From the NCBI GenBank assembly GCA_900323505.1, contig OOIN01000004.1, positions 1,860,001 through 1,924,000 of the forward strand: DNA of 64,000 nucleotides. The letters are read 5' to 3'. A program made the position numbers and the translations under genes. Within the stretch, counting starts at the first letter, position 1. Each line of letters opens with the position of its first letter. The stretch is from Ustilago trichophora (lineage: Eukaryota > Basidiomycota > Ustilaginomycetes > Ustilaginales > Ustilaginaceae). The notes under the pieces are model-generated. The model was not told the origin of the DNA and did not search any database. It saw only the letters and a program-made list of their open reading frames with translations. Shown piece by piece: positions 1-64,000 of the stretch.

Positions 1-178
1 GCAATTCCACAGACCATGCATTGCATCCTATGCAAGGTCCAGCAGATTCCCGAACACGCGTCTACTACACTCCCACCCAGTCTAGACTCATCATCGAGAT
101 CGATCAGGCACCGCGCTCAACTGCTTCCCCATCGGGCAACGTCTGCTCATCATGATTATGACCATACATAGAGATACA

Positions 179-1876
179 CTAGACCGCAACACCGGTCGCA
201 GAAGCCTTGTTGATTCGCAGACAGACGTCCTCGAGCCAACCTGTGACCTGTGCGATCTGTTGGTCCCACCTCCGCGTCCACTTGGTCTCGACGTCTCCGC
301 CGCTGTTGACACCGCCTTCGCCCGCTGCGCCACCGCTGGCCCCGCTCCCATCTCCACCTCCCTCACCCTTGGTAGCCTCGAGCCCGCCTGCCGTCGTCTC
401 GCCCTCACCACGTCGATCCTGATCCACGAAAAAGAGCACTCCACCTCCCCTTGCTTCCCCGCTTGCTGGGCTTCCTACCTGATCAATCCACCCTTTCAGC
501 CGGCCTTGCATGATCATCTTCCTCGCAATGTCTTCGGCGCCTTCCGGGCTCAGATCCACCAGCGCGCCCAGCCCGGCTAGTGTGATGTTGTCGTACAGCC
601 TCGATGCGCTGAGCACGTTGTGCTCGATCATGGCTCGATCCAGCACAGTCGATGGTGCGTGACGCACCGCCTTGTGAGGCCCTCCATCCGCCACTGCGGT
701 TGTAGAAGAGCTTACCGAGACGGGCCCAGACGATGGCGCAAGTTTAGCAATTTGATGCGGAGAAAGAAGCTTTTCGAAACTCGCAATCTCGTCAGGACGA
801 ATGACACGATCCAAAAACACTTTTGACAGAATCGTGTACTGCGGCAAGGATGGGGTGCGGTCGTCGCGCATCAGCGTAGCTAGTGTGCGCGCTCGTTGAG
901 GTCCGGCAGGAGAAAGGATGGAAGCAGTAACAGCAGCCGAAAGCATCCTTGCTCGATCGTCCTCATCGATCTCTGCGACGTAGCTCAGCTCGTGATATCG
1001 GATGGCCGCCTCGGCGAATCGTCGTTGTGAGTCATAGACGCGTGCTTGCGACAGTCGATATTGTAGACCAAGTACCTTGGGGTCTTCGAGCCTGTGTCTG
1101 GTGCTGCTGGGGCCCGCGCTAGCGGATCCAACTTGAGCATCCTCTCCAGCGCCTCTGCCTTCACCCGCGTTCGAAGATCCGGCTCCCTGCTGCTCTTGCT
1201 GGAGCTGATACTGAGAAGGGAGAGCGCCTGGCACGTTGTGAATGATCATGCTTGCTCGCTTCAAATACATATCTGCTGCAACTGGATCATCTCCCTCGAG
1301 CAGAAGTCGGACGATCCGCACGTAGATCGAAAGCTTAAAGTGATCCGACACGTTGCGGTGACCTGAATCCAGTGGGATCGCAAGCAGCACCCGTGCTGCC
1401 TCGTTCCAGTCTTCCTCAGCCTCAAGCAAGCTAGCTAGCTGCATGCGCAGGCTTGAAGCCTGCTCTTCGAAGCTGAGTACCCTCGGTTGCAGCTGCTCCA
1501 GCGCATTTTCGAGCATCTGTCGTCGGGTGTCGCTGTCGGCGATCGGCGGCATGTTTTCGTCCTCGACATCTTGCATTCGATCCTTGTCCCGCTGCTGCGA
1601 TGCGTAGCCTTCTGCAACTCGCCCTGCATGATGTTCGAGCGCAGTGAGTGCCTGTCTACCGATTACGAGGCCACCACCGGTAGAGTTCTGCTCGCTAAAG
1701 ACCGCATGTCGCAGATAGGCCGATGTTGCTTCCAGCAGCTCGTGACGGCTCAGCTTGCTCGAAGGCTGTTGCAAGAGGTCCGAGATGAGCGTATCATACG
1801 CTGCTAGCCGTGCATTGTTTGGTTGTGATGCTACATGCTGTAGCTGTGCCGTGAACGATTTCAAAGTAGAAGTCAT
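179..1876 (-). CDS. CSN4: COP9 signalosome subunit 4 (PCI-domain protein)
   Basis: 565 aa from an ATG at 1876, no intron needed. The COP9 signalosome removes Nedd8 from cullin-RING ubiquitin ligases, and CSN4 is one of its PCI scaffold subunits. The helical-repeat region (about residues 100-330) carries family-typical text such as LGLQYRLSQARVYDSQRRF and YHELSYVAEIDEDDR. The winged-helix part of the PCI domain follows with EHNVLSASRLYDNITLAGL and ARKMIMQGRLKGWIDQV. Between the PCI core and the C-terminal helix (WDQQIAQVTGWLEDVCLRI) there is an unusual Gly/Ala/Glu-rich stretch of about 60 residues. A second low-complexity stretch rich in Gly, Ser and Gln lies near residues 225-260. Length is above the usual 400-460 aa because of these insertions. 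The assignment to CSN4 rather than Rpn5 rests on the YHELSYV and LSASRLYDNI motifs recalled from the family. Confidence 0.9.
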   Translation of the reverse strand: MTSTLKSFTAQLQHVASQPNNARLAAYDTLISDLLQQPSSKLSRHELLEATSAYLRHAVFSEQNSTGGGLVIGRQALTALEHHAGRVAEGYASQQRDKDRMQDVEDENMPPIADSDTRRQMLENALEQLQPRVLSFEEQASSLRMQLASLLEAEEDWNEAARVLLAIPLDSGHRNVSDHFKLSIYVRIVRLLLEGDDPVAADMYLKRASMIIHNVPGALPSQYQLQQEQQGAGSSNAGEGRGAGEDAQVGSASAGPSSTRHRLEDPKVLGLQYRLSQARVYDSQRRFAEAAIRYHELSYVAEIDEDDRARMLSAAVTASILSPAGPQRARTLATLMRDDRTPSLPQYTILSKVFLDRVIRPDEIASFEKLLSPHQIAKLAPSSGPVSVSSSTTAVADGGPHKAVRHAPSTVLDRAMIEHNVLSASRLYDNITLAGLGALVDLSPEGAEDIARKMIMQGRLKGWIDQVGSPASGEARGGGVLFFVDQDRRGEGETTAGGLEATKGEGGGDGSGASGGAAGEGGVNSGGDVETKWTRRWDQQIAQVTGWLEDVCLRINKASATGVAV

Positions 1877-4289
1877 AGTTGCGGAGTCGGTGGAAATGGG
1901 GCCTTGTCGCGCGCGAACCTCACTTTGGCAACCTAATCTCGTGGCTTTGACTGTGCATACGCTGACTCCTGATAATCAATGAATGCGAAAGGTTCTGTGC
2001 TCTTGCGTTGTCGCCAAGTCAAAGTGTTGCCGAAGATGTGGAACGTGTAGGTGGGGAAGGAAGGAGCAAGTGTGTCGCAAGTGTCAAAATCAAGAAGTGG
2101 AGTGCTGCGCACCGTGCGTACTGTACGCCTCTGTTGAAACAACGAACATGTTGGAACGATCACGCTAACACTTTAATTAAAATAATTTCCCCCGTCACAA
2201 TCATCACTCTTCGACACCTGAAGCGGTCTTTGCCTCTCAATCAAGCCGTTTCCATCGTAGACCGCTGGGAACGGAATAAGCATCTATAGCTCCATATCTC
2301 AGGGCCTGAGAGAAGCATACTAGTGCATGAATGCTCTTGAGACAACGCCAGCGACGCCAGGTTGGCGCGCACTAAGAAAACAAACCGCAAGCGGGGGATC
2401 CAGGCACGGACTGCCCTCAGCTGCTTGATTCTTGCTGCTACGCATAGCCGGACCACATCTCACGGTCATCGGAGACGATCAAAGCAAAACCCTAAAGGAG
2501 CCTTCTGTTGCGACATTTTTCGAAGCGGCGTGAGCAACCAGATTGCGCCTGAAGAGGCGCGAGCTCCCGTAATGTGCAAGCCACACTTTGTGGCTTGATG
2601 CCATCTGAATTTTGTGCTGCTGCTTGAGCCGTCTTTACCGTTTTCGGGAATGGGGGCTGTGGCACTCGCATAGGAGTGTGTGGCGCCGATTACTTAGAGC
2701 CACAAAGCGCGGGACGTCAAGAAAGGGATCAAAGCGCCAAGAAGAGGTAGGGTGTAGAGACTACAGCCCGTTGTCTTGTTAGTCGAAAGCGGGACGGAGG
2801 AGCACAACGCAGTGTATACTGTACCTGATCGGTTCTGCCTTGTTGCATAATCCAGGCAGACCCAGGCGACAAATACCAAATGACGATTGGTCGATAAGTC
2901 TAAGCTGGAGGATGAGGATGTGAAGGTGCATGATGGAGGCGTTCAAAAGCGTCTCAAGAGAAGACTCTCTGCCTTGAAGCTATGCAGCGTCTATAGTGAG
3001 CCGGATAATAGCGGAGGCTGTCCTTCGGCAGGAAATTGCACCGGAGAATGTATCGTCCTGCATCGCCGTGTTCTTGTTGCTCAGCGGGTCGACTGTTGCT
3101 CGAATCGTTGTTTGGCATGGTCCACATCCCGGAATGCGTGCTTCAGGTTGAAGGTATAGGGCGAAAGGTTGCTCCGTCAAGCGGCACTCCGCAGTTGATA
3201 GCATCCAATCGAATCGTGTGTGTCAATGTGTGTCGAAACTGTGTCTCAGTGCGGCAACGCGGTTCGATCAAGATTCTCGCAATACTGTAGTGTGTCGCGG
3301 AATGGCGCTGAATGCTGCTGAATGTTGCTGCTGCTGTTAGTGCGGTCAAGGTGTAAATAATGCGTCCGAGGCTTGTCTGTGTCAACGCAGCGTAATCAGC
3401 GAAATTTAGAAGAGAAGAATCGTAGGAGGGTTAAATGTCTCTGCGGGAACGATATTGCTCCAAAAATTTTCTGGTGATTACCGCTCAATCTGTAGGCGGG
3501 ATTCTTGTCGAGCCGGATCACATTCATGAACTAAGTCAAGTCTGAGACCTGCATCGAGCCAAATTGCAGGCTCTGCAGGCTGGCTCAATCCCGAACTTTC
3601 AATTAAAACGACGTTCCACTCCGTCGGGAAATACACGAGATCGATCTCCAGCCATCTTAGATGTGCCACAAAGTGCCTGTTTTCGAATCCCTACTCCGCA
3701 CTGCAGCATCAGAACAACATTTTGGCATGCGCACGACGATACAGTGTGGTCCCGTAATCAAGATCAACATGGGTGTCTCTCAGAGACGATGTTGGAGGTT
3801 CGCGTCATTTCGCCTCGCTTGCCCTGCGTTTCAGGCTCGCCTGAGAGAAACCTGCACCTCGCCTCTGCCAATTTGCAATTTGAGATCTAGGTAGCAAACG
3901 CCATGTGTGTCGAGACGCCTAAACGAGGCTTGCTTAATCTTGTCTCCTTCCTTCCCTTGGTTGAGAGGCATACGAATATATCTTCTCAGACGTCCAGGCT
4001 GTTTCAAAAGGTCAGGCGAAGTTGCTGTATGGAGGTTTCGCCGTGTGTGTATGCGTGTGATGCGAGCTAGGCCGGTCAAGGCTGTGCGCCTTGTGCATGC
4101 TGCATTGCGCGGTCAATATTGATTTATTGGTTTATTCATCTACAAACTTTATGATTTGACTCTCAGTGACGCCCAGCTCGAACAGACCCAGGTTTGCCAA
4201 GCGCCAGCCGCCCTTGCAATCATACCGTTTTGGGGGATACGATGCTTTGGATGCACACATGCCAGCTTGGCTCGTCCCACGCCAAACAG

Positions 4290-4322
4290 TAACAACAACA
4301 ACAACAACAACAGCAACAACCA
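4290..4322. repeat. (AAC)n microsatellite
   Basis: Imperfect run of AAC/CAA trinucleotides with one AGC interruption, visible by eye. It creates a spurious poly-Asn frame on the plus strand and a poly-Val frame on the minus strand. Confidence 0.85.
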
Positions 4323-4900
4323 CCAAATCATAGCAGCAACTCCTCTACTGTTCTCTCAGACCGCTTCTCTCTTCCCGAATCATTGGCGCCACGCCCGCTG
4401 ACCTGGCAACGCACGAGTTGTGCCCAGATCAACCTTTTATCCTGTTTCCTTCCGCAGCGTAGGGTCACAGCAGCGAGCACAAAATTGCTACAGAGAAGCA
4501 ATCTTTCAAAGACCAGACCGGGACAGTCGGACATGTTTTGTCGGTCCGCGAATAAAGCAAATCGCCTTCCGATTTGTTGGGAATGGAAATATCGTGTTGC
4601 AGTACTGTCAACTCCTTACACGCCTGTCACTCGCTTCTCTGGAGCCGAAGCGAGATCCGCATACCGAAACAGAGCTATCCGACCGTGCTGCTTCTCCAAT
4701 GACCGGAGCCGTGACAATTTTCTAGAGTCGCATGTTGGATGCATCTTGAAAACAGAGCCTACTGTACAAAGTATTGCAGCACTCAGCCATTGATCGCCGC
4801 AAGCGGGCCCGGTGAGCCTAGCACCGACCGAACCACATTCTCATACCCAGAGAGAGACAAGTCAGCACGAAAAGCACGCAGAGTGCGAATGATGCGTCCT

Positions 4901-4904
<4 letters not shown>

Positions 4905-4939
<35 letters not shown>
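4905..4939. repeat. (TC)n microsatellite
   Basis: About 17 uninterrupted TC dinucleotides. It produces Ser-Leu or Arg-Glu repeat peptides in the open frames that cross it, which are not credible genes. Confidence 0.95.
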
Positions 4940-4942
<3 letters not shown>

Positions 4943-7418
4943 GGCCATACACACTTTTCTGGGTCGTGTTCCGAAGCGCAACAGCCAGGCAGCTGTTCTC
5001 TGACTTTTTCACTCCGCTCAACCGCAACACCCTTGTTTCTGATCTTCGCTTCGCTTGACTCTTGTGACCTGTCTGTCCAAACGCCCTCCTTTTGTTTGGC
5101 CTCCAACGCTCCCCCCTCTCGGCTTTCTTTCATCCCATGTCCACCGGTCGGGACCTGGCGTGCACCTCTATCTATCGCCTTCTCGAAGCCCATCTCACCT
5201 CACCCAAGTGATATGAATCCATCCATGCCTTCCGGGTGTTTCGGTGGACTGGTGGAATGAGATGCGTGGCTGCTTCCTTGCATCTCTCTCATGATATTGA
5301 CGTAGCTTGGCTGTTCGGCTCCTTGTCCTCCTCGTCCTTCTTCAACTGTCACTTCCAGCCGACCCGTGCCCAGTTCCGCTCTTCCGCTCCTCCCGCTCCG
5401 CTTGCCTCTTCCTCCCTCCTCCCTTCTCGCTTCTCTCATGCGACCTGCTCAGCCTCCTCACCTTTGCAGTCACAGTGTCACTTTCCTATTCAGCCAGTCG
5501 ACTCTCATCTCAACTGGGTCGGCTTCAATGCGGCTGCGCCTGTCCACTTGGCCGAACGCCATACCAGCACAGTGACAACGACACCGCCTTTGGCTGCTGC
5601 TTTTGCCCTCGTCTCCTCACGCTCCTCGCTCGATCCGATCCAACCCCTTTTTTGCCATCATCACCTTCATCATCACCTCCATCACCGTCACCACCACTTG
5701 GCGGCAGCAGCAGCAACCACTCGCCTCGCTGTTCAGTCTTTCATCATCCACCTTCCTGCATTTGTGCTATCATCAACCAATCTCATCCGTGAGCTCGTCA
5801 CGACGCCGAACGTACGATTCCGTCGGTGGTACTCTTCTCCTACATTCTACACGCCTTTGACTCGGGAGGAAGCTCTGACAGCTCATTCCACTCGCCCCAC
5901 ACCTTCCGACCCCACCTCATTCCTATTCTCAGCCCTCTAGAGCTAGCCCACCCGACTCGAACCCGCTTAGCCCCCACAACCTGCCAGCCCCCCACGTCTT
6001 CAATCTTCCGCTTCACGTGGCTTGACTCTGCCCAAAGGTACCGCTCTCTACGCCCAATCGCTTCATCTATATCAACGGCCACAGCTGGGCGTTCCAGCAG
6101 CTCTCGCATCACCACCACCTGCTTCAATACTGCGGGCGCGCGCGCTCGACTCATAGTGACTACCCACTTTCTCGGCTGCACACTGACGAGAAGGTGCACC
6201 AGCTTAGTAGGCAGTCTAGACAACCCCTTCGGCCTTATCCCAATTCCCGCAAGCAGTCCGCCGCTTCATCCGCTGTGCCTCCTCGCTAGCCAGCCCACCG
6301 TATCTTAGGCGCATTTCTCCCTAAGACACGAGCTTGAGCTATTCAACCTCATCTGCGCACTCTTGGCGCCGTCAGAGCCTTCATCTTTCTTAAGGAGGCA
6401 TTACTTCTTTCGCAAAGACTCGGCATCCACCTTTATTGCGCCCTCTTCATTTTGCAGCAGCACTCCAGGTACTCACCGCCGCTGCCGCTCGACGTCACTT
6501 TTCAATCGTCGCATCCTCTTCTATTGTCCCAAAGTACTTGCTTGGTGCCCTGATCAGCCCATCCTACGGTTGGTCATATAGCCGATTGTAGCGCCGTGGC
6601 ACTGCTGTTTTGCATACGTCTTCCTCTCTCTCCTCAGCGGACCGTATTGTAGCCGGTGAGGCGTTGTCTTGCGTCACTTCATACCCTTACCCTTCTTTTC
6701 CGCAAACCCATAGTTACGGCGCACCGCCACTGTCGTGGGCGAAGCTTCGCGACTGCTGCTGCTTTCTCCGCGTACACTATCGCCGCACCTGGGCGCCACC
6801 CGTCCCCTCTTTCGAAGCTCGGGTTGCAAAGAGCACCGACACGGCGCTGTTTTGCTCTTCCACTTGCTCTTCCCTTCCGGTATAAGAATACAGAATTTGC
6901 ACCGGAGCCTCTGTGAATGCTCCCGTTCTTCTAATCGCTGCTCCTCCCCTCTTACACCCTTCTTCCTTGATCCGTACCTCCCTCAGGTCTCTCCTTCCCC
7001 CCTTTCCAACCCCCCTCCCACTCTTTCCTTCCCTATACAATCCCCTTTGCCTGTCTCTCTACTCCTGTCGTGCCCTTTCAAACTTTCATCGTCTCTCTGT
7101 AATACGTGTCACCATTCTCCCTTTCCGTTTACGATCAGCTCTTCCTCTGCACTCCTTAATCACTACTCTCTCTTTTTCTTCCCTTCCCTGCCATCTTCTG
7201 CACCGGCATACGGCCGCCTCTCACTCTTTTAAAGCACCAACGTAACCGTCCTCTGCATCGACAAACGCAGGTTTCGACTTTGCCTGCCCGCAGCCAGATC
7301 CGCCTTTGAAAAACCTACATGCAGCATCGCCACACGACACTTTTATCAACACCGACGCCAGCGACGTCCTGATATTGTCGACAAGCAGGCACCGTGTTCA
7401 GCCTACCTTTTGTCTGCT

Positions 7419-9848
7419 ATGTCTGACATGCCCGCTAGGACCTTCAGCGAGGCTGACAGATCAGAGCAAAGCCGTCCTCAGCATCGCTCCATCTCCAATA
7501 CATGGTCTCCATATGTCGGCTCCGCCTCTACCGCCACGGCCGCTGTAGCCGAATCGAAACGCATGGCTGGCGCAGGTGCATCCTCACCGGGATCTCCTCA
7601 CAAGCGGCCTTGGGGCTCTTCCCCAGAGCGGACCGGCATCCCTGCAGGCCATGATTCGGCAGAGGAAGATGAGCTCAGCGATGAGCTCTCGCCGAATCTC
7701 CAGAATCGTCGCAGTCCGCATCACCATCAACGCCCTGCTGCGTCCAAGCGCAAGGAGGGCAAGGTAGGTTCCAGTGCGCCGAGTCCGAAGCGCTCCAAAC
7801 GAATCAATGCCGAGCTGTCTCCAGCCTCAAGGGTAAGCTACACCTCTGGCCATGCTCGACATCCATTATCCGTTTGCGTGGATGACGCGACTTACATTCC
7901 TCTTCATCAACTCAATCTGCCTTCCTTTGATACTATTCCTCTGCCACCTCTTAAGGTCGCTGACATCTCGCAGTCCAAAGAAGCACACAGCCGATCGCCG
8001 TCGCCACGATCCCGCATGACAGCTCCCTCCATAGATCGCTCGGACGATCCATCCGCAGGCCGATCTTCGGATCAGTCGCTCTCGTTGGACGAGATTGACA
8101 CTTTCCTCGACCTCATCTACAAGCATCACCCGGAACCCATGACGGCAGAGACCATGCGCAAGAGCGTCGAAACATTGTACCACGACTGGGAACAGTACTG
8201 TGCGCGTCGTCAAGTTCCTGTTAGGCTCGCCAAGAAACCTCTCATGGACGAGTACGGAAAGATCTTCAACGGCGTCTATGGTTCGGAGCTTCAAGCCAAG
8301 GCGAGATCCATCGCGCACGAACTTTCGCAACGAGCGGCCAACGCTTCGATCAGTGGAGATGCATCGGACGACAAAGATGCTCAACGGCGCCATGATTCCA
8401 GCCGACGCAGCTTGACACGCTCCTCAACCGAAGAGGACAGCGAGGACGAAGAGGCTGATGATGGGGACGAGACGATGGGTGGCGACGTTGCGGCTTCTGG
8501 TGCTTCCTTGCTCGGCAAAAAGAAGGCCGAAGCAGACGAATCGGGTTCCTCCAAAAAGTCCAACATCGCCCAAGTGGGCCGCAACGGTCTCGCCGTTCTT
8601 CCTCCGGGATTATTCGACATCCTACGCAACCATCTTCGCGATGATATCTTGTCCAGCATCATGCCATCGGTGCGCAATGACTTGACGGAACAGACACGCG
8701 AGCTCTTCCTGCAGAACCAAGATCTATTTGGTCGCATCAAAGAAATGGAGGATCGGATCCGCAACCAAGATCTTTGGATCCGACACTTGCTCTCTCGTGA
8801 TCCCGCCGAAATAGCGACGCCACCTGTCGGGTCTCACATCAGTGGCGGTGGAGAACCGGGCTCTGGTCTTGGCCCCAGATCAAGGCCGTTTTCTGCCTCT
8901 GCACGAGATCCTGCGAGCCTGGGCAAGCATCCTCGCCACGGACCTTTATCTTCCGAAGGTGAGATGGGCAGCGGTGCGCCTATAGGCGACTATTTCGGCG
9001 GAGCTGGGGCCATGTCGCCTCGTCAGCCACCGCGCAACGAACCAAGGCACTCAACGCAACAAGGCATGACGACCCCGCATCCGTGGGATGGACGATCGCC
9101 AGCTGCCGCAGCAGGCCCAAGCATGGGCTCCGGACCTGGAAGTGCCGCTGGTCCTTCCAATGCTTTCGGATCTGGTCGATGGGAAGCAGAAGGGCCTCCT
9201 CCCGGTGCCTATCGGGATCGTCCACCAGCCGAGCGGCGCCCTTCATACGCGACTGAACCGCATCGCAGACCTGGGTCTTGGCAGGGTGAGCCGCAAGTTG
9301 GTCGTGCTTTCCGCTCGCACAACCACCCAGGCGATCGACCCGACCTGCTAGAAGGCCGTCACGAGCCCCCAACAGGTCCGCAACCTGGTAACCCTCGACT
9401 GTCTCTTGGCGAGCGCCGCCGTCTGAGCGCCTTCGGTGGTGTCGCTAGCGGATCGCGCGGTGGTGGTGCCCCTGCTCCGCCTCCACTATCAACAGGCCTT
9501 TCTGTGGGCGGCGGCATGCACGACGAGTTTCGCCGACCGGGGCCCCCGATGCACCCGAGAGAACCTGCCATGTCGCCCATCTCGCCAGCCTACGACACTC
9601 GTCGACCACACCATGGGCTTCCCGTTAGTCACTCTGAACCGTATTTTGCCAGCTCTGAGCCGATCAAGGCACCCTTGCCGCCAAGAGCAATCACGGCTGC
9701 TTCTCCCGAACAGATGCAGAAGAACAAGAGGGGTCGGCCTAGCAAGGCCGAGATGGCCAACTCGAGGGCTGAACTCGGTCCATCCGGTCGCGGTTCGTTC
9801 AGCGGCGGCTCGCATCCGTCAACGCAATCTAGGCCATACATGTCTTGA
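7419..9848 (+). CDS. AT-hook nuclear protein of unknown function, probably with one in-frame intron
   Basis: 809 aa unspliced from the first ATG (7419); 762 aa if a 141-bp GT-AG intron at 7833-7973 is removed. The intron begins GTAAGC, ends TCGCAG, has a GCTGACA-like branch site, and its length is a multiple of three, so the frame stays open either way. Visible features are a Ser/Pro/Arg-rich N-terminus with basic clusters (SPKRSKRINAE), a conserved-looking helical block at about residues 224-305 (DEIDTFLDLIYKHHPEPM onward), an acidic patch (SEDEEADDGDE), a short helical stretch near 410-450, then a long Gly/Pro/Ser/Arg-rich disordered region. A single AT-hook core (KNKRGRPSKAEM, RGRP at unspliced residues 771-774) lies near the C-terminus. 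The hook suggests minor-groove DNA binding. I do not recognise the family; a chromatin or transcription regulator is inference. Confidence 0.75.
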   Translation: MSDMPARTFSEADRSEQSRPQHRSISNTWSPYVGSASTATAAVAESKRMAGAGASSPGSPHKRPWGSSPERTGIPAGHDSAEEDELSDELSPNLQNRRSPHHHQRPAASKRKEGKVGSSAPSPKRSKRINAELSPASRVSYTSGHARHPLSVCVDDATYIPLHQLNLPSFDTIPLPPLKVADISQSKEAHSRSPSPRSRMTAPSIDRSDDPSAGRSSDQSLSLDEIDTFLDLIYKHHPEPMTAETMRKSVETLYHDWEQYCARRQVPVRLAKKPLMDEYGKIFNGVYGSELQAKARSIAHELSQRAANASISGDASDDKDAQRRHDSSRRSLTRSSTEEDSEDEEADDGDETMGGDVAASGASLLGKKKAEADESGSSKKSNIAQVGRNGLAVLPPGLFDILRNHLRDDILSSIMPSVRNDLTEQTRELFLQNQDLFGRIKEMEDRIRNQDLWIRHLLSRDPAEIATPPVGSHISGGGEPGSGLGPRSRPFSASARDPASLGKHPRHGPLSSEGEMGSGAPIGDYFGGAGAMSPRQPPRNEPRHSTQQGMTTPHPWDGRSPAAAAGPSMGSGPGSAAGPSNAFGSGRWEAEGPPPGAYRDRPPAERRPSYATEPHRRPGSWQGEPQVGRAFRSHNHPGDRPDLLEGRHEPPTGPQPGNPRLSLGERRRLSAFGGVASGSRGGGAPAPPPLSTGLSVGGGMHDEFRRPGPPMHPREPAMSPISPAYDTRRPHHGLPVSHSEPYFASSEPIKAPLPPRAITAASPEQMQKNKRGRPSKAEMANSRAELGPSGRGSFSGGSHPSTQSRPYMS
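7833..7973 (+). other. candidate 141-bp in-frame intron
   Basis: GTAAGC donor, CAG acceptor and a CTGAC branch-like motif about 12 bases before the acceptor. The 47 codons it would contribute (HARHPLSVCVDDATYI...) differ in composition from the flanking Ser/Arg-rich, low-complexity text, as expected for translated intron. Removal joins SPASR-type sequence to SKEAHSRSPSPRSR. Confidence 0.7.
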
Positions 9849-10273
9849 GAGGCGCTCAGGGGACGTTTGCGACCTTGGCCGTCAACTTCTCCACAACATC
9901 CGCACACCACACCACATGGGCAGTCGCGACGACAGCAGCCACACAGAAGGCATCTCCTACATTTACAGACACACACTTACATACACACACACACACAAAC
10001 AAACACACACCTTCCCTCCTTTTTTTCTGCTCACAACACTCTTCAATATGTACTTGTGCCTCGCTCGCCAAATAGTCCACCACCCAGCCCCCATTCACAT
10101 CATGCTGTCGCTTGCTACACCTCAGTACTTTTACCGCTACTTTCACACCACGCGTTCCGCTAATCAATGTTTACTTAATGTGTACAGTTTCTACCATACC
10201 GAATCTTTCTACATGAAGTGGACCTGGTGTGTGAAAGTACTTGACATGAAAGCGATGAGGTGGGCCGAGATAA
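9849..10273. other. convergent 3' intergenic region with (CA)n repeat
   Basis: Separates the 3' ends of the AT-hook gene and the convergent CFA-type methyltransferase gene. It contains an imperfect CA-rich run at about 9968-10010. No gene is seen. Confidence 0.7.
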
Positions 10274-11965
10274 TCACCCGGAGCAGACGGGGAGGGTGGT
10301 GTTGTTCTCCCTTGTGAATGCAAGAATGTGGTCGTTGATGACGCGGTGGGTGAAACCAACTTCGCAGTAGACAAAGTAATAGATCCATTTCCTGCGGAAG
10401 ATGTCGACTTCCTTCTGCTTTTGAATTTCTGGCAAGCGGCTGATTTCGTCGTGGTCGCGAAGAAGGGCGGGACGGATGACTTTGTCAAAGTTGGCTTCGA
10501 AGCGGTGTTTCCACTCCCTGAGCGTTCGCGAGTAGTGTGGGCCGATGGAGACGAGGGTATCGAGAATCAAATTGCCGTTGGATCCGTCGGTAGCGCCGTT
10601 GACGAGCGAGGTGACCGAAGGGAGGACACCACCGGGGAAGATCCATTTCTTGATGAAATCCACGCCCTTGTAGTATGCCTCGGCGCGGTTTTCGGGCATG
10701 GTGATGCACTGGAAGACAGCGACACCGCCTTGACGTTTGAGAACGCGGTCCACGCAGCTGAAGTAGGTGGGGATGAACTCGATACCCACCGCTTCGAGCA
10801 TCTCGATCGAGCAGACGCGGTCAAAACTGCCGGTCCAGCTGGCGGGGAAATCGCGGTAGTCCATGAGGTGCACTTTGATCTTGCCTTCCATACCCGCTGC
10901 TGCAATGCGCTGTTCCGCAAGCGCCTTTTGCTCGACCGAGAGCGTCACACTGTCGACTGTGCAACCGGTCATTCGGACAACCTCCATCGCAAATGATCCC
11001 CAACCAGTGCCGATCTCGAGCACGCGATCGCCGCGGCGGATGTTGGCACGCTTGATAATGAGTCGCAGCTTGTTCTTTTGCGCCTCTTCGAGCTCGTCAT
11101 AATCGCTTCCAATCGTACGAGCCTCACCTTCGGCTTCCGAGGGAGGGGTGGGCAGATCGTCTGGGCGAGCATTGACACCGGCATTGTTGCTCTCGACATC
11201 GCTGCTGGGGTCGGCGGTGAATCGAAGCGGCTCAAAGACGCCGTTTGCAGCCGCGGCGTTGATGTGGCCGTTTGTCGCTGTACCCAAGGCTGCTCTAGTC
11301 TGCCGATTGAGCTGATGCAGCAGAGGACCGTTGACATCGGCATCGAGTGTGTCGAACACGGCACACGAGTAAGTCATATCCTTGCTGAGGAAAGCCTTGT
11401 ACATGACGTTGCTGATGTCGTAGTGGGCGCCGATGTTTCGGAGACTGCCGACCTTGGTGTTGGCGTACCTCTTGTTGAGCATACCTTGCGCGGAGGAGAT
11501 AAGGGAGCTGGCTACGCTGATGCCTTCCAAGTTGTTGAGACTAGAGCGGTTGAGAATGAACAGATCAAAGCATGCAGCAAGGTCGGGCGTGTCGACGTCA
11601 CCGATCATGTATGCTTCCGCGAAGCCAAGATCAGCGCCAAAGAACATGCGTGTCCAGAACGAGTCGCTCTTGACAATCAGGACGGCATGCGGGGCCGTAG
11701 AAGAATTGTTGGCGAGTTCGGTATTAGTGGAGGAGGGCTTCGTCTTGGTGATTGTGGCATCTTCGTGATTGTGCTGCTTGCTCTTGACCAATGTGGGGTC
11801 ACCGAAGCGGTGGATGGTACCGTCAAGGAGACGCACTTCGAGTTGACCGACGGTGAGCTTGGAGAAGAGTCCAAGAATGGACGAGCGTGCGATGGCAGCT
11901 GTGGGTCGAGCAAGGGTGCTGATCAGCGCCTGGGGCACCGGGATAGATGGGAAGAGACCAGTCAT
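10274..11965 (-). CDS. cyclopropane-fatty-acyl-phospholipid synthase-like SAM methyltransferase
   Basis: 563 aa from the ATG at 11965; the open frame extends 8 codons upstream only through a TTG. The family transfers a methyl or methylene group from S-adenosylmethionine to the double bond of unsaturated acyl chains in membrane phospholipids. The N-terminal module (about 45-190) has the CFA pattern: LEVRLLDGTIHRFG, DSFWTRMFFGADLGFAEAYM and VGSLRNIGAHYDISN followed by YSCAVFD. The SAM-binding loop VLEIGTGWGSFAMEVV starts near residue 315, then SVEQKALAEQRI, the DYRDFP segment, SIEMLEAVG and the C-terminal WRKWIYYFVYCEVGF region. An approximately 90-residue insertion rich in Asn, Pro and Glu lies between the YSCA segment and the methyltransferase fold. 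A sterol or sphingolipid C-methyltransferase role is less likely, because the N-terminal CFA module is complete. Confidence 0.9.
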   Translation of the reverse strand: MTGLFPSIPVPQALISTLARPTAAIARSSILGLFSKLTVGQLEVRLLDGTIHRFGDPTLVKSKQHNHEDATITKTKPSSTNTELANNSSTAPHAVLIVKSDSFWTRMFFGADLGFAEAYMIGDVDTPDLAACFDLFILNRSSLNNLEGISVASSLISSAQGMLNKRYANTKVGSLRNIGAHYDISNVMYKAFLSKDMTYSCAVFDTLDADVNGPLLHQLNRQTRAALGTATNGHINAAAANGVFEPLRFTADPSSDVESNNAGVNARPDDLPTPPSEAEGEARTIGSDYDELEEAQKNKLRLIIKRANIRRGDRVLEIGTGWGSFAMEVVRMTGCTVDSVTLSVEQKALAEQRIAAAGMEGKIKVHLMDYRDFPASWTGSFDRVCSIEMLEAVGIEFIPTYFSCVDRVLKRQGGVAVFQCITMPENRAEAYYKGVDFIKKWIFPGGVLPSVTSLVNGATDGSNGNLILDTLVSIGPHYSRTLREWKHRFEANFDKVIRPALLRDHDEISRLPEIQKQKEVDIFRRKWIYYFVYCEVGFTHRVINDHILAFTRENNTTLPVCSG

Positions 11966-14458
11966 TTTCTTGTAGATCAAGGCGAGCAAGCGTCTATTCC
12001 GCAGGGGCTCGGGTATTCAAGACGTTGGGGATCTGATTGAAGGTCTCGCTGGCAGAAGAAGTGGTTCTTTCAGAGACGGGCAAAGGGAGTGGAAAGGAGG
12101 AGGGCCACGTTGAGGCGGCTTGCGAAGCGGACGGGGTCGGAAGGGGATGAATGACGAGATGAATCGAGAAAGTGATGGAGCGAAAGGATAGTGGAGGAAA
12201 AGAGATAGGAAGGAAAGCTGGAAGGTTAGGTTGGAAGGAACGATGATAAGGGCACCGAGTGGATGGTGGAACAAGAGTCGACCGCAGAGACGCAAGGGGA
12301 CAGTTGAAGCAGAATTTGAAGGAACCGAAGGAGGGCAGCGGAAGCAACAGCGAAATGAAGAGTGGCGACACCCTGGGAGGAAAAGAGCAGCAGGCTTAGA
12401 TAGTCCCAAGCCATGGATGCCGCGGATGAAGTTTGCTTTCCCACCCACTCACTCACACCTTACACAGAACGTCTGTCAAGAGAAGCAGAAGGGGTCTAGG
12501 TTTGGGCAGCGGATTGGAGCGGACTGCGTAAAAAACCCGAAAACCGAAGGACAAGGCAAGGGACGTGCGGACGGGGAATGAAGGAAGATCAGGCGATTCC
12601 ACGTTGAAGGAAGGGGGAAAAAGGTCTCACTGTTGAATGACAGAAGCGAAGAGTGGGCCTAGGCTGTCACTTCCGCGGATGCTGCAGTAATCGACACCTC
12701 GCCGATCCTCCTCCACTTTCTTGTTTTTGGCATCCGCTCGCTTGACTAGGACAAGATACCATTCGTCTCAAAGAGAGCTAACTACTGACACAATCAAGGT
12801 TACTTCTGTGGAAAAAAGGAACCCTTGAGCATACAGTGGGCATAAGTGCGGGACGATGGGGACGTGGAAATACTGGCGAGGCTCAGATTAGATGAGACAA
12901 GCCCGGATGGATTGGATGCGAACGTTAGGGTGGACACAGAGGTCAAAGGCAGACTGGATCGATTGTCGATAGTCCCTCGAGTTCGGCCCAGCCAGAGGCG
13001 AGTACCAGAGGGAATTGTTCGAGGAAGACGGTTGTCGGCTCGGATGGGCAAAAGAGTGGAAAAGTGCCCACCGTAGAGTTGAAGGCTGAGATTGCAGCAC
13101 CCTGCATAAGTTGAGGTTGACTCCGCCGTAGTTGGTGGGTGCCAACCACTGCCACTGCTTTGGTTTCCACGACTCGCTTTCACCTTATTGTGTGCTATGC
13201 TATGCCACGAAAGAAGATGAATAAGGGTGTGCACTCTCGAAGTGTTGGAAGCACCGCTTGGTTGAGTTTAGATGGCGACGCTTTGCGAGTAGTGTTTGTT
13301 AATAGGGTTAGGTGGGAAGGTTCAAGGCACGTCTGCCAGACAGTGTCGTGGGATGCACGCTTACCTGTTTAGATGGCAAGTCGCAGCGATCGTCGAGCGC
13401 GTCGCATGTGCAGCCGAATGCAGCGGGTGCATGCCTCCACTCTGGTGACTTTCCCCGGAATCCGAATTTTCATTTTGATTTCATTTTCCCCGTACGCTGT
13501 TACACCTACTCTCGTGTACAGCATCACCGGAAGCAAGCAAAGAGATCGGCGATGGCATCTCACTTCTGTCGATGAAAAGTTGTCATTTTAGCTAAATTTA
13601 GACGAGAGGTGGAAGCGAGCGAGCCATGTGCGTAAAGAAGCCAGAAAAAAGAACTTTGACTCTGCTTGGACTCTTTATGCATTTCCGACCCTTCACTCTC
13701 CAACCCCTACCTCATTCGATCCTCTAGCAACTCAAGTCACCTATCGATATCGTGACTGTTGGTGAGGAACTGCTTCTCTAAGGTAGTCTCACAAAATGTT
13801 CTGCTAGACACATCAGTCAGTCTGAGCGAGGAAGCTAAGCTGACAATACTGTACAACGACCTCTCACTGTCTGGGTTGCATGGCTCTGAAAACTGGCAAA
13901 TTCCAAAATTGGAACGTGCCGTTGTGTTGGTGCGGAGAACGCGCGAATTGTATTCAATGCTATCCGCTTGAATTGCCTTTTGCCGAAGAGCGTTGGGTCT
14001 GTGTGTCCTGTGTGGCGGTGCGGTTGTTCAGAAAGTGTTGGTTTGATGCACCGCCCGGCCAACTTTTTTCGGCGCGAATACAGCTGAGCTGTTTGGAAGG
14101 CCAGGGCTTTGAATTCAAATTGAATCCATCACCAAACTCCGCCCTCCCATGATTGCCAGCTGCCGTGCAGATTGATGCAACACCTTCTCCGGAAAAGAAG
14201 CTTTCGCACTGCCACGCGCTACCACAATCTAGTGTTCCTGTCGACTCGGTTCATCCTCTCCCCTTGGGGGTTCATGACGCTGTGACTTGGTCAACTATTC
14301 CTTTCACCACCATCTCCAGCGGCCATCGCCAGGTCAACTGGCTCATTCTCTACAACAAAGCAGCATCCTTGATCCCCTTAGAACACCATGCTCGCCATCT
14401 TCTAATTGAACGCATAGAGGTCTCGTCCCCACGGTAACGGCCAGCAGCCTCGACGGCC
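11966..14458. other. 2.5 kb divergent intergenic region
   Basis: Lies between the divergent CFA-type gene and the GT69 gene. The first 500 bp are purine-rich on the plus strand, so pyrimidine-rich on the CFA sense strand, as expected for its 5' leader. The rest shows no convincing coding sequence, RNA gene or mobile element. Confidence 0.55.
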
Positions 14459-16288
14459 ATGTCGCTTTGTCCAAGGGCAGCCGCTCAGGCGCTCCAATCG
14501 CCACCGGAACTTCAACAAGGCGAGTACAAACACGATGCCGCCTACTTTGATCAAGGAAATTATCCGCAGTACACGTTGCATCCATCAGATCGTTTCGGTC
14601 CCGATCAAGCGCCTCTCCTTGAGGCTCGACCATTCCCTTCTTACAGCACGACACACGACGCTGTACCGGCCAAGTTTTGCTTCACCCGCTACTTGACGTG
14701 GCTCAAATTTGCCTCCCGGCCTCGATTTTCGTCAGCAGACGCTTCGACCGGCTCTACGTCCAAATCCCGCAAGGCGTGGCTACCTGTCCTGCTTGTTACC
14801 AATCTTGCCATCACAGTGGTCACATTCATCGCTGCCTGCATCCATTTCAACACCTTCACCACCCTCTTCCTCTACCTTGCGCTGCTTATTGTTGCCTTTC
14901 CGATCCTCTCGCTGTCGCTTTTGCTGGTCAACTCTACTCCGTATGACTATAAGCTTCAGCTGCCAGACTGGTCTCCTGCCTCTACGCCCTTCTCGGAGCA
15001 GCCTTTCTCCTTTTCGGGCCTTGTCAATAGATCCCCTGACAACGAAATACCTACACTACCTGCTGCTCGACCGCCAACCAGACGCCACAGATCATGCCGT
15101 CTAGCTCGCCTCGAATCTCTTGCTCGATCCGCCCAATACCTCCTCACTGTCATCTGGTTCCTCGCGATAGTCGAGTGGCTCTTCTTCCAACCCATTCTAC
15201 CCCCCAGCAATGGCTCCACCGGAGATGAGATGGTCTCGTTCATCCAATCTTCTGCCTCAGTCAACGCAGCATCCGAACTGCCAATCAAGGTGTTCATTGC
15301 CTCTAACTTGTACAACAGCGAGGAGATTCTGCCAGACTACACTGCTTCGCTCAAGGGTCTCATCAACCATCTCGGCCCAGACAAGGTCTTTGTGTCGATC
15401 TACGAATCGCATTCGACAGATCACACTAAACCCATGCTTGCTCAGTTTGATCAAGATCTCGCGCGAATGAACGTCAGCCGTCGGATCCTTTCCGACGATC
15501 GCGACATCCGAAAGGGTAAATACATTTCCTCGGTCCACGATCGCATCGGCTTCCTTGCCAAGGTGAGGAACATCGCCATGCGGCCCCTCCTTGAATCTGC
15601 CTACGTGGCCGACAAGTTCACGCATGTGCTTTGGGTCAACGATCTCATCTTTACTCCTCAGGATGCGCTCAACCTTCTCCACACGAACAACACCCACTAT
15701 GATCAAGCATGTGCCATGGATTTCATCGGAAACGGCTTCTATGACACATGGGTGGTGCGAGATGCCAATGGTGAGACGCTCAAACGCCAATGGCCCTACT
15801 TCAAACGGGATAAGGACATCGAGGCTATGCGAGAGGCAAGACCGTTCGAGGTCAACTCGTGCTGGAACGGCATCACCGCCTTCGATGCCAAGTGGTTTTA
15901 CCCATCCAATACTTCCGCTGCATCCTCCTCCTCCGCTGGGAACGGTGACGATGGGGACGGACCCCTCCGGCTGCCGCTCCAGTTCCGTTCCTCGACCACA
16001 TGTTTGTCATCCGAATGTCAACTCATATCGTACGACATCCACCGCGCACTCTACCCTGCACGCCCAACCATCCTCATTAATCCCGCCGTCAAGGTGGCCT
16101 ACAACCGCAAGCACTATTTCCTTTTCAACTCGCTCATCCCATCGCCGATTCTGAGGACGTGGAGGATCGTATGGCGCGATTGGATTGGGTATCGACTCTT
16201 TGGCTGGGCCACTGAAGGTAGGAGATGGGCGAATGAGTGCAAGCCCAAGCAGAAGTTTTGGGCCCCAGCTCCCTCGACCAAGTTGTAG
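14459..16288 (+). CDS. GT69-family alpha-1,3-mannosyltransferase (CMT1/CAP59 type)
   Basis: 609 aa from an ATG at 14459, no intron. Founding members are Cryptococcus CMT1 and CAP59; the family adds alpha-1,3-linked mannose in Golgi glycan or capsule synthesis. Hydrophobic segments near residues 103-155 and 225-247 suggest a membrane-anchored N-terminus with a lumenal catalytic region. The GT69 domain starts near residue 277 with KVFIASNLYNSEEILP, then VFVSIYESHSTDHTKP, RIGFLAKVRNIAM and a metal-site-like HVLWVNDLIF (N394-D395). GNGFYDTWVVRD and FEVNSCWNGITAFDA follow, with a Ser/Gly/Asp-rich loop after that. The C-terminal part (LSSECQLISYDIHR, INPAVKVAYN) also fits. Acceptor substrate cannot be read from sequence; smuts have no Cryptococcus-type capsule, so a cell-wall or glycolipid acceptor is inference. 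Confidence 0.9.
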   Translation: MSLCPRAAAQALQSPPELQQGEYKHDAAYFDQGNYPQYTLHPSDRFGPDQAPLLEARPFPSYSTTHDAVPAKFCFTRYLTWLKFASRPRFSSADASTGSTSKSRKAWLPVLLVTNLAITVVTFIAACIHFNTFTTLFLYLALLIVAFPILSLSLLLVNSTPYDYKLQLPDWSPASTPFSEQPFSFSGLVNRSPDNEIPTLPAARPPTRRHRSCRLARLESLARSAQYLLTVIWFLAIVEWLFFQPILPPSNGSTGDEMVSFIQSSASVNAASELPIKVFIASNLYNSEEILPDYTASLKGLINHLGPDKVFVSIYESHSTDHTKPMLAQFDQDLARMNVSRRILSDDRDIRKGKYISSVHDRIGFLAKVRNIAMRPLLESAYVADKFTHVLWVNDLIFTPQDALNLLHTNNTHYDQACAMDFIGNGFYDTWVVRDANGETLKRQWPYFKRDKDIEAMREARPFEVNSCWNGITAFDAKWFYPSNTSAASSSSAGNGDDGDGPLRLPLQFRSSTTCLSSECQLISYDIHRALYPARPTILINPAVKVAYNRKHYFLFNSLIPSPILRTWRIVWRDWIGYRLFGWATEGRRWANECKPKQKFWAPAPSTKL

Positions 16289-16988
16289 ACTTTTCTTGTA
16301 CCACTAGACCTTGCTTTCATGGACAATTTCTTACATTTCAGTACAGAGCACATATGACAGGTGCGCATGTTGAGTGAATTTATCTTCGGACTGTCGATAT
16401 CGTCTCCCCGGCTCGCCACGTTTCGGTACGTGGCTGATTCGGTGATGAAATCAAAATTGGTTCTCTCGGCGGTCACACCGACTTCCCCGCCATCTGAATC
16501 GTAAGGGCGTACTGTGACTCCGATTCCGCCACAGCATTGTAGCGACTTGTGTGAAGTTCTGAGGCAGGGTGCAACTCGGAGCGAGGTTCCTAGGAGGAAC
16601 GTGCTCCTCGCTTAAACTGTTAACCCGAGCGGAAGAAGAACATGCTCTAGTTTCTGCCGATCCACCGCCGCGCGGGTTAGCTGCCCCAGGGTCTCTTCTA
16701 TTGTGCCTTTGCCGGCGGCTAGCCTCTGCTATCTTTTCGAAAGATTTCGGCAGTGTAAGATGCATCTGTGAAACGTACAGAGCCTGTGATCATCGATGCT
16801 TTTGTGATTGAGAGAGGATGCGCTACTCAGAGCCGATGGCACTTATATGCATCCTTTCCGGCAGTGAGCGAACCATGCGCTTGCTATTGTCATGGAATGC
16901 AGACGTATAAGTAGCAGACGTCTTTGCAGGTTTGAAAAATAGACCTCCTCAACGATCTCACAAACTCGGGTCCTTTCTCCTGATCATC
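16289..16988. other. intergenic region / acid phosphatase promoter
   Basis: 700 bp between two same-strand genes. Nothing coding is credible. The right end carries a TATA-like box at 16906-16913. Confidence 0.5.
16906..16913 (+). promoter_or_regulatory. TATA-like box of the acid phosphatase gene
   Basis: TATAAGTA lies 76 bp before the ATG at 16989, in a position that suits a core promoter. No other element was identified with confidence. Confidence 0.4.
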
Positions 16989-18623
16989 ATGGTGACCAGC
17001 TTTGGCGCTTTGACCGCTGCGCTTGCGCTCGCTACAACATTGGGCAATGTTCAAGCGCTCTCAGCCGCCCCTCTCTATCACCCTCAAAACCCATACAGTT
17101 CTGTTCCAGCTGAATTCAAGCCAGCTCTCCCCTCCTCGTTGCCTCCCATCCCATCCAACTTGCCAAACCTCCCCGCTAATGGGCCAGATGGCAAGGCACT
17201 GTCCTTCCCAGGTGGACTGCCTCCTCTCCCTGCCCCCACGACATGGACCGATGCGAGGTATAACGACTACCGACCTTCCAAGGCCCGTCTCTCCTACCGT
17301 GGTGACGACGGCATGGCGGTCTCCTGGTCCACCCCCAAACAGCTTCCCATTCCGGCCGTGCTGTTTGGCACGAAGCCGGATCTCCTCAACAGAATCGCAA
17401 CAAGCACCGACTCAGTGACATACAACACAAGCAGCTATTACTCAAACCATGTTGTCCTCGACCATCTTGAGCCAAACACCAAGTACTACTATCTGCCCAT
17501 CCTCGGTCATCCTGTGAAAGATGTCAGGAGCTTCACCACTGCCCTGCCTGCTGGAGATGACAGGGAGTACACAATCGCCGTTGTGGCGGATTTGGGAACG
17601 ATGGGCTCGTTGGGCTTGTCTGACCATGTTCCTCCTGGTGCAGCAAACCCGCTGACTACAGGGGAGGTTACAACCATTCAGAGGCTGACGATGGAGAAGA
17701 GCCAGTACGATCACGTTGTGCACGTTGGTGATATCGCGTATGCTGACTACTGGCTGAAAGAAGTTGTGCTGGGCTATATCAATGGATCGGTTGCAGCTGG
17801 ACCAGAACTGTACGAGAAGATCAACGAGGAGTTCTACGACGAGATGGAAGCGCTCACTTCCACCCTGCCATACCACGTTGCTCCTGGCAATCACGATAGT
17901 AACTGCGACAATTCAGGCTACAAGAACTATACCGAATCTATCTGCCCTCCCGCCCTGACACATTTCACCGGCTACAACCAGCATTGGAATATGCCCTCCA
18001 CCTTCTCTGGTGGCTTTAAAAATATGTGGTACTCATACAACGTTGGGATGGTCCACTATGTTGTGTACGACACCGAGACCGACCTTGGCCCCAACCTCGT
18101 CGGACCTGAGGACATTGGCGGCTCAAGTGGAGCCAACGATGGCCCGCTGAATCCAACTCACCCAAACGCCCAGCTTGACTTTCTTAAAAAGGACCTTGCC
18201 GCTGTAGACCGCTCCAAAACCCCTTGGATCGTCGCAGCAGGCCACAGACCCTGGTACATGGCGGCAAAGAGCAAAGACCTCTGTACTGTGTGCCAGGAGG
18301 CGTTTGAGCAGCTCTTCTACGATGCCGGTGTCGACCTGATCGTCAACGGGCACCAGCATAACATGCAGCGTCAGGCGCCTCTGGCGCCGGGGGCAAAGTT
18401 GGATGCAAATGGGTTGGACAATCCAAAAGCTCCTCTGTACATTTTGACGGGCGCAGCCGGGCACTTTGATGGCCTTGACAGCGCGCATACGCCCTATCCA
18501 GCCTACTCAAAGTTTGTCAACGATACCCTGTATGGCTTCTCCCGGGTCACGTTTCACAACAAGACACACCGTAAGTATCAGAACGGAGAAGAGGGAGAGG
18601 TGATACGGAGAAGAGACTTCTGA
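16989..18623 (+). CDS. secreted purple acid phosphatase (metallophosphoesterase)
   Basis: 544 aa from the ATG at 16989; the frame extends 19 codons upstream only through a TTG. The first 25 residues (MVTSFGALTAALALATTL...) form a signal peptide, so the enzyme probably acts outside the cell or in the vacuole and scavenges phosphate from esters. After a Pro-rich stretch comes a fibronectin-like N-terminal domain (ARLSYRGDDGMAVSW, LEPNTKYYYLP). The dinuclear metal site is complete: D201 in VVADLGTMG, D248 and Y251 in HVGDIAYADYW, N301-H302 in PGNHDSN, H419 in AAGHRPWY, and H455/H457 in NGHQHNM. Several N-x-S/T sites suggest glycosylation. Convergent with NAA35 (336 bp). No PHO-type operator was identified. 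Confidence 0.93.
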   Translation: MVTSFGALTAALALATTLGNVQALSAAPLYHPQNPYSSVPAEFKPALPSSLPPIPSNLPNLPANGPDGKALSFPGGLPPLPAPTTWTDARYNDYRPSKARLSYRGDDGMAVSWSTPKQLPIPAVLFGTKPDLLNRIATSTDSVTYNTSSYYSNHVVLDHLEPNTKYYYLPILGHPVKDVRSFTTALPAGDDREYTIAVVADLGTMGSLGLSDHVPPGAANPLTTGEVTTIQRLTMEKSQYDHVVHVGDIAYADYWLKEVVLGYINGSVAAGPELYEKINEEFYDEMEALTSTLPYHVAPGNHDSNCDNSGYKNYTESICPPALTHFTGYNQHWNMPSTFSGGFKNMWYSYNVGMVHYVVYDTETDLGPNLVGPEDIGGSSGANDGPLNPTHPNAQLDFLKKDLAAVDRSKTPWIVAAGHRPWYMAAKSKDLCTVCQEAFEQLFYDAGVDLIVNGHQHNMQRQAPLAPGAKLDANGLDNPKAPLYILTGAAGHFDGLDSAHTPYPAYSKFVNDTLYGFSRVTFHNKTHRKYQNGEEGEVIRRRDF

Positions 18624-18959
18624 CACAGAATCGCGTTGCTTTGCTTCTGGTGCACAAGTGACACACGACTTCGTCAGCTCGGCTACCAACGAGGTGCTGG
18701 ATTCTGCAACGCTCTACAGGCGACACTGAGCGACGAACGTCGAACACTCCATGCATGCGCTTCTTTTGATCGACATTGCAAAAGCATACACCTCGCTCGT
18801 TGTCCACACAGTATTCTAATGGCCTACTTTACATTGTTGTATGTTTCGAGCAAGGTAGATCTGAATGCGTGTCTGGTATATGATGGGTAAGGAGAGAGGA
18901 TTTTGTGGTGGAGTGTCCGATCCTTTCGATCATGCTGTGCAAGTGAAGCTCCTTCTTGG
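18624..18959. other. convergent 3' intergenic region
   Basis: 336 bp between the ends of the acid phosphatase and NAA35 genes. Nothing beyond 3' untranslated sequence is seen. Confidence 0.6.
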
Positions 18960-21578
18960 CTAGGGCGCAGACCACGTTGGAATCCAAGGATGCTCAAATG
19001 ACCACGCTTGTTGTGCGCTTGCGGCTGAAGGCGCCGAGATTGATGCAGCGTTGCCGCTTCTCGCAGTCTCCATCGCCACTGTCTTTTTCCGAAGCGCCAA
19101 CTCGAGCGAATTACGATTATGTCGTGCAGTTGCCAAAAGCGACGAAGTAAAGTCGCTAAAGCCCTGGGCTCCAAGCTGCTGACTTTGCTCGCCAGCGAAT
19201 GTGCTCGTGAGCTGTTCCAGATGTTCAATTGCCTCATCTAGCCTTTCTTTGGATATCGTTGACAATGTGTCGTCGTCAATTGCATCGATTTCGCTCCGGA
19301 AGGCTGAGTACTCTTGCCAGAGCGGTTCGTTGAGATGGTCTTCCTTTGAAGTTCCACTTGTTGCGGTGTGACCAGGCGCAGTAGTTCGCATCCATTTGAT
19401 CCTACTTCCAAAGATTGCTTTGGCCAGCTCGAGTTGAGACGCGTCTTCGTCCGGGTCCAATGACCACGAGAGCGGCAGCTTCTTTTGGGCCGTACCGTCT
19501 TTTGCCACTCGCTCGGAGAAGTGCGTCAAAAAGATGGTGCTGATCGCTAACTGTTCTAGCGCTTGCGCAAGGTGAGTCTGTCGCGACAGATAAAGGATCG
19601 TTGCCGAGTACCTGCGGGGTCTTTGCTCTGGCGAGCACGCTTCCAGTGCTTTGGAAAGCTCATCACGAAGATCGGCGCAGACAATCTTTTGCTCGACTTG
19701 AATGCGACTTGCAAGCCACCACATGGTTTCGCTGTCAGTACCTCGGCCATAGAGCTCGAGCTCAAAACCAGAGAATGTGATCTGCGTCATGACTTCGAGC
19801 GCCAAGTGCTGTGTCGCTGCAAAGAGCGAGTCGGGAATGTAGCGCTCGTTTGGCGCCAGGCATGCCTCTAGTTGACGTCCGAGCTCGCTCGCTTCCTCAG
19901 TGATGTGTACCCATTCGCGGTAAAGCCTTGACGATAGGGTGCGCTTGCATCGTGCTCGATTCTGTGACAGCGCGGTGAGGTACTGCACGAGCTGCCCGGC
20001 TACTCTCTGCATAAAGTAATGGATCCGCTGTCCTAATGGGGGTGGTGCGTTCCATATGGTCTGTGATCCGCCTTCGATGTTGTTGCGCCCAATCCTGGAT
20101 GCGCGCCGCAGAAGAAGCGGATCGATGAGAGCGACCTCTTGGAAGAAGGTCTCGGTGAGCCAATCCAGTGGCAGCCGGCTTGCGATCATGTTGCGGTCGC
20201 AGACCGCGGTCTGCAACAAGGAACGCACATAGGGGGTAGCAGACAGGGGCTGGACGGTCTGATACCGTGTGGCACGGTGGGTGAAGAAAGTCTTCCAGGA
20301 CACGAAGCCAGGGTGTTTGAGGACATGGACGACATCTTGGAGCTCTTCGAGAATGCCGTCCAAGACGCGCCATGTTTCGGCGGGACTGGGCAGTGAGATA
20401 GGTCGAAGCGCTTGACACCATGCAAGACGCCGGTTGTAGGCTGGATCGAAGGCGGAGACGGATGCACTCGAGGGCGCCGCATTCCGGTTTGGTGGCTGGA
20501 GAGGGACGACTTTTGATGTGTCAATATCCGAATCATTCGGGCATTCTTTCATCTGAGACCGGGCTTGTCCGTTGACAGCAGAGACCACGGCTGGGCGCAC
20601 AAGCATCCAGTTGCGTCGAGCGAATTTGGTGTGCATGACCACGTCCAGTGGAGCGGCCTCAGCTGGACTCTGAAGGAGCCGCACTGCGTAGAGCATCTGC
20701 TTGCGAAAGTTGAGCCTGGCCTTGAGAGAGTCCACCTGCTGTTGTTGCAAGATATGTTGCCCCGATTGAAGCCATTCGAGCGCATCCTCGAGCTCAGCGA
20801 TGACGTAACCAGTATCGGTTGTCTCGAGCAGGCTCAAGCCATTCTTATCGGATGAGAAATCTTCGCCATCCTGAACGTTTTGCTTGGAAGTGAGCTCAGA
20901 CCAAGCAATATCGATCGTCTTGACTGTCGCAAGGATGAAAGCCCTAAGCACCTTGAAGACCAGCTGCAGAGATGGCTGACCGGTGCTGGATGCCGCTGTT
21001 GCACTGTCCGCTGGAACATCTTCTACGCCTGCAGATGCAGATGACTGTTGAAAACGCGGATGCTTGTGCGAAAGACTTTTGATAGCGTGATAGTAAAGGC
21101 AAGTGTAGAGAGTCTGCGACAATGCCGAGCCTTGATGCCACGCTGCTTCACAGGCAAGAAGCCGATCCATGATCCACAGCACATCGGCGACCATGAGCGG
21201 CTGAAAGGGATCGAAGTCGGCTATTGAAACGCCTTCCGAGAGGTTGTCCAAACGATCCGAGTCTGGCAGCTCTGATGCTGGCAAGTCCATGCCCGAGTCC
21301 ATTCTGGCGTCCATAATCTTGACAGCGGCCATCGAGTCCATCAAGGTGAAATTGGAGATTGCCACCATCTGACCGAGCCGCAGCTCATCGCATTTGGAGA
21401 AGAGCAGTGCGGTTACATCTTGAAGGCCTGGGCGCGAAGGCGACGATCCTTCAACTTGGGTTGATGCTGCATTGGCATCGGCACTGCCTGCCAGATGCTG
21501 AGCGTCGTTCGCGTCCTTCTCCTGTGTGTCGAGAACCGACGCACCCGTTCCCAGCGGCGGGAGTTGTGGTGAGGTCAT
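18960..21578 (-). CDS. NAA35: NatC N-terminal acetyltransferase auxiliary subunit NAA35 (Mak10)
   Basis: 872 aa from the ATG at 21578; the frame runs 23 codons further upstream only via TTG. NatC acetylates nascent N-termini beginning Met-hydrophobic; Naa35/Mak10 is its large ribosome-anchoring subunit beside Naa30 and Naa38. The diagnostic N-terminal block is present: LRLGQMVAISNFTLMDSM then AAVKIMDARMDSGMDLP, followed by FQPLMVADVLWIMDRLLACE, AWHQGSALSQTLYTCLYYH and a later AFILATVKTIDIAWSE. The C-terminal half is less conserved, with an Ala/Ser-rich tail. A Gypsy retrotransposon LTR ends only 236 bp upstream of the start codon, in the same orientation, so the native promoter is probably separated from the gene. 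Confidence 0.9.
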   Translation of the reverse strand: MTSPQLPPLGTGASVLDTQEKDANDAQHLAGSADANAASTQVEGSSPSRPGLQDVTALLFSKCDELRLGQMVAISNFTLMDSMAAVKIMDARMDSGMDLPASELPDSDRLDNLSEGVSIADFDPFQPLMVADVLWIMDRLLACEAAWHQGSALSQTLYTCLYYHAIKSLSHKHPRFQQSSASAGVEDVPADSATAASSTGQPSLQLVFKVLRAFILATVKTIDIAWSELTSKQNVQDGEDFSSDKNGLSLLETTDTGYVIAELEDALEWLQSGQHILQQQQVDSLKARLNFRKQMLYAVRLLQSPAEAAPLDVVMHTKFARRNWMLVRPAVVSAVNGQARSQMKECPNDSDIDTSKVVPLQPPNRNAAPSSASVSAFDPAYNRRLAWCQALRPISLPSPAETWRVLDGILEELQDVVHVLKHPGFVSWKTFFTHRATRYQTVQPLSATPYVRSLLQTAVCDRNMIASRLPLDWLTETFFQEVALIDPLLLRRASRIGRNNIEGGSQTIWNAPPPLGQRIHYFMQRVAGQLVQYLTALSQNRARCKRTLSSRLYREWVHITEEASELGRQLEACLAPNERYIPDSLFAATQHLALEVMTQITFSGFELELYGRGTDSETMWWLASRIQVEQKIVCADLRDELSKALEACSPEQRPRRYSATILYLSRQTHLAQALEQLAISTIFLTHFSERVAKDGTAQKKLPLSWSLDPDEDASQLELAKAIFGSRIKWMRTTAPGHTATSGTSKEDHLNEPLWQEYSAFRSEIDAIDDDTLSTISKERLDEAIEHLEQLTSTFAGEQSQQLGAQGFSDFTSSLLATARHNRNSLELALRKKTVAMETARSGNAASISAPSAASAQQAWSFEHPWIPTWSAP

Positions 21579-21810
21579 GGTCGTGGCATGACGCGAGTAA
21601 AGCCGGGAATCTCCGTAAAGTAGGGATGGTTGCTGGCGAGCTGGCAATGAGGATGACGAAAAGATCTCATTAAGGTGATTCTGGTTTGGAAGAAACGCCT
21701 GACATGCATCACGCAGACAAGGTTGGTGGAGGATGAGATCCGTGCATTATCTTAGCGCCAAAGAGTGTAAGATCGTTTTTATTCAAACAAGCGATCATTT
21801 GTGCCACATC

Positions 21811-21814
21811 GTAA
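21811..21814. repeat. target-site duplication GTAA, left copy
   Basis: GTAA immediately left of the left LTR matches GTAA immediately right of the right LTR at 27025-27028. Four bases is within the range for Ty3/Gypsy integrases. Confidence 0.75.
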
Positions 21815-21902
21815 TGTTGTGCGATTACGCATTCGAGTTAGAGGCCAAGGGGAATGTGGTTTGATTGCAAGGAACGCGCGCTTAGAAATTGGACTAAATA
21901 CA
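21815..21902 (-). repeat. 88-bp LTR (3' LTR of the minus-strand element)
   Basis: Identical base for base to 26937-27024. The polypurine tract abuts it on the internal side, confirming that this, and not a longer repeat, is the LTR edge. Confidence 0.92.
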
Positions 21903-21915
21903 CCCTCCTCTCCTT
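21903..21915 (-). other. polypurine tract
   Basis: On the minus strand this reads AAGGAGAGGAGGG directly before the TG of the 3' LTR, the expected site for plus-strand DNA priming. Confidence 0.88.
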
Positions 21916-22110
21916 AAAGTGAACTATCCTTCTAACTACCATCTAACTAGCTCTAAGTCAAAACCTGACTCTAAATCCAGTAATTCGCAAAAAATGGTCC
22001 GCAAGCAATCTAACACCGCCAAAAAACGCGTTATTCTCCAGCCTGTATTTAGTTGCACATCGAATGTAATCGAACCTGTGTGCCAGTCTCTCGAAGAGAC
22101 TCGAAACTCT

Positions 22111-25100
22111 CTAGAGTTGAGAGTCAACCTGTGACTGCTCTAACTCTTCGAGCTCCTCATGTGGCCTTGAGGGATCCTCCTCTAATGGAACCAGGTCACT
22201 TCCCTGTCCATCGATGGCCTGCGACTGTGTTCGATCCACCTCTGAATGTGCTTCCAGGGTATGTTGCTGCTGTTGTGCCTGCAACTCCCCTGTAGTTGGG
22301 TCTGGTCCCCTTCGAGCCTGTTGGTTCTCATCCTCATACTCCTCTCGAACTGACCGTTCTATATCTTGATGCAAGTCCTCCTGATCTAGGCCTGCTACAT
22401 CAGGATTGACTGCTCGAAGACTTCGAAAGAATCTCTGGAATGCTGGTTTGTTCCAGAAGTCCTCTACTAGGTTATCTCGAGGGTATGCTTTGAGCAACCG
22501 ATTACCATGTACTAGCGCTCGAAGTGTCTGACCACTACTCGAAGCCAGGCTGTATGTACCTAAAGCCTGTTTAGCCATGATTTGATAGGGTCCAAACCAT
22601 TTTGCTTCGAACTTCAATGGATTCTGATGTCGAATCAGAACCCAGTCTCCGATCTCCAGCTTATGCAGTTTCACCTTCTCGTCATGCAGAGTCTTGGCTC
22701 TAACTGCTCGATTGTAAGCTGCTTGAACTGCCTTATGTCTTTGAGTCCTGAGGTTGGGCAATCGAGTTGTTGGGTCTTCGATCCGTCCATTAATGACTCT
22801 AGGCTGCAGTTCGTCTGTCGGTAACCTAGGCTCGATGCCATAGGTTAGGAAGAATGGACTTTGATTTGTAGCAACTGACCTTCGAACCCTGCAGGCAAAG
22901 ATAGCATTGGCTAGATACTGATCCCATAGCCTCGTGCTCTTTCCTACCATCGAACGTGTCAGCATCCTTCCAATCATTCCATTTAGGGCTTCAACCTTCC
23001 CATTTGTCCTTGGGTGGTATGCTGTAGCTAATCGATGCCGCGTCTTGATGGTTCTAAGCAAGTGTTCGACCACTTCGGCCAGGAAGTTAGAACCATTATC
23101 GCTTAGAATCTCCTTCGGTGCTCCAAAGTTGAGCACGATCTCTTCGTAGATGAAGTCGGCTACTCTCCAGGCTTTTGCATCTGGTAGAGCTTTTGCAATG
23201 GGCCAGCCAGTTGCATAATCGATTGCTGTTAGAATCCATTGGTTACCATCGGCTGTCTTTGGTAGTTGTCCAATGAAATCGATCCCCCACCTTTCAAAAG
23301 GTTGGATGGTTGAACTTGCCATGACTTGTGCCAATTCTCGATCCTGGTTCGAGCGTGATCCCTGAGATACCTGGCATGTTGGGCATGTTCGACAGAACTT
23401 CGATAAGTCTGTTTGCATTTGAGGCCAGTATGCGCGGGTTCGAACTAGGTTTTGCAGTCCAGCTGCTCCTAGATGTCCATAGGATTGATGCATTTTATCC
23501 AGAAAATGCGATCGATGCATCGGTTCCAGGTATGGTGCTTGAGCGCCATCTTCGAGAATGCGAGTCAATTGATCATCAGCATCAAGCCTCCAGTGTCCTG
23601 CTTCCTCAAGCACTAATGACCGTTCGGGCCCTGGAGGTATCTCTCCATCCCTTAGATATGCTTTGATGTCCTCGAGATGATCCGGTTCGGCAGTTAGAGA
23701 CATCAAAAAGTCTGTTCGACGGGAAATTGCATCAGCAACTGTGTTTTCCTCCCCTGCTCGATACTTTATGTCTAGATCGTATTCTCCGAACTCCGCAATC
23801 CATCTCTCTAACCTCTTCGAAGCAATCTTGGTCTTTGGTATTTGGGCTAGGCTTTGATGATCAGTGAGAATGGTAATCTTGCAACCATTCAGTATATAAT
23901 GTCTCCAAGTTCGAAGGGCATGTCGAATGGCCAACAGCTCCTTTTCATGAACTGGATACTTGAGCTCTGCTTCGGACATCTTTCGACCATCGAATGCAAC
24001 TGGGTGCATCTTGCCAGTAGATCGATCCTCTTGTAACAGCACACACCCAATAGCCCAGTCAGAGGCATCCGTTTCGATGGTGTACTTCGAATCCGGATTG
24101 GGTTGTCAAAGGATTGGTGCTGAACAGAGTAGGCCTTTGATCTTTCTAAAGGCTAGATCAGCTCAATCATTCCAGATGACCGGAACTTTTCTGCTGTTCT
24201 TCGATGAGATATCTAAGCCGCTCCCTTTTTCGACCTTGAGGAGATCAAAGAGTGGTGCTGTAATCGAAGCAAACCCTTTGGCATATCTTCGATAATACGA
24301 GCACAATCCTAAGAAAGATCTCAGGTCATGTATCGATGTTGGTCTAGGCCAGTCTCGAATTAACTTCACCTTGTCTTCTAGGGGTTTGATGTTCCCTTGT
24401 CCTACTAGATGACCGCAAAACTCGATCGAAGTAGTCCCGAAGATGCACTTTGATGGTTTTGCAAAGAGTCGATGTTGTTCGAGGATCTCCAGTATCCTTG
24501 ACACATGTTCTTGATGTTCATCCAGTGTATTCGAGTAGATCAAGATATCATCTAGGTAGACAATGACAAATTTGTCTAGGTAAGGTCGAAGTACTCGATT
24601 AACCAGTGTCTGGAAAACCGAAGGGGCATTCTTGAGTCCAAATGGCATGACCAAGAATTCAAACTTCCCTATTCGAGTATTAAAGGCCGTTTTCGATACG
24701 TCTTCCGGTTTGAGCCTAATCTGCCAGTATCCTGAGGTTAGGTCTATCTTCGAGAACCATTGAGCTTGACCTAGCTGATCGAGGCACTGTTGGATAACAG
24801 GCAATGGGTAACCATTTGTTGCAGTTATGGCATTGAGTGCTCGATAATCGATGCACATGCGCCATCCCCCATCCTTCTTAGGAACAAAGATAACAGGGAA
24901 ACCCCATGGGCTCGAGCTTTCTTGGATCATACCTCGATCCAGAAGTGCTCTAACCTGTTCTTCTTGCTCTCGAAGCTGACTTGCTGTCAAATTGTATGCT
25001 CAAATGTTCTTAGGTCCTTCCTCTCCTGTGCAGATGATGCTGTCCTGTAGTTGTCGAAGCATCGGTATAGACTCGATCCTCTCGTCCTGGGGTATGTCTG

Positions 25101-25965
25101 TTCTAAACACCCCTTTATGCCTATCGAGGATTTTTCTTAAGCCTTGATCTGCAACTTGGGTACGATACCCATCTAAGTTCAGATCGAGCTCTTCTCGCAT
25201 CATTAAGAGGAAACAGTGTCCCTCTGTCTTGAAGACCGAGTTCATCTCCTTATGATTTAGGAGATCTAAGGGCCGATCCGGGTCTAAGCAATCTAATTGC
25301 AAGACTCGATCTGATCGCCTGCCCATTAGAGCATGCTTGAATGATCCCTCCTTTGAGTGGAAACTTATGATGTTCGATGGGAAATCTAAGTTGGCTCTAT
25401 GCTGTCTAAGCCACTCGATCCCCAAGATAACATCGTGTTGAGGCATATTCAACACCAAAGCTGTCCCTGGATATTCGAAGCCATCTAGCTCTATTTGAAG
25501 CTGCGCAGTTCCTTCGACTCCAAGAGCTGAACCGTCCGCTAGCTTAACCTGTTTCTGTGTTTCTGGACTGTCTTTATCCACCTGGAGTTGACACTTGTCC
25601 ACCATAGATCTTGAAACGAAGGTTCTCGAAGCACCTGTATCAATCAAAGCCATGAAGTAGCAACCTTCGACTTTGATTTTCAGTTCGATCAAGCAGAAAT
25701 CGCCAGGATTTTCTTGATTAGTCCCTAGATTCAAGTGTTCGACCCTTCGTGCCAAATCCTCATCCATCGAATTGGATGTAGCTTTGTCAGGAGACATTTT
25801 ATGATCGATAGTCCCCTGACTTAGCTTCGATCTTGACCATTTCCCTGGGATTGGGTTGACTCTTCGATCAAAGTCAATCGACGTTCGTTGGGTACAGTTA
25901 CTATGCAGGAAGAGGATCGATGTCCAGTCTGCCCACATTTGAAACATCTGTTCTCCCTTCGACAT
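22111..25965 (-). pseudogene. Gypsy pol (protease, RT, RNase H, integrase) with three in-frame TGA codons
   Basis: One reading frame interrupted by TGA at 25000-25002, 24163-24165 and 24106-24108. Protease: ALIDTGASRTFVSRSMVDK, an active-site DTGA. RT: SPWGFPVIFVPKKDGG, WFSKIDLTSGYWQIRLK, FEFLVMPFGLKNAPSVFQ and the catalytic VYLDDILIYS. RNase H: ETDASDWAIGCVLLQ, overlapping the broken zone. Integrase: zinc-binding H-H-C-C (HQSYGHLGAAG ... FCRTCPTCQVSQ) and a DDE core (WGIDFIGQLP, ILSDNGSNF, NGKVEALNG), then GPY/F (KWFGPYQIMAKQALG). All catalytic residues remain, so point nonsense changes alone account for the loss. It would be expressed from gag by -1 frameshifting. No frameshift or large deletion is seen. 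Confidence 0.93.
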
Positions 25966-26882
25966 TTCTTGAGGAATTCCATCCTTTGATTAGATTGACC
26001 TTGGTTCGAGTTCCCTTGGTTTTGGTAAGATCCCTTCTTCGAAGACTTTGGCCTGTCTTGCATTGGCTTCGAAGCTCGTTCCATAGCTTGATCCTCTAGA
26101 TACCTGCTATAGATCTTGTCTGCAAATCGAGCTAGACCTCTAAGTGTCTGAGGTTCATCAGGAACAAGGCTGAGTCTGTTCAAGACTTCTCGATTGAGGC
26201 CGCTCCTGAACTTCTCGGTCCTTAGATCTTCTGGAATGGGAGGTTCGATACGTTCAGCAAACTTAGAGAACTCGATGAGATATTCTCCAACTGATCTCTT
26301 GCCTTGGACACAGTTGTCATAGTCCTTCTGGCGCTTTCGCTTTGCATTGATGTCTTCGAACTCCGTCTTGATCCATTCGAGGAACCCTTCAAGGGTAAGT
26401 TGCTGGTAAAGGTTCCTTTGAAGTTCAGGGCTTGCAGCATTGTTGAAAGTCCTTTCGAGCTTTGTCCTTTCGATAGCCCAAGCTTCCTTGGCTGAGCCAG
26501 TCAAGCTGTTGGCTGCATAGAGGATTTTCTCGGTTTCGCTCGAGAGGCATCCCTGCAGTTCAAGGAGACTGATACAGTCTTGAACCTGCATGATCCACAT
26601 TCGAACCGCATTGTCCTCTACGGTGCCATCGAACAGCGCAGGTCTGGTACTCACCAGCCTGGCTCCAGCTTGAGTGGGTTGAGCAGAGGCTCGAAGGGTG
26701 CTTATCTCCAGCATCATGCTGTGAACCAACCTTCAAAGGTCTTCGACCTCGCTCGTAGTTGACATATCCCTCGATGCACCACCCAACTGGGGATTGTGCA
26801 TCGAACCACTTACTCCATTGTTACCACTGCCATCAACTGGCATTGTGTTCATCATATCCTGACTAGATTGATTGAATGACAT
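25821..26882 (-). pseudogene. Gypsy gag with CCHC zinc knuckle and one premature TGA
   Basis: Probable start ATG at 26882 (MSFNQSSQDMMNTMP). A TGA at 26733-26735 breaks the frame after about 49 codons, then it continues open to the TAA at 25821-25823. The capsid part includes VRMWIMQVQDCISLLE and FLEWIKTEFEDINAKRKRQ, resembling retrotransposon gag. The C-terminus has a single knuckle CFKCGQTGHRSSSC (C-x2-C-x4-H-x4-C). The gag frame overlaps pol by about 145 nt and is one base out of phase. Confidence 0.85.
25839..25845 (-). promoter_or_regulatory. -1 ribosomal frameshift heptamer G_GGA_AAT
   Basis: In the gag frame the codons are CAG GGA AAT; slipping back one base gives GGG AAA and enters pol (PGKWSRSKL). 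It fits the X_XXY_YYZ rule and lies inside the gag/pol overlap, 16 bases before the gag stop codon. A downstream stimulatory structure was not verified. Confidence 0.7.
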
Positions 26883-26927
26883 CTTGTTGAGTGTTGATAC
26901 TTTTGAGGAGTGATCGAGATTGCAGAA

Positions 26928-26934
26928 GCTACCA
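26928..26934 (-). other. primer binding site, TGGTAGC core
   Basis: On the minus strand TGGTAGC starts two bases after the 5' LTR. It is complementary to a tRNA 3' end of the form GCTACCA, as in yeast initiator tRNA-Met. Only about 7 bases match my recollection of that tRNA, so tRNA identity is tentative. Confidence 0.65.
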
Positions 26935-26936
26935 AG

Positions 26937-27024
26937 TGTTGTGCGATTACGCATTCGAGTTAGAGGCCAAGGGGAATGTGGTTTGATTGCAAGGAACGCG
27001 CGCTTAGAAATTGGACTAAATACA
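26937..27024 (-). repeat. 88-bp LTR (5' LTR of the minus-strand element)
   Basis: Identical to 21815-21902 and followed by the GTAA target duplication. On the sense strand it starts TGTATTTAG and ends CACAACA. Confidence 0.92.
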
Positions 27025-27028
27025 GTAA
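27025..27028. repeat. target-site duplication GTAA, right copy
   Basis: Matches 21811-21814 on the other side of the retrotransposon. Confidence 0.75.
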
Positions 27029-30000
27029 AAACTCGCGCGGTGTGAAACTGGCTCACCGCCAATTACACCGCTTGTGGATCAGGACTTGTGCACCGCTAAT
27101 GTTGTATTGTCGTACATCGTCTGCATCAAAGAAACAGAGCATGCTACATACAGAGCGGCGACAGGAAGGAAATCTGCTCGACGGCTGTGCTGTGGGTGTA
27201 TCAACCGCTACTCCACCACCAATACAGAGCCTGTGCATCATTATGAGCTCGTACACCACTAGTGCAGACCTTGATCAAGTGGTATTGGTGTGCCAAACCT
27301 TGTGCAGAGCTGATACAGTCATGGTGAACGAGAGCTACATTAGAAAAGGCCGATACACTGGCTGTGTGAAAGCTGGTGAATTAGTTTAACACCGAGAGAC
27401 TTTTTACGATGTGTGCCCTAATCAGCGACCTGAAAACCTGTCACAATTTTAGAACCAGATTTTTTTATTTATTTTTTTCCTTTTTTTTTTCTTCTTCAGT
27501 TAATTTATCGTACTACTGTATGTAGCGTAACGCAGGCAATCTGGTTTCTTGCCATCGTACCAAAGCAAAGCTAGCGGGCGGTCTGTTGTCTAGGCAATGA
27601 AACAACCATTGCCTGTGAACAACCAAAAATGATAAAAAAAACCATTCCATAAGAAAGGTCCTGCAGTGTAAGTCTTGATCAGAACAGCTGGAAGGGGCTT
27701 AGCGAGCTAAGAAATTGCAGCTGCACGTCCCTGGAATAGTAATTTCCGTGGAAGAAATATGATATCTATTTGAGGCTGCTGGGCCATCTGGATCGATTGC
27801 AAGTATTCGAATTCGCACGCTTTTTGAGTCCAGTACGAGACGATGTAAAAGTGAGAAGAGTGAGAGAGCCAGGTGTCAGCTTGGCGAGCTGCGATGCCGT
27901 ATGACTTTGCCAACCTGCGCCAACTTGCATACCTTTTTCGCTTTCATCGCTACAGAAATGGGCCTCACCCCTTCATTATCACCACCTGTCTATTAGTGTC
28001 TCGACAAGGGTGCATTCTCACTTGGAATCGACAGCATTACTGGTATTTGCGCCTTGAACACATTGGTTGATCCCCCCTCCCCTCCCCTCCTTCCCCTTTC
28101 CCTTTTACTTCAGGCTCGGGAGTGCTGTTGGCGGCTTGAGAGTGTTGATCAGAGAAAAAATCCCTGCGTTGAGAGGTCAAACAGCTGCCAGGAAAATCAT
28201 CTACAGAGCATATGATGCAGAGAAGGACGTTTTCGAGATGGGCGTGAAGCGGCGTACTCGCTTCGGATGATGTCTAGCGCTTGATCTCGCTTGGACTGAA
28301 AATCCGTACTGATCCGTATTTATTAAAATTTTAGGCGTGCTCTCACCTCTTCTGTATTTTCCGCTGACACTTCTTTTCATGCACGTCAAAACGGCGTGCA
28401 TAATCACGTTCCCGAGCAAAGTGAAACATCAGCGTGATTCTGCTATTGAACAATTTACTCTAGCTCAGCTGTCGTCCTAGCTGCCTTGTCGATCCTGCTT
28501 CCCTTATGCGATCAAGACAGCCCGGATCGTATCTTTATGCTTGTACTGTACCTGTAAATCTGAAACCACTGGGTTGATAGATGATCCTGCTCGGTTGTGT
28601 GCAACACTGCATCAACGCACCTCAAGGGCGTTTATCCAAAGATAAGACTAACACTTCTACAAGTGACGCCGCAGTTCCGATGATCTTCACTCCCACAAGG
28701 TCTCTCCTCAGCTCAAAAAGTATCTCATCTCCTACAGCTAGGGGGCGATGACAGTCTTCAAGTTCATGCCGAGGATAGACTCGGAACGAGTCTTTCCAAG
28801 GCTCCGAGGCTTGGGATCGCTGTACCATGACACATTGCATTGACGCAAAATCGTGCATGCACCTCGATGGCTTCAAATGATTATTTGCCGACTCTCGACA
28901 TACCCGCTCGGAAAACCTTTCAAGTGCTCGGCGCCACTTTTGGCCTCAAGCCGACTTGCACAGGCAGGCATGCCTCTGGGGGCGGCTATGAAACTTGAGT
29001 TGACAAGACGCGAACACGGGGACGTCTTGCCTGAATCTTGGCTAGATTCTATAGAAAGCCGAAGGTCGTGTCAGAGTCATCAAACAGCCATACAATGAAG
29101 AGTTGGACGGCCAATACGTAGGCATCAGGAACGCGATGATCGCTACCGGCTGCAATGAATCCGTTCAGCGCACGCCCGCACACAGATTGTTTCAATTTGA
29201 CGCTGTCTTGATTTTCTGCCTCTCAAGTCCGTCGACCTCAATTTCTCCATCGAAGCAATGAGAAGCTCAAACAATGACTGAATGAACGGTACAGTACAGG
29301 TCGTACAAGCGGAAGCGAGAGAGCTTGAGCAAAGGGACACAGGATTCACCGAAGCCGGGGAGCCTCTGCACCAGCTTGTGGACGCTGGCACTCCGCCGTC
29401 TTTGATTGAAACCGTATTTCAGCGCCAACGCCAACTGGCTGATCGGCCGCCTCACACAAGGCCGATGCAATGTGGTAGCGGGCGCTGTGCTTTGGCGGCT
29501 ACCATCTGAGCCCTATAGCCGCTGGACATGGGCGCAGCCCAATAGCCAACCGTCCGACCTGAAATTGCGTTTGGGAACCCACCCTCACAGCTTACTTGCC
29601 TCGGATCTTCTTCCGGACCAACCTCGTACCGAAGCTTCGAAAGCGGCACGTCTTTGAGATACAGGACCGATCACAGCTTCTGCGCCGTTGAAGACGAAAG
29701 AAAATACCAAAAGTGAAGCACGGAGCTCGTGTCCTCCACGTCGACGACGTTTTGCAATGTTCTGGACCTGTGCCTGTTTCTCGCAACGAGAGTGAGCCTT
29801 ACGCTGCTAGAAAGTGCATATACTGCGTCCTGGTTTCTCGCTATTGGGGCTTCTACCCAAGCGAATCGAGGACGTGCGTTCTGCGACTGCTGATGTGCCA
29901 TCCTTGTGACGTTTACTTGATCCGAGTTCTTGAGTCACAAGGATGTTCTGTCGCGGTCCTGCCAGTCACAAACAACATGCACGCCCCTCTTCGGGACGCT

Positions 30001-31176
30001 TGCATCTCTCGCATACAGCCACAGAGTAACCGCAAATGCGGGAGTCTGCTGGCACTCAAAGTCAAATCTGCCGCAAATCGAAACAAACGGCTAGCCGTCC
30101 GTTCCTGCTCGAATCTTGTCAGCCCGCACTGATCCGTTCATCCGGCGAATTACTTTATTTTTATTTTTATTTTTTTATCATTGTATTATTATTTTTTATT
30201 ATTATTTTTTATTTTTATTTAATCTCCTTTTGTTGTTGGTTTCAGCTCGACGTGCCAAATTGCGCATTGCTTGTGTCACACTGCGACCTATCTCGCCTCA
30301 AACATGATGTCGAATCTCGGTCCTCCCCCTCTTCACTGTTCCTCCCCTCGATCCCTGAAACATGTCGGATTTCGTTGTGCTTTCGACTCTCACACCCCTG
30401 GGCGAGTAATTGGTCAATATGGGACGAAGCTGTAGGGGACACGTCCGGCGCCGCTCTGCGTTTCTTCCCAGAGCCCAAAGGACACCAGGTTTACAGAAGG
30501 AGGAGGACAAGGAGCAGCAGGAAGCAGGAGGGAGAGATCTGGCTCTGAAATCTCAAATGATCTACCGGCGCTAAGAACGCATATCGATAGCAAAGTGTAG
30601 CCGCTTTGCCATGATTGGTGTCATCCTGTAGGTCTCGATTCAGCCGGCCCTTGGCACTTTGGCGCCATTCCGCAATGTGCCTCGCTGTCCCTTCACCAGA
30701 CGAGGCGACCTATGTCGATGCGAGCCTTGTGGCTGATTCCAGTTACCGCGAGCTGCCTCATCTCTCACTCTTCCTTTTGAGCTGAGTTGTCACACTCGCG
30801 TCCCTCTTGACATTCATAAACCAAGCGCTTTTGAGATCCTTTATACCCTCCTTGCGTCTGCATCACCTTGACCGTACCTTTTCCCCTTCCTACCCTTCCG
30901 CTCATTCCTTATTTCGACTTCCATTACTTCCTCCTGCTCCTGACCTCTACTGACTGTGACGGTCGAGTAGGTGCGATCCCCCTCCTACGAAAACGTATCG
31001 TTCAGGCCTTGCGAACCCATCCACTTTCAGTGCATCCAGGTGCTCAAGGGCATTTTCGGTCCTCCTCCTCGACGACGCCACTTTACCTTCAACGCGACAA
31101 ATTGCAAAAATCAAGGGCAGGACATCAGACCTTACCATTCTGTCGAGGAGCTGATTTAGTCTGGCTCGCACCAAAA
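27029..31176. other. 4.1 kb gene-free region with AT-rich tracts
   Basis: No convincing gene. It holds a T-rich stretch at about 27458-27492 and an 80-bp (TTTTA)n-like low-complexity block at about 30147-30226, both unusual for this otherwise GC-moderate sequence. The final kilobase is pyrimidine-rich and probably the ferric reductase promoter and leader. Open frames here are short and overlapping. Confidence 0.5.
30147..30226. repeat. AT-rich low-complexity block
   Basis: Almost pure T/A with TTTTTA and TTATTA units, visible directly. It gives a poly-Phe/Ile/Tyr peptide in translation that is not a gene. Confidence 0.85.
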
Positions 31177-34100
31177 ATGATCACGCCTCCTTGGGTGCTG
31201 GATTCGATTGCCCTGCAGCACATCGCTGAGCTTCCCGAGGATCAGAAGGAATATGGTTGGGCGACTTTTCGACATTACTACTACAACTCATACAAGGTTC
31301 CATGTGTTGCAACGTGAGTCCTGATCACCATACTGGAATGGCACAGCCTTTGAGATGCATACAAGACTGATCAGAAAAACACTGCTTCGCTCCGACGCTT
31401 CTAGATTCCTCATATGGGGTCTCTTCCTATCACTCATCTTAGTATCCGGTCTCAGTACATTCATCGAGCATTTTTTTCCTCGCTTACATCATGGTCTTTC
31501 AAGGAAAGCCGCTTGGTGGCGCGGGAATATCTCCGAGCACCCTCTTGTGTCCCAAAAGCATTCGCAAGTCGTCACGTGCGGCAAGGGTTGCTTTGCTTGG
31601 CTGACTTTCCACCTTCCCCTTCGACTCGAGGCGATCATCTTGGTGGCTATGGTGGCACTCAACATAGTGCCGCTTGTCTCGTTCTACTCCCTTTACGTCG
31701 GTCACAATACCTACTTCACTGGCACTGATGCTATCAGTCGACGCTCGCAGATTCTGCGGCACTTGGCCAACAGATGCGCCATGCTGGGTATCGGGCAGCT
31801 ACCTATGCTCATCCTGCTTGCCAGCAAGAGGACTCCAGTCGCTATCCTCAGCCAGCTGCCGATGAATACGATGATGCTCTTTCACCGCTGGATCGCAAGG
31901 ACTTGCTATGTCCATATCGTGATTCATACACTTGGCAATGCTCTCATCTTCCACTATTCCATTGGCTTCGTAGAGAGTCTCAAGATTCTGCCGGTGCAGC
32001 TAGGCATCGTCGCCATCGTCATGCTGTCGGGTCTTGTCTTCCTGTCACTCAGGACTTTGCGCAAGAGGCACTATGAAGTGTTCGTCTTTTTGCACATCAG
32101 CATGGCTTTGCTCATGATAGTCTTCACTTATCTTCACATCAAATATCTCCATCAAGGCAGAGTAAGTTTTTCCCCTCCGAAGCCCTGGATGATAATCATA
32201 GCCGAATGAACATGTAGCTAACAGTTCTTTTGTTTGGTTTACCTCTCCACTGTAAATACAGCTGGCCCTCCAGATCTTTGTCATCGAACTCACTGCCATT
32301 TTCTGGGCATTCGATAGAACAGTACGGCTGCTGGGTAGAATAGCCATGTCGCTCTCGTGGCGATACGCCGATGGAGCTGGCGCCATGCGCAAGGCAGAAC
32401 TCACCTCGTACGGAAATGGTGCTTACACCCGCATGCGCATCCAAGTGCCCGTCTCGCGCCTCCGCCTACCCAACGACGCATCTTCTTCATCGCTTGCTTC
32501 ATACATCGATTTCGAAGATGAGACCAAGCAGCGCCTCGGCAGTATCTCGCGATCGCTCGGCGATAGCTCATTGCTTGGCTTTGCAAAGATAGGAGCGGGA
32601 GACGACGTCCGCATCACCATCCCTAGGTTGCAGTGGGTGGGCGAGCATCCTTTCTCCGTCTTTGCCGTGGGTCGTTGCAAGACGGGCAATCCTGACATGG
32701 GCTATATCGACCTTGTCATCCAGCGTCAAGCTGGCCTCACACAGAAGTTATCCAAGCTTGCCGATAAGCTCTCGAAGCCAACAGTGGTGAGCGATCGTGG
32801 CCCCAGCGATGCGTATCTGCAGCGTGCTGTACGCCAGAAAGGCAAACGTGTCAAGGTCGCCATCGATGGACCCTTTGGCAGAAGCCCATCTCTCGAGGGC
32901 GTGCGACATGCAGTGCTGATTGCCGGTGGTATCGCAATCACGTTTTGCTATCCACTTTTCGTCAAAGCGGCAAGAGGAGAGTTCAGCGGTCTGGAAACGT
33001 GCAAACTCGTCTGGATTGTCCGCAACGAAGCCATCTTGGACGTGCTGCGTGACAGTCTACCTGAGCTGCTAGATGAAGTCAGGAAGAGAGGCGGCAGTCG
33101 ATGTCGCCTCTCGATCGACATTTACGTTACGACGAGATCCAAGGCGTCTGCCTCCCAGCCTTCTGATGTGGTGGTAGTGGATCGCAGAGGCAGACTACCA
33201 TCGAGATTGGAGCCAACCTGGGAATCAGCACCTCCGTCTACACTACACTCGTCTCCTTCATCTGTCACGTTAAACTACGGAGGGGAAAGCTGGAGCACTG
33301 CTTGTCCAAAGCGAGACATGTCGAAACCTCAGGTGTGGGATGGTGTCAGGTACAAGCGTCACTATGATTTGGATCTGATGCCAACACTTTCGAACAACCA
33401 GTCAATCTATCAGCAACCACCACAAGCCGCCTACATGCAAGACGACATCTATCGTACCACCAGCAGCACCAGCAGCATCAACAGTCCAGTCTCCTTCGAA
33501 AACAAGTTTTCGCCCTCGTCGTCTCAGGTCAGCCTACACAGAATCGGAAAGGACGTGTTGGAGCAGACGCTCGACTCGACCGCATCCTGGCAACCTCCAA
33601 GCGCTTACAAAAGCTCACGATGGTCGCCACCACAGAGCCTGGCATCCACGTACTCGGCACGCCACCCCAGCGATGGACAGATGTCACTCTTCCTTGGCCA
33701 AAACCATGGTCTAGACACGGGAAGGGAGGAGCCGGAGGAGGTACTGCTCAACTATCATGCACAGAGCGAAGCTGGCGATGGCAGTGAGACTCCGTATTCC
33801 GGCTACGCAGAGTCTGTCTCAAGTTCCCAATATACTGGCTATCGAATCAACCCAGGAGGAAACATGTCCACAAGAGAGCTGCAGCTACAGTCCACGAGAA
33901 GCAATCACTCGAGCGCCAGCAGTGTGTACAGCATCCTGCGCCCTGATTCGCCTCCTTCTGCAGATGGTCCGCCCAAGTACTTATCCCAGCAGGAGGAGCT
34001 GAGCCGCAGACTGCTACTGTCGCAGGATGTACTCGCAGAGACGAGAGGAGGTATCGTTGAAATTCGGCGCTTCCAGGGCAGGCCATCATCGATGGCGGCT

Positions 34101-34262
34101 GTGCACGGGCACATCACCAAGCACGGCGAAAGCGTGGCCGGTAGAACCATCTTTGCAACTTGCGGGCCGGCTCCTATGTGCGATTCGGTTCGCGCAGAAG
34201 TGGTAGCGCTGCTCAAGAAAGGAGCCGATGTGGCCCTTGTGGAAGACTGTTTCAACTGGTGA
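31177..34262 (+). CDS. ferric reductase (FRE family, plasma membrane flavocytochrome), 3 exons
   Basis: Exons 31177-31313, 31375-32161 and 32262-34262 give 974 aa; introns are 61 and 100 bp with GT-AG ends and keep phase exactly. The enzyme passes electrons from NADPH via FAD and two haems to reduce Fe3+ or Cu2+ outside the cell. Haem ligands are visible as two His pairs 14 apart: H216/H230 (FHRWIARTCYVHIVIHT) and H286/H300 (FLHISMALL, TYLHIKYLH). The FAD site HPFSVFAVG is near residue 435, and the NADPH-binding IDGPFGRSPSLEG and VLIAGGIAITFCYPLF follow. About 285 low-complexity residues (roughly 605-888) separate this from the C-terminal cofactor part (GRTIFATCGPAPMCDSVR) and the terminal EDCFNW. 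No siderophore or iron-permease gene is adjacent. Confidence 0.92.
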
Positions 34263-35552
34263 ATGTTGCGTTTGCAAGGGTCACAAGGTACCGACCGCCT
34301 TTATTGAATTCGATTGTTCATTTCAATTTTTTTCTGCCATTGTTCTTGCTTCCACTCCGATAGCTGCCCTTCCTGTCACAATAGTTTGAGTGCATCCTGG
34401 TCACCGTTCATTTGTTCAATCCCCTTGCATAGCCCCCTTCCGACGCTTTTGGAGATAAAGATCCACTGGTCTTTTCGTGCAAATTTTGCAAACGCATTTG
34501 GCAATCAACGATCCCTTGTAGTTGAGCAGAAGCAGAGTCCAAGTGACAGAGAGAAGACGAGAACCATATGGAGAGAACAGACCGACCGGCGAATTGCGGG
34601 CCGATGGAACAGACGGAAGCAATGCCAAGCCTTGCCACCATGCAATTGCTTTCATCTGGATACAGAGCATGGCTTAAAGGTTTCGTCTGAGTTTGAAGCA
34701 CCATCCTTCCGTGGGGACATCGGACTGAGGACAAGCGAGCGTCGGAGCGCAGAACTGAGCAACATATTGTGACCCTTGGGCAGCTCAAGTGCATGAAAAA
34801 TTCGATCGGCCAGGGTTCGGCAATTCGCTGCCACAGCGTTGCGCGAATCAGATACGAGAGGATGCGCTCCCGCTTCAAGGACTCGCTTGACCACACGCAT
34901 CTACTTTCTACGAACCGCTTTGCACCTCACCTCACGGATATCTGATCCGAATCGTTGCTTTGAAGCTCCACCGAGCTTGGCGATCGTCTAGGCCGCATGA
35001 AAGTGGACGCCCATGCTCTGGACCCTGATCCGACTTTGGCCGAATAGGCCCCGACGGTTGGTTGGACACAGGAGCAGAAAAAGTGAAAAAAAAAAAAAAC
35101 AAATAGAAAATTCGGGGTCCTGCTTGTTCTTCGTTTCTCGAGGCTTGCACATGGCCAGCCATCACCTGTTCGGCTGCATCTTATCTGATTGGGTCCTTCT
35201 TCGCGCTTCGGACCAGAGGCGGGCAGCTTTGTTCTTCGGTTGCTTCGACCACAGTCCGAATGCTGATCACCTCGTCCTCTAGGTGGCCCTATGCCTATCA
35301 CTGTGAGCATGTGCCCTCACTTTGATGCTTCAAGATTCTTCCGCCCAATCTTGTCTGATACAAGTTGATCGCAGTCCCGTTGAGCGATGGAACAACCTTA
35401 AAAAGGCCCAAAGATTCTTCTTTCCCCTCGTTCTGTCCCCAACCCTCATCTACTTCCACTCTTTTTCTCGTAACCTGATCACTCCGCCCACCTTCCCCAA
35501 ATCGGCATCTGCCAATGTGCGAAGACTAGCCACCTTTTGGCTCGCACACATA
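34263..35552. other. 1.3 kb intergenic region
   Basis: Between the ferric reductase and the MFS gene, both on the plus strand. It contains a run of about 12 A at 35086-35100. No gene is seen; the right end is a pyrimidine-rich leader. Confidence 0.55.
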
Positions 35553-37549
35553 ATGTCGCAGACTACAAAACGCACCTCCGCTGACGAGGCCCTCGCCAAC
35601 GATGCGATCAACGCGGCTGCGGCAATCGCCCAAAACGTAGATGCTGCCGAGAGAAAGTCGTCCTTCTCCAGTGTCGCAGAGAAGAACGCTAAGCCATCTG
35701 CCCACGCCGCTCCAATTGCCGCTGTGCCTCATCTCAGCGCGACGGATGATGATGAGACCTGGGTTGTGGATGCACAGGCCGGTGCAGTCGGAGCGACCTG
35801 GAAGCAGCGTGTTCCTGCACTCCTGATGATCCTCTTCTTCACACGTGAGTACTGATTGAGTCCTACGCCCTCTTACCGTTCTTAGATTTGGTTCCCGCCT
35901 GACCCTTTCCACCTTCCCGTCTTTTGGCTTCTTTTTTAAATATCTTCATGTTTGGATAATACGTAGTGGGAAGCAACTTTGCTCAATCCTCGTTGTCGCC
36001 CCTCAAGTCGACCATCAAGAAGGAGATCAAAGAGGTGAACAACGCCCGCTACGGCGCCATCGCCTCCGCAGAGCAGCTTGTTAATGGCATCTTGCCTCTA
36101 TTCTCGGGTATCTTGATCGACTACTACGGACCCAGCATCACGTCTCTTCTGTCAAGCACTGCCATCCTGATTGGTACCATCATCAGGGCGGTAGGTGGAC
36201 AGCGTCGCAGCTTCGCTACCATCCTTGCCGGACAAATTATCTTTGGATTTGGAAGCACCACCATCGAGACCAGTCAATCGAAGCTCTACACGCACTGGTG
36301 CAGAGGTAACCCCTACAAGGCTCAAGAGAATGGCTCTGGACAGGGAGAGAAGAAGCTGGAAGAAGCCGAAAAGAAGCCCAACAAGTGGTACGGTACCCTC
36401 ACGAGCGCTGGTTGGTTGGGCTTCGTGTACGGATCCGACATCGCCATGGGACGTGTGTTCAACGTGATGGGCAAGATGAGCTCGATTCCTGTGGCTGAAT
36501 CGACCGGCAAGTGGTACTGGTCGTTCTGGCTGTCGGCCATCCTCTGTGCTGTTACGCTTGGGCTCAATGCTATCTACGTCTTCTACGAGCGCTCCCTTCC
36601 CAAGCAAATGCGTGTCGTCACCGGCCGACAGCTTGCCGCCCAAGCCGCCGCTTCTTTACCGCTCTCCTCGAACAACAACTCTTCTTCGTCTGTCGACAAG
36701 CAAGAGTCCGATGCTCAGAAGCGCAAGAAGAGCCGAACTCTTCAGCCTTTCTCTACCCGCCACTTTCAACTGCTCACTATGAGTATAGGTGCCATTCCCG
36801 CTTCTTTCTGGCTGATCACCATGACACAAATCCTTCAGGCCGGTACCGTCAATGCCTACAACGCCAACCTCGCCGAAGTCGTTCAGATCACCCGCGGAAA
36901 GTCCAAGCTCATGGCCGGCTACGCTTCATCAGTGGGTCAGATCCCCCCTATCGTGCTCACGCCTCTTCTCGGCCTGATGTTTGACTTGTTCGGTCGTCGC
37001 ATGTATTACGTGTCTGGCTGCGCTGCACTTTGGGTCATTGTCTTTGCTCTGCTTGTCTTTTCCCAGGTCAACGTCTATCTGCCCGTCGTGCTGGGAAGTA
37101 TTGCGCTCTCTTTCAACGCTCTCCCTTTCCTCGCCTCGATTCCTTTGCTTGTACCTAACCAGGCTTCCATTGGAACCGCATTCGGCATCTGGAAGTGCTT
37201 CAACTCTGCTGGTGCGGTGACGATGGACGTCTCGTTCGGTGCGATCCAGGATCTCACGCCACGTGGAAAGAAGCAATTCAATAATGCGTTTGCAGTCTTG
37301 ATCGCTCTCAAGTCCATCGATGTCCTCTACGGCTTGGTGTACCATGTGATCGACAGGAAGTACTTTGGCGGCGTACTCAAACTGAACGAGGCGCAACTTC
37401 TGCAGAAGATGCAGAACGAGACGACCGAGGAGAAGGAGCAGGCCTTGAGAAAGCCTATCAAGAAGTGGACTGCGGCGGGATGCTTGCTTCTCCTTGCTTT
37501 CGTCGTAACCAGTTACGTACTCTACATCACTTACTCCATCGGCACTTAG
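35553..37549 (+). CDS. major facilitator superfamily transporter, MFSD1-like, 2 exons
   Basis: Exons 35553-35844 and 35967-37549 (122-bp GT-AG intron) give 624 aa. The splice restores ...LLMILFFTLGSNFAQSSL, a first membrane helix split by the intron, which supports it. About 12 hydrophobic segments follow an acidic, Ala-rich cytosolic N-terminus. Motifs include NARYGAIASAEQLVNGILP, SGILIDYYGPS (motif-A-like loop), QIIFGFGSTTIETSQSKL and GLMFDLFGRRMYYVSG between helices 8 and 9. These resemble the MFSD1/lysosomal dipeptide transporter group more than drug or sugar porters, as I recall them. Substrate and membrane are not readable; vacuolar localisation is inference. A Lys/Ser-rich central loop lies near residues 325-350. 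Confidence 0.85.
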
Positions 37550-37952
37550 ATTTAGAGGGATTCCAACATCTGCCAGAGTGCGTAATGCAATGCAATTCAT
37601 AAACCAAATATATAAGTCGTCGGGGACGGTAGACCTCGCGAAGACATGCGGTCGGTGGATTGTCACCTTGAACACCTGGGTTGCGTCCCGACTTTATCCG
37701 AGACAAGCTGTCCACGAGGGTGAAAGGTCACTGTAGAGCGCACGCAGGTGAGTGAGACGGCTTAGAAGGTAGCCGCAGGAACCGTTCGAGACGCTCGCTG
37801 GAGGTCCGTGTGTACGCTGAGATATCTGAGGCCTCCTGTCGCACCTGTCACTTCATTTTGATGATGGCTTCTTGACCGTTTCAGAAGCTGCCGTATGAAT
37901 GCTTTGTAAGCTTTGCTTTCATCTGTACGTTCCCTTGATTTCTACTGGATGT
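37550..37952. other. convergent 3' intergenic region
   Basis: 403 bp between the MFS gene and the minus-strand LYR gene. Nothing coding is seen. Confidence 0.6.
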
Positions 37953-38285
37953 CTAGAGCTGCCGTGTTCCGCGAAGCTTGTTTGCAGCACCGTCGGACGA
38001 GGCGCCGGCAAGGGTCATTTGACCCTGCATCTGTTTGAGAAAGCGATGACCTTGCATGAGGAGGTCTTTGATCTTTTCGAGATCGGTTTCGTGACGAAAG
38101 CGATGCACGTCGTCACGGAAGAAGTGGATGGTCTCCCAGCGTGCAAGCGGGTTTGGAATGTCTCGGGTGGCGCGAAGGTATTTGCGGTAGAGCGAGAGAG
38201 TCCGCGATCGCATGAGAAAGTGTTCGAGGGTGAGCTGGCTCGACTTGAGGTCGGCGCGAGCCGTTCTTACAGTGGTGCTCAGCAT
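37953..38285 (-). CDS. LYR-motif mitochondrial protein (LYRM2-like)
   Basis: 110 aa from an ATG at 38285. The complex-1/LYR signature is clear: LEHFLMRSRTLSLYRKYLRATRDIP, with LYR, a Phe downstream and basic residues between, then WETIHFFRDDVHRFRHETD and IKDLLMQGHRFLKQMQGQM. Small LYR proteins bind the mitochondrial acyl carrier protein and help build respiratory complexes; LYRM2 is linked to complex I. The pattern ends-in-RxFLxxLxxx matches LYRM2 better than LYRM4/Isd11. The N-terminus is short, and an upstream exon carrying more targeting sequence is possible. The C-terminal tail is Gly/Ala-rich. Confidence 0.8.
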   Translation of the reverse strand: MLSTTVRTARADLKSSQLTLEHFLMRSRTLSLYRKYLRATRDIPNPLARWETIHFFRDDVHRFRHETDLEKIKDLLMQGHRFLKQMQGQMTLAGASSDGAANKLRGTRQL

Positions 38286-39127
38286 GATGCCTTCGTTTTC
38301 AAGCGTAGATGATTGTGACGACGACCTTGAGTGATAGTGGTGTGTTGAAAAGTGTAATCTAGGGCTTGACTATTCAGGCTTCCAAAACTCTTGCTCGTCT
38401 TGCCACATTGAACTTCCGACATCCGATTAAGTGTTGTATACTCCACACACTTTTTTGAGACACGTGTTAAGGCGCCAACTGCAAAATGAGATCCAGGGTA
38501 TCCTTGGAGCAAAAAGCCGGCGGTCTGCGCTTCAATTGTGCCTCTCTCTAAGCGAGCCAAAAGCCACGGCAGGGATCAACAAGCGAGGCTCGATTGTGCG
38601 TGTCTTGTCTTGCCCGACGTTCCAAGCTCGTTCGAAGCTTGCAAATCATGCCACTTCAGCGTGTACTCTAATAAAGAGTCGCTCGATGTTGTGATGAGCC
38701 TGGTGCTGACTGCGTCGTACAGGCGTCAACACCGGCATATGCTTTAGCTTGGCTACTGCGAGTAGAGAGCGCTGTGCCCCTGTGCTATTCAGGGCCCGCC
38801 GGATGGAAAATGCTCGCTCCGAAACACCCAATACCTGACACTGGGTTGGTCCAAACAACGGACAATCCCATGATCTGCAGGTTGCTTTGTAGCTGGGCGG
38901 GGGTTGGCAATGCAGCCCGATGATATTCTCCGTCGAACAGATTGGTAGCTTTGCTAGCGTCCTACTTTCTCGGCTGTGGCACTCTGTTCAGGGAGGATGG
39001 CGTCGTCTCACGGGGGCTCATCCGTCCAAACGTCTCTAAGCCTTAGAATACCACCACCACCACCACCACCACCACCACCACCATCTAACTCGACCCCATT
39101 TCCGACCAAATTTGTGCAGTTTGCAAG
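38286..39127. other. 0.8 kb divergent intergenic region with (CCA)n repeat
   Basis: Between the LYR gene and the divergent membrane-protein gene. It contains a (CCA)n microsatellite at 39051-39083, 45 bp before the next ATG. No gene is seen. Confidence 0.6.
39051..39083. repeat. (CCA)n microsatellite
   Basis: Eleven CCA units just upstream of the membrane-protein start codon, probably in its promoter or leader. Confidence 0.9.
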
Positions 39128-40022
39128 ATGGGTAACACCAACTCTGCTATGAATCGAGACCCTCCCAAGGTGCACCGGAGTCTCTGCGGGCTGCGATACG
39201 ACAACCAGTTCACATTCGCATCGAACCAGCCTCGAGGAATCACGACGACGTGCTTCAACGATGTAGTGCTGGAACCGCTGGCGACATGGGTTCTGTTGTT
39301 GGTGCTGCTACCGCTGCTGGCATTAGCGCTCAGACGCAAACGATCAAGCTCGATCTCATCGTCAAGGCTGGTCCATTATCGCTCGTCTGCATACCGCAAT
39401 CAGAACAGGCTCAGCGGCAAACACCCAAGGTTGCGCATGAGCTTAGATGTCCTCTATATGTTGCTGGTCGTCGCAGCGCTCCTCATGAGTAAGTCGTCGA
39501 AAATGCGTGAAAGGGTGCGGCAGGAGTGCATTTTATTCTCTGACACGTTCTCTTCCCCGCTACTATCCTAACCCTGCAATGACAGATGTACTGCAGATTG
39601 TAAGGCTAGCGCTGGCCGACCGCGGCGTAGGTCTGCTCCCTTTCAATTTGGCTGGCATCCTGATCATGCTCGTCCTGATGCACGTCCGCGCGCCTGACTC
39701 ATCAGCAGTGAGCTTGACCATCATCGTGTTCTGGACCATGCTCCTAAGCTTTACTTCGGTAGCACTAGGTGGACTCGGAAAGCTGAACGGAGTCGAAGAC
39801 CGCAAAGGCACCGAATATCTGCTCAGCGACGAAATGATCGACGTAGGCGTGCAAATTGGCCTCTATGCGGTCTTCTTGATCGTTGAGGCGACTCGATTGG
39901 TCAAGCGAGTGGTCGCAACACGTCAAGAATCTAGAGGCAACGCTCGACTGCCCGAACATGGTCCTCACAAAGGCCTAGCCACTTCACAGTCGGCTGAGGA
40001 CAAGCCAGCTTTCGCTGCTTAG
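39128..40022 (+). CDS. orphan multi-pass membrane protein, possibly an ABCC TMD0-like module, 2 exons
   Basis: Exons 39128-39488 and 39586-40022, joined over a 97-bp GTAAGT...CAG intron, give 265 aa; the phase (A|AT) fits. I do not recognise a named family. About six hydrophobic segments are visible, including LATWVLLLVLLPLLALALRR, LDVLYMLLVVAALLM followed by NVLQIVRLALADRG, LPFNLAGILIMLVLMHV, SLTIIVFWTMLLSFTSVALG and VQIGLYAVFLIVEAT. The early TCFNDVVLEPLATW resembles the CF.D.VL motif that opens the TMD0 of fungal ABCC transporters, but no transmembrane core or ATPase domain follows. A stand-alone TMD0 relative is inference. The tail is basic and hydrophilic. Confidence 0.7.
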
Positions 40023-40449
40023 CGATCGTGTGCAACGCTGCTTTTTTTCCCTACCTCTTGTGACTTTGTGTACCTCTCGAATTCGTCAGGTTATATCATC
40101 ACATCAGTAGCAAAGCTTCGTGAACGGCTCGCTCGGGGCTTCCGTGTTTGATGGAATGCTGTTCTGTTGTTTTCAGAAAAAAATGTACGAGCTTAAATCG
40201 GAGCTTGATCCGTGTCGTGTGTGCGTGATGTCGCCTGAGTGCATGCACTGCCTCCTCCACACCTTTCCCCAAATCTCGACACTTGGCACTCGCTTGAACG
40301 TGACAAAGCCTTGAATGCTCGTTTGTGAGCTGTTCTGTATGCTATCTCGTTGTCGACCTTCTTTCATCATCTCCCCCTCGTTCCTGCTCTTGCATCACTG
40401 GCGCAACTAGAATTGCCCTTCATCGTCGTCGGAAGCCCCGTCAGCTGCC
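40023..40449. other. intergenic region upstream of BZZ1
   Basis: 427 bp between two plus-strand genes, with no coding feature seen. Confidence 0.6.
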
Positions 40450-42553
40450 ATGAGCGACACTGCCATCGATTTTGGCCATCAGCTGCCGGATCAGCTGCCA
40501 ACAATCGCAGCGGCACTCTCTGCACAGCTCTCACTCGAGAACGATGTCGCATCCTTCCTGGCTGAGCGAGCAGCACTCGAACGCGACTATGCGGCCAAGC
40601 TCCAGATGCTCGTTCGCAAGTATCGCGAAAAGAAGGCCAAACGAGACCAAGACATATCGGTCGGTCCAAACCCAACTACCGAGTGGAAGCATGCCCAGTC
40701 TACCCTCGCAACCCACATAACAGACCTCTACTCGACCCACGATGCCAGCGCCGCCGATCACAACAATCTTGCATCCACCCTCGACGGCCTTTCCAACAAG
40801 ATGATCGCAAGCGTCAAGCTGAGGGAAGACTTGCGAAAGAAGCATGTTTCCCAAGCCAGCAAACTTCTCTCGGACCGAGAAAAGACTTATTCGGACAAGG
40901 ACAAGGCCAAGTCCAAGTACGACGAGCTCTGCCATGAGCTCGACTCTCATCGTCAGAAGCGTGAGAAGGCAGAAGCCGGAGATCGACACGCAGACCGGGC
41001 CGCAAAGGCGTTCCAGTCTGCCGAGATGGACATGTGGAATGGCAAGAATGCCTACCTCATCCAGATTGCTGTTTCCAACAGTGCCAAGCAGCGATTCTAC
41101 CGTATCGACCTCCCCGCCATTCAGAACAGCATACAGTCCCTTTGGACCCTATCTACACACCGCTTCTCCGCTTCGACGGCAAAGGCACAATCCACGGTTG
41201 CAGCACATCATGAGCTCGTGGCCAAGAAGCATCGAGGTCTCGAAACAAAGGCATCCGACGTTGATCCGACCCAAGACCAGAAGCTCTTCGCCGAACACAA
41301 CCAGCAGCGATGGCAAGAACCAACCGGATGGTCTTTCGAGCCCTGTGTGGGCTTTTTTGATACAGCCGACATGTCGACCGAACCTTCTGCCGTCACTTTC
41401 CTGCAAAACCGCCTCATCCGTTGCAGGAACCGTATCACGGAGCTCGAACCGCTAGTCGACGCAAAAATGAATGAGGTTCACGGACTGCGAAATCTGCGCG
41501 ACGCTTACCAAGAGCAACAAGATCTTGGCAACCCGGACGAAGTCATGGACAATCTCTTTGAAGCCACGCGCACTCTCTTTGGCTTTGAGATCGAGCTGCA
41601 CAACCTGCACGCTGAAGTCGACACCATTGTCGCCAACATCGGTGCAAATCAGGGCCAAGCGAGGCCCCACCGCTTCAAGCCTGCTTCCTTTGGTATTCCC
41701 ACGACATGCCACTTGTGCGGGGACAAGATCTGGGGTCTGGCCAAACAAGGATCGGTGTGTAAGCCATGCGGATACACGGTGCATCAGAAGTGTGAGATGA
41801 AGGTGCCTGCAGAGTGTAAAGCTGCTCCCGGAGGCGGTGTGGCTGCCGGTGCGGAAAACACGCATTCATCTGGGACGTTCAGCAGATCCAATCGCTCCAG
41901 CGCAATCATTACCGGCGGCAAGCCCGACATAAGCAGCCTTTCCGCCACAGCGACGCCTTCTTCAAGCGCGCCTCGAGCGAATCAGCTAGATCACGCGACG
42001 GGCAGCGCGACACAAGGTCCCAAAGGCAAGGTAATATACAGCTTTGATGCCTCTAGTCCCTTTGAGCTGAGTGTGACTGAAGGAGAGCAGGTGGAGCTAC
42101 TCGAAGACGATCTGGATGGCACTGGATGGATCAAGGTTCGCGCTGATGCAGGCGGGGAGGGCCTCGTACCGACATCATATTGTTTATTCGGAAACGGAAG
42201 CAAAAATGCAGGATCCATGGCGATAGTGCAGGACGCAGGATACATTGGTGGAGGTGGCGGTGGTGGTGAAGCGGTTCAAGGATGTGGTCAGTTTGTCAAG
42301 GCGTTGTATGACTATGCAGCGCAAGGCAACGACGAACATTCTCTCTCGGTGGGCGAGCAGATCGAGCTCACTGCGACCGGGTTCAGCTACGCGGATGGGT
42401 GAGTAGTTGTTGTCTGAGACGTAATGCTAACAGCGGGACAATGCGACGAAGCTGACCGATGTTCTTTTCTGGTTCTCTCATGATAGCTGGTGTGAAGGCG
42501 TCAAAGATGGCCGCACAGGTATCATGCCGTCAAACTATGTCGAACAGATCTAA
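40450..42553 (+). CDS. BZZ1: F-BAR/C1/SH3 actin regulator Bzz1, 2 exons
   Basis: Exons 40450-42398 and 42487-42553 (88-bp intron) give 671 aa; the short second exon completes the last SH3 domain (WCEGVKDGRTGIMPSNYVEQI). Bzz1/syndapin-like proteins bind curved plasma membrane and recruit WASP to actin patches in endocytosis. Domains in order: F-BAR (1 to about 290; LAERAALERDYAAKLQMLV and a basic coiled coil), a second coiled coil near 320-390, a C1 zinc finger at 407-456 (HRFKPASFGIPTTCHLCG ... CKPCGYTVHQKC) and a Ser-rich linker. SH3-1 is near 527-580 (VIYSFDASSPFELSVTEGE) and SH3-2 near 614-671 (KALYDYAAQGNDEHSLSVGE). The C1 plus two SH3 arrangement is that of fungal Bzz1. Its 3' end lies 91 bp from the convergent PML1 stop. 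Confidence 0.93.
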
Positions 42554-42644
42554 TCTCGAATCGACAATCCAAAGCGGTTTGCAATCCCGGGGCTCAGGGG
42601 ACCACGAAGGTTTGATTGCTGATAACCACGACTCGCCCGCTGAT

Positions 42645-43790
42645 CTAGGAAGATGATTCATCGAGAAGAACATATTCCCTCGTGCTAGCGCCGAAAGTTA
42701 AGGTATCGCCTGTGCTCAGCTGGTAGTATCTTGAGGTAGGGATCTCGGTGTCGTTGACAAAGGAGCCGTTGCTCGATTCCAAATCTATCAAGAAGGGCCT
42801 GTTAGCAAGCAACAAGGAAAGATCAGCAAAATGGCTTGACTCATTGAAATGGTGAGAGATTGCATCCACTCACTGAATCCGCTTCTTCTTGTCCCCAAAC
42901 TCGTTGGTGGTGACTGTCTGGCGAAACTGGACCACGGCATGCTGCTTGGAACACGACTCATGGTCGAGCGGGATGTCCACCACCGTCCTGTCTCGACCGA
43001 GCAGGTAAGCAGACTGAGCGCCGAGATGGAGCACTTCTTGCTCGTTTCCATCCTTGAAGCAATACAAGCGCCAGGGAGATTTGGGTTTGCGCGCTTCAGG
43101 TGGCTCGTGGTACTTGAGCGCAACGCCGTTGACAGTGTTGGATTCGGCAGCAAGCAAGCCCGAGGGGGCAAAGTTGGGGGCGTCATTGTCGATTTCCTCT
43201 TCTGCTTCGGGCAGAGTTGGCGGCGGAGAGACATGCCGTGGCGCTGGAGGACGGATGCCGGAGGTGGAGGCATTTGCAAGCGGGGAGCGGGATCGGGATC
43301 GTGAGCGGAGGTGGGAAGAATGCTTGTGGTCATGAGAAGAGGTTTCGCGTGATGGTATGTCGCCACGATTGCGCCGACTTGACGTTGATGAGCGGCGATG
43401 ATTATGTGAGCGATCCTTTTCATTTCGGCGGCTTGAGCTTCCGTTGGACGACCGATGATGATCATAGTTCACATGCCTTGTGCGCCGTCTCTGATCTCGC
43501 TCTTCGTCGTCACGATGTCGCCTAGAGCTGGATCTGGAGCTGTACTTGTCTTCTACATCCCGTTCTCGACGGGCTGAGTCAGAAGTTTTGGTATCATTAT
43601 CTCGAGTGCAACTTGACCGTTGCCTGTGACGGTCTCGATCTCGATTAGGCTCTTCCCTACGCAGGCGGGATCGCCTATCGCGGTGGTCGTCGGTGTCATA
43701 CCGGCTGCGATGTCTAGCGCTCGAAGAGGCCCAATCGTTTGTTTGAGAATCGAGTCTTGATACGTTATCCGTAGCTGCTGTATCCGACAT
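42645..43790 (-). CDS. PML1: FHA-domain splicing factor Pml1/SNIP1-like, 2 exons
   Basis: Minus-strand exons 43790-42874 and 42798-42645, joined over a 75-bp intron (GTGAGT...ACAG), give 356 aa; the start at 43790 (MSDTAATDNVSR) is preferred over an upstream in-frame codon. Pml1 belongs to the RES complex that retains unspliced pre-mRNA and aids spliceosome activation; SNIP1 is the animal relative. The first 200 residues are rich in Arg, Ser, Asp and His with RS/RD repeats. A linker EEIDNDAPNFAPSGLLAAE leads to the FHA domain: KSPWRLYCFKDGNEQEVL, SAYLLGRDRTVVDIPLDH, SCSKQHAVVQFR and, after the intron, DLESSNGSFVNDTEI. The GR, SxxH and NG residues for phosphothreonine binding are all present. 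The protein stops right after the FHA domain, as Pml1 does. Confidence 0.9.
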
Positions 43791-44629
43791 GGTCCTGTGG
43801 CGGCAAGAAGATAGAAGCGAAGCCAAGGTGGGCAAAGCAAGGAGGTCACTAGCAATCAGCATAAAGCAAAGATGTGGAGCTGAATACCGAGTTCCGAGTG
43901 CGACCAGAATTTGATTGATCGTGTTTGACCTATACTTCTTACAACGAGAAACAAGACGGACGATCGCGGAAAGGCTTCAACGCAAGGATCTAACAAAGCC
44001 CTCAAAAGAGCGGAAGTGTCGGCAGGAAACGGCGGGGCAAGTGTGATGAGCAGCTTGTTATGTCAGCCAGAGCGGAAAGAAATTTCCCCACCTCCCTTGC
44101 AATACAGTACACTTAGTATCTGTGGCCGTTGTCTGGCGCGTCCGAAATTACAATATTTGGAACCATTTTGGCTTTGAAATCGACTCAACTCTGATTGGAT
44201 CTCGACTTTGCTTTTCTCAGGAGTGCTGGTTTGTAACCACTAATTTTTTGCGCGCTAGACAGACAGCCTGAAGAACCAGCTTGCCACTCTTTTTTTCTCA
44301 TTTGAAAAAGCCGATACAGGCCGACCTGAGAAGAGGAGCGACGTGTTTTGGTAATCAGTCGGTGCACAATGCAGTGCGACCTCAGTAATCCTCCCACAGA
44401 GAGTGCGGTCGGTTGGACTCTGTGTGCTCCCCGCACGAGGAATTAGCCATTGCCATCCTCAGCGACGAGTGACCAGCCAACGGAGCGTGTGCGCGCAAGC
44501 CAGCCACACACACACACACAGTCCAGAGCAGAGTTGACTTAAGCATTCACGTCGACACCATCTCTACCTTCCTGCCACCACCACCATATCCATACCTATA
44601 CCTTTCGTCACATATACATGACCGCAAAC
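43791..44629. other. divergent promoter region PML1/SDH2
   Basis: 839 bp between divergent genes. It has a (CA)n run at about 44505-44520 and a pyrimidine/CA-rich leader before SDH2. No gene is seen. Confidence 0.6.
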
Positions 44630-45520
44630 ATGTCGCTATTCAACGTTAGCAGCGGTCTCCGTGCCGCCCTTCGACCCTCCATCGCCAGCTCTTCGCGTGC
44701 TGCCGCCTTCTCCACAACTGCCGCTGCCCGTCTCGCCACGCCCACCAGCGATGCAAACATCGGCAGCTCCGGCAAGCCCCAGCACCTTAAGCAGTTCAAG
44801 ATCTACCGATGGAACCCCGACAAGCCCTCCGAGAAACCTCGTCTCCAGTCGTACACCCTCGATCTCAACCAGACCGGTCCAATGGTGCTCGACGCTTTGA
44901 TCAAAATCAAGAACGAGATCGATCCTTCGCTCACCTTCCGTCGTTCGTGCCGTGAAGGCATCTGCGGCTCGTGCGCCATGAACATTGACGGTGTCAACAC
45001 TCTTGCATGCCTCTGCCGAATCGACAAGCAGAACGACACCAAGATTTACCCCCTGCCACACATGTACATTGTCAAGGATCTTGTTCCTGACCTCACACAG
45101 TTCTACAAGCAGTACCGATCCATTGAGCCTTTCCTCAAGTCCAACAATACCCCTGCCGAAGGCGAGCACCTCCAATCGCCTGAGGAGCGTCGCCGCCTCG
45201 ACGGTCTCTACGAGTGCATTCTCTGCGCTTGTTGCTCCACGTCCTGCCCTTCGTACTGGTGGAACCAGGATGAGTACCTTGGCCCTGCCGTCCTCATGCA
45301 GGCCTACCGATGGATGGCCGACTCGCGTGACGACTTTGGTGAGGAGCGAAGACAGAAGCTCGAAAACACCTTCTCGCTCTACCGTTGCCACACCATCATG
45401 AACTGTTCCAGGACCTGCCCCAAGAACCTCAACCCTGGTAAGGCCATCGCTCAGATCAAGAAGGACATGGCTGTCGGTGCCCCCAAGGCCGCTGATCGAC
45501 CCATCATGGCCTCTTCGTAA
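44630..45520 (+). CDS. SDH2: succinate dehydrogenase iron-sulphur subunit, mitochondrial
   Basis: 296 aa from ATG 44630 ([14 protein letters not shown]), with another in-frame ATG 12 bases upstream at 44618. SDH2 carries electrons from the flavoprotein Sdh1 to ubiquinone in respiratory complex II. The first 35 residues are rich in Arg, Ser and Ala with no acids, a mitochondrial presequence. The [2Fe-2S] cluster ligands lie in [16 protein letters not shown] and LACLC; the [4Fe-4S] and [3Fe-4S] ligands lie in [16 protein letters not shown] and [17 protein letters not shown]. The His in CHTIMNC (residue 254 from this start) is the position whose change to Leu gives carboxin resistance in Ustilago maydis; here it is His, so the allele is of the sensitive type. 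No intron. Near identity to the U. maydis protein, recalled from memory, suggests a smut. Confidence 0.97.
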
Positions 45521-46965
45521 GAAGCGAGCCATCGTCTAAGTCAATCTACTTCACTTTGTTTTCGACAGTATTTCATCCTTTCAATTCAAGTATCTGCAAC
45601 GTATACAGCATGTGCATCGTTCTGGTCTCTTGTCTGATGCTTTCCCTGTCCGGTTTCATTCGAGCGCAACGTTGTAATGGGCTGCAACGCAGTGCGGGTC
45701 GTCGAGAGCAGTCTGAAACACAGCATAAACCCAAACCGACCGAGATCCACGTCGTTTCAGGCACGCCTGCTTCCGTGCCCTCACCACATTGAGCACGCAA
45801 GCCCTTCATTATAAGACACAAAGTGGATGAGAGTGGTCCCGAAAAGGTCGTCCGATTGTGCGCCCAGTACATGTGAGCAGTACGAATCTAGTTCTGACCC
45901 CTGACGATGCCGAGTCGTTCGCACATTGATCGGGTTGAAATGTTCTCCTGTGTGCAATAGAACACTACGCACCACGCACCTCATACCCAGTCCAGTGTGC
46001 CTTTGCGCTTAGCGTCCTGCCTCGAGGAGGAAGATTTTTGCGCGACAACCTCCCTATCTGTTCGGAAATTTACGATTGAGCTCGGACTTGTCTTGAGTCA
46101 CTTGGAGTAGGATGTACTGTACTGGATAACGGGAATGTGGCGCCTAGGAGCATTTCACTGACAAGAACAGTGATGTAGGTGCTGGCCTGTCATGGGTACT
46201 TTGTCTACAATTCTGTCGGAACGACTGCTGCGTTCCATTTGGTGTACATGGTGTCTGTCATCGGTACTATGACAACTGGTTGGCTTACAAGCCTGTACTT
46301 GCGTGCTGCGATACATTGCGCCCTCCAACACTTTGAACAAGCTTGACAAGAGAAACTCCAGTCCGACAATGGGCTCCGCTGACTGTCAGGCCACTTGACG
46401 ACTTGTCTCTCTATTACACATGTGCTTCTGACCCAACACTGTGGCTCTGTCTACATGTCCATTGTCTATGTTTTTTCAAGTGGATCTCTGCTTAAGTGCA
46501 TCTCTGCTGCCCCAGATGTCGTCTGTCCGAAGCATTCGAACACTTGACGCAGGCTTACTCCACATTCAAAATCGGGATCCGGAATGCCACAGACAGTTCA
46601 CAGTGCAGCATCACGCATCAGCAGCCAGAGCACCGGGATCAGTTTCAATCCAGCTGGAACTGAGAATAGCATGCGCATTTGTCACCAATCTCTCGGTCGA
46701 GGTGTTGACGGCTGTCTGAGAACAAGAAGGTACTCAAAGCGCTACTGGTGAGGACGTCAAAATCGTTCACTCAAGCTGTCAGGTCAAACTCCGAAATCCG
46801 AACTGCTCCACTTTTTTTTTTGCGTTCGATAATTGACATTTTCCCACTTCTTCCTTGACTCCTTCACTCCTTCTTCAACAAGAACCTCGATTGCGGTCGG
46901 AATCATCTTATGGAATCGTCAATTGCTATATTTCAGATAGGAGCTCAAAAGAGATACACTCAAAG
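45521..46965. other. 1.4 kb intergenic region
   Basis: Between SDH2 and the helical-repeat gene, both plus strand. It contains a T9 run at about 46812. No gene, RNA or repeat family is recognised. Confidence 0.6.
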
Positions 46966-48960
46966 ATGGCGCTCAAACGCATGCCCAAGGTCACGAGCCT
47001 TTCTTCCTCCTCCACTTCGTCCGCCGGTACTTCTTCCGCCTCGAGCCGCGGGCGCAATGTCAATCCGTTCGGGCCTGTGGATCCGAACAGCTACAATGAC
47101 TTTGATGAAGCGATGCAGGATGGCGTTGAGCTTGAAGAAAAGGGAGAGCGCTTTCAATTCGGGCCGAAAGCTCAACGCTTCTACGTGCAATCAGGAACTC
47201 TGTACAGCCGGGCAGCACATCTCGCTGGTGCGAACGTAGAGCGACGCGCTGACGCCTTGTATAACGCATCAAGAGTCCACTTCCTGCTGGCGTCTCAATT
47301 CGCCTTTCCGCCCGAGAATCTACAGATCTTTGTCGAAGCCATCACGACCGCGCAAGAAGCAGTGAGACTTGCCCCGCCGCTTGCCCCCGCGGGATCGTCA
47401 GAAGGCGCCTTACCAAATCCTTTCACATTGGACATCATGACCCACCTGGCTACGTCGATACAGACGCTTGCCGAGGTAGTGGATGAGCTCGGATGGCCAC
47501 AAGGACTCCAGCCCCCACATCTATCTCTGCAGGGGTCTGTCCAGGAACCCACGCCCGCAGTGCTGTGGCAAGAGGCGGCGGGACTTTTCCAACAGGTCGC
47601 AGACGGGCAAGACATCATTCTACAAGATCAAAAGACTGCAGAAGGTGCAGCCTACGCGCCATCTGAAGGGAGCGCGGAGCCAACAAACGACGCCGACGCG
47701 GACGACAGCGAGCTTGCCAGCGCTGAAGAAGGCGGGGATGTGTTCGGGTACACATCTTCGCTAGTCACACCTGCGTCGTTAATGGAGACGCTTTTGTCGC
47801 TACTAGCATGCTTCACTTCACTGTTAGAAGCTTCATCTACCGTTGAGGAGGTTCAGACCTGTAGCGCTGCAGCAGAGCGCATCGTTGCAAAGGCGCAGAA
47901 TCTAGTCTCGGAACCGGAAGCAGCAGCAACTCTCCCCGCCACCAGCAACAATACGGCTGAAGCTTCCTCGGAAGTGATAGCAAGGTGGGAAGAGGTCCAG
48001 CGTTCTTCATTGGCATTGCGAGTAGCATGCCTTGGAAAAGGCATCGAATTAGGCTCTGGAGCAGCGCAGATCAGCGGCGATATAGAGGCGGCAATGCAGA
48101 CTGTCAACGACTGGGCCACTCGATTGGCAGCGCCAGCCGTTGGCAGTGATGCGGGACGTGGACGCAAGGACGCCAACGTCGCCCAGCTATGCGATGTAGC
48201 TGAAGCTGGTCAGAGCCTTTGCAGGCTTTCGCTTCGATTTGCACCGGCCGAAGCGGGCGTCGCAGCGATCTGGGCACTGGCTACGGCGAGCACCAAGCTG
48301 TTTTCGCAAGCATTGGCTGCGCTCGACACTTCGGCGGCAGGTGGAGGCTCCGCAGCAGTATTGGGACAAGCCAACACCTCGACACCCACATCTCGTGCAC
48401 GGTGTCGTATTCTGCTAGCGCTTTCGAGCCTATCCATCTTGCGCTCTCATCCCGCTTTCGAAGCTGCTGGCATCGCGGGGGCAAAGGGTACGCGCAATAA
48501 GCTTGTCGACAATGCCCGGCTGTACGCGCGCAAGGCTGTCACCGAAATCGGGCTTGTATGGATCCTGCGACCTCCTCCAGCACAGGCGCAGAGATCAGCG
48601 ACGCTTCCACCCCCTGGCGGTTGGGAGAGTCTATCGCTAGAGTCAGAGGCCGCTTTTCATCTGCTTCGTGCTCTGCTGATCCGGGCAAATGTCAACATTC
48701 CAGGTGCAGCAGACGCCAATGCGGTTACCGAGATGGAGAGCGAGTTGAACCACCTCGCACAGCATGTCGTGCAGCTGCGACAAAGACCTATTCAGATCGG
48801 CGCTACACCCGATTCTGCTTCGATTCAGTTGGCCGACTGGCTGTACACTCAAGGTGCCAAGTCCTTTGTCGATGGCATCGTCGATGAAAACGGGCTCAAC
48901 ATCGTGCAAGATGAGGTTGCCTGGTGGGAGAAGCTCTTCTCCATCCAGCTTGCCAAGTGA
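46966..48960 (+). CDS. conserved helical-repeat (TPR-like) protein of unknown function
   Basis: 664 aa from ATG 46966 (MALKRMPKVTSL); the frame opens 37 codons earlier at 46855, but that stretch looks like leader. A Ser-rich N-terminus precedes Ala-rich helical pairs. The first block, DEAMQDGVELEEKGERFQFG ... AQRFYVQSGTLYSRAAHLAG ... RADALYNASRVHFLLASQF, has TPR-like spacing. More amphipathic Ala-rich helices follow to the end (LADWLYTQGAKSFVDGIVD, WWEKLFSIQLAK). No catalytic motif, signal peptide or membrane segment is visible. The layout recalls an uncharacterised fungal TPR family, but I cannot name it safely. A scaffold role is inference. Convergent with RPT6 (207 bp). Confidence 0.75.
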   Translation: MALKRMPKVTSLSSSSTSSAGTSSASSRGRNVNPFGPVDPNSYNDFDEAMQDGVELEEKGERFQFGPKAQRFYVQSGTLYSRAAHLAGANVERRADALYNASRVHFLLASQFAFPPENLQIFVEAITTAQEAVRLAPPLAPAGSSEGALPNPFTLDIMTHLATSIQTLAEVVDELGWPQGLQPPHLSLQGSVQEPTPAVLWQEAAGLFQQVADGQDIILQDQKTAEGAAYAPSEGSAEPTNDADADDSELASAEEGGDVFGYTSSLVTPASLMETLLSLLACFTSLLEASSTVEEVQTCSAAAERIVAKAQNLVSEPEAAATLPATSNNTAEASSEVIARWEEVQRSSLALRVACLGKGIELGSGAAQISGDIEAAMQTVNDWATRLAAPAVGSDAGRGRKDANVAQLCDVAEAGQSLCRLSLRFAPAEAGVAAIWALATASTKLFSQALAALDTSAAGGGSAAVLGQANTSTPTSRARCRILLALSSLSILRSHPAFEAAGIAGAKGTRNKLVDNARLYARKAVTEIGLVWILRPPPAQAQRSATLPPPGGWESLSLESEAAFHLLRALLIRANVNIPGAADANAVTEMESELNHLAQHVVQLRQRPIQIGATPDSASIQLADWLYTQGAKSFVDGIVDENGLNIVQDEVAWWEKLFSIQLAK

Positions 48961-49167
48961 GGCCAGGATGAAAGCGAGAATGTAACAGCAGGCGAACCAT
49001 GAATCCAAGAGCAAGGAAAGCATAGTGATGCGCGATTGAGTGAGACTACTGTGAACGGATGGTGGTACATGTGTGCAAAAGAGAAAAAGATGAAGGGGAC
49101 AGAGGAATAGAGAAGAAAATGTCGACAAAGCCAAACGCTGGTGCGTGATGAAATGCCAAGTTGACGG

Positions 49168-50442
49168 TCAAGTGAAGAGCTTGTTGACCGAGGTCTCGGA
49201 CGAAGCCTGGGCACGGAGTACCTTTGCGATAGCGAGCTCAAAGTCTTCGTGCGAGACGTGCTGACGACGTTCTCTCAAGGCGTACATGCCGGCTTCCGTG
49301 CAGATACCTCGAACCTCTGCACCAGAGCACTGACCCATCTTCTCTGCGAGCTCGCGGAGATTGATACCTCGTTGCAACGACATCTTTCGGCTGTGGATGC
49401 GGAGAATCGAAACACGAGCTTCGGGACCCGGAGGAGGGAACTCGATCTTGCGGTCGATACGACCAGGGCGCAGCAAAGCCGAGTCAAGGATGTCGATACG
49501 GTTGGTGGCCATGATGACCTTGATGTTCTTTGTGCCCTCGAATCCGTCGAGCTGGTTGAGAAGCTCAAGCATGGTACGCTGTACTTCCGAGTCACCTCCA
49601 CGAGAACCACTCTCGCCTCGAGAGGAGCCGATGCTGTCGATTTCGTCCATAAAGATGATGGAAGGGGCGTGCTCTCGGGCCATGACGAAGAGCTCTCGGA
49701 CCATGCGCGACCCTTCACCAATGTACTTTTGCACAAGCTCGGAACCAGAGACTCGAATGAAGCGGCAGTCGGTGTGGTGGGCAACGGCTCGGGCGAGCAA
49801 GGTCTTACCGGTACCAGGAGGACCGTAGAGGAGGACACCCTTGGGTTGCGCAATACCGAGCGATTCGAAGAGCTCTGGGTGCTTGACAGGAAGCTCGATG
49901 ACCTCCTTGATCTCCTTGATCTGACGGTCGAGACCACCGACCATTTCGTAGGTCGAGTCGGGAACCTTTTCGACCATCATGAGCGAGACGAGAGGGTCGA
50001 TCTTGTTGGGGAGCACTTTGTGGAGGGTGTAGGAGTCGGAGCGGAGAGCAACACGAAGGGTTGGTGTGAGGGTGGAAACGTCGATGTCGGAGGCAATGTC
50101 GACGACGTATTTGCCTTCGGGCTGGACTTTGACGAGAACCTTCTTCTTGCCCATGACTTTGACGACTTCGCCGACGTAGGAGCCAGGCTCTTGTAGGAGC
50201 TGGAGCTCCTCGCGGAGAAGACGAACGCGTGCGTTGAGCGCATTTCGTTGGGCTTCGAGACGACGAAGGTTCTGTGTTTTCTGGTTGATGAGGATCTCGT
50301 AGGATCGGATCTTGGATTGGTAGAACGACTGGATGCCGAGTGCGTTGGCGGAAGCTGCTGCGCCGCCAATGTTGGCAAGGGATGTGGGCTGTGCGGGGCC
50401 AGTGGCCGACTCTGCGGTGCGTGTTGTAACGGCTGCAGACAT
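49168..50442 (-). CDS. RPT6: 26S proteasome regulatory ATPase Rpt6 (PSMC5/Sug1)
   Basis: 424 aa from ATG 50442, no intron. Rpt6 is one of six AAA+ ATPases in the ring that unfolds substrates and feeds the 20S proteasome. The subtype is given by the N-terminal coiled coil ([39 protein letters not shown]) and the OB-like part ([14 protein letters not shown]). The AAA core has Walker [19 protein letters not shown], Walker [15 protein letters not shown] and the arginine-finger segment [15 protein letters not shown]. The second region of homology is in [14 protein letters not shown]. The C-terminus VNKLFT lacks HbYX, as usual for Rpt6. It shares a 1.1 kb divergent promoter region with ISA1; no proteasome-control element was identified. 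Confidence 0.97.
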
Positions 50443-51530
50443 TGTGATTGATGTGAGGCGAAGATGCTGTACCTAATGCGAGAGAACGGCACACTCTGGT
50501 GCTGTCTATGTGCGTATCTTGTGCTTGCCGAGTGAAATGGATCGGATCAAGTCAAGAATGACACTGTACTTGTTGCGAGTGATTGCGAGCGGGCAGAGGC
50601 GGAACGGAAACCAGAAATGTCGATTGAGAAGGATAGGTTCAAGTGTTGAAAGGTGGGTCGGGGGATGTGCTACGATGACGATACAAGATGTGGTAGGGGG
50701 ACGAGCAAGGATAGGACCGATGATGAGCAGTGGGTGGTCAAGGAGGGCGAGGGCCAAGTGCATCGCTGCGCTCTTCGGAACAGGCAGCTGTTGCTCCACT
50801 TTGAAATTCGACGCGCCACCTTGAAAGCGCGGTCCGATCACACGTTTTCTTTTTTTGCTAAAGTTGAGTGTCGCATGCTATAGATGTAACAGAAGCGCTT
50901 CCAAGCTAGGGCCCACGTGCCTCATCGCGTCGAACTGAACCCCCGATCTTCGAACAATCTCACAATCGCCCCTCTGTTGAGTCTGCCTATCTGGTCTGAC
51001 CCTTGCCGACTCTGTTTCAAAAGCTCAAAAAAGCATGATGCTCTTCTCTCCATTGACACTCTTTATATCAGGCATGATCCAGTTGTGCAGAATAGAATCG
51101 ACGAGCCAAGAGCATGGATTGAGGCTGCGCAGCCAATGGCAGAGCGTGGAAATGTAATGAACGAGTCAAGCTCCACTTTTCTTTTTTCGCGCTGGATTCG
51201 GATTTAGGGGCACAGAACCGCAGCGTGGCAGCGTAGCAGCGTAGCAGCGCCAATTCCCGTCGGCCTCAGTCAGCTCAGCAGAAGAAGCGTGCCAGGCATC
51301 TGACTGTGTGACTAGCCGGCAGCCACCGAAGGATCGGCGTCATTTTTCTCAACAGTCAGGGTGCAATGTCGATTTGCTTCTTATGGCATCAATCTTTCCC
51401 TCTTTCCCACCACCACCACCACCACCACCAGTAGCAACATTCCAGCTCTGTCTCTCGCGCGTCAACCGTATCAGACGCTCGATCATTGCCACCATTGCCG
51501 CTCGTACCACCTCGCAACGCCAACAAAACA
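50443..51530. other. divergent promoter region RPT6/ISA1
   Basis: 1.1 kb without a credible gene. It contains a short GTAGCAGC-type repeat at about 51223-51250 and a (CCA)n run at about 51408-51430 in the ISA1 leader. Confidence 0.6.
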
Positions 51531-52604
51531 ATGTCGATCCAAGCCGCCACTTCGTACTCTATGGCCACAGCGTCTAGGGCTGCGCTGCTACCATTTCTAT
51601 ACCCTTCTGCATCCGTATGTAGCGCGTCTCTGATGATAAAGACTTCCGCCACCCGCCGTCTTGCATCGACTGCAGCGAGCTCATCGTTTGGACCTTCGTC
51701 TTCAGGACACGTTCTGTGCCACGCCCAGCTTGCCCCCAACGCGAGATGGACGTCCACCTCAACCAGCCGCTTGTCGCCCTCGTCTTCGTCCAAGACGCAG
51801 TCGCAGATCGCCACATATCCATCCAATTCCCCCTCTTCATCGCATCCTCCCTTCGCATCCACGTCGTCTTCCTCGCCCAGTACTCTTGCACGTGCGGATA
51901 CGACCGAGACTGCCAGCGTGGACCCAGCGTGCGCCACGCTCTCGCCTTCATCTCCAGCTTCACCAAAGTCGCAAAAAGATCCGCGTGTAGCTGTTGTATC
52001 TGGCGCTGATCAGTCTGCGCCAACTCCCTCACCAGCGACCCCTGCACCTAGCGCATCGGATCCAGCTCCTTCCTCCAGCCTTACCCCTTCGAAAGCAGCC
52101 AAACTCGCCAAAGATCCCGAGGTGGCTGCCACAATGCCAGAAGCATCAGCCACTGCCACTGCCACTGCCACTGCCACTGCCACTGCCACTGCCACTGCCA
52201 CTGCCGCCTCTTCTACCCAGGCCGCTCCAAAGAAGGCGTCCGCCGACCGAGGTACCAGGTTCCGCTCCCGCACTGCTGCGCTCAAGCTTACACCCACCGC
52301 TGTTCTGCGTTTGCGCGCGTTGATGGAATCCGAGTCCGGACCTAAGCTTATCCGTGTTGGTGTGCGTAACAAGGGCTGCGCCGGCATGTCGTACCACCTT
52401 GAATACATCAAGCCCGAGGAAGCAGGCCGATTCGACGAGCGTGTCAAGCAGGACGGCGTAGAGGTGTTGATCGACAGCAAGGCGCTTTTCAGCATCATCG
52501 GAAGCGAGATGGATTGGCAGGAAGATCGCCTCAGTGCAAAGTTTGTCTTCAACAATCCTAACGTCAAGGAGGCTTGTGGGTGTGGAGAGTCTTTCCTCAC
52601 CTAG
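51531..52604 (+). CDS. ISA1: mitochondrial iron-sulphur cluster assembly protein Isa1 (A-type carrier) with long extension
   Basis: 357 aa from ATG 51531 (MSIQAATSYSMATASR); the frame extends upstream only via TTG. Isa1, with Isa2 and Iba57, matures [4Fe-4S] proteins such as aconitase and lipoate synthase in the mitochondrial matrix. The carrier domain is the last 110 residues: LKLTPTAVLRLRALMESE, KLIRVGVRNKGCAGMSYHL, VLIDSKALFSIIGSEMDW and KEACGCGES, with the three ligand cysteines (one in GCAGM, two in CGCG). The roughly 245 residues before it are a presequence plus Ser/Pro/Ala-rich low complexity, including an Ala-Thr repeat encoded by a GCCACT microsatellite. The known family is usually 110-250 aa. 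The extension may be removed on import or be a lineage-specific expansion. Confidence 0.93.
   Translation: MSIQAATSYSMATASRAALLPFLYPSASVCSASLMIKTSATRRLASTAASSSFGPSSSGHVLCHAQLAPNARWTSTSTSRLSPSSSSKTQSQIATYPSNSPSSSHPPFASTSSSSPSTLARADTTETASVDPACATLSPSSPASPKSQKDPRVAVVSGADQSAPTPSPATPAPSASDPAPSSSLTPSKAAKLAKDPEVAATMPEASATATATATATATATATATAASSTQAAPKKASADRGTRFRSRTAALKLTPTAVLRLRALMESESGPKLIRVGVRNKGCAGMSYHLEYIKPEEAGRFDERVKQDGVEVLIDSKALFSIIGSEMDWQEDRLSAKFVFNNPNVKEACGCGESFLT
52151..52205 (+). repeat. (GCCACT)n hexanucleotide repeat inside ISA1
   Basis: About nine tandem GCCACT units encoding Ala-Thr pairs. Whole-unit length changes would keep the frame, so it is a likely length polymorphism. Confidence 0.92.
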
Positions 52605-52877
52605 ACCTCGGCGTTCCACCACTTTACATGACTACTTATTTGTCGCATTTCAACAATTCTGCAAATCGTTCAATCAATCTGGCACCGCCACTCATTTCCC
52701 ATTCAAGATCTTGACTCGGCGACATGCGGTCATATTTACCACCTATAACTCCCTGCCTCCCATGTCTGAATGTGAATAAGTTGCGCGTGAATGACTAGCG
52801 CGTGAATGAGTGGCGTATAGTATGTCTAGTGTACAGACGTCTCTTGCTTCGCGACTCGGTTCGATTATAATGGGATT

Positions 52878-55361
52878 CTAAGACGATACAGAGCTCGTAG
52901 GCTGCTGCTTCTCCTCAATCGTCTCTCCTGCTTCTGCTTTTTCCGCACCTGCTGCATCCTCTGCGACGAAAGTTTTGCTGTGAGAAACGTCGGTGACCAA
53001 GTCGGTCTCTCCCGATTGCGTCGTAGTAGCAGGAGCGCCAGCGGCGCCTGTAGTAAGCAGGCCCAAGTCAAATTTCTTGGGTACCACACCGAGCCGCCTG
53101 TATACGTTGGCCATCTTTGCTTCCGATGTCGAAATGGCTTTCTTTGGCTTGTCGGGATGCTGCTGCGTTTGATCTTGTTGCAAGATGGTTGGGAGTGGCG
53201 TGTCGTGTGGAAGGCCTCTGAGGAGCGTGACCACCTTTCCAGTCGCGGGTGCGTCCGGAACGCCTCCGATACGCGCTACACGTCCTGCCGAATGTACGTA
53301 TTGTACTGCGTCAATTACAGATGCATACCCGATCAGAAAGACATGTGACAGCCCAGGAATGTCAAGTCCACGCGAAGAGGTCGTCTGCAGCAAGAACAAT
53401 TCTGGACCTTCTGAAGCAGAATCTGTGACAGTCTCTGACTCGGCTTTTGATACTATGGGCACCGACGAGACATCAAAAGCAAGTCGAACAGTCACGCCCA
53501 ATGCTTCGAGAGCGGCTCGCGTCCTCAACAGACTCCATCGTGCAGGAATGAGTGCCAAGCCGCGATCCACTCGATCCGATGCGAAACAGAAGGCGAGCGC
53601 TTCGATCAACGTCTGATCCATCTCGTGCTCTTGTGGTTCCTCGTCGGGCTTCACCACCATGAAGTCATCTCCGACAAGCGCCTTGTCGAAAAACTCTGCT
53701 GGTTGCGCCGAAGCAGTAGGCGCAACAAAGGCACTGTCGCCTTTCTTCCGAGCCAACTTGGGTTCAAAATTACGCAGAGGCACAGCGGAGAGCTGCTTCG
53801 ACAGTGGTGCTTCGTCCACCACAACACAAGTGTGTATAATTGAAGCCGGCATTGTCGATGCTGTCTGGTCCAGCGAAGTCTGAATCAACGAATCAGTGCG
53901 CGATCGTTCGTTGGCTCCAAAGAGACCGCGAATGCCTTGGTCCACCATGCTCTTGCCGCTCAGCCCCGTCAAGTCAATCCAACGTCCCACTTGCGGCGCA
54001 AACGTCAAGCCGCTCTCCTTGGCACCAGTTCTAAGCCATCCTGTACGAGCTCCAAAAAAGTGACGCATCACCGAGTTGGCTGTGGCGCTCGTAGCCACAA
54101 GCTGCAAAGGATGCACGCCCGCTCCACGAGCCTTGGGGAGAGCAAGCCCAGTGTTTGGATCAGTCTGATTGGCAGAAGATCGTTCGGCTGCCTTGTAGGT
54201 GTTTCGACGCACGTGCTCTGGCGGTCTTTTCTCGTCTCGTCGCTTGCCTGGCCTATTCTCCAGTCCCGCTGAAAGATGCTTCTCACCACCAGAGTATGTC
54301 GCTCTACGCTTCATGATAGCATTCAGGACAAGAAGTCCGGGCGCTTTGTGCACTTCGTGCTTCCAACGCTGCTTGTGTGATGGGAAGCGTCCTGGCAATT
54401 GTAGCACAGCATCGGCTTCATCTAGCACAAGTGTGCGCAGCGTATCGAGCCCAAGGAGCGAAGAGCCGGCCGGAGTATCGAGAATGTCCTTAATGCGTCC
54501 CGGTGTGCCGATCAGGATATGGGGTGGGGTAGCCTTAAGTCGTGTCAGCTCCTGCTCCGGTGTGAGAGCTTCTGCGCCGGGAAGTCCGCCACGGACAAGA
54601 CACTGCATCACCGGATCCAGGGACGGCAGGCTCGATGCGGGAAACAGGGACCGCGCCCAGCGCAAATACTGGAATGCCAGCTCGTTGCTAGGAACGAGGA
54701 TGAGAGATGCTATGCCAGTCTGTGGCTTGTTGCGCTTGCTCTTTGATACTGATGAGCCCTCTGCGTCTGGATCCGTCTGGTCTCTGAACACAATGCGTGG
54801 CTTGCTCAGCAGTGCCAAAAGGATGCCGAACGACTTGCCCGTTCCCGTATGAGCACGCAAGATCACATCTGTGGGTGAAAGGATCGCTGGTATGAGTGCT
54901 GATTGCGCTGGTGTCGGTTGTCGGATGTTGGGATGAGTTACGGTGATTTGACGACTGATGTTGGCATTCAATCCCAAACGCTGAAACTTTTCTTGAACTC
55001 CTTCTGTGTTGACGGAAGTTCTTTTACCTTCGACGGTCTGAGAAGAGACTCCTCCTTCGAGTTGCCCTCCCTCTCCGTTCACTGTCGTTGAGCTGGGGAG
55101 CGTGCTGTAAGGTGAATGGTGAACTGATGCGTTGGCCCTGATGTAGTGTTGTGACTTTGCTGATAGAATCGGGCGATTTGTTGAAGCGAGACAGCTTGCG
55201 GTTGTCAAAAGACATGATCGAGATGTTTTGCTCTGCTGCGAAAGGGAACGCAAGCAGCTTCGAGCGTTTGAGGAGCTTCCACTGCGAGCATAGTGGTGAT
55301 GGAATGGTCGAGACAAAAGCGTCTCGACCTGCTTGGAAGCGCCACTAGCCACCCGCAGCAT
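52878..55361 (-). CDS. MRH4: mitochondrial DEAD-box RNA helicase, Mrh4-like
   Basis: 827 aa from ATG 55361 (MLRVASGASKQVETLL); the upstream frame extends only by TTG. Mrh4 is a mitochondrial DEAD-box protein needed for large-ribosomal-subunit assembly. The N-terminus is basic and Ser/Leu-rich, consistent with import. Helicase motifs in order: Q-like FQRLGLNANISRQI with HPNIRQPTPAQSALIP, motif I AHTGTGKSFG, Ia LILVPSNELAFQYLRW, TPGRI, motif II LVLDEADAVLQ, motif III VATSATAN, motif V TTSSRGLDIPG and motif VI HSAGRVARIGG. Long basic inserts lie between motifs II and III and after III, making it larger than the yeast protein. Choice of Mrh4 over other mitochondrial DEAD proteins rests on overall pattern and is moderate. 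Convergent with ISA1. Confidence 0.85.
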   Translation of the reverse strand: MLRVASGASKQVETLLSRPFHHHYARSGSSSNARSCLRSLSQQSKTSRSCLLTTASCLASTNRPILSAKSQHYIRANASVHHSPYSTLPSSTTVNGEGGQLEGGVSSQTVEGKRTSVNTEGVQEKFQRLGLNANISRQITVTHPNIRQPTPAQSALIPAILSPTDVILRAHTGTGKSFGILLALLSKPRIVFRDQTDPDAEGSSVSKSKRNKPQTGIASLILVPSNELAFQYLRWARSLFPASSLPSLDPVMQCLVRGGLPGAEALTPEQELTRLKATPPHILIGTPGRIKDILDTPAGSSLLGLDTLRTLVLDEADAVLQLPGRFPSHKQRWKHEVHKAPGLLVLNAIMKRRATYSGGEKHLSAGLENRPGKRRDEKRPPEHVRRNTYKAAERSSANQTDPNTGLALPKARGAGVHPLQLVATSATANSVMRHFFGARTGWLRTGAKESGLTFAPQVGRWIDLTGLSGKSMVDQGIRGLFGANERSRTDSLIQTSLDQTASTMPASIIHTCVVVDEAPLSKQLSAVPLRNFEPKLARKKGDSAFVAPTASAQPAEFFDKALVGDDFMVVKPDEEPQEHEMDQTLIEALAFCFASDRVDRGLALIPARWSLLRTRAALEALGVTVRLAFDVSSVPIVSKAESETVTDSASEGPELFLLQTTSSRGLDIPGLSHVFLIGYASVIDAVQYVHSAGRVARIGGVPDAPATGKVVTLLRGLPHDTPLPTILQQDQTQQHPDKPKKAISTSEAKMANVYRRLGVVPKKFDLGLLTTGAAGAPATTTQSGETDLVTDVSHSKTFVAEDAAGAEKAEAGETIEEKQQPTSSVSS

Positions 55362-55644
55362 GATAGGCTCCGGATCGAGCGCAAGCGTAAGGGGCCGTTT
55401 ATAGTTTCTGATGAGAAAGGGCTTCAAAGACGTCGCCAAGGTTGCTGTACGCCGCTGTGGGAGGTGGAAGGCTCAAGAGCATGTCCGAATCTAGAAGAAG
55501 AAGAAGAAGAAGCAGAAGGAGCAGTTAATTCGGACAACAGCGTGATGCGAGAGAATCTCGGAACTCGGGCATTTAGATAAATTGCGAATGCATGCACGCA
55601 CGCACGCGTTGACTCAGCTGCTCAGCCAACCTCGCCTTCCTCGT

Positions 55645-55704
<60 letters not shown>

Positions 55705-55714
55705 TGTCACCAGC
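55362..55714. other. divergent intergenic region with CAY trinucleotide repeat
   Basis: 353 bp between divergent MRH4 and the NTPase-nuclease gene. It contains an AAG-rich stretch at about 55494-55520, one ACGCGT box at 55604-55609 and the long CAC/CAT microsatellite at 55646-55704. Confidence 0.65.
55646..55704. repeat. (ACC)n(ATC)n compound microsatellite
   Basis: Four to five ACC units followed by about fourteen ATC units, ending ten bases before the ATG at 55715. It gives a poly-His peptide in another frame that is not credible as a gene. Confidence 0.93.
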
Positions 55715-58700
55715 ATGGAGTCTCAGCATCCAACGCGCCCCATCAAAGGCACCGACTTCGAGTCTCTCTGGCAGCATCTTGTACGTCTCATTGACAAGAC
55801 AGATCCTAGTGCCAGTGCCATTCAGCCCGACCGCAAAGATGCGTTGAGTCAAGACTTGACAAATCTAATCTCGACTCTGTTCTGCGTGGCTGGTTGGGCG
55901 GTGCGACGCTTCTATCCGCTGCGCGAGGTGCACAAACGAGCGATTCGAACGTACATTGAGGATGCTTTCATCACTCTGGATTCGCTCCAATCGCATCAAT
56001 CGTCCATACTCCATCAGTCTCGCCCCACAACGCCACCCACAATTGCAGCAACCGCTTCCAACCTGACCCCTACGCGTCGACAAGCCATTCAAGTTGCGAG
56101 CAACGCACGCCTTGTCAATCCAGCTGTCTGGTCCCGCTTGTCCAAAATCTTGCAAATGATCAACGATATCCGCATAAGCCTACTGCAGGCCGAGCAGGTC
56201 GATGCCGAGAACAATGAATACGAGCGCGAAGAGCTCTTTTTTCAAATCAACGCATTTCTCTTGGGAGTCAAACGCGTGCATCGACGCCTCGTCCATCTCT
56301 TTCCAAACCTTTCCACCGTCTCATTCATACCAGAAGACTGCGGTCATGCCGTCGTTGACGCGCTCGCCCGTCTCGAGCAATCGAATGATGTCACCCAAGA
56401 TGAGGCGCTTGCCCATATCCTCCTTCGGCTCCCAGCCTCCAACTCAAGTCCGGATCGATCCGAGGACAATCCGGAACTCGAGCGCCACTTTGCTCAACAG
56501 CTTCAGAGAACCTATCGAGGCGATGCACCGGCCCGTTTCCTTCGATTCGTCGACAATGTGCACAGACATTTTACCAAGTCGGTCGAGGGTGTGCCTGTCT
56601 TTGACTCGTACTTGAAGGGCACCTCGATCGTACAGTCAAGCGGCACTGGCAAGACACGCTTGGTTCTCGAGCTTGCCAAAAGAGCTCCTCTTCTCTACGT
56701 CTGTGTACGTCGCAAAGCGCCTCATCAGCGTTCCAGCGTTAAGAACGGCTTCCCTCTCGCAGAGCAAAACCTATTTGAATTCTTTCGCGATGCCACTTCA
56801 GCCACTAGGGCTTCTTGTGATCTTCAGGTGGCTGCCTTTATTGGTGCCTGGTTCGAGACTCTTAGCTCGAAACTCAATGAATACACCACAGCTCAGGACA
56901 AGTACCTCTTCCTCGTCCAACTCAATGACTTTGGTGGTCCAGGCTACAGTCAACGCCAACCCTTTTTCAACACAGTGCTTGTCGCTGCCCGCCTCAAATT
57001 AGTCCAGACTACAACGACATCTTCATCTACTGGCCAAACGTGCGTCTTCAGCGCTTGCCTTGATACCGCCGTGTCTGACCTTAGCCATCAACTCGGCCCG
57101 GTTCGAGACTGGCTATGGGACCATCACAAAGTCGAATATCAATCTCTTGGTATCGAACGCCCCCCCGTCTTCGTTGCATTTGATGAATGCGTCGACCTCA
57201 TTGTGCCCAAGTCTGGCCGCAGTGCAGACGATCATCAACTCAACAGCCTTCGTCGAGCCTGGCACCACATGCTGCAACTCGAGAAGAAGCAGGACAACGT
57301 CACCTTCTGGCTGCTCCTTCTCAGTACCAACACAGGCGCAGCTCAACTTATCGAACCCCAGGATCTTCAAGCCTCAGCGCGGGCACCAGAAAAGCAGCCC
57401 TTGCCCGTTTTCATCGGACTGGGATTTGACGTTCTGCGAAGCGATCGGCCTAGGCTGGATAGCCCCAATGACGTTTCCAATGTACGGCACTTGCGAAGCT
57501 ACGGTCGTCCTCTGTGGGGTTCGCTGCCGCTGGAAACATTCTGGGAGGTGGCCGAGTTCAAGCTGCTTGGCGCAAAAGAATTTAACGCCAATAATGCTGT
57601 GCTGTGCTACAATCTTTTGGCCTCGCGACTGGCGCTGCGGCTTGTCCCAACCCATCATGGCGACTCGGCCCTCTTTGGCGAGCAAAAGTCGCTGATTACC
57701 CGATCCATTGATCGACATATGCGCATTCTCCACCAAGTCATTCAACATACTAGTTTGGCCATCGTCACGCCGTCAGAACCTGTGCTGGCCGTCGGCGCTG
57801 CAAACATCATGCTCGCCGCTCCGAGCAGAGACGGCGAATCCGACCCCATGCCGGCTTACGCCAAGATCATCGACACTTTCACCACGCAGTGCCTTCCCAC
57901 GCTGGGCGCAGACCTTCTTAGAGGGACGCATGGCGAATTTATGGCACGTTTCGCCCTCATGGCTGCCTGGGATGCAGTCAAACTTCCTCTGTTGCAAAGC
58001 GAGAAATCTGGTCCCGCTTCCGTTGTTGCTCGGCTAGTACTATTGCAATCTTTCTTGAAACAACTTGCAACACTTGACCAACAAGGCAGCTCTGTAATTA
58101 ACGATGCCATCCATGCCGTTTGCCAACAGGTCCGCAATCGGCTTTTCCGTTCCAGCCAACCAAATATTAGCGCTTATAACCGTAACACCGATGGCAACAG
58201 CAATAGCGACGAGGATGTGGGCGCATGGCTCAACTTCACCCACTTTGACACACTCCCCCATGGGATCAGCTGCATCTCGCCCGACTATCTGTGGTACTGT
58301 TGGAAGCGCGGCGTTGCTATTCAGATGGCTCACGGCCAACCGGGTGTCGACGGTATCATTCCGATCTTTGTAGGTCGACTCTCGCAAAAGTTCCGAGCGC
58401 CTGATCAGAGCCACTTGCAGGCTGATGAGGTTGACGCAATCGACGAGCGCCAGGTCGCTCGACAAATGACCTACATTGCATGGGAGGCTAAATACAGAGA
58501 CCAGGCTATGAGCCGTGCAGAGGCTTCTGACCAAGCCAGGAGTGGACCGACCTTGCTGCTCGCAGCATGCGATGCCGATTTGCATGCCCAGATGGATGCC
58601 GCTGATAGCAGCACGCCTTTGAGACAGCCGCTTACGCGTGCCAGTCTTGTTACCGTGATTGCTGATCTGGGCACAGAACAGGCTTTCTCCGATGGCAGAA

Positions 58701-59038
58701 ATCTTCAGCCACGAGCTGACTTGGTAACGCAAAGGGATGGCAGTCATACATTCCTACGTCTTTGGATTCGGGGCATCAAAGATCCGCAGGTGTACCCATG
58801 CTTTGATGTCCTGGGCATTCGGGCTAAGTTGACGGCACTCTTCAAGACCGTGACAGACACACCTTCGTACGAAGAGGACAACAAGATTCCTTCGATCATG
58901 TGGAATTCGGAAGCGCATCCCGAGTCTCAATCACATGTCAGCGATGGGCCTCCGCCATCCTCGTTGCCCTGGTCATCTTGGTCCGGACCTCCAGCCGACG
59001 GCGAAAGCGATTACGACGGGGAGCCAATGGATCTCTGA
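55715..59038 (+). CDS. P-loop NTPase fused to a putative PD-(D/E)xK nuclease, Crinkler-RHS-like
   Basis: 1107 aa from ATG 55715 in a single exon. No signal peptide or membrane segment is seen. A helical N-terminal part (1 to about 295) precedes a Walker A loop VQSSGTGKTRLVLELAK (K313) and a Walker B strand VFVAFDECVDL (D490-E491). WLLLLSTNTGAAQL follows, a sensor-1-like strand. Downstream SEPVLAVGAANIMLAA and LLRGTHGEFMARFALM appear to close the ATPase module. Near the C-terminus GVDGIIPIFVG (D879) and MTYIAWEAKYRD (E924-x-K926) fit the catalytic D...ExK of restriction-endonuclease-fold nucleases. NTPase plus REase fold is the layout described for Crinkler-RHS-type effectors and conflict proteins; the usual ubiquitin-like header is not obvious. 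Function (host effector, transposon-derived or genome conflict) is unknown. The D to E spacing is long, so the nuclease call is tentative. Confidence 0.72.
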   Translation: MESQHPTRPIKGTDFESLWQHLVRLIDKTDPSASAIQPDRKDALSQDLTNLISTLFCVAGWAVRRFYPLREVHKRAIRTYIEDAFITLDSLQSHQSSILHQSRPTTPPTIAATASNLTPTRRQAIQVASNARLVNPAVWSRLSKILQMINDIRISLLQAEQVDAENNEYEREELFFQINAFLLGVKRVHRRLVHLFPNLSTVSFIPEDCGHAVVDALARLEQSNDVTQDEALAHILLRLPASNSSPDRSEDNPELERHFAQQLQRTYRGDAPARFLRFVDNVHRHFTKSVEGVPVFDSYLKGTSIVQSSGTGKTRLVLELAKRAPLLYVCVRRKAPHQRSSVKNGFPLAEQNLFEFFRDATSATRASCDLQVAAFIGAWFETLSSKLNEYTTAQDKYLFLVQLNDFGGPGYSQRQPFFNTVLVAARLKLVQTTTTSSSTGQTCVFSACLDTAVSDLSHQLGPVRDWLWDHHKVEYQSLGIERPPVFVAFDECVDLIVPKSGRSADDHQLNSLRRAWHHMLQLEKKQDNVTFWLLLLSTNTGAAQLIEPQDLQASARAPEKQPLPVFIGLGFDVLRSDRPRLDSPNDVSNVRHLRSYGRPLWGSLPLETFWEVAEFKLLGAKEFNANNAVLCYNLLASRLALRLVPTHHGDSALFGEQKSLITRSIDRHMRILHQVIQHTSLAIVTPSEPVLAVGAANIMLAAPSRDGESDPMPAYAKIIDTFTTQCLPTLGADLLRGTHGEFMARFALMAAWDAVKLPLLQSEKSGPASVVARLVLLQSFLKQLATLDQQGSSVINDAIHAVCQQVRNRLFRSSQPNISAYNRNTDGNSNSDEDVGAWLNFTHFDTLPHGISCISPDYLWYCWKRGVAIQMAHGQPGVDGIIPIFVGRLSQKFRAPDQSHLQADEVDAIDERQVARQMTYIAWEAKYRDQAMSRAEASDQARSGPTLLLAACDADLHAQMDAADSSTPLRQPLTRASLVTVIADLGTEQAFSDGRNLQPRADLVTQRDGSHTFLRLWIRGIKDPQVYPCFDVLGIRAKLTALFKTVTDTPSYEEDNKIPSIMWNSEAHPESQSHVSDGPPPSSLPWSSWSGPPADGESDYDGEPMDL

Positions 59039-59350
59039 CAGAAACCTCAAAGCAAGCATAATATCTGCACCTTTCAATGGCTGTTGGCGCGGCGGATGAT
59101 TCGAGGATTGGGTGCTGCAGAGCGCTTGGTTATGAGTGCTAGCTTCACTGGAGCATGTAGTGTGCGGCTGCTCACGTGAGCACTCAGCAAGCTGCAAAAG
59201 AGAGATGTGGCTGAAGCATGTGCACTCAGTCAAGTCTCCTCACTCTTGTCAACACAGCCTAGCCCTAGGCCGTGGTGCGCCAGCCGCGGGAGAAGCACCA
59301 GTGCGTCCCGCCAAAATGGCCAACCTGACCGCGCTCCGTCAGCCTGAGGG

Positions 59351-59937
59351 ACGCGTCAAAAAACACTGGTGCAGTGCCGCAACGGAAAATTCTTTTTCCT
59401 TGGCTGGGCAGCGGACAGGTGGGTGACGGACGCGTCAAAATTCAGGGAAATTGCTAGCGTGACAGACACGCTCACCCACACTGCTCTAGTGCCTGACAGA
59501 CCAATCCAACTTTTTGGCTGAGCGGCCCACTCCTCCAGCAGACTCACTGAGCTGTCTGTCACTTCACTGACTGGCAGACAGGATGAGTGACGGACATGAC
59601 TGACTGACTGACAAGCTTGGTGACGTGACAGACGTGACTGACTGGCAGACGTGATTGAGGAAGTGATTCCTGCTGCAAGCACACACAGCAGTCAGGTGTG
59701 TGACGGCAACCAATGTGTACCCATGGACTGCAGCAGACGGACAAAACTCAAATACAAACATTGACAGACAATGTCAAAAATCATGCCTGCCAAAAATTCT
59801 GATCAGAATGCTGGCCTCAAAATTGAGAGCGCAATGTGTCCTTGGAGCAAGGAGCGTGACGCGTCTGGGTATGAGTAGACGGACTCTCATTGCACCGCAC
59901 ACAATTTGACTCTGCGCTGACTGACTGACAGACGCGT
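59351..59937 (+). promoter_or_regulatory. four ACGCGT (MCB-like) boxes upstream of the helicase gene
   Basis: ACGCGT at 59351-59356, 59430-59435, 59859-59864 and 59932-59937. Three are followed by CAAA, and two extend to nearly the same ACGCGTCAAATTTCAG-like word. ACGCGT is the Mlu I cell-cycle box bound by MBF in fungi to drive G1/S genes. They lie 0.8-1.4 kb from the helicase ATG and may simply belong to a repeat unit. Confidence 0.4.
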
Positions 59938-60316
59938 CAAATTTCAGTGAATTCAACTTGGCAGCATGTACGTCCTTCAACAGCACTCTGAACAGCGGCT
60001 GGTCCGTCAAGTCATGGCTCCTTTGTCTGGAAGCGTGTGAAGGACAATGTTGAGACAACAGTAAATGACTCTCACGACTGGAACCAACAAAGCTAACTCA
60101 GATGCTCCCAAGTGCGGACCTTTGCTTTGAGTTTGCTTTGTGTTTGACAGACAGCTTTTCTCACAGCTTGACTTTGACGTACTTGTCCTTTGTCCGCCAT
60201 GCACCCACACCCTTGTCTGTCCTTCACACGCTGTACACCTTTGTCTGTTGTCCATTGTCCGTCACACACCACAGATCTTTGTCTGCTTGTTGCTCACTGC
60301 ACAGCTTTGTCTGTCC

Positions 60317-60453
60317 GTCACTGAAACAAAATTTTCCACACCGCTCACAGCTCTGCGCTATCCTTTCTTGACTTGATTGCTTTACGGTCACTGAAACAAA
60401 ATTTTCCACACCGCTCACAGCTCTGCACTATCCTTTCTTGACTTGTTTGCTTT
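60317..60453 (+). repeat. 70-bp-period tandem duplication
   Basis: Copies at 60317-60383 and 60387-60453 start GTCACTGAAACAAAATTTTC and differ at only about two positions (GCGCTA/GCACTA, GATT/GTTT). They sit in the helicase 5' region. Confidence 0.9.
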
Positions 60454-60633
60454 GCAGTGTGTGTCTGCATGAGCGTGAGTGCAAGTGAAACCATCTTACC
60501 TTTGTACGTTTCCCTCTTGGACACATTGAGTGCTTCAAGTGGCTGTTGCTGTAACCCGTTACGCTTGCTGGAATCCTTGACCGTGTACGTCTGACTGTGC
60601 TTGCTATGTGCGCTGCTTGTCTCCTCTGAAGCA

Positions 60634-60639
60634 TATATA
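60634..60639 (+). promoter_or_regulatory. TATA-like box of the helicase gene
   Basis: TATATA within GCATATATAC, 114 bp before the ATG at 60753. Confidence 0.4.
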
Positions 60640-60752
60640 CTGTGCCTTTCTGACCGTTGCTGACCGTCATTGCTCATCAATCCAACAATCCATTCCAGCT
60701 TCTCTCTACCGTACTCTACCACTTTTATCCACCGCCAGCAAATTCTTCAACC

Positions 60753-63700
60753 ATGTCTCAGCAATCTTTCCATCCTGATGACAGCGTACTTGCTGCTGAA
60801 CTTGTTGATGCAGGCATCGACACAATTGACGCAGTCAGTGATACGGACAGGTATGTTTGGGCAATCATCACCACGCATCATCAATGATCAGCAGCTGACA
60901 TCACTATTTGCATTTTTTGAATTCAGTCACGCTCTCCCTGCTGCCAACCAAGCCGCAAATCAAGAAACCGCCATTTCCACTCCAGTGGATCCTCAGCACA
61001 CCGCTCAGCTGGCACGCTTCAACTTACGCTTGGTGGACCATCCCCGCATCCTGCTCTGCACCCTGGACAGCTGTTGTCCTCAATTGCCGCTCATCCCAGA
61101 CTTCAAGCACGTCACGGCTCACATCAAGAAGGTCCACAAGAAGCCGCTGGTTGGGTCTGCCAAGGAGATGCTGCGTAGCCTCCTTGATGAACTGGATGTA
61201 CCGTCTCCTGGCACGGTCTGCATCAACAAGGATCTTCTGCCAGAGCGCATGATTCCTGAGCTGGGTGAGCTCTTCCAAGGCTACCGCTGCAACTTGTGCT
61301 CCTATGCCGTCCAAGCCAAGTCTGCTTTCTACGAGCATCTGCGTGGGCATCCTGATGCTAAAGGCAGAGCATCGTACACCCATCCTGTTCCCATGCAGAA
61401 GTTGCACGAGTGCGGCAAGAAGATCTGCTACCTTCACGTCTGCAATCAAGATCTGGATCCCACACCGCCTCCTGCCATTCTCACCACCGCTCTGGATGCA
61501 AGCACCATCAGCGCCAATATCAAGACAAAGGTGGATGCCTTCCTCAAGCAGAATGAAGATTGCCTCCGTGAAGCAGACCTGCTCAAGCCAGGCATTCAGC
61601 CTGAATCTGCCAGCGGCAACATTGGTCCTTGGGCCAAGCAGCTGGGTTGGCATGCGTACTGGGCTGGCAAGCCTATTGTGGCCATTGGCGCACTCAGCAA
61701 GTCAAAAAAGGTGTGGCCTGGTGCTCATATAGACTTTGTCCATTGGGTATTGGTCATGACACAGCAAGCAGCCGCAACATGGATGACGGCTTTCCTCAAG
61801 ACTGGCAGGCAGGTGCAACAGACTTTCCGTGCCTACAGTCCTGAACCAAGCCAGCCGTACAACCTCAGCCTACCAACAGTCAAGAAACGTGCGGACATGT
61901 GGGCCTTTTTACTTGCTCTGCTTATCCATGCGGTCTTTGACGGTGTCTCTTTTGGCTATTACGGTGACAGTGACCAGACTGAGCATCTTGGTCTCAGCGC
62001 ACACCTGGACTCTGTACTGCAAGATCTGCATGATCTTTACTACGGTGCGGATGCAGACATTGATCCGCTCACTGATGAAGATCTGGCAAGCAAGGCAGTG
62101 CCGCTCCTCCTCCAACTCTCTCACCTCTTGGTCACGCAACAGCCAGAGGTGTATGGTGAGAATGACAAGCTTGCTTTGGTACGGCTGTTCCTCCACCTCT
62201 GCGTCAGCGCAGATGGCACTCCCATTCCAGTCAATGCCGCTACGTCCATCATTGCCAGCTTGGAGTTCTGCTGCCGTGCAGTGCTCTGGCAGTGGCTGTT
62301 GGATCCAGAAGATGGTGTGCTCATTGAGCGCTCTGCTGAGGAGATTGCTGCCGAGGTTGATCTACAGATGAAGCGCTATCTGTACAGCACCAGCAGCTCC
62401 GCCAGCTCATACCTACAATCCCTTCACCGGTATGGCACAGTACTTGCGCAAGATGATGGCACCAACTTCCACTTTTCCTGGCAGCAAGATCTCAAGAGCG
62501 TCAAGTTTGGAACAGAGACCATCCAAGTGGACCGTCTCCAAGCTCTGATGCATGGTGCGCAAAAGCGGGCAGAAGCTTTGCTACGTCAGCTCTGCCTTTT
62601 GCCAGAGGATGCATCACTTGCGCTCAACCTGAAGCACATTCTGGATGATCACCGCAACATGCAACCAGACTTCAGCTTTGTGGCCGCTTCTCCGGAGCTG
62701 CAGAGCATCAGCAGTGTTCTCTGCCGTGCTGCTGCTGGTAACGTACCTGCTGCGCAACCCCTCATGGATCCATACTCTGATGAGTTGGAGTTCGATGCAG
62801 ATGCTGCCAATGCGTACTTCAGCATGCACAATGAATTCACCAAGCTGCTTGCGGTGCTCATTGAGCTTGGTAGCGGTCTGCCTGCAAGAGGTACAGAGCT
62901 GCTCCAATTGCAGCACACCAACACGCTTGTTGGTCCACGCAACCTCTTTGTGCATGATGGCAGTGTCTTCACCGCTCTGCCCAGCAAGAAAGGCACTGGA
63001 CGTCAAAAGGTGATTCCACGCTTCCTGCCATACCCAGTGGGATGCATGGTGGTCTTTTACGTAGCTCAGGTGGTGCCGTTTGTCCATCTCCTACATAATG
63101 CAGTGCTGCAGCCCCGTGCGGCCAGCTCTATGCTCTTGGTGGACCATCACGGCAATGCATGGGAGACAAATGCCGTCACCAAGATGCTGCAAGCACTCTG
63201 CCAGGAGCACATCAGCTCTATCACGGCTGGCCTCAACATGCGCACTTGGCGGCAACTGGCAGTGAGCATTGACCGCAAGCTCATCCGTCCGAGGTCCATG
63301 ACTGCAGAAGAGGTGTTGGACAGCGCTCACGATCTTCAAGCTGGACATTCAACACGGACTGCAGAGCAGCACTATGGCCTGGATGCAAGCATGCTGCATC
63401 AGCTCACGCAAGAGAGCATGGATGTCATGTTGGAAGTGTCAGAGCGGTGGCATGCATTCTGGGGTATGCCATCCCGCTTTGAAGAGGACGTCAAGCCATA
63501 TGACCACCTCATGGCAGGAAAGGCAGCAGGAGATGACTGCAAGGCAGTATCTTCACTGAAGCGGCAGCTGGATGCTTTGCAGGAGGACATGCGGTGTGTC
63601 AAGCAAAGGCTGGAGCATCCAATTGAAGTTGCTCCACCAAGCGCTACAAGTGCGGTGCCTGCTGCCCCCATTTCACGCTCTGCTGTGCTAGCAGAACCAG

Positions 63701-64000
63701 TCAGCAATGCACTCTTCAAGGTGACCGGCAGCCACCGCACCAAGACACTGGAGCAGGCCTATGCGCTCAATGCCATCTATGCCAAGGAGACACCACTGAT
63801 CATTGTCATGGCCACTGGGTCCGGCAAGTCTGCACTTTTCATGGCACCGCTGCATTGGCTGCCGCCAGCCTCTGTCATTATTGTGGTGGTGCCATTCATT
63901 GCACTCACAGATGATCTGATGGAGCAGTGTCAGTGGGTTGGAATTGTGGCAAGCAAGTGGACAGGCTACCGGAGTGCAGACAGAGTAGAGGGCAGTCAGC
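60753..64000 (+). CDS. telomere-linked RecQ-like helicase with OrsD/C2H2 and tyrosine-recombinase-like domains (3' end beyond window)
   Basis: Exon 1 is 60753-60850 and exon 2 runs from 60927 to the window edge with no stop; the 76-bp GTATGT...TTCAG intron restores phase (AG|T). 1057 codons are visible. Residues 60-180 contain zinc-binding HPRILLCTLDSCCPQLP and a C2H2 finger YRCNLCSYAVQAKSAFYEHL (C154, C157), resembling the OrsD family. Residues about 670-860 show a tyrosine-recombinase signature: R687 (GLPARGTELLQLQ), K720/K721 (PSKKGTGRQKVIPR), R805-T-W-R808, H840 (LQAGHSTRT) and Y849 (EQHYGLD). A coiled coil follows near 910, then Walker A MATGSGKSALF (K1000) and VVVPFIALTDDLMEQC, a RecQ-type start. 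Smut telomeres carry RecQ-like genes (UTAS of U. maydis), so a subtelomeric position is likely. Helicase motifs II-VI lie outside the window. Confidence 0.85.

Follow-up and report, generated by a model that had tools for sequence, protein, structure and literature searches.

The window analysed here is a stretch of 64,000 nucleotides of the Ustilago trichophora genome (38.8 Mb in 45 contigs), corresponding to C4:1,860,001-1,924,000, and its last part holds a telomere-linked gene on the forward strand. Exon 1 (60753-60850) encodes residues 1-32 and ends after the second base of codon 33; it is followed by an intron of 76 bases (60851-60926, GTATGT...CAG) predicted from reading frame and splice sites; among four candidate acceptors, only the CAG at 60926 keeps the frame free of stops. 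Exon 2 runs from 60927 to the end of the window at 64000 and continues for about 1.7 kb beyond it to a stop codon at L009:6740-6742 (contig C4 1,925,740-1,925,742), giving a protein of 1637 amino acids. TTAGGG repeats start about 3.0 kb past the stop codon and continue to the end of contig C4, in agreement with the telomere linkage proposed in an earlier, sequence-only reading of this DNA. Directly behind the gene lie short tandem repeats (L009:6842-7086), which appear as offset matches between copies. On the opposite side, adjoining the element described below, the window contains a 1109-aa frame (55709-59035) with a GTGKTR stretch (AAA_16, E 0.33), of which the 3' part and the DNA beyond recur near the ends of contigs C33, C11, C32, C23 and C37.

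Near the N-terminus of the protein, an OrsD-like C2H2 region (residues about 88-173; 61090-61347, forward strand) matches PF12013 at E=0.015, below the cut-off. The OrsD assignment made from sequence is thus weak in the window protein itself but holds for the family, with matches in 15 of the 22 members of a homologue alignment at E<=10, the best at 4.8e-16 (Pfam). The tyrosine-recombinase (YR) catalytic domain, delimited by conservation and predicted fold, spans residues about 640-870 (62746-63438, forward strand). It is followed by a RecQ helicase whose Walker A lysine, K1000 (GSGKS), lies at 63826-63828 on the same strand and whose domain extends beyond the window; the whole exon matches DEAD (E=3e-14) and Helicase_C (E=1e-14), both over the Pfam cut-off, and the best matches of the family profile to PDB sequences are RecQ5 and RecQ1. 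The motifs listed in the sequence-only reading were all found at the residue numbers given (GLPARGTELLQLQ at 683, with R687; KKGTG at 720; RTWR at 805; AGHS at 838; HYG at 848; GSGKS with K1000), and in the gene model the recombinase-like and Walker A motifs fall within a single exon. Taken as a whole, the gene product is probably a three-part enzyme, with an OrsD-like C2H2 part for DNA binding at the N-terminus, followed by a tyrosine recombinase and a RecQ helicase.

Conservation and predicted fold of the recombinase domain

Searches of a 5.8-billion-protein collection yielded at least 149 homologues, the window protein included (120 of 171 matches are listed for the largest search); the counts below refer to 146 of these 149 proteins, three having been left out for over-long envelopes. 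Where an organism is named, the homologues belong to smuts, to further Basidiomycota (Hysterangium, Boletus, Pisolithus, Mycena) and to Ascomycota (Botrytis, Parastagonospora, Aspergillus, Verruconis and a lichen). On the forward strand, box I contributes R687 (62887-62889; R in 145/145) and E690 (62896-62898; E in 144/145), the candidate catalytic lysine is K721 (62989-62991; 146/146), and the box II arginine is R808 (63250-63252; 141/145, with H in three and T in one). Downstream follow H840, the histidine of the AGHS motif (63346-63348; 144/145), and the candidate nucleophile Y849 (63373-63375; 144/144). These residues rank among the best-conserved positions of the domain in a set of homologues of which many are only about 25-35% identical, and conservation over such divergence indicates that the motif set is more than chance. 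In particular, R687, R808, H840 and Y849, whose invariance the sequence-only reading had made the touchstone of its proposal, are near-invariant and do not vary freely.

Some details of that reading stand only in part. It had named K720/721 as the catalytic lysine, and K721 is kept throughout whereas K720 is not conserved. Its RxxR version of box II survives in R808, but the first residue is variable (S 58, Q 22, R 15, L 12, A 11 of 145), and RxxR is therefore no family signature. Histidine, which is frequent at this first position in tyrosine recombinases, is absent as a family residue, being replaced by S/Q/R/L/A; type IB topoisomerases carry K there, and H is not required for membership of the superfamily. 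The claimed H-to-Y distance of nine is found in 144 of 146 rows, the remaining two reading 0 and 4, and R808 and H840 are 30 to 58 residues apart in 145/146 rows and 13 apart in one. Three of the four R808 exceptions are histidine (P0009, P0014 and P0016 in a 31-protein alignment); two of these also have C replacing R at 704 and 731, which, judged from the sequences, looks like decay by C-to-T change. The helicase is missing from 36 of the 149 homologues (P0025, P0130 and 34 others), and OrsD-family proteins of this kind may be tyrosine recombinases too.

By its predicted fold and active-site residues, the domain is a tyrosine recombinase. The predicted model, of low confidence around H840 and Y849, has the catalytic fold of these enzymes, as the sequence-only reading had anticipated; it was recognised with VIA-align as a second look at Foldseek candidates, a comparison covering the families on that candidate list. 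Fold and conservation carry the claim, because sequence profiles fail to detect the relation. The profile search suggested in the sequence-only reading gave a negative answer for the phage-integrase and DUF3435 models: among the Pfam matches listed, there was neither Phage_integrase (PF00589, at E<=10) nor the DUF3435 captain domain for the window protein and 10 further homologues, and both were absent among 25 of 28 Pfam families listed for the 22 alignment members. One of these 22 matched the N-terminal domain of bacterial topoisomerase IB at chance level (E 0.15), and PHROGs returned no recombinase for seven proteins. A single-sequence search of the PDB produced two unrelated matches only (E 0.83 and 1.2), and the best 60 of 293 rows of a PDB profile search all fall on the helicase part. 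With hhalign, the YR alignment matched XerD (81 sequences), Ngaro, Int, Cre and mixes weakly (best P 0.021, for a mix), reversed templates giving 0.15-0.27 and the positive control, Ngaro-type against XerD, a P of 1.3e-4; when the catalytic domain alone was compared with XerD, 56 of 200 block-shuffled templates scored equally high. By eye, the 173-column alignment from this last comparison sets R687, E690, K721, R808, H840 and Y849 opposite what we take to be the active-site residues of XerD. The domain thus differs from XerH/XerD, Cre, lambda Int and type IB topoisomerases in sequence (9-14% identity, no significant profile similarity), in having no box II histidine and in its fusion to RecQ.

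The missing box II histidine, together with low model confidence around H840 and Y849 (in or beside residues 614-624 of the model, pLDDT <50; mean 47 in block 611-620), could point to a catalytically dead or structural fold that is kept for DNA binding by the helicase. We regard this as decidedly improbable, because 97-100% of rows retain the candidate nucleophile and the charged residues of the active site across deep divergence, and a role in DNA binding alone would not call for such retention.

The fixed proximal end and its CCT targets

The YR segment has 41 matches across the genome, and the copies are multicopy and telomere-adjacent. Those from 22 contig ends, the window copy included, were compared; they are >99% identical over the gene and most of the remainder, with a second class of copies in which the first 1.1 kb is only 92-96% identical. 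The 1692-codon frame is intact in most of the listed gene copies, unlike the C30 copy (L013, about 590,153), where the gene is broken into frames of 945 and 746 codons. On the centromere side, homology between copies starts at the 13-mer CCTAGCCCTAGGC (59258-59270, forward strand), a CCTAG-CC-CTAGG inverted repeat, and the flanks before it are unrelated. In all 14 other copies of which the left side was read, chosen independently of the end sequence, homology starts at L009:256-259, which equals window position 59258 within two bases, and no trimmed end was found among these 14. Between this end and the gene lies a leader (59258-60752, forward strand) that contains two tandem copies of a 70-bp repeat (60317-60453); the ATG is 1495 bases inside the end, and the gene reads inward.

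A 28-base end pattern (<=2 mismatches) occurs 38 times in the genome, against 0 for the reversed control, and the 13-mer 73 times, against 1 for its control. Of the 73 13-mers, 69 face a contig end no more than 17 kb away (57 ends, 38 contigs); the remaining four comprise one on C6 and three from the central part of C43. The latter (C43:70,625-79,920, on a 168-kb contig) are arranged in + + - orientation around decayed gene pieces, and this cluster is possibly the relic of a former chromosome end or of an end fusion. The C22 copy is placed past the middle of a 27.9-kb contig and faces its telomere-bearing end. Several of the extra 13-mers adjoin paralogues that are only 55-71% identical in the recombinase, and the distance from 13-mer to YR segment is 3.2-3.3 kb on C3, C10, C14, C27, C28 and C43, 4.4 kb on C12 and 3.2 kb in the window. 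Retention of the 13-mer beside such divergent paralogues means that the end outlives the adjoining sequence, as a recognised site would.

The centromere-side target sequence of the window copy, outside the element (58400-59257, forward strand), has an unfilled counterpart on contig C33, in which CAACACAG is followed by CCTGCTATCC where the window copy has CCTAGCCC; at the joint, the filled letters read CAACACAG-CCTAGCCC and the unfilled ones CAACACAG-CCTGCTAT. In total, 36 distinct junctions with highly varied flanks were read (L012/L054 and L041/L055 are near-identical pairs), five of which contain one extra CCTAGC unit. Most joints were located through the end sequence, a procedure that would miss trimmed ends except in the 14 independently chosen copies. 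For 14 distinct targets, a related element-free copy can be read across the joint: CCT stands there in 12 (L009, L011, L019, L026, L031, L043, L044, L046, L048, L050, L056 and L057) and CCC in two (L020 and L047). At 1/64 per site, and assuming independence and equal base use, 12 or more CCT would be expected by chance with a probability of about 2e-20. The element-free sequences belong to related copies and not to the ancestral sites; they are 87-100% identical over the flank that was compared, and 88-99% identical in further alignments. L046 is counted as CCT from its closest aligned copy only (L025, 99%: CCTG), others reading TCTG; for L048, the closer copy has CCTG and the farther one (L035) GCTG. 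The L050 joint was assigned to the outermost of three repeat units, the counterpart of L031 is a repeat unit within its own flank, and L043 and L060 are a single target, counted once. Unfilled counterparts of L015, L017, L018, L021 and L058 also exist, outside the 14-target count. Target and element end have 3-5 bases in common. The joints of L019 and L043 lie inside older gene copies and that of L046 inside an element upstream of its gene, so that elements have been added onto elements.

Junctions of this kind could also arise if a linear element with a terminal overhang (...CTAGG-3') were joined to broken ends at CCT by host end-joining or break-induced replication, that is, by microhomology, while the YR has some other task or, in the manner of telomere resolvases, serves only to produce the fixed end. 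The shared stretch is indeed short, the end is telomere-like (CCCTAG vs CCCTAA), an extra hexamer is present at some joints, and the distal truncations described below show that broken ends occur. Nevertheless, end trimming would be expected from such a process and is absent where it could be judged independently, CCT is present in nearly all targets, and the 13-mer is retained beside divergent paralogues; we consider this alternative unlikely. Ordinary ectopic recombination between subtelomeres, with the gene as passenger in a homogenised block and the boundary as the edge of shared homology, would be in keeping with near-identical copies close to ends and with the two junction pairs common to different contigs. 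It is very improbable, as homologous exchange gives neither one exact boundary beside many unrelated sequences nor a CCT requirement, and the unfilled sites speak against it. Telomere healing alone was rejected because it fails to explain the proximal end, CCCTAG being opposite in direction to TTAGGG, and a Helitron was rejected because it requires insertion between A and T, the target here being CCT or CCC.

The telomeric side and a proposed chromosome-end capture

In 16 copies of which the distal end was read, the element passes into TTAGGG at 13 different positions. The window copy continues directly into telomere repeats, and the distal half of its CCT target is therefore absent. The longest copy (contig C30) extends 14.3 kb ahead of the telomere, and the element measures at least that much. 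No second flank or reciprocal product was seen, the distal side being telomere in the 16 copies read there. Outward of the gene there are ORFs resembling TET/JBP 2-oxoglutarate dioxygenases, namely L013:6402-7898 (Tet_JBP, E=7e-5) and L040:2085-3062 on the minus strand (E=0.047), both below cut-off, and L013:8072-9151, which has no Pfam match and is TET/JBP-like by eye; they may be cargo or DNA-modification genes.

Variable hexamer number, distal truncation and head-to-tail stacking are also features of telomeric non-LTR elements, and the proximal end might accordingly be the 3' end of a retroelement with a (GGGCTA)n tail produced by target-primed reverse transcription, distal truncation being 5' truncation. 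The gene would, however, be antisense to such an RNA, and no reverse transcriptase was noticed by eye among the ORFs of at least 120 codons in the 14.3 kb copy on C30, three of which were searched with Pfam; this origin is extremely improbable.

The explanation that we favour, and consider likely as a whole, is that of a mobile element that moves by YR-mediated chromosome-end capture at CCT. The gene would be the first of an element with a fixed proximal end, CCTAGCCCTAGG, and a telomere on its distal side. The YR would recognise the palindromic end CCTAG-CC-CTAGG and recombine it with CCT in DNA near a chromosome end, and a single crossover would swap everything distal to CCT for element plus telomere (end capture or end swap); one crossover suffices, since the telomere comes with the element, on the side away from the joint. 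Eroded ends would then be healed by telomerase inside the element, further elements may be added on top via the same reaction, and the RecQ part probably serves to open the junction or to move it by branch migration. Under this model, the fixed end, the shortness of the target, the location and orientation of the copies at chromosome ends, the missing second flank and the stacking would all be explained. We infer that the YR makes the junction because no other joining enzyme was noticed in the element. A target of three bases is short for a YR and, as neither second flank nor reciprocal product was seen, microhomology end joining remains the main rival. The sequence-only reading had interpreted the protein as part of a mobile or telomere-maintaining element that couples recombination with unwinding, and fold, conservation, fixed end and CCT targets support this, with the YR as presumed catalyst. 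Together, they suggest that the elements spread to chromosome ends through site-specific joining.

Related elements and significance

Telomere-linked RecQ genes have reportedly been known in fungi since the work of Sanchez-Alonso and Guzman in 1998, and they are usually viewed as helper helicases for telomeres. Telomere-linked helicases (UTASa of Ustilago maydis; tlh of Fusarium, Magnaporthe and fission yeast) likewise possess a RecQ core and are multicopy and telomere-adjacent; the fixed element end and the CCT target are new here, as far as the literature was searched. The accessible parts of the sources mention an OrsD domain in UTASb (PMC10532341) and report no domain besides the helicase core in a telomere-linked helicase (PMC7473861). 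A recombinase in telomere-linked helicases is named in no paper found, in a search mostly outside subscription journals, which is therefore no proof of novelty. The domain is not described in the accessible portions of PMC10532341, PMC4522978, PMC12857005, PMC4466345, PMC12153272, PMC10799480 and PMC3627910, nor in the papers listed on OrsD, Crypton or subtelomeric tyrosine recombinases with RecQ.

Among mobile elements, Starships are described, in the part of the source available, as carrying a YR gene near one end reading inward, 2-12 bp direct repeats reflecting the target site, and cargo genes (PMC12153272). The present element resembles them in its inward-reading recombinase gene at one end, but differs from these captain-bearing elements of Pezizomycotina in size (at least 14.3 kb, against about 20-700 kb), in the YR-helicase fusion, in its location at chromosome ends and in that no second flank is seen. 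Cryptons and Ngaro/DIRS are further eukaryotic mobile elements with a YR; PF00589 detects Ngaro-type copies but not the present domain, beside which no reverse transcriptase-RNase H was noticed. Elsewhere in the genome there are 41 PF00589 matches (E<=10), and at the four loci read (L032, L034, L035 and L036) integrase-like frames overlap or adjoin reverse-transcriptase/RNase H-like frames, Ngaro-like by eye and a separate YR family. AcademH and KolobokH transposons use DDE transposases, whereas the helicase here is fused to a YR. These two are reported, in the sections available, as eukaryotic mobile DNA with RecQ-type or DEAD helicases, fungi included (PMC3627910, PMC10799480), and the yeast Y' element also carries a helicase, according to the accessible part of PMC4522978. 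Telomeric non-LTR elements and Y' share with the present copies their stacking or truncation at ends; the present one differs in being a DNA element that encodes a YR and meets its CCT targets at a precise end, and no reverse transcriptase was noticed in it.

Whether the telomere-linked helicases of fungi, and the OrsD family as a whole, are site-specific recombinases that drive end-capturing DNA mobile elements, in which the chromosome tip is replaced in one CCT crossover with an on-board RecQ, is in our judgement an evenly balanced question. The YR-RecQ fusion is of interest in itself, as it unites enzymes that make and migrate Holliday junctions. If the broader proposal is true, these proteins would form a new YR family missed by sequence profiles, and their location at chromosome ends would be explained by their mode of movement. 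In smuts, programmed site-specific recombination would then build and exchange the chromosome ends, and the plasticity of fungal subtelomeres would become a testable enzymatic reaction.
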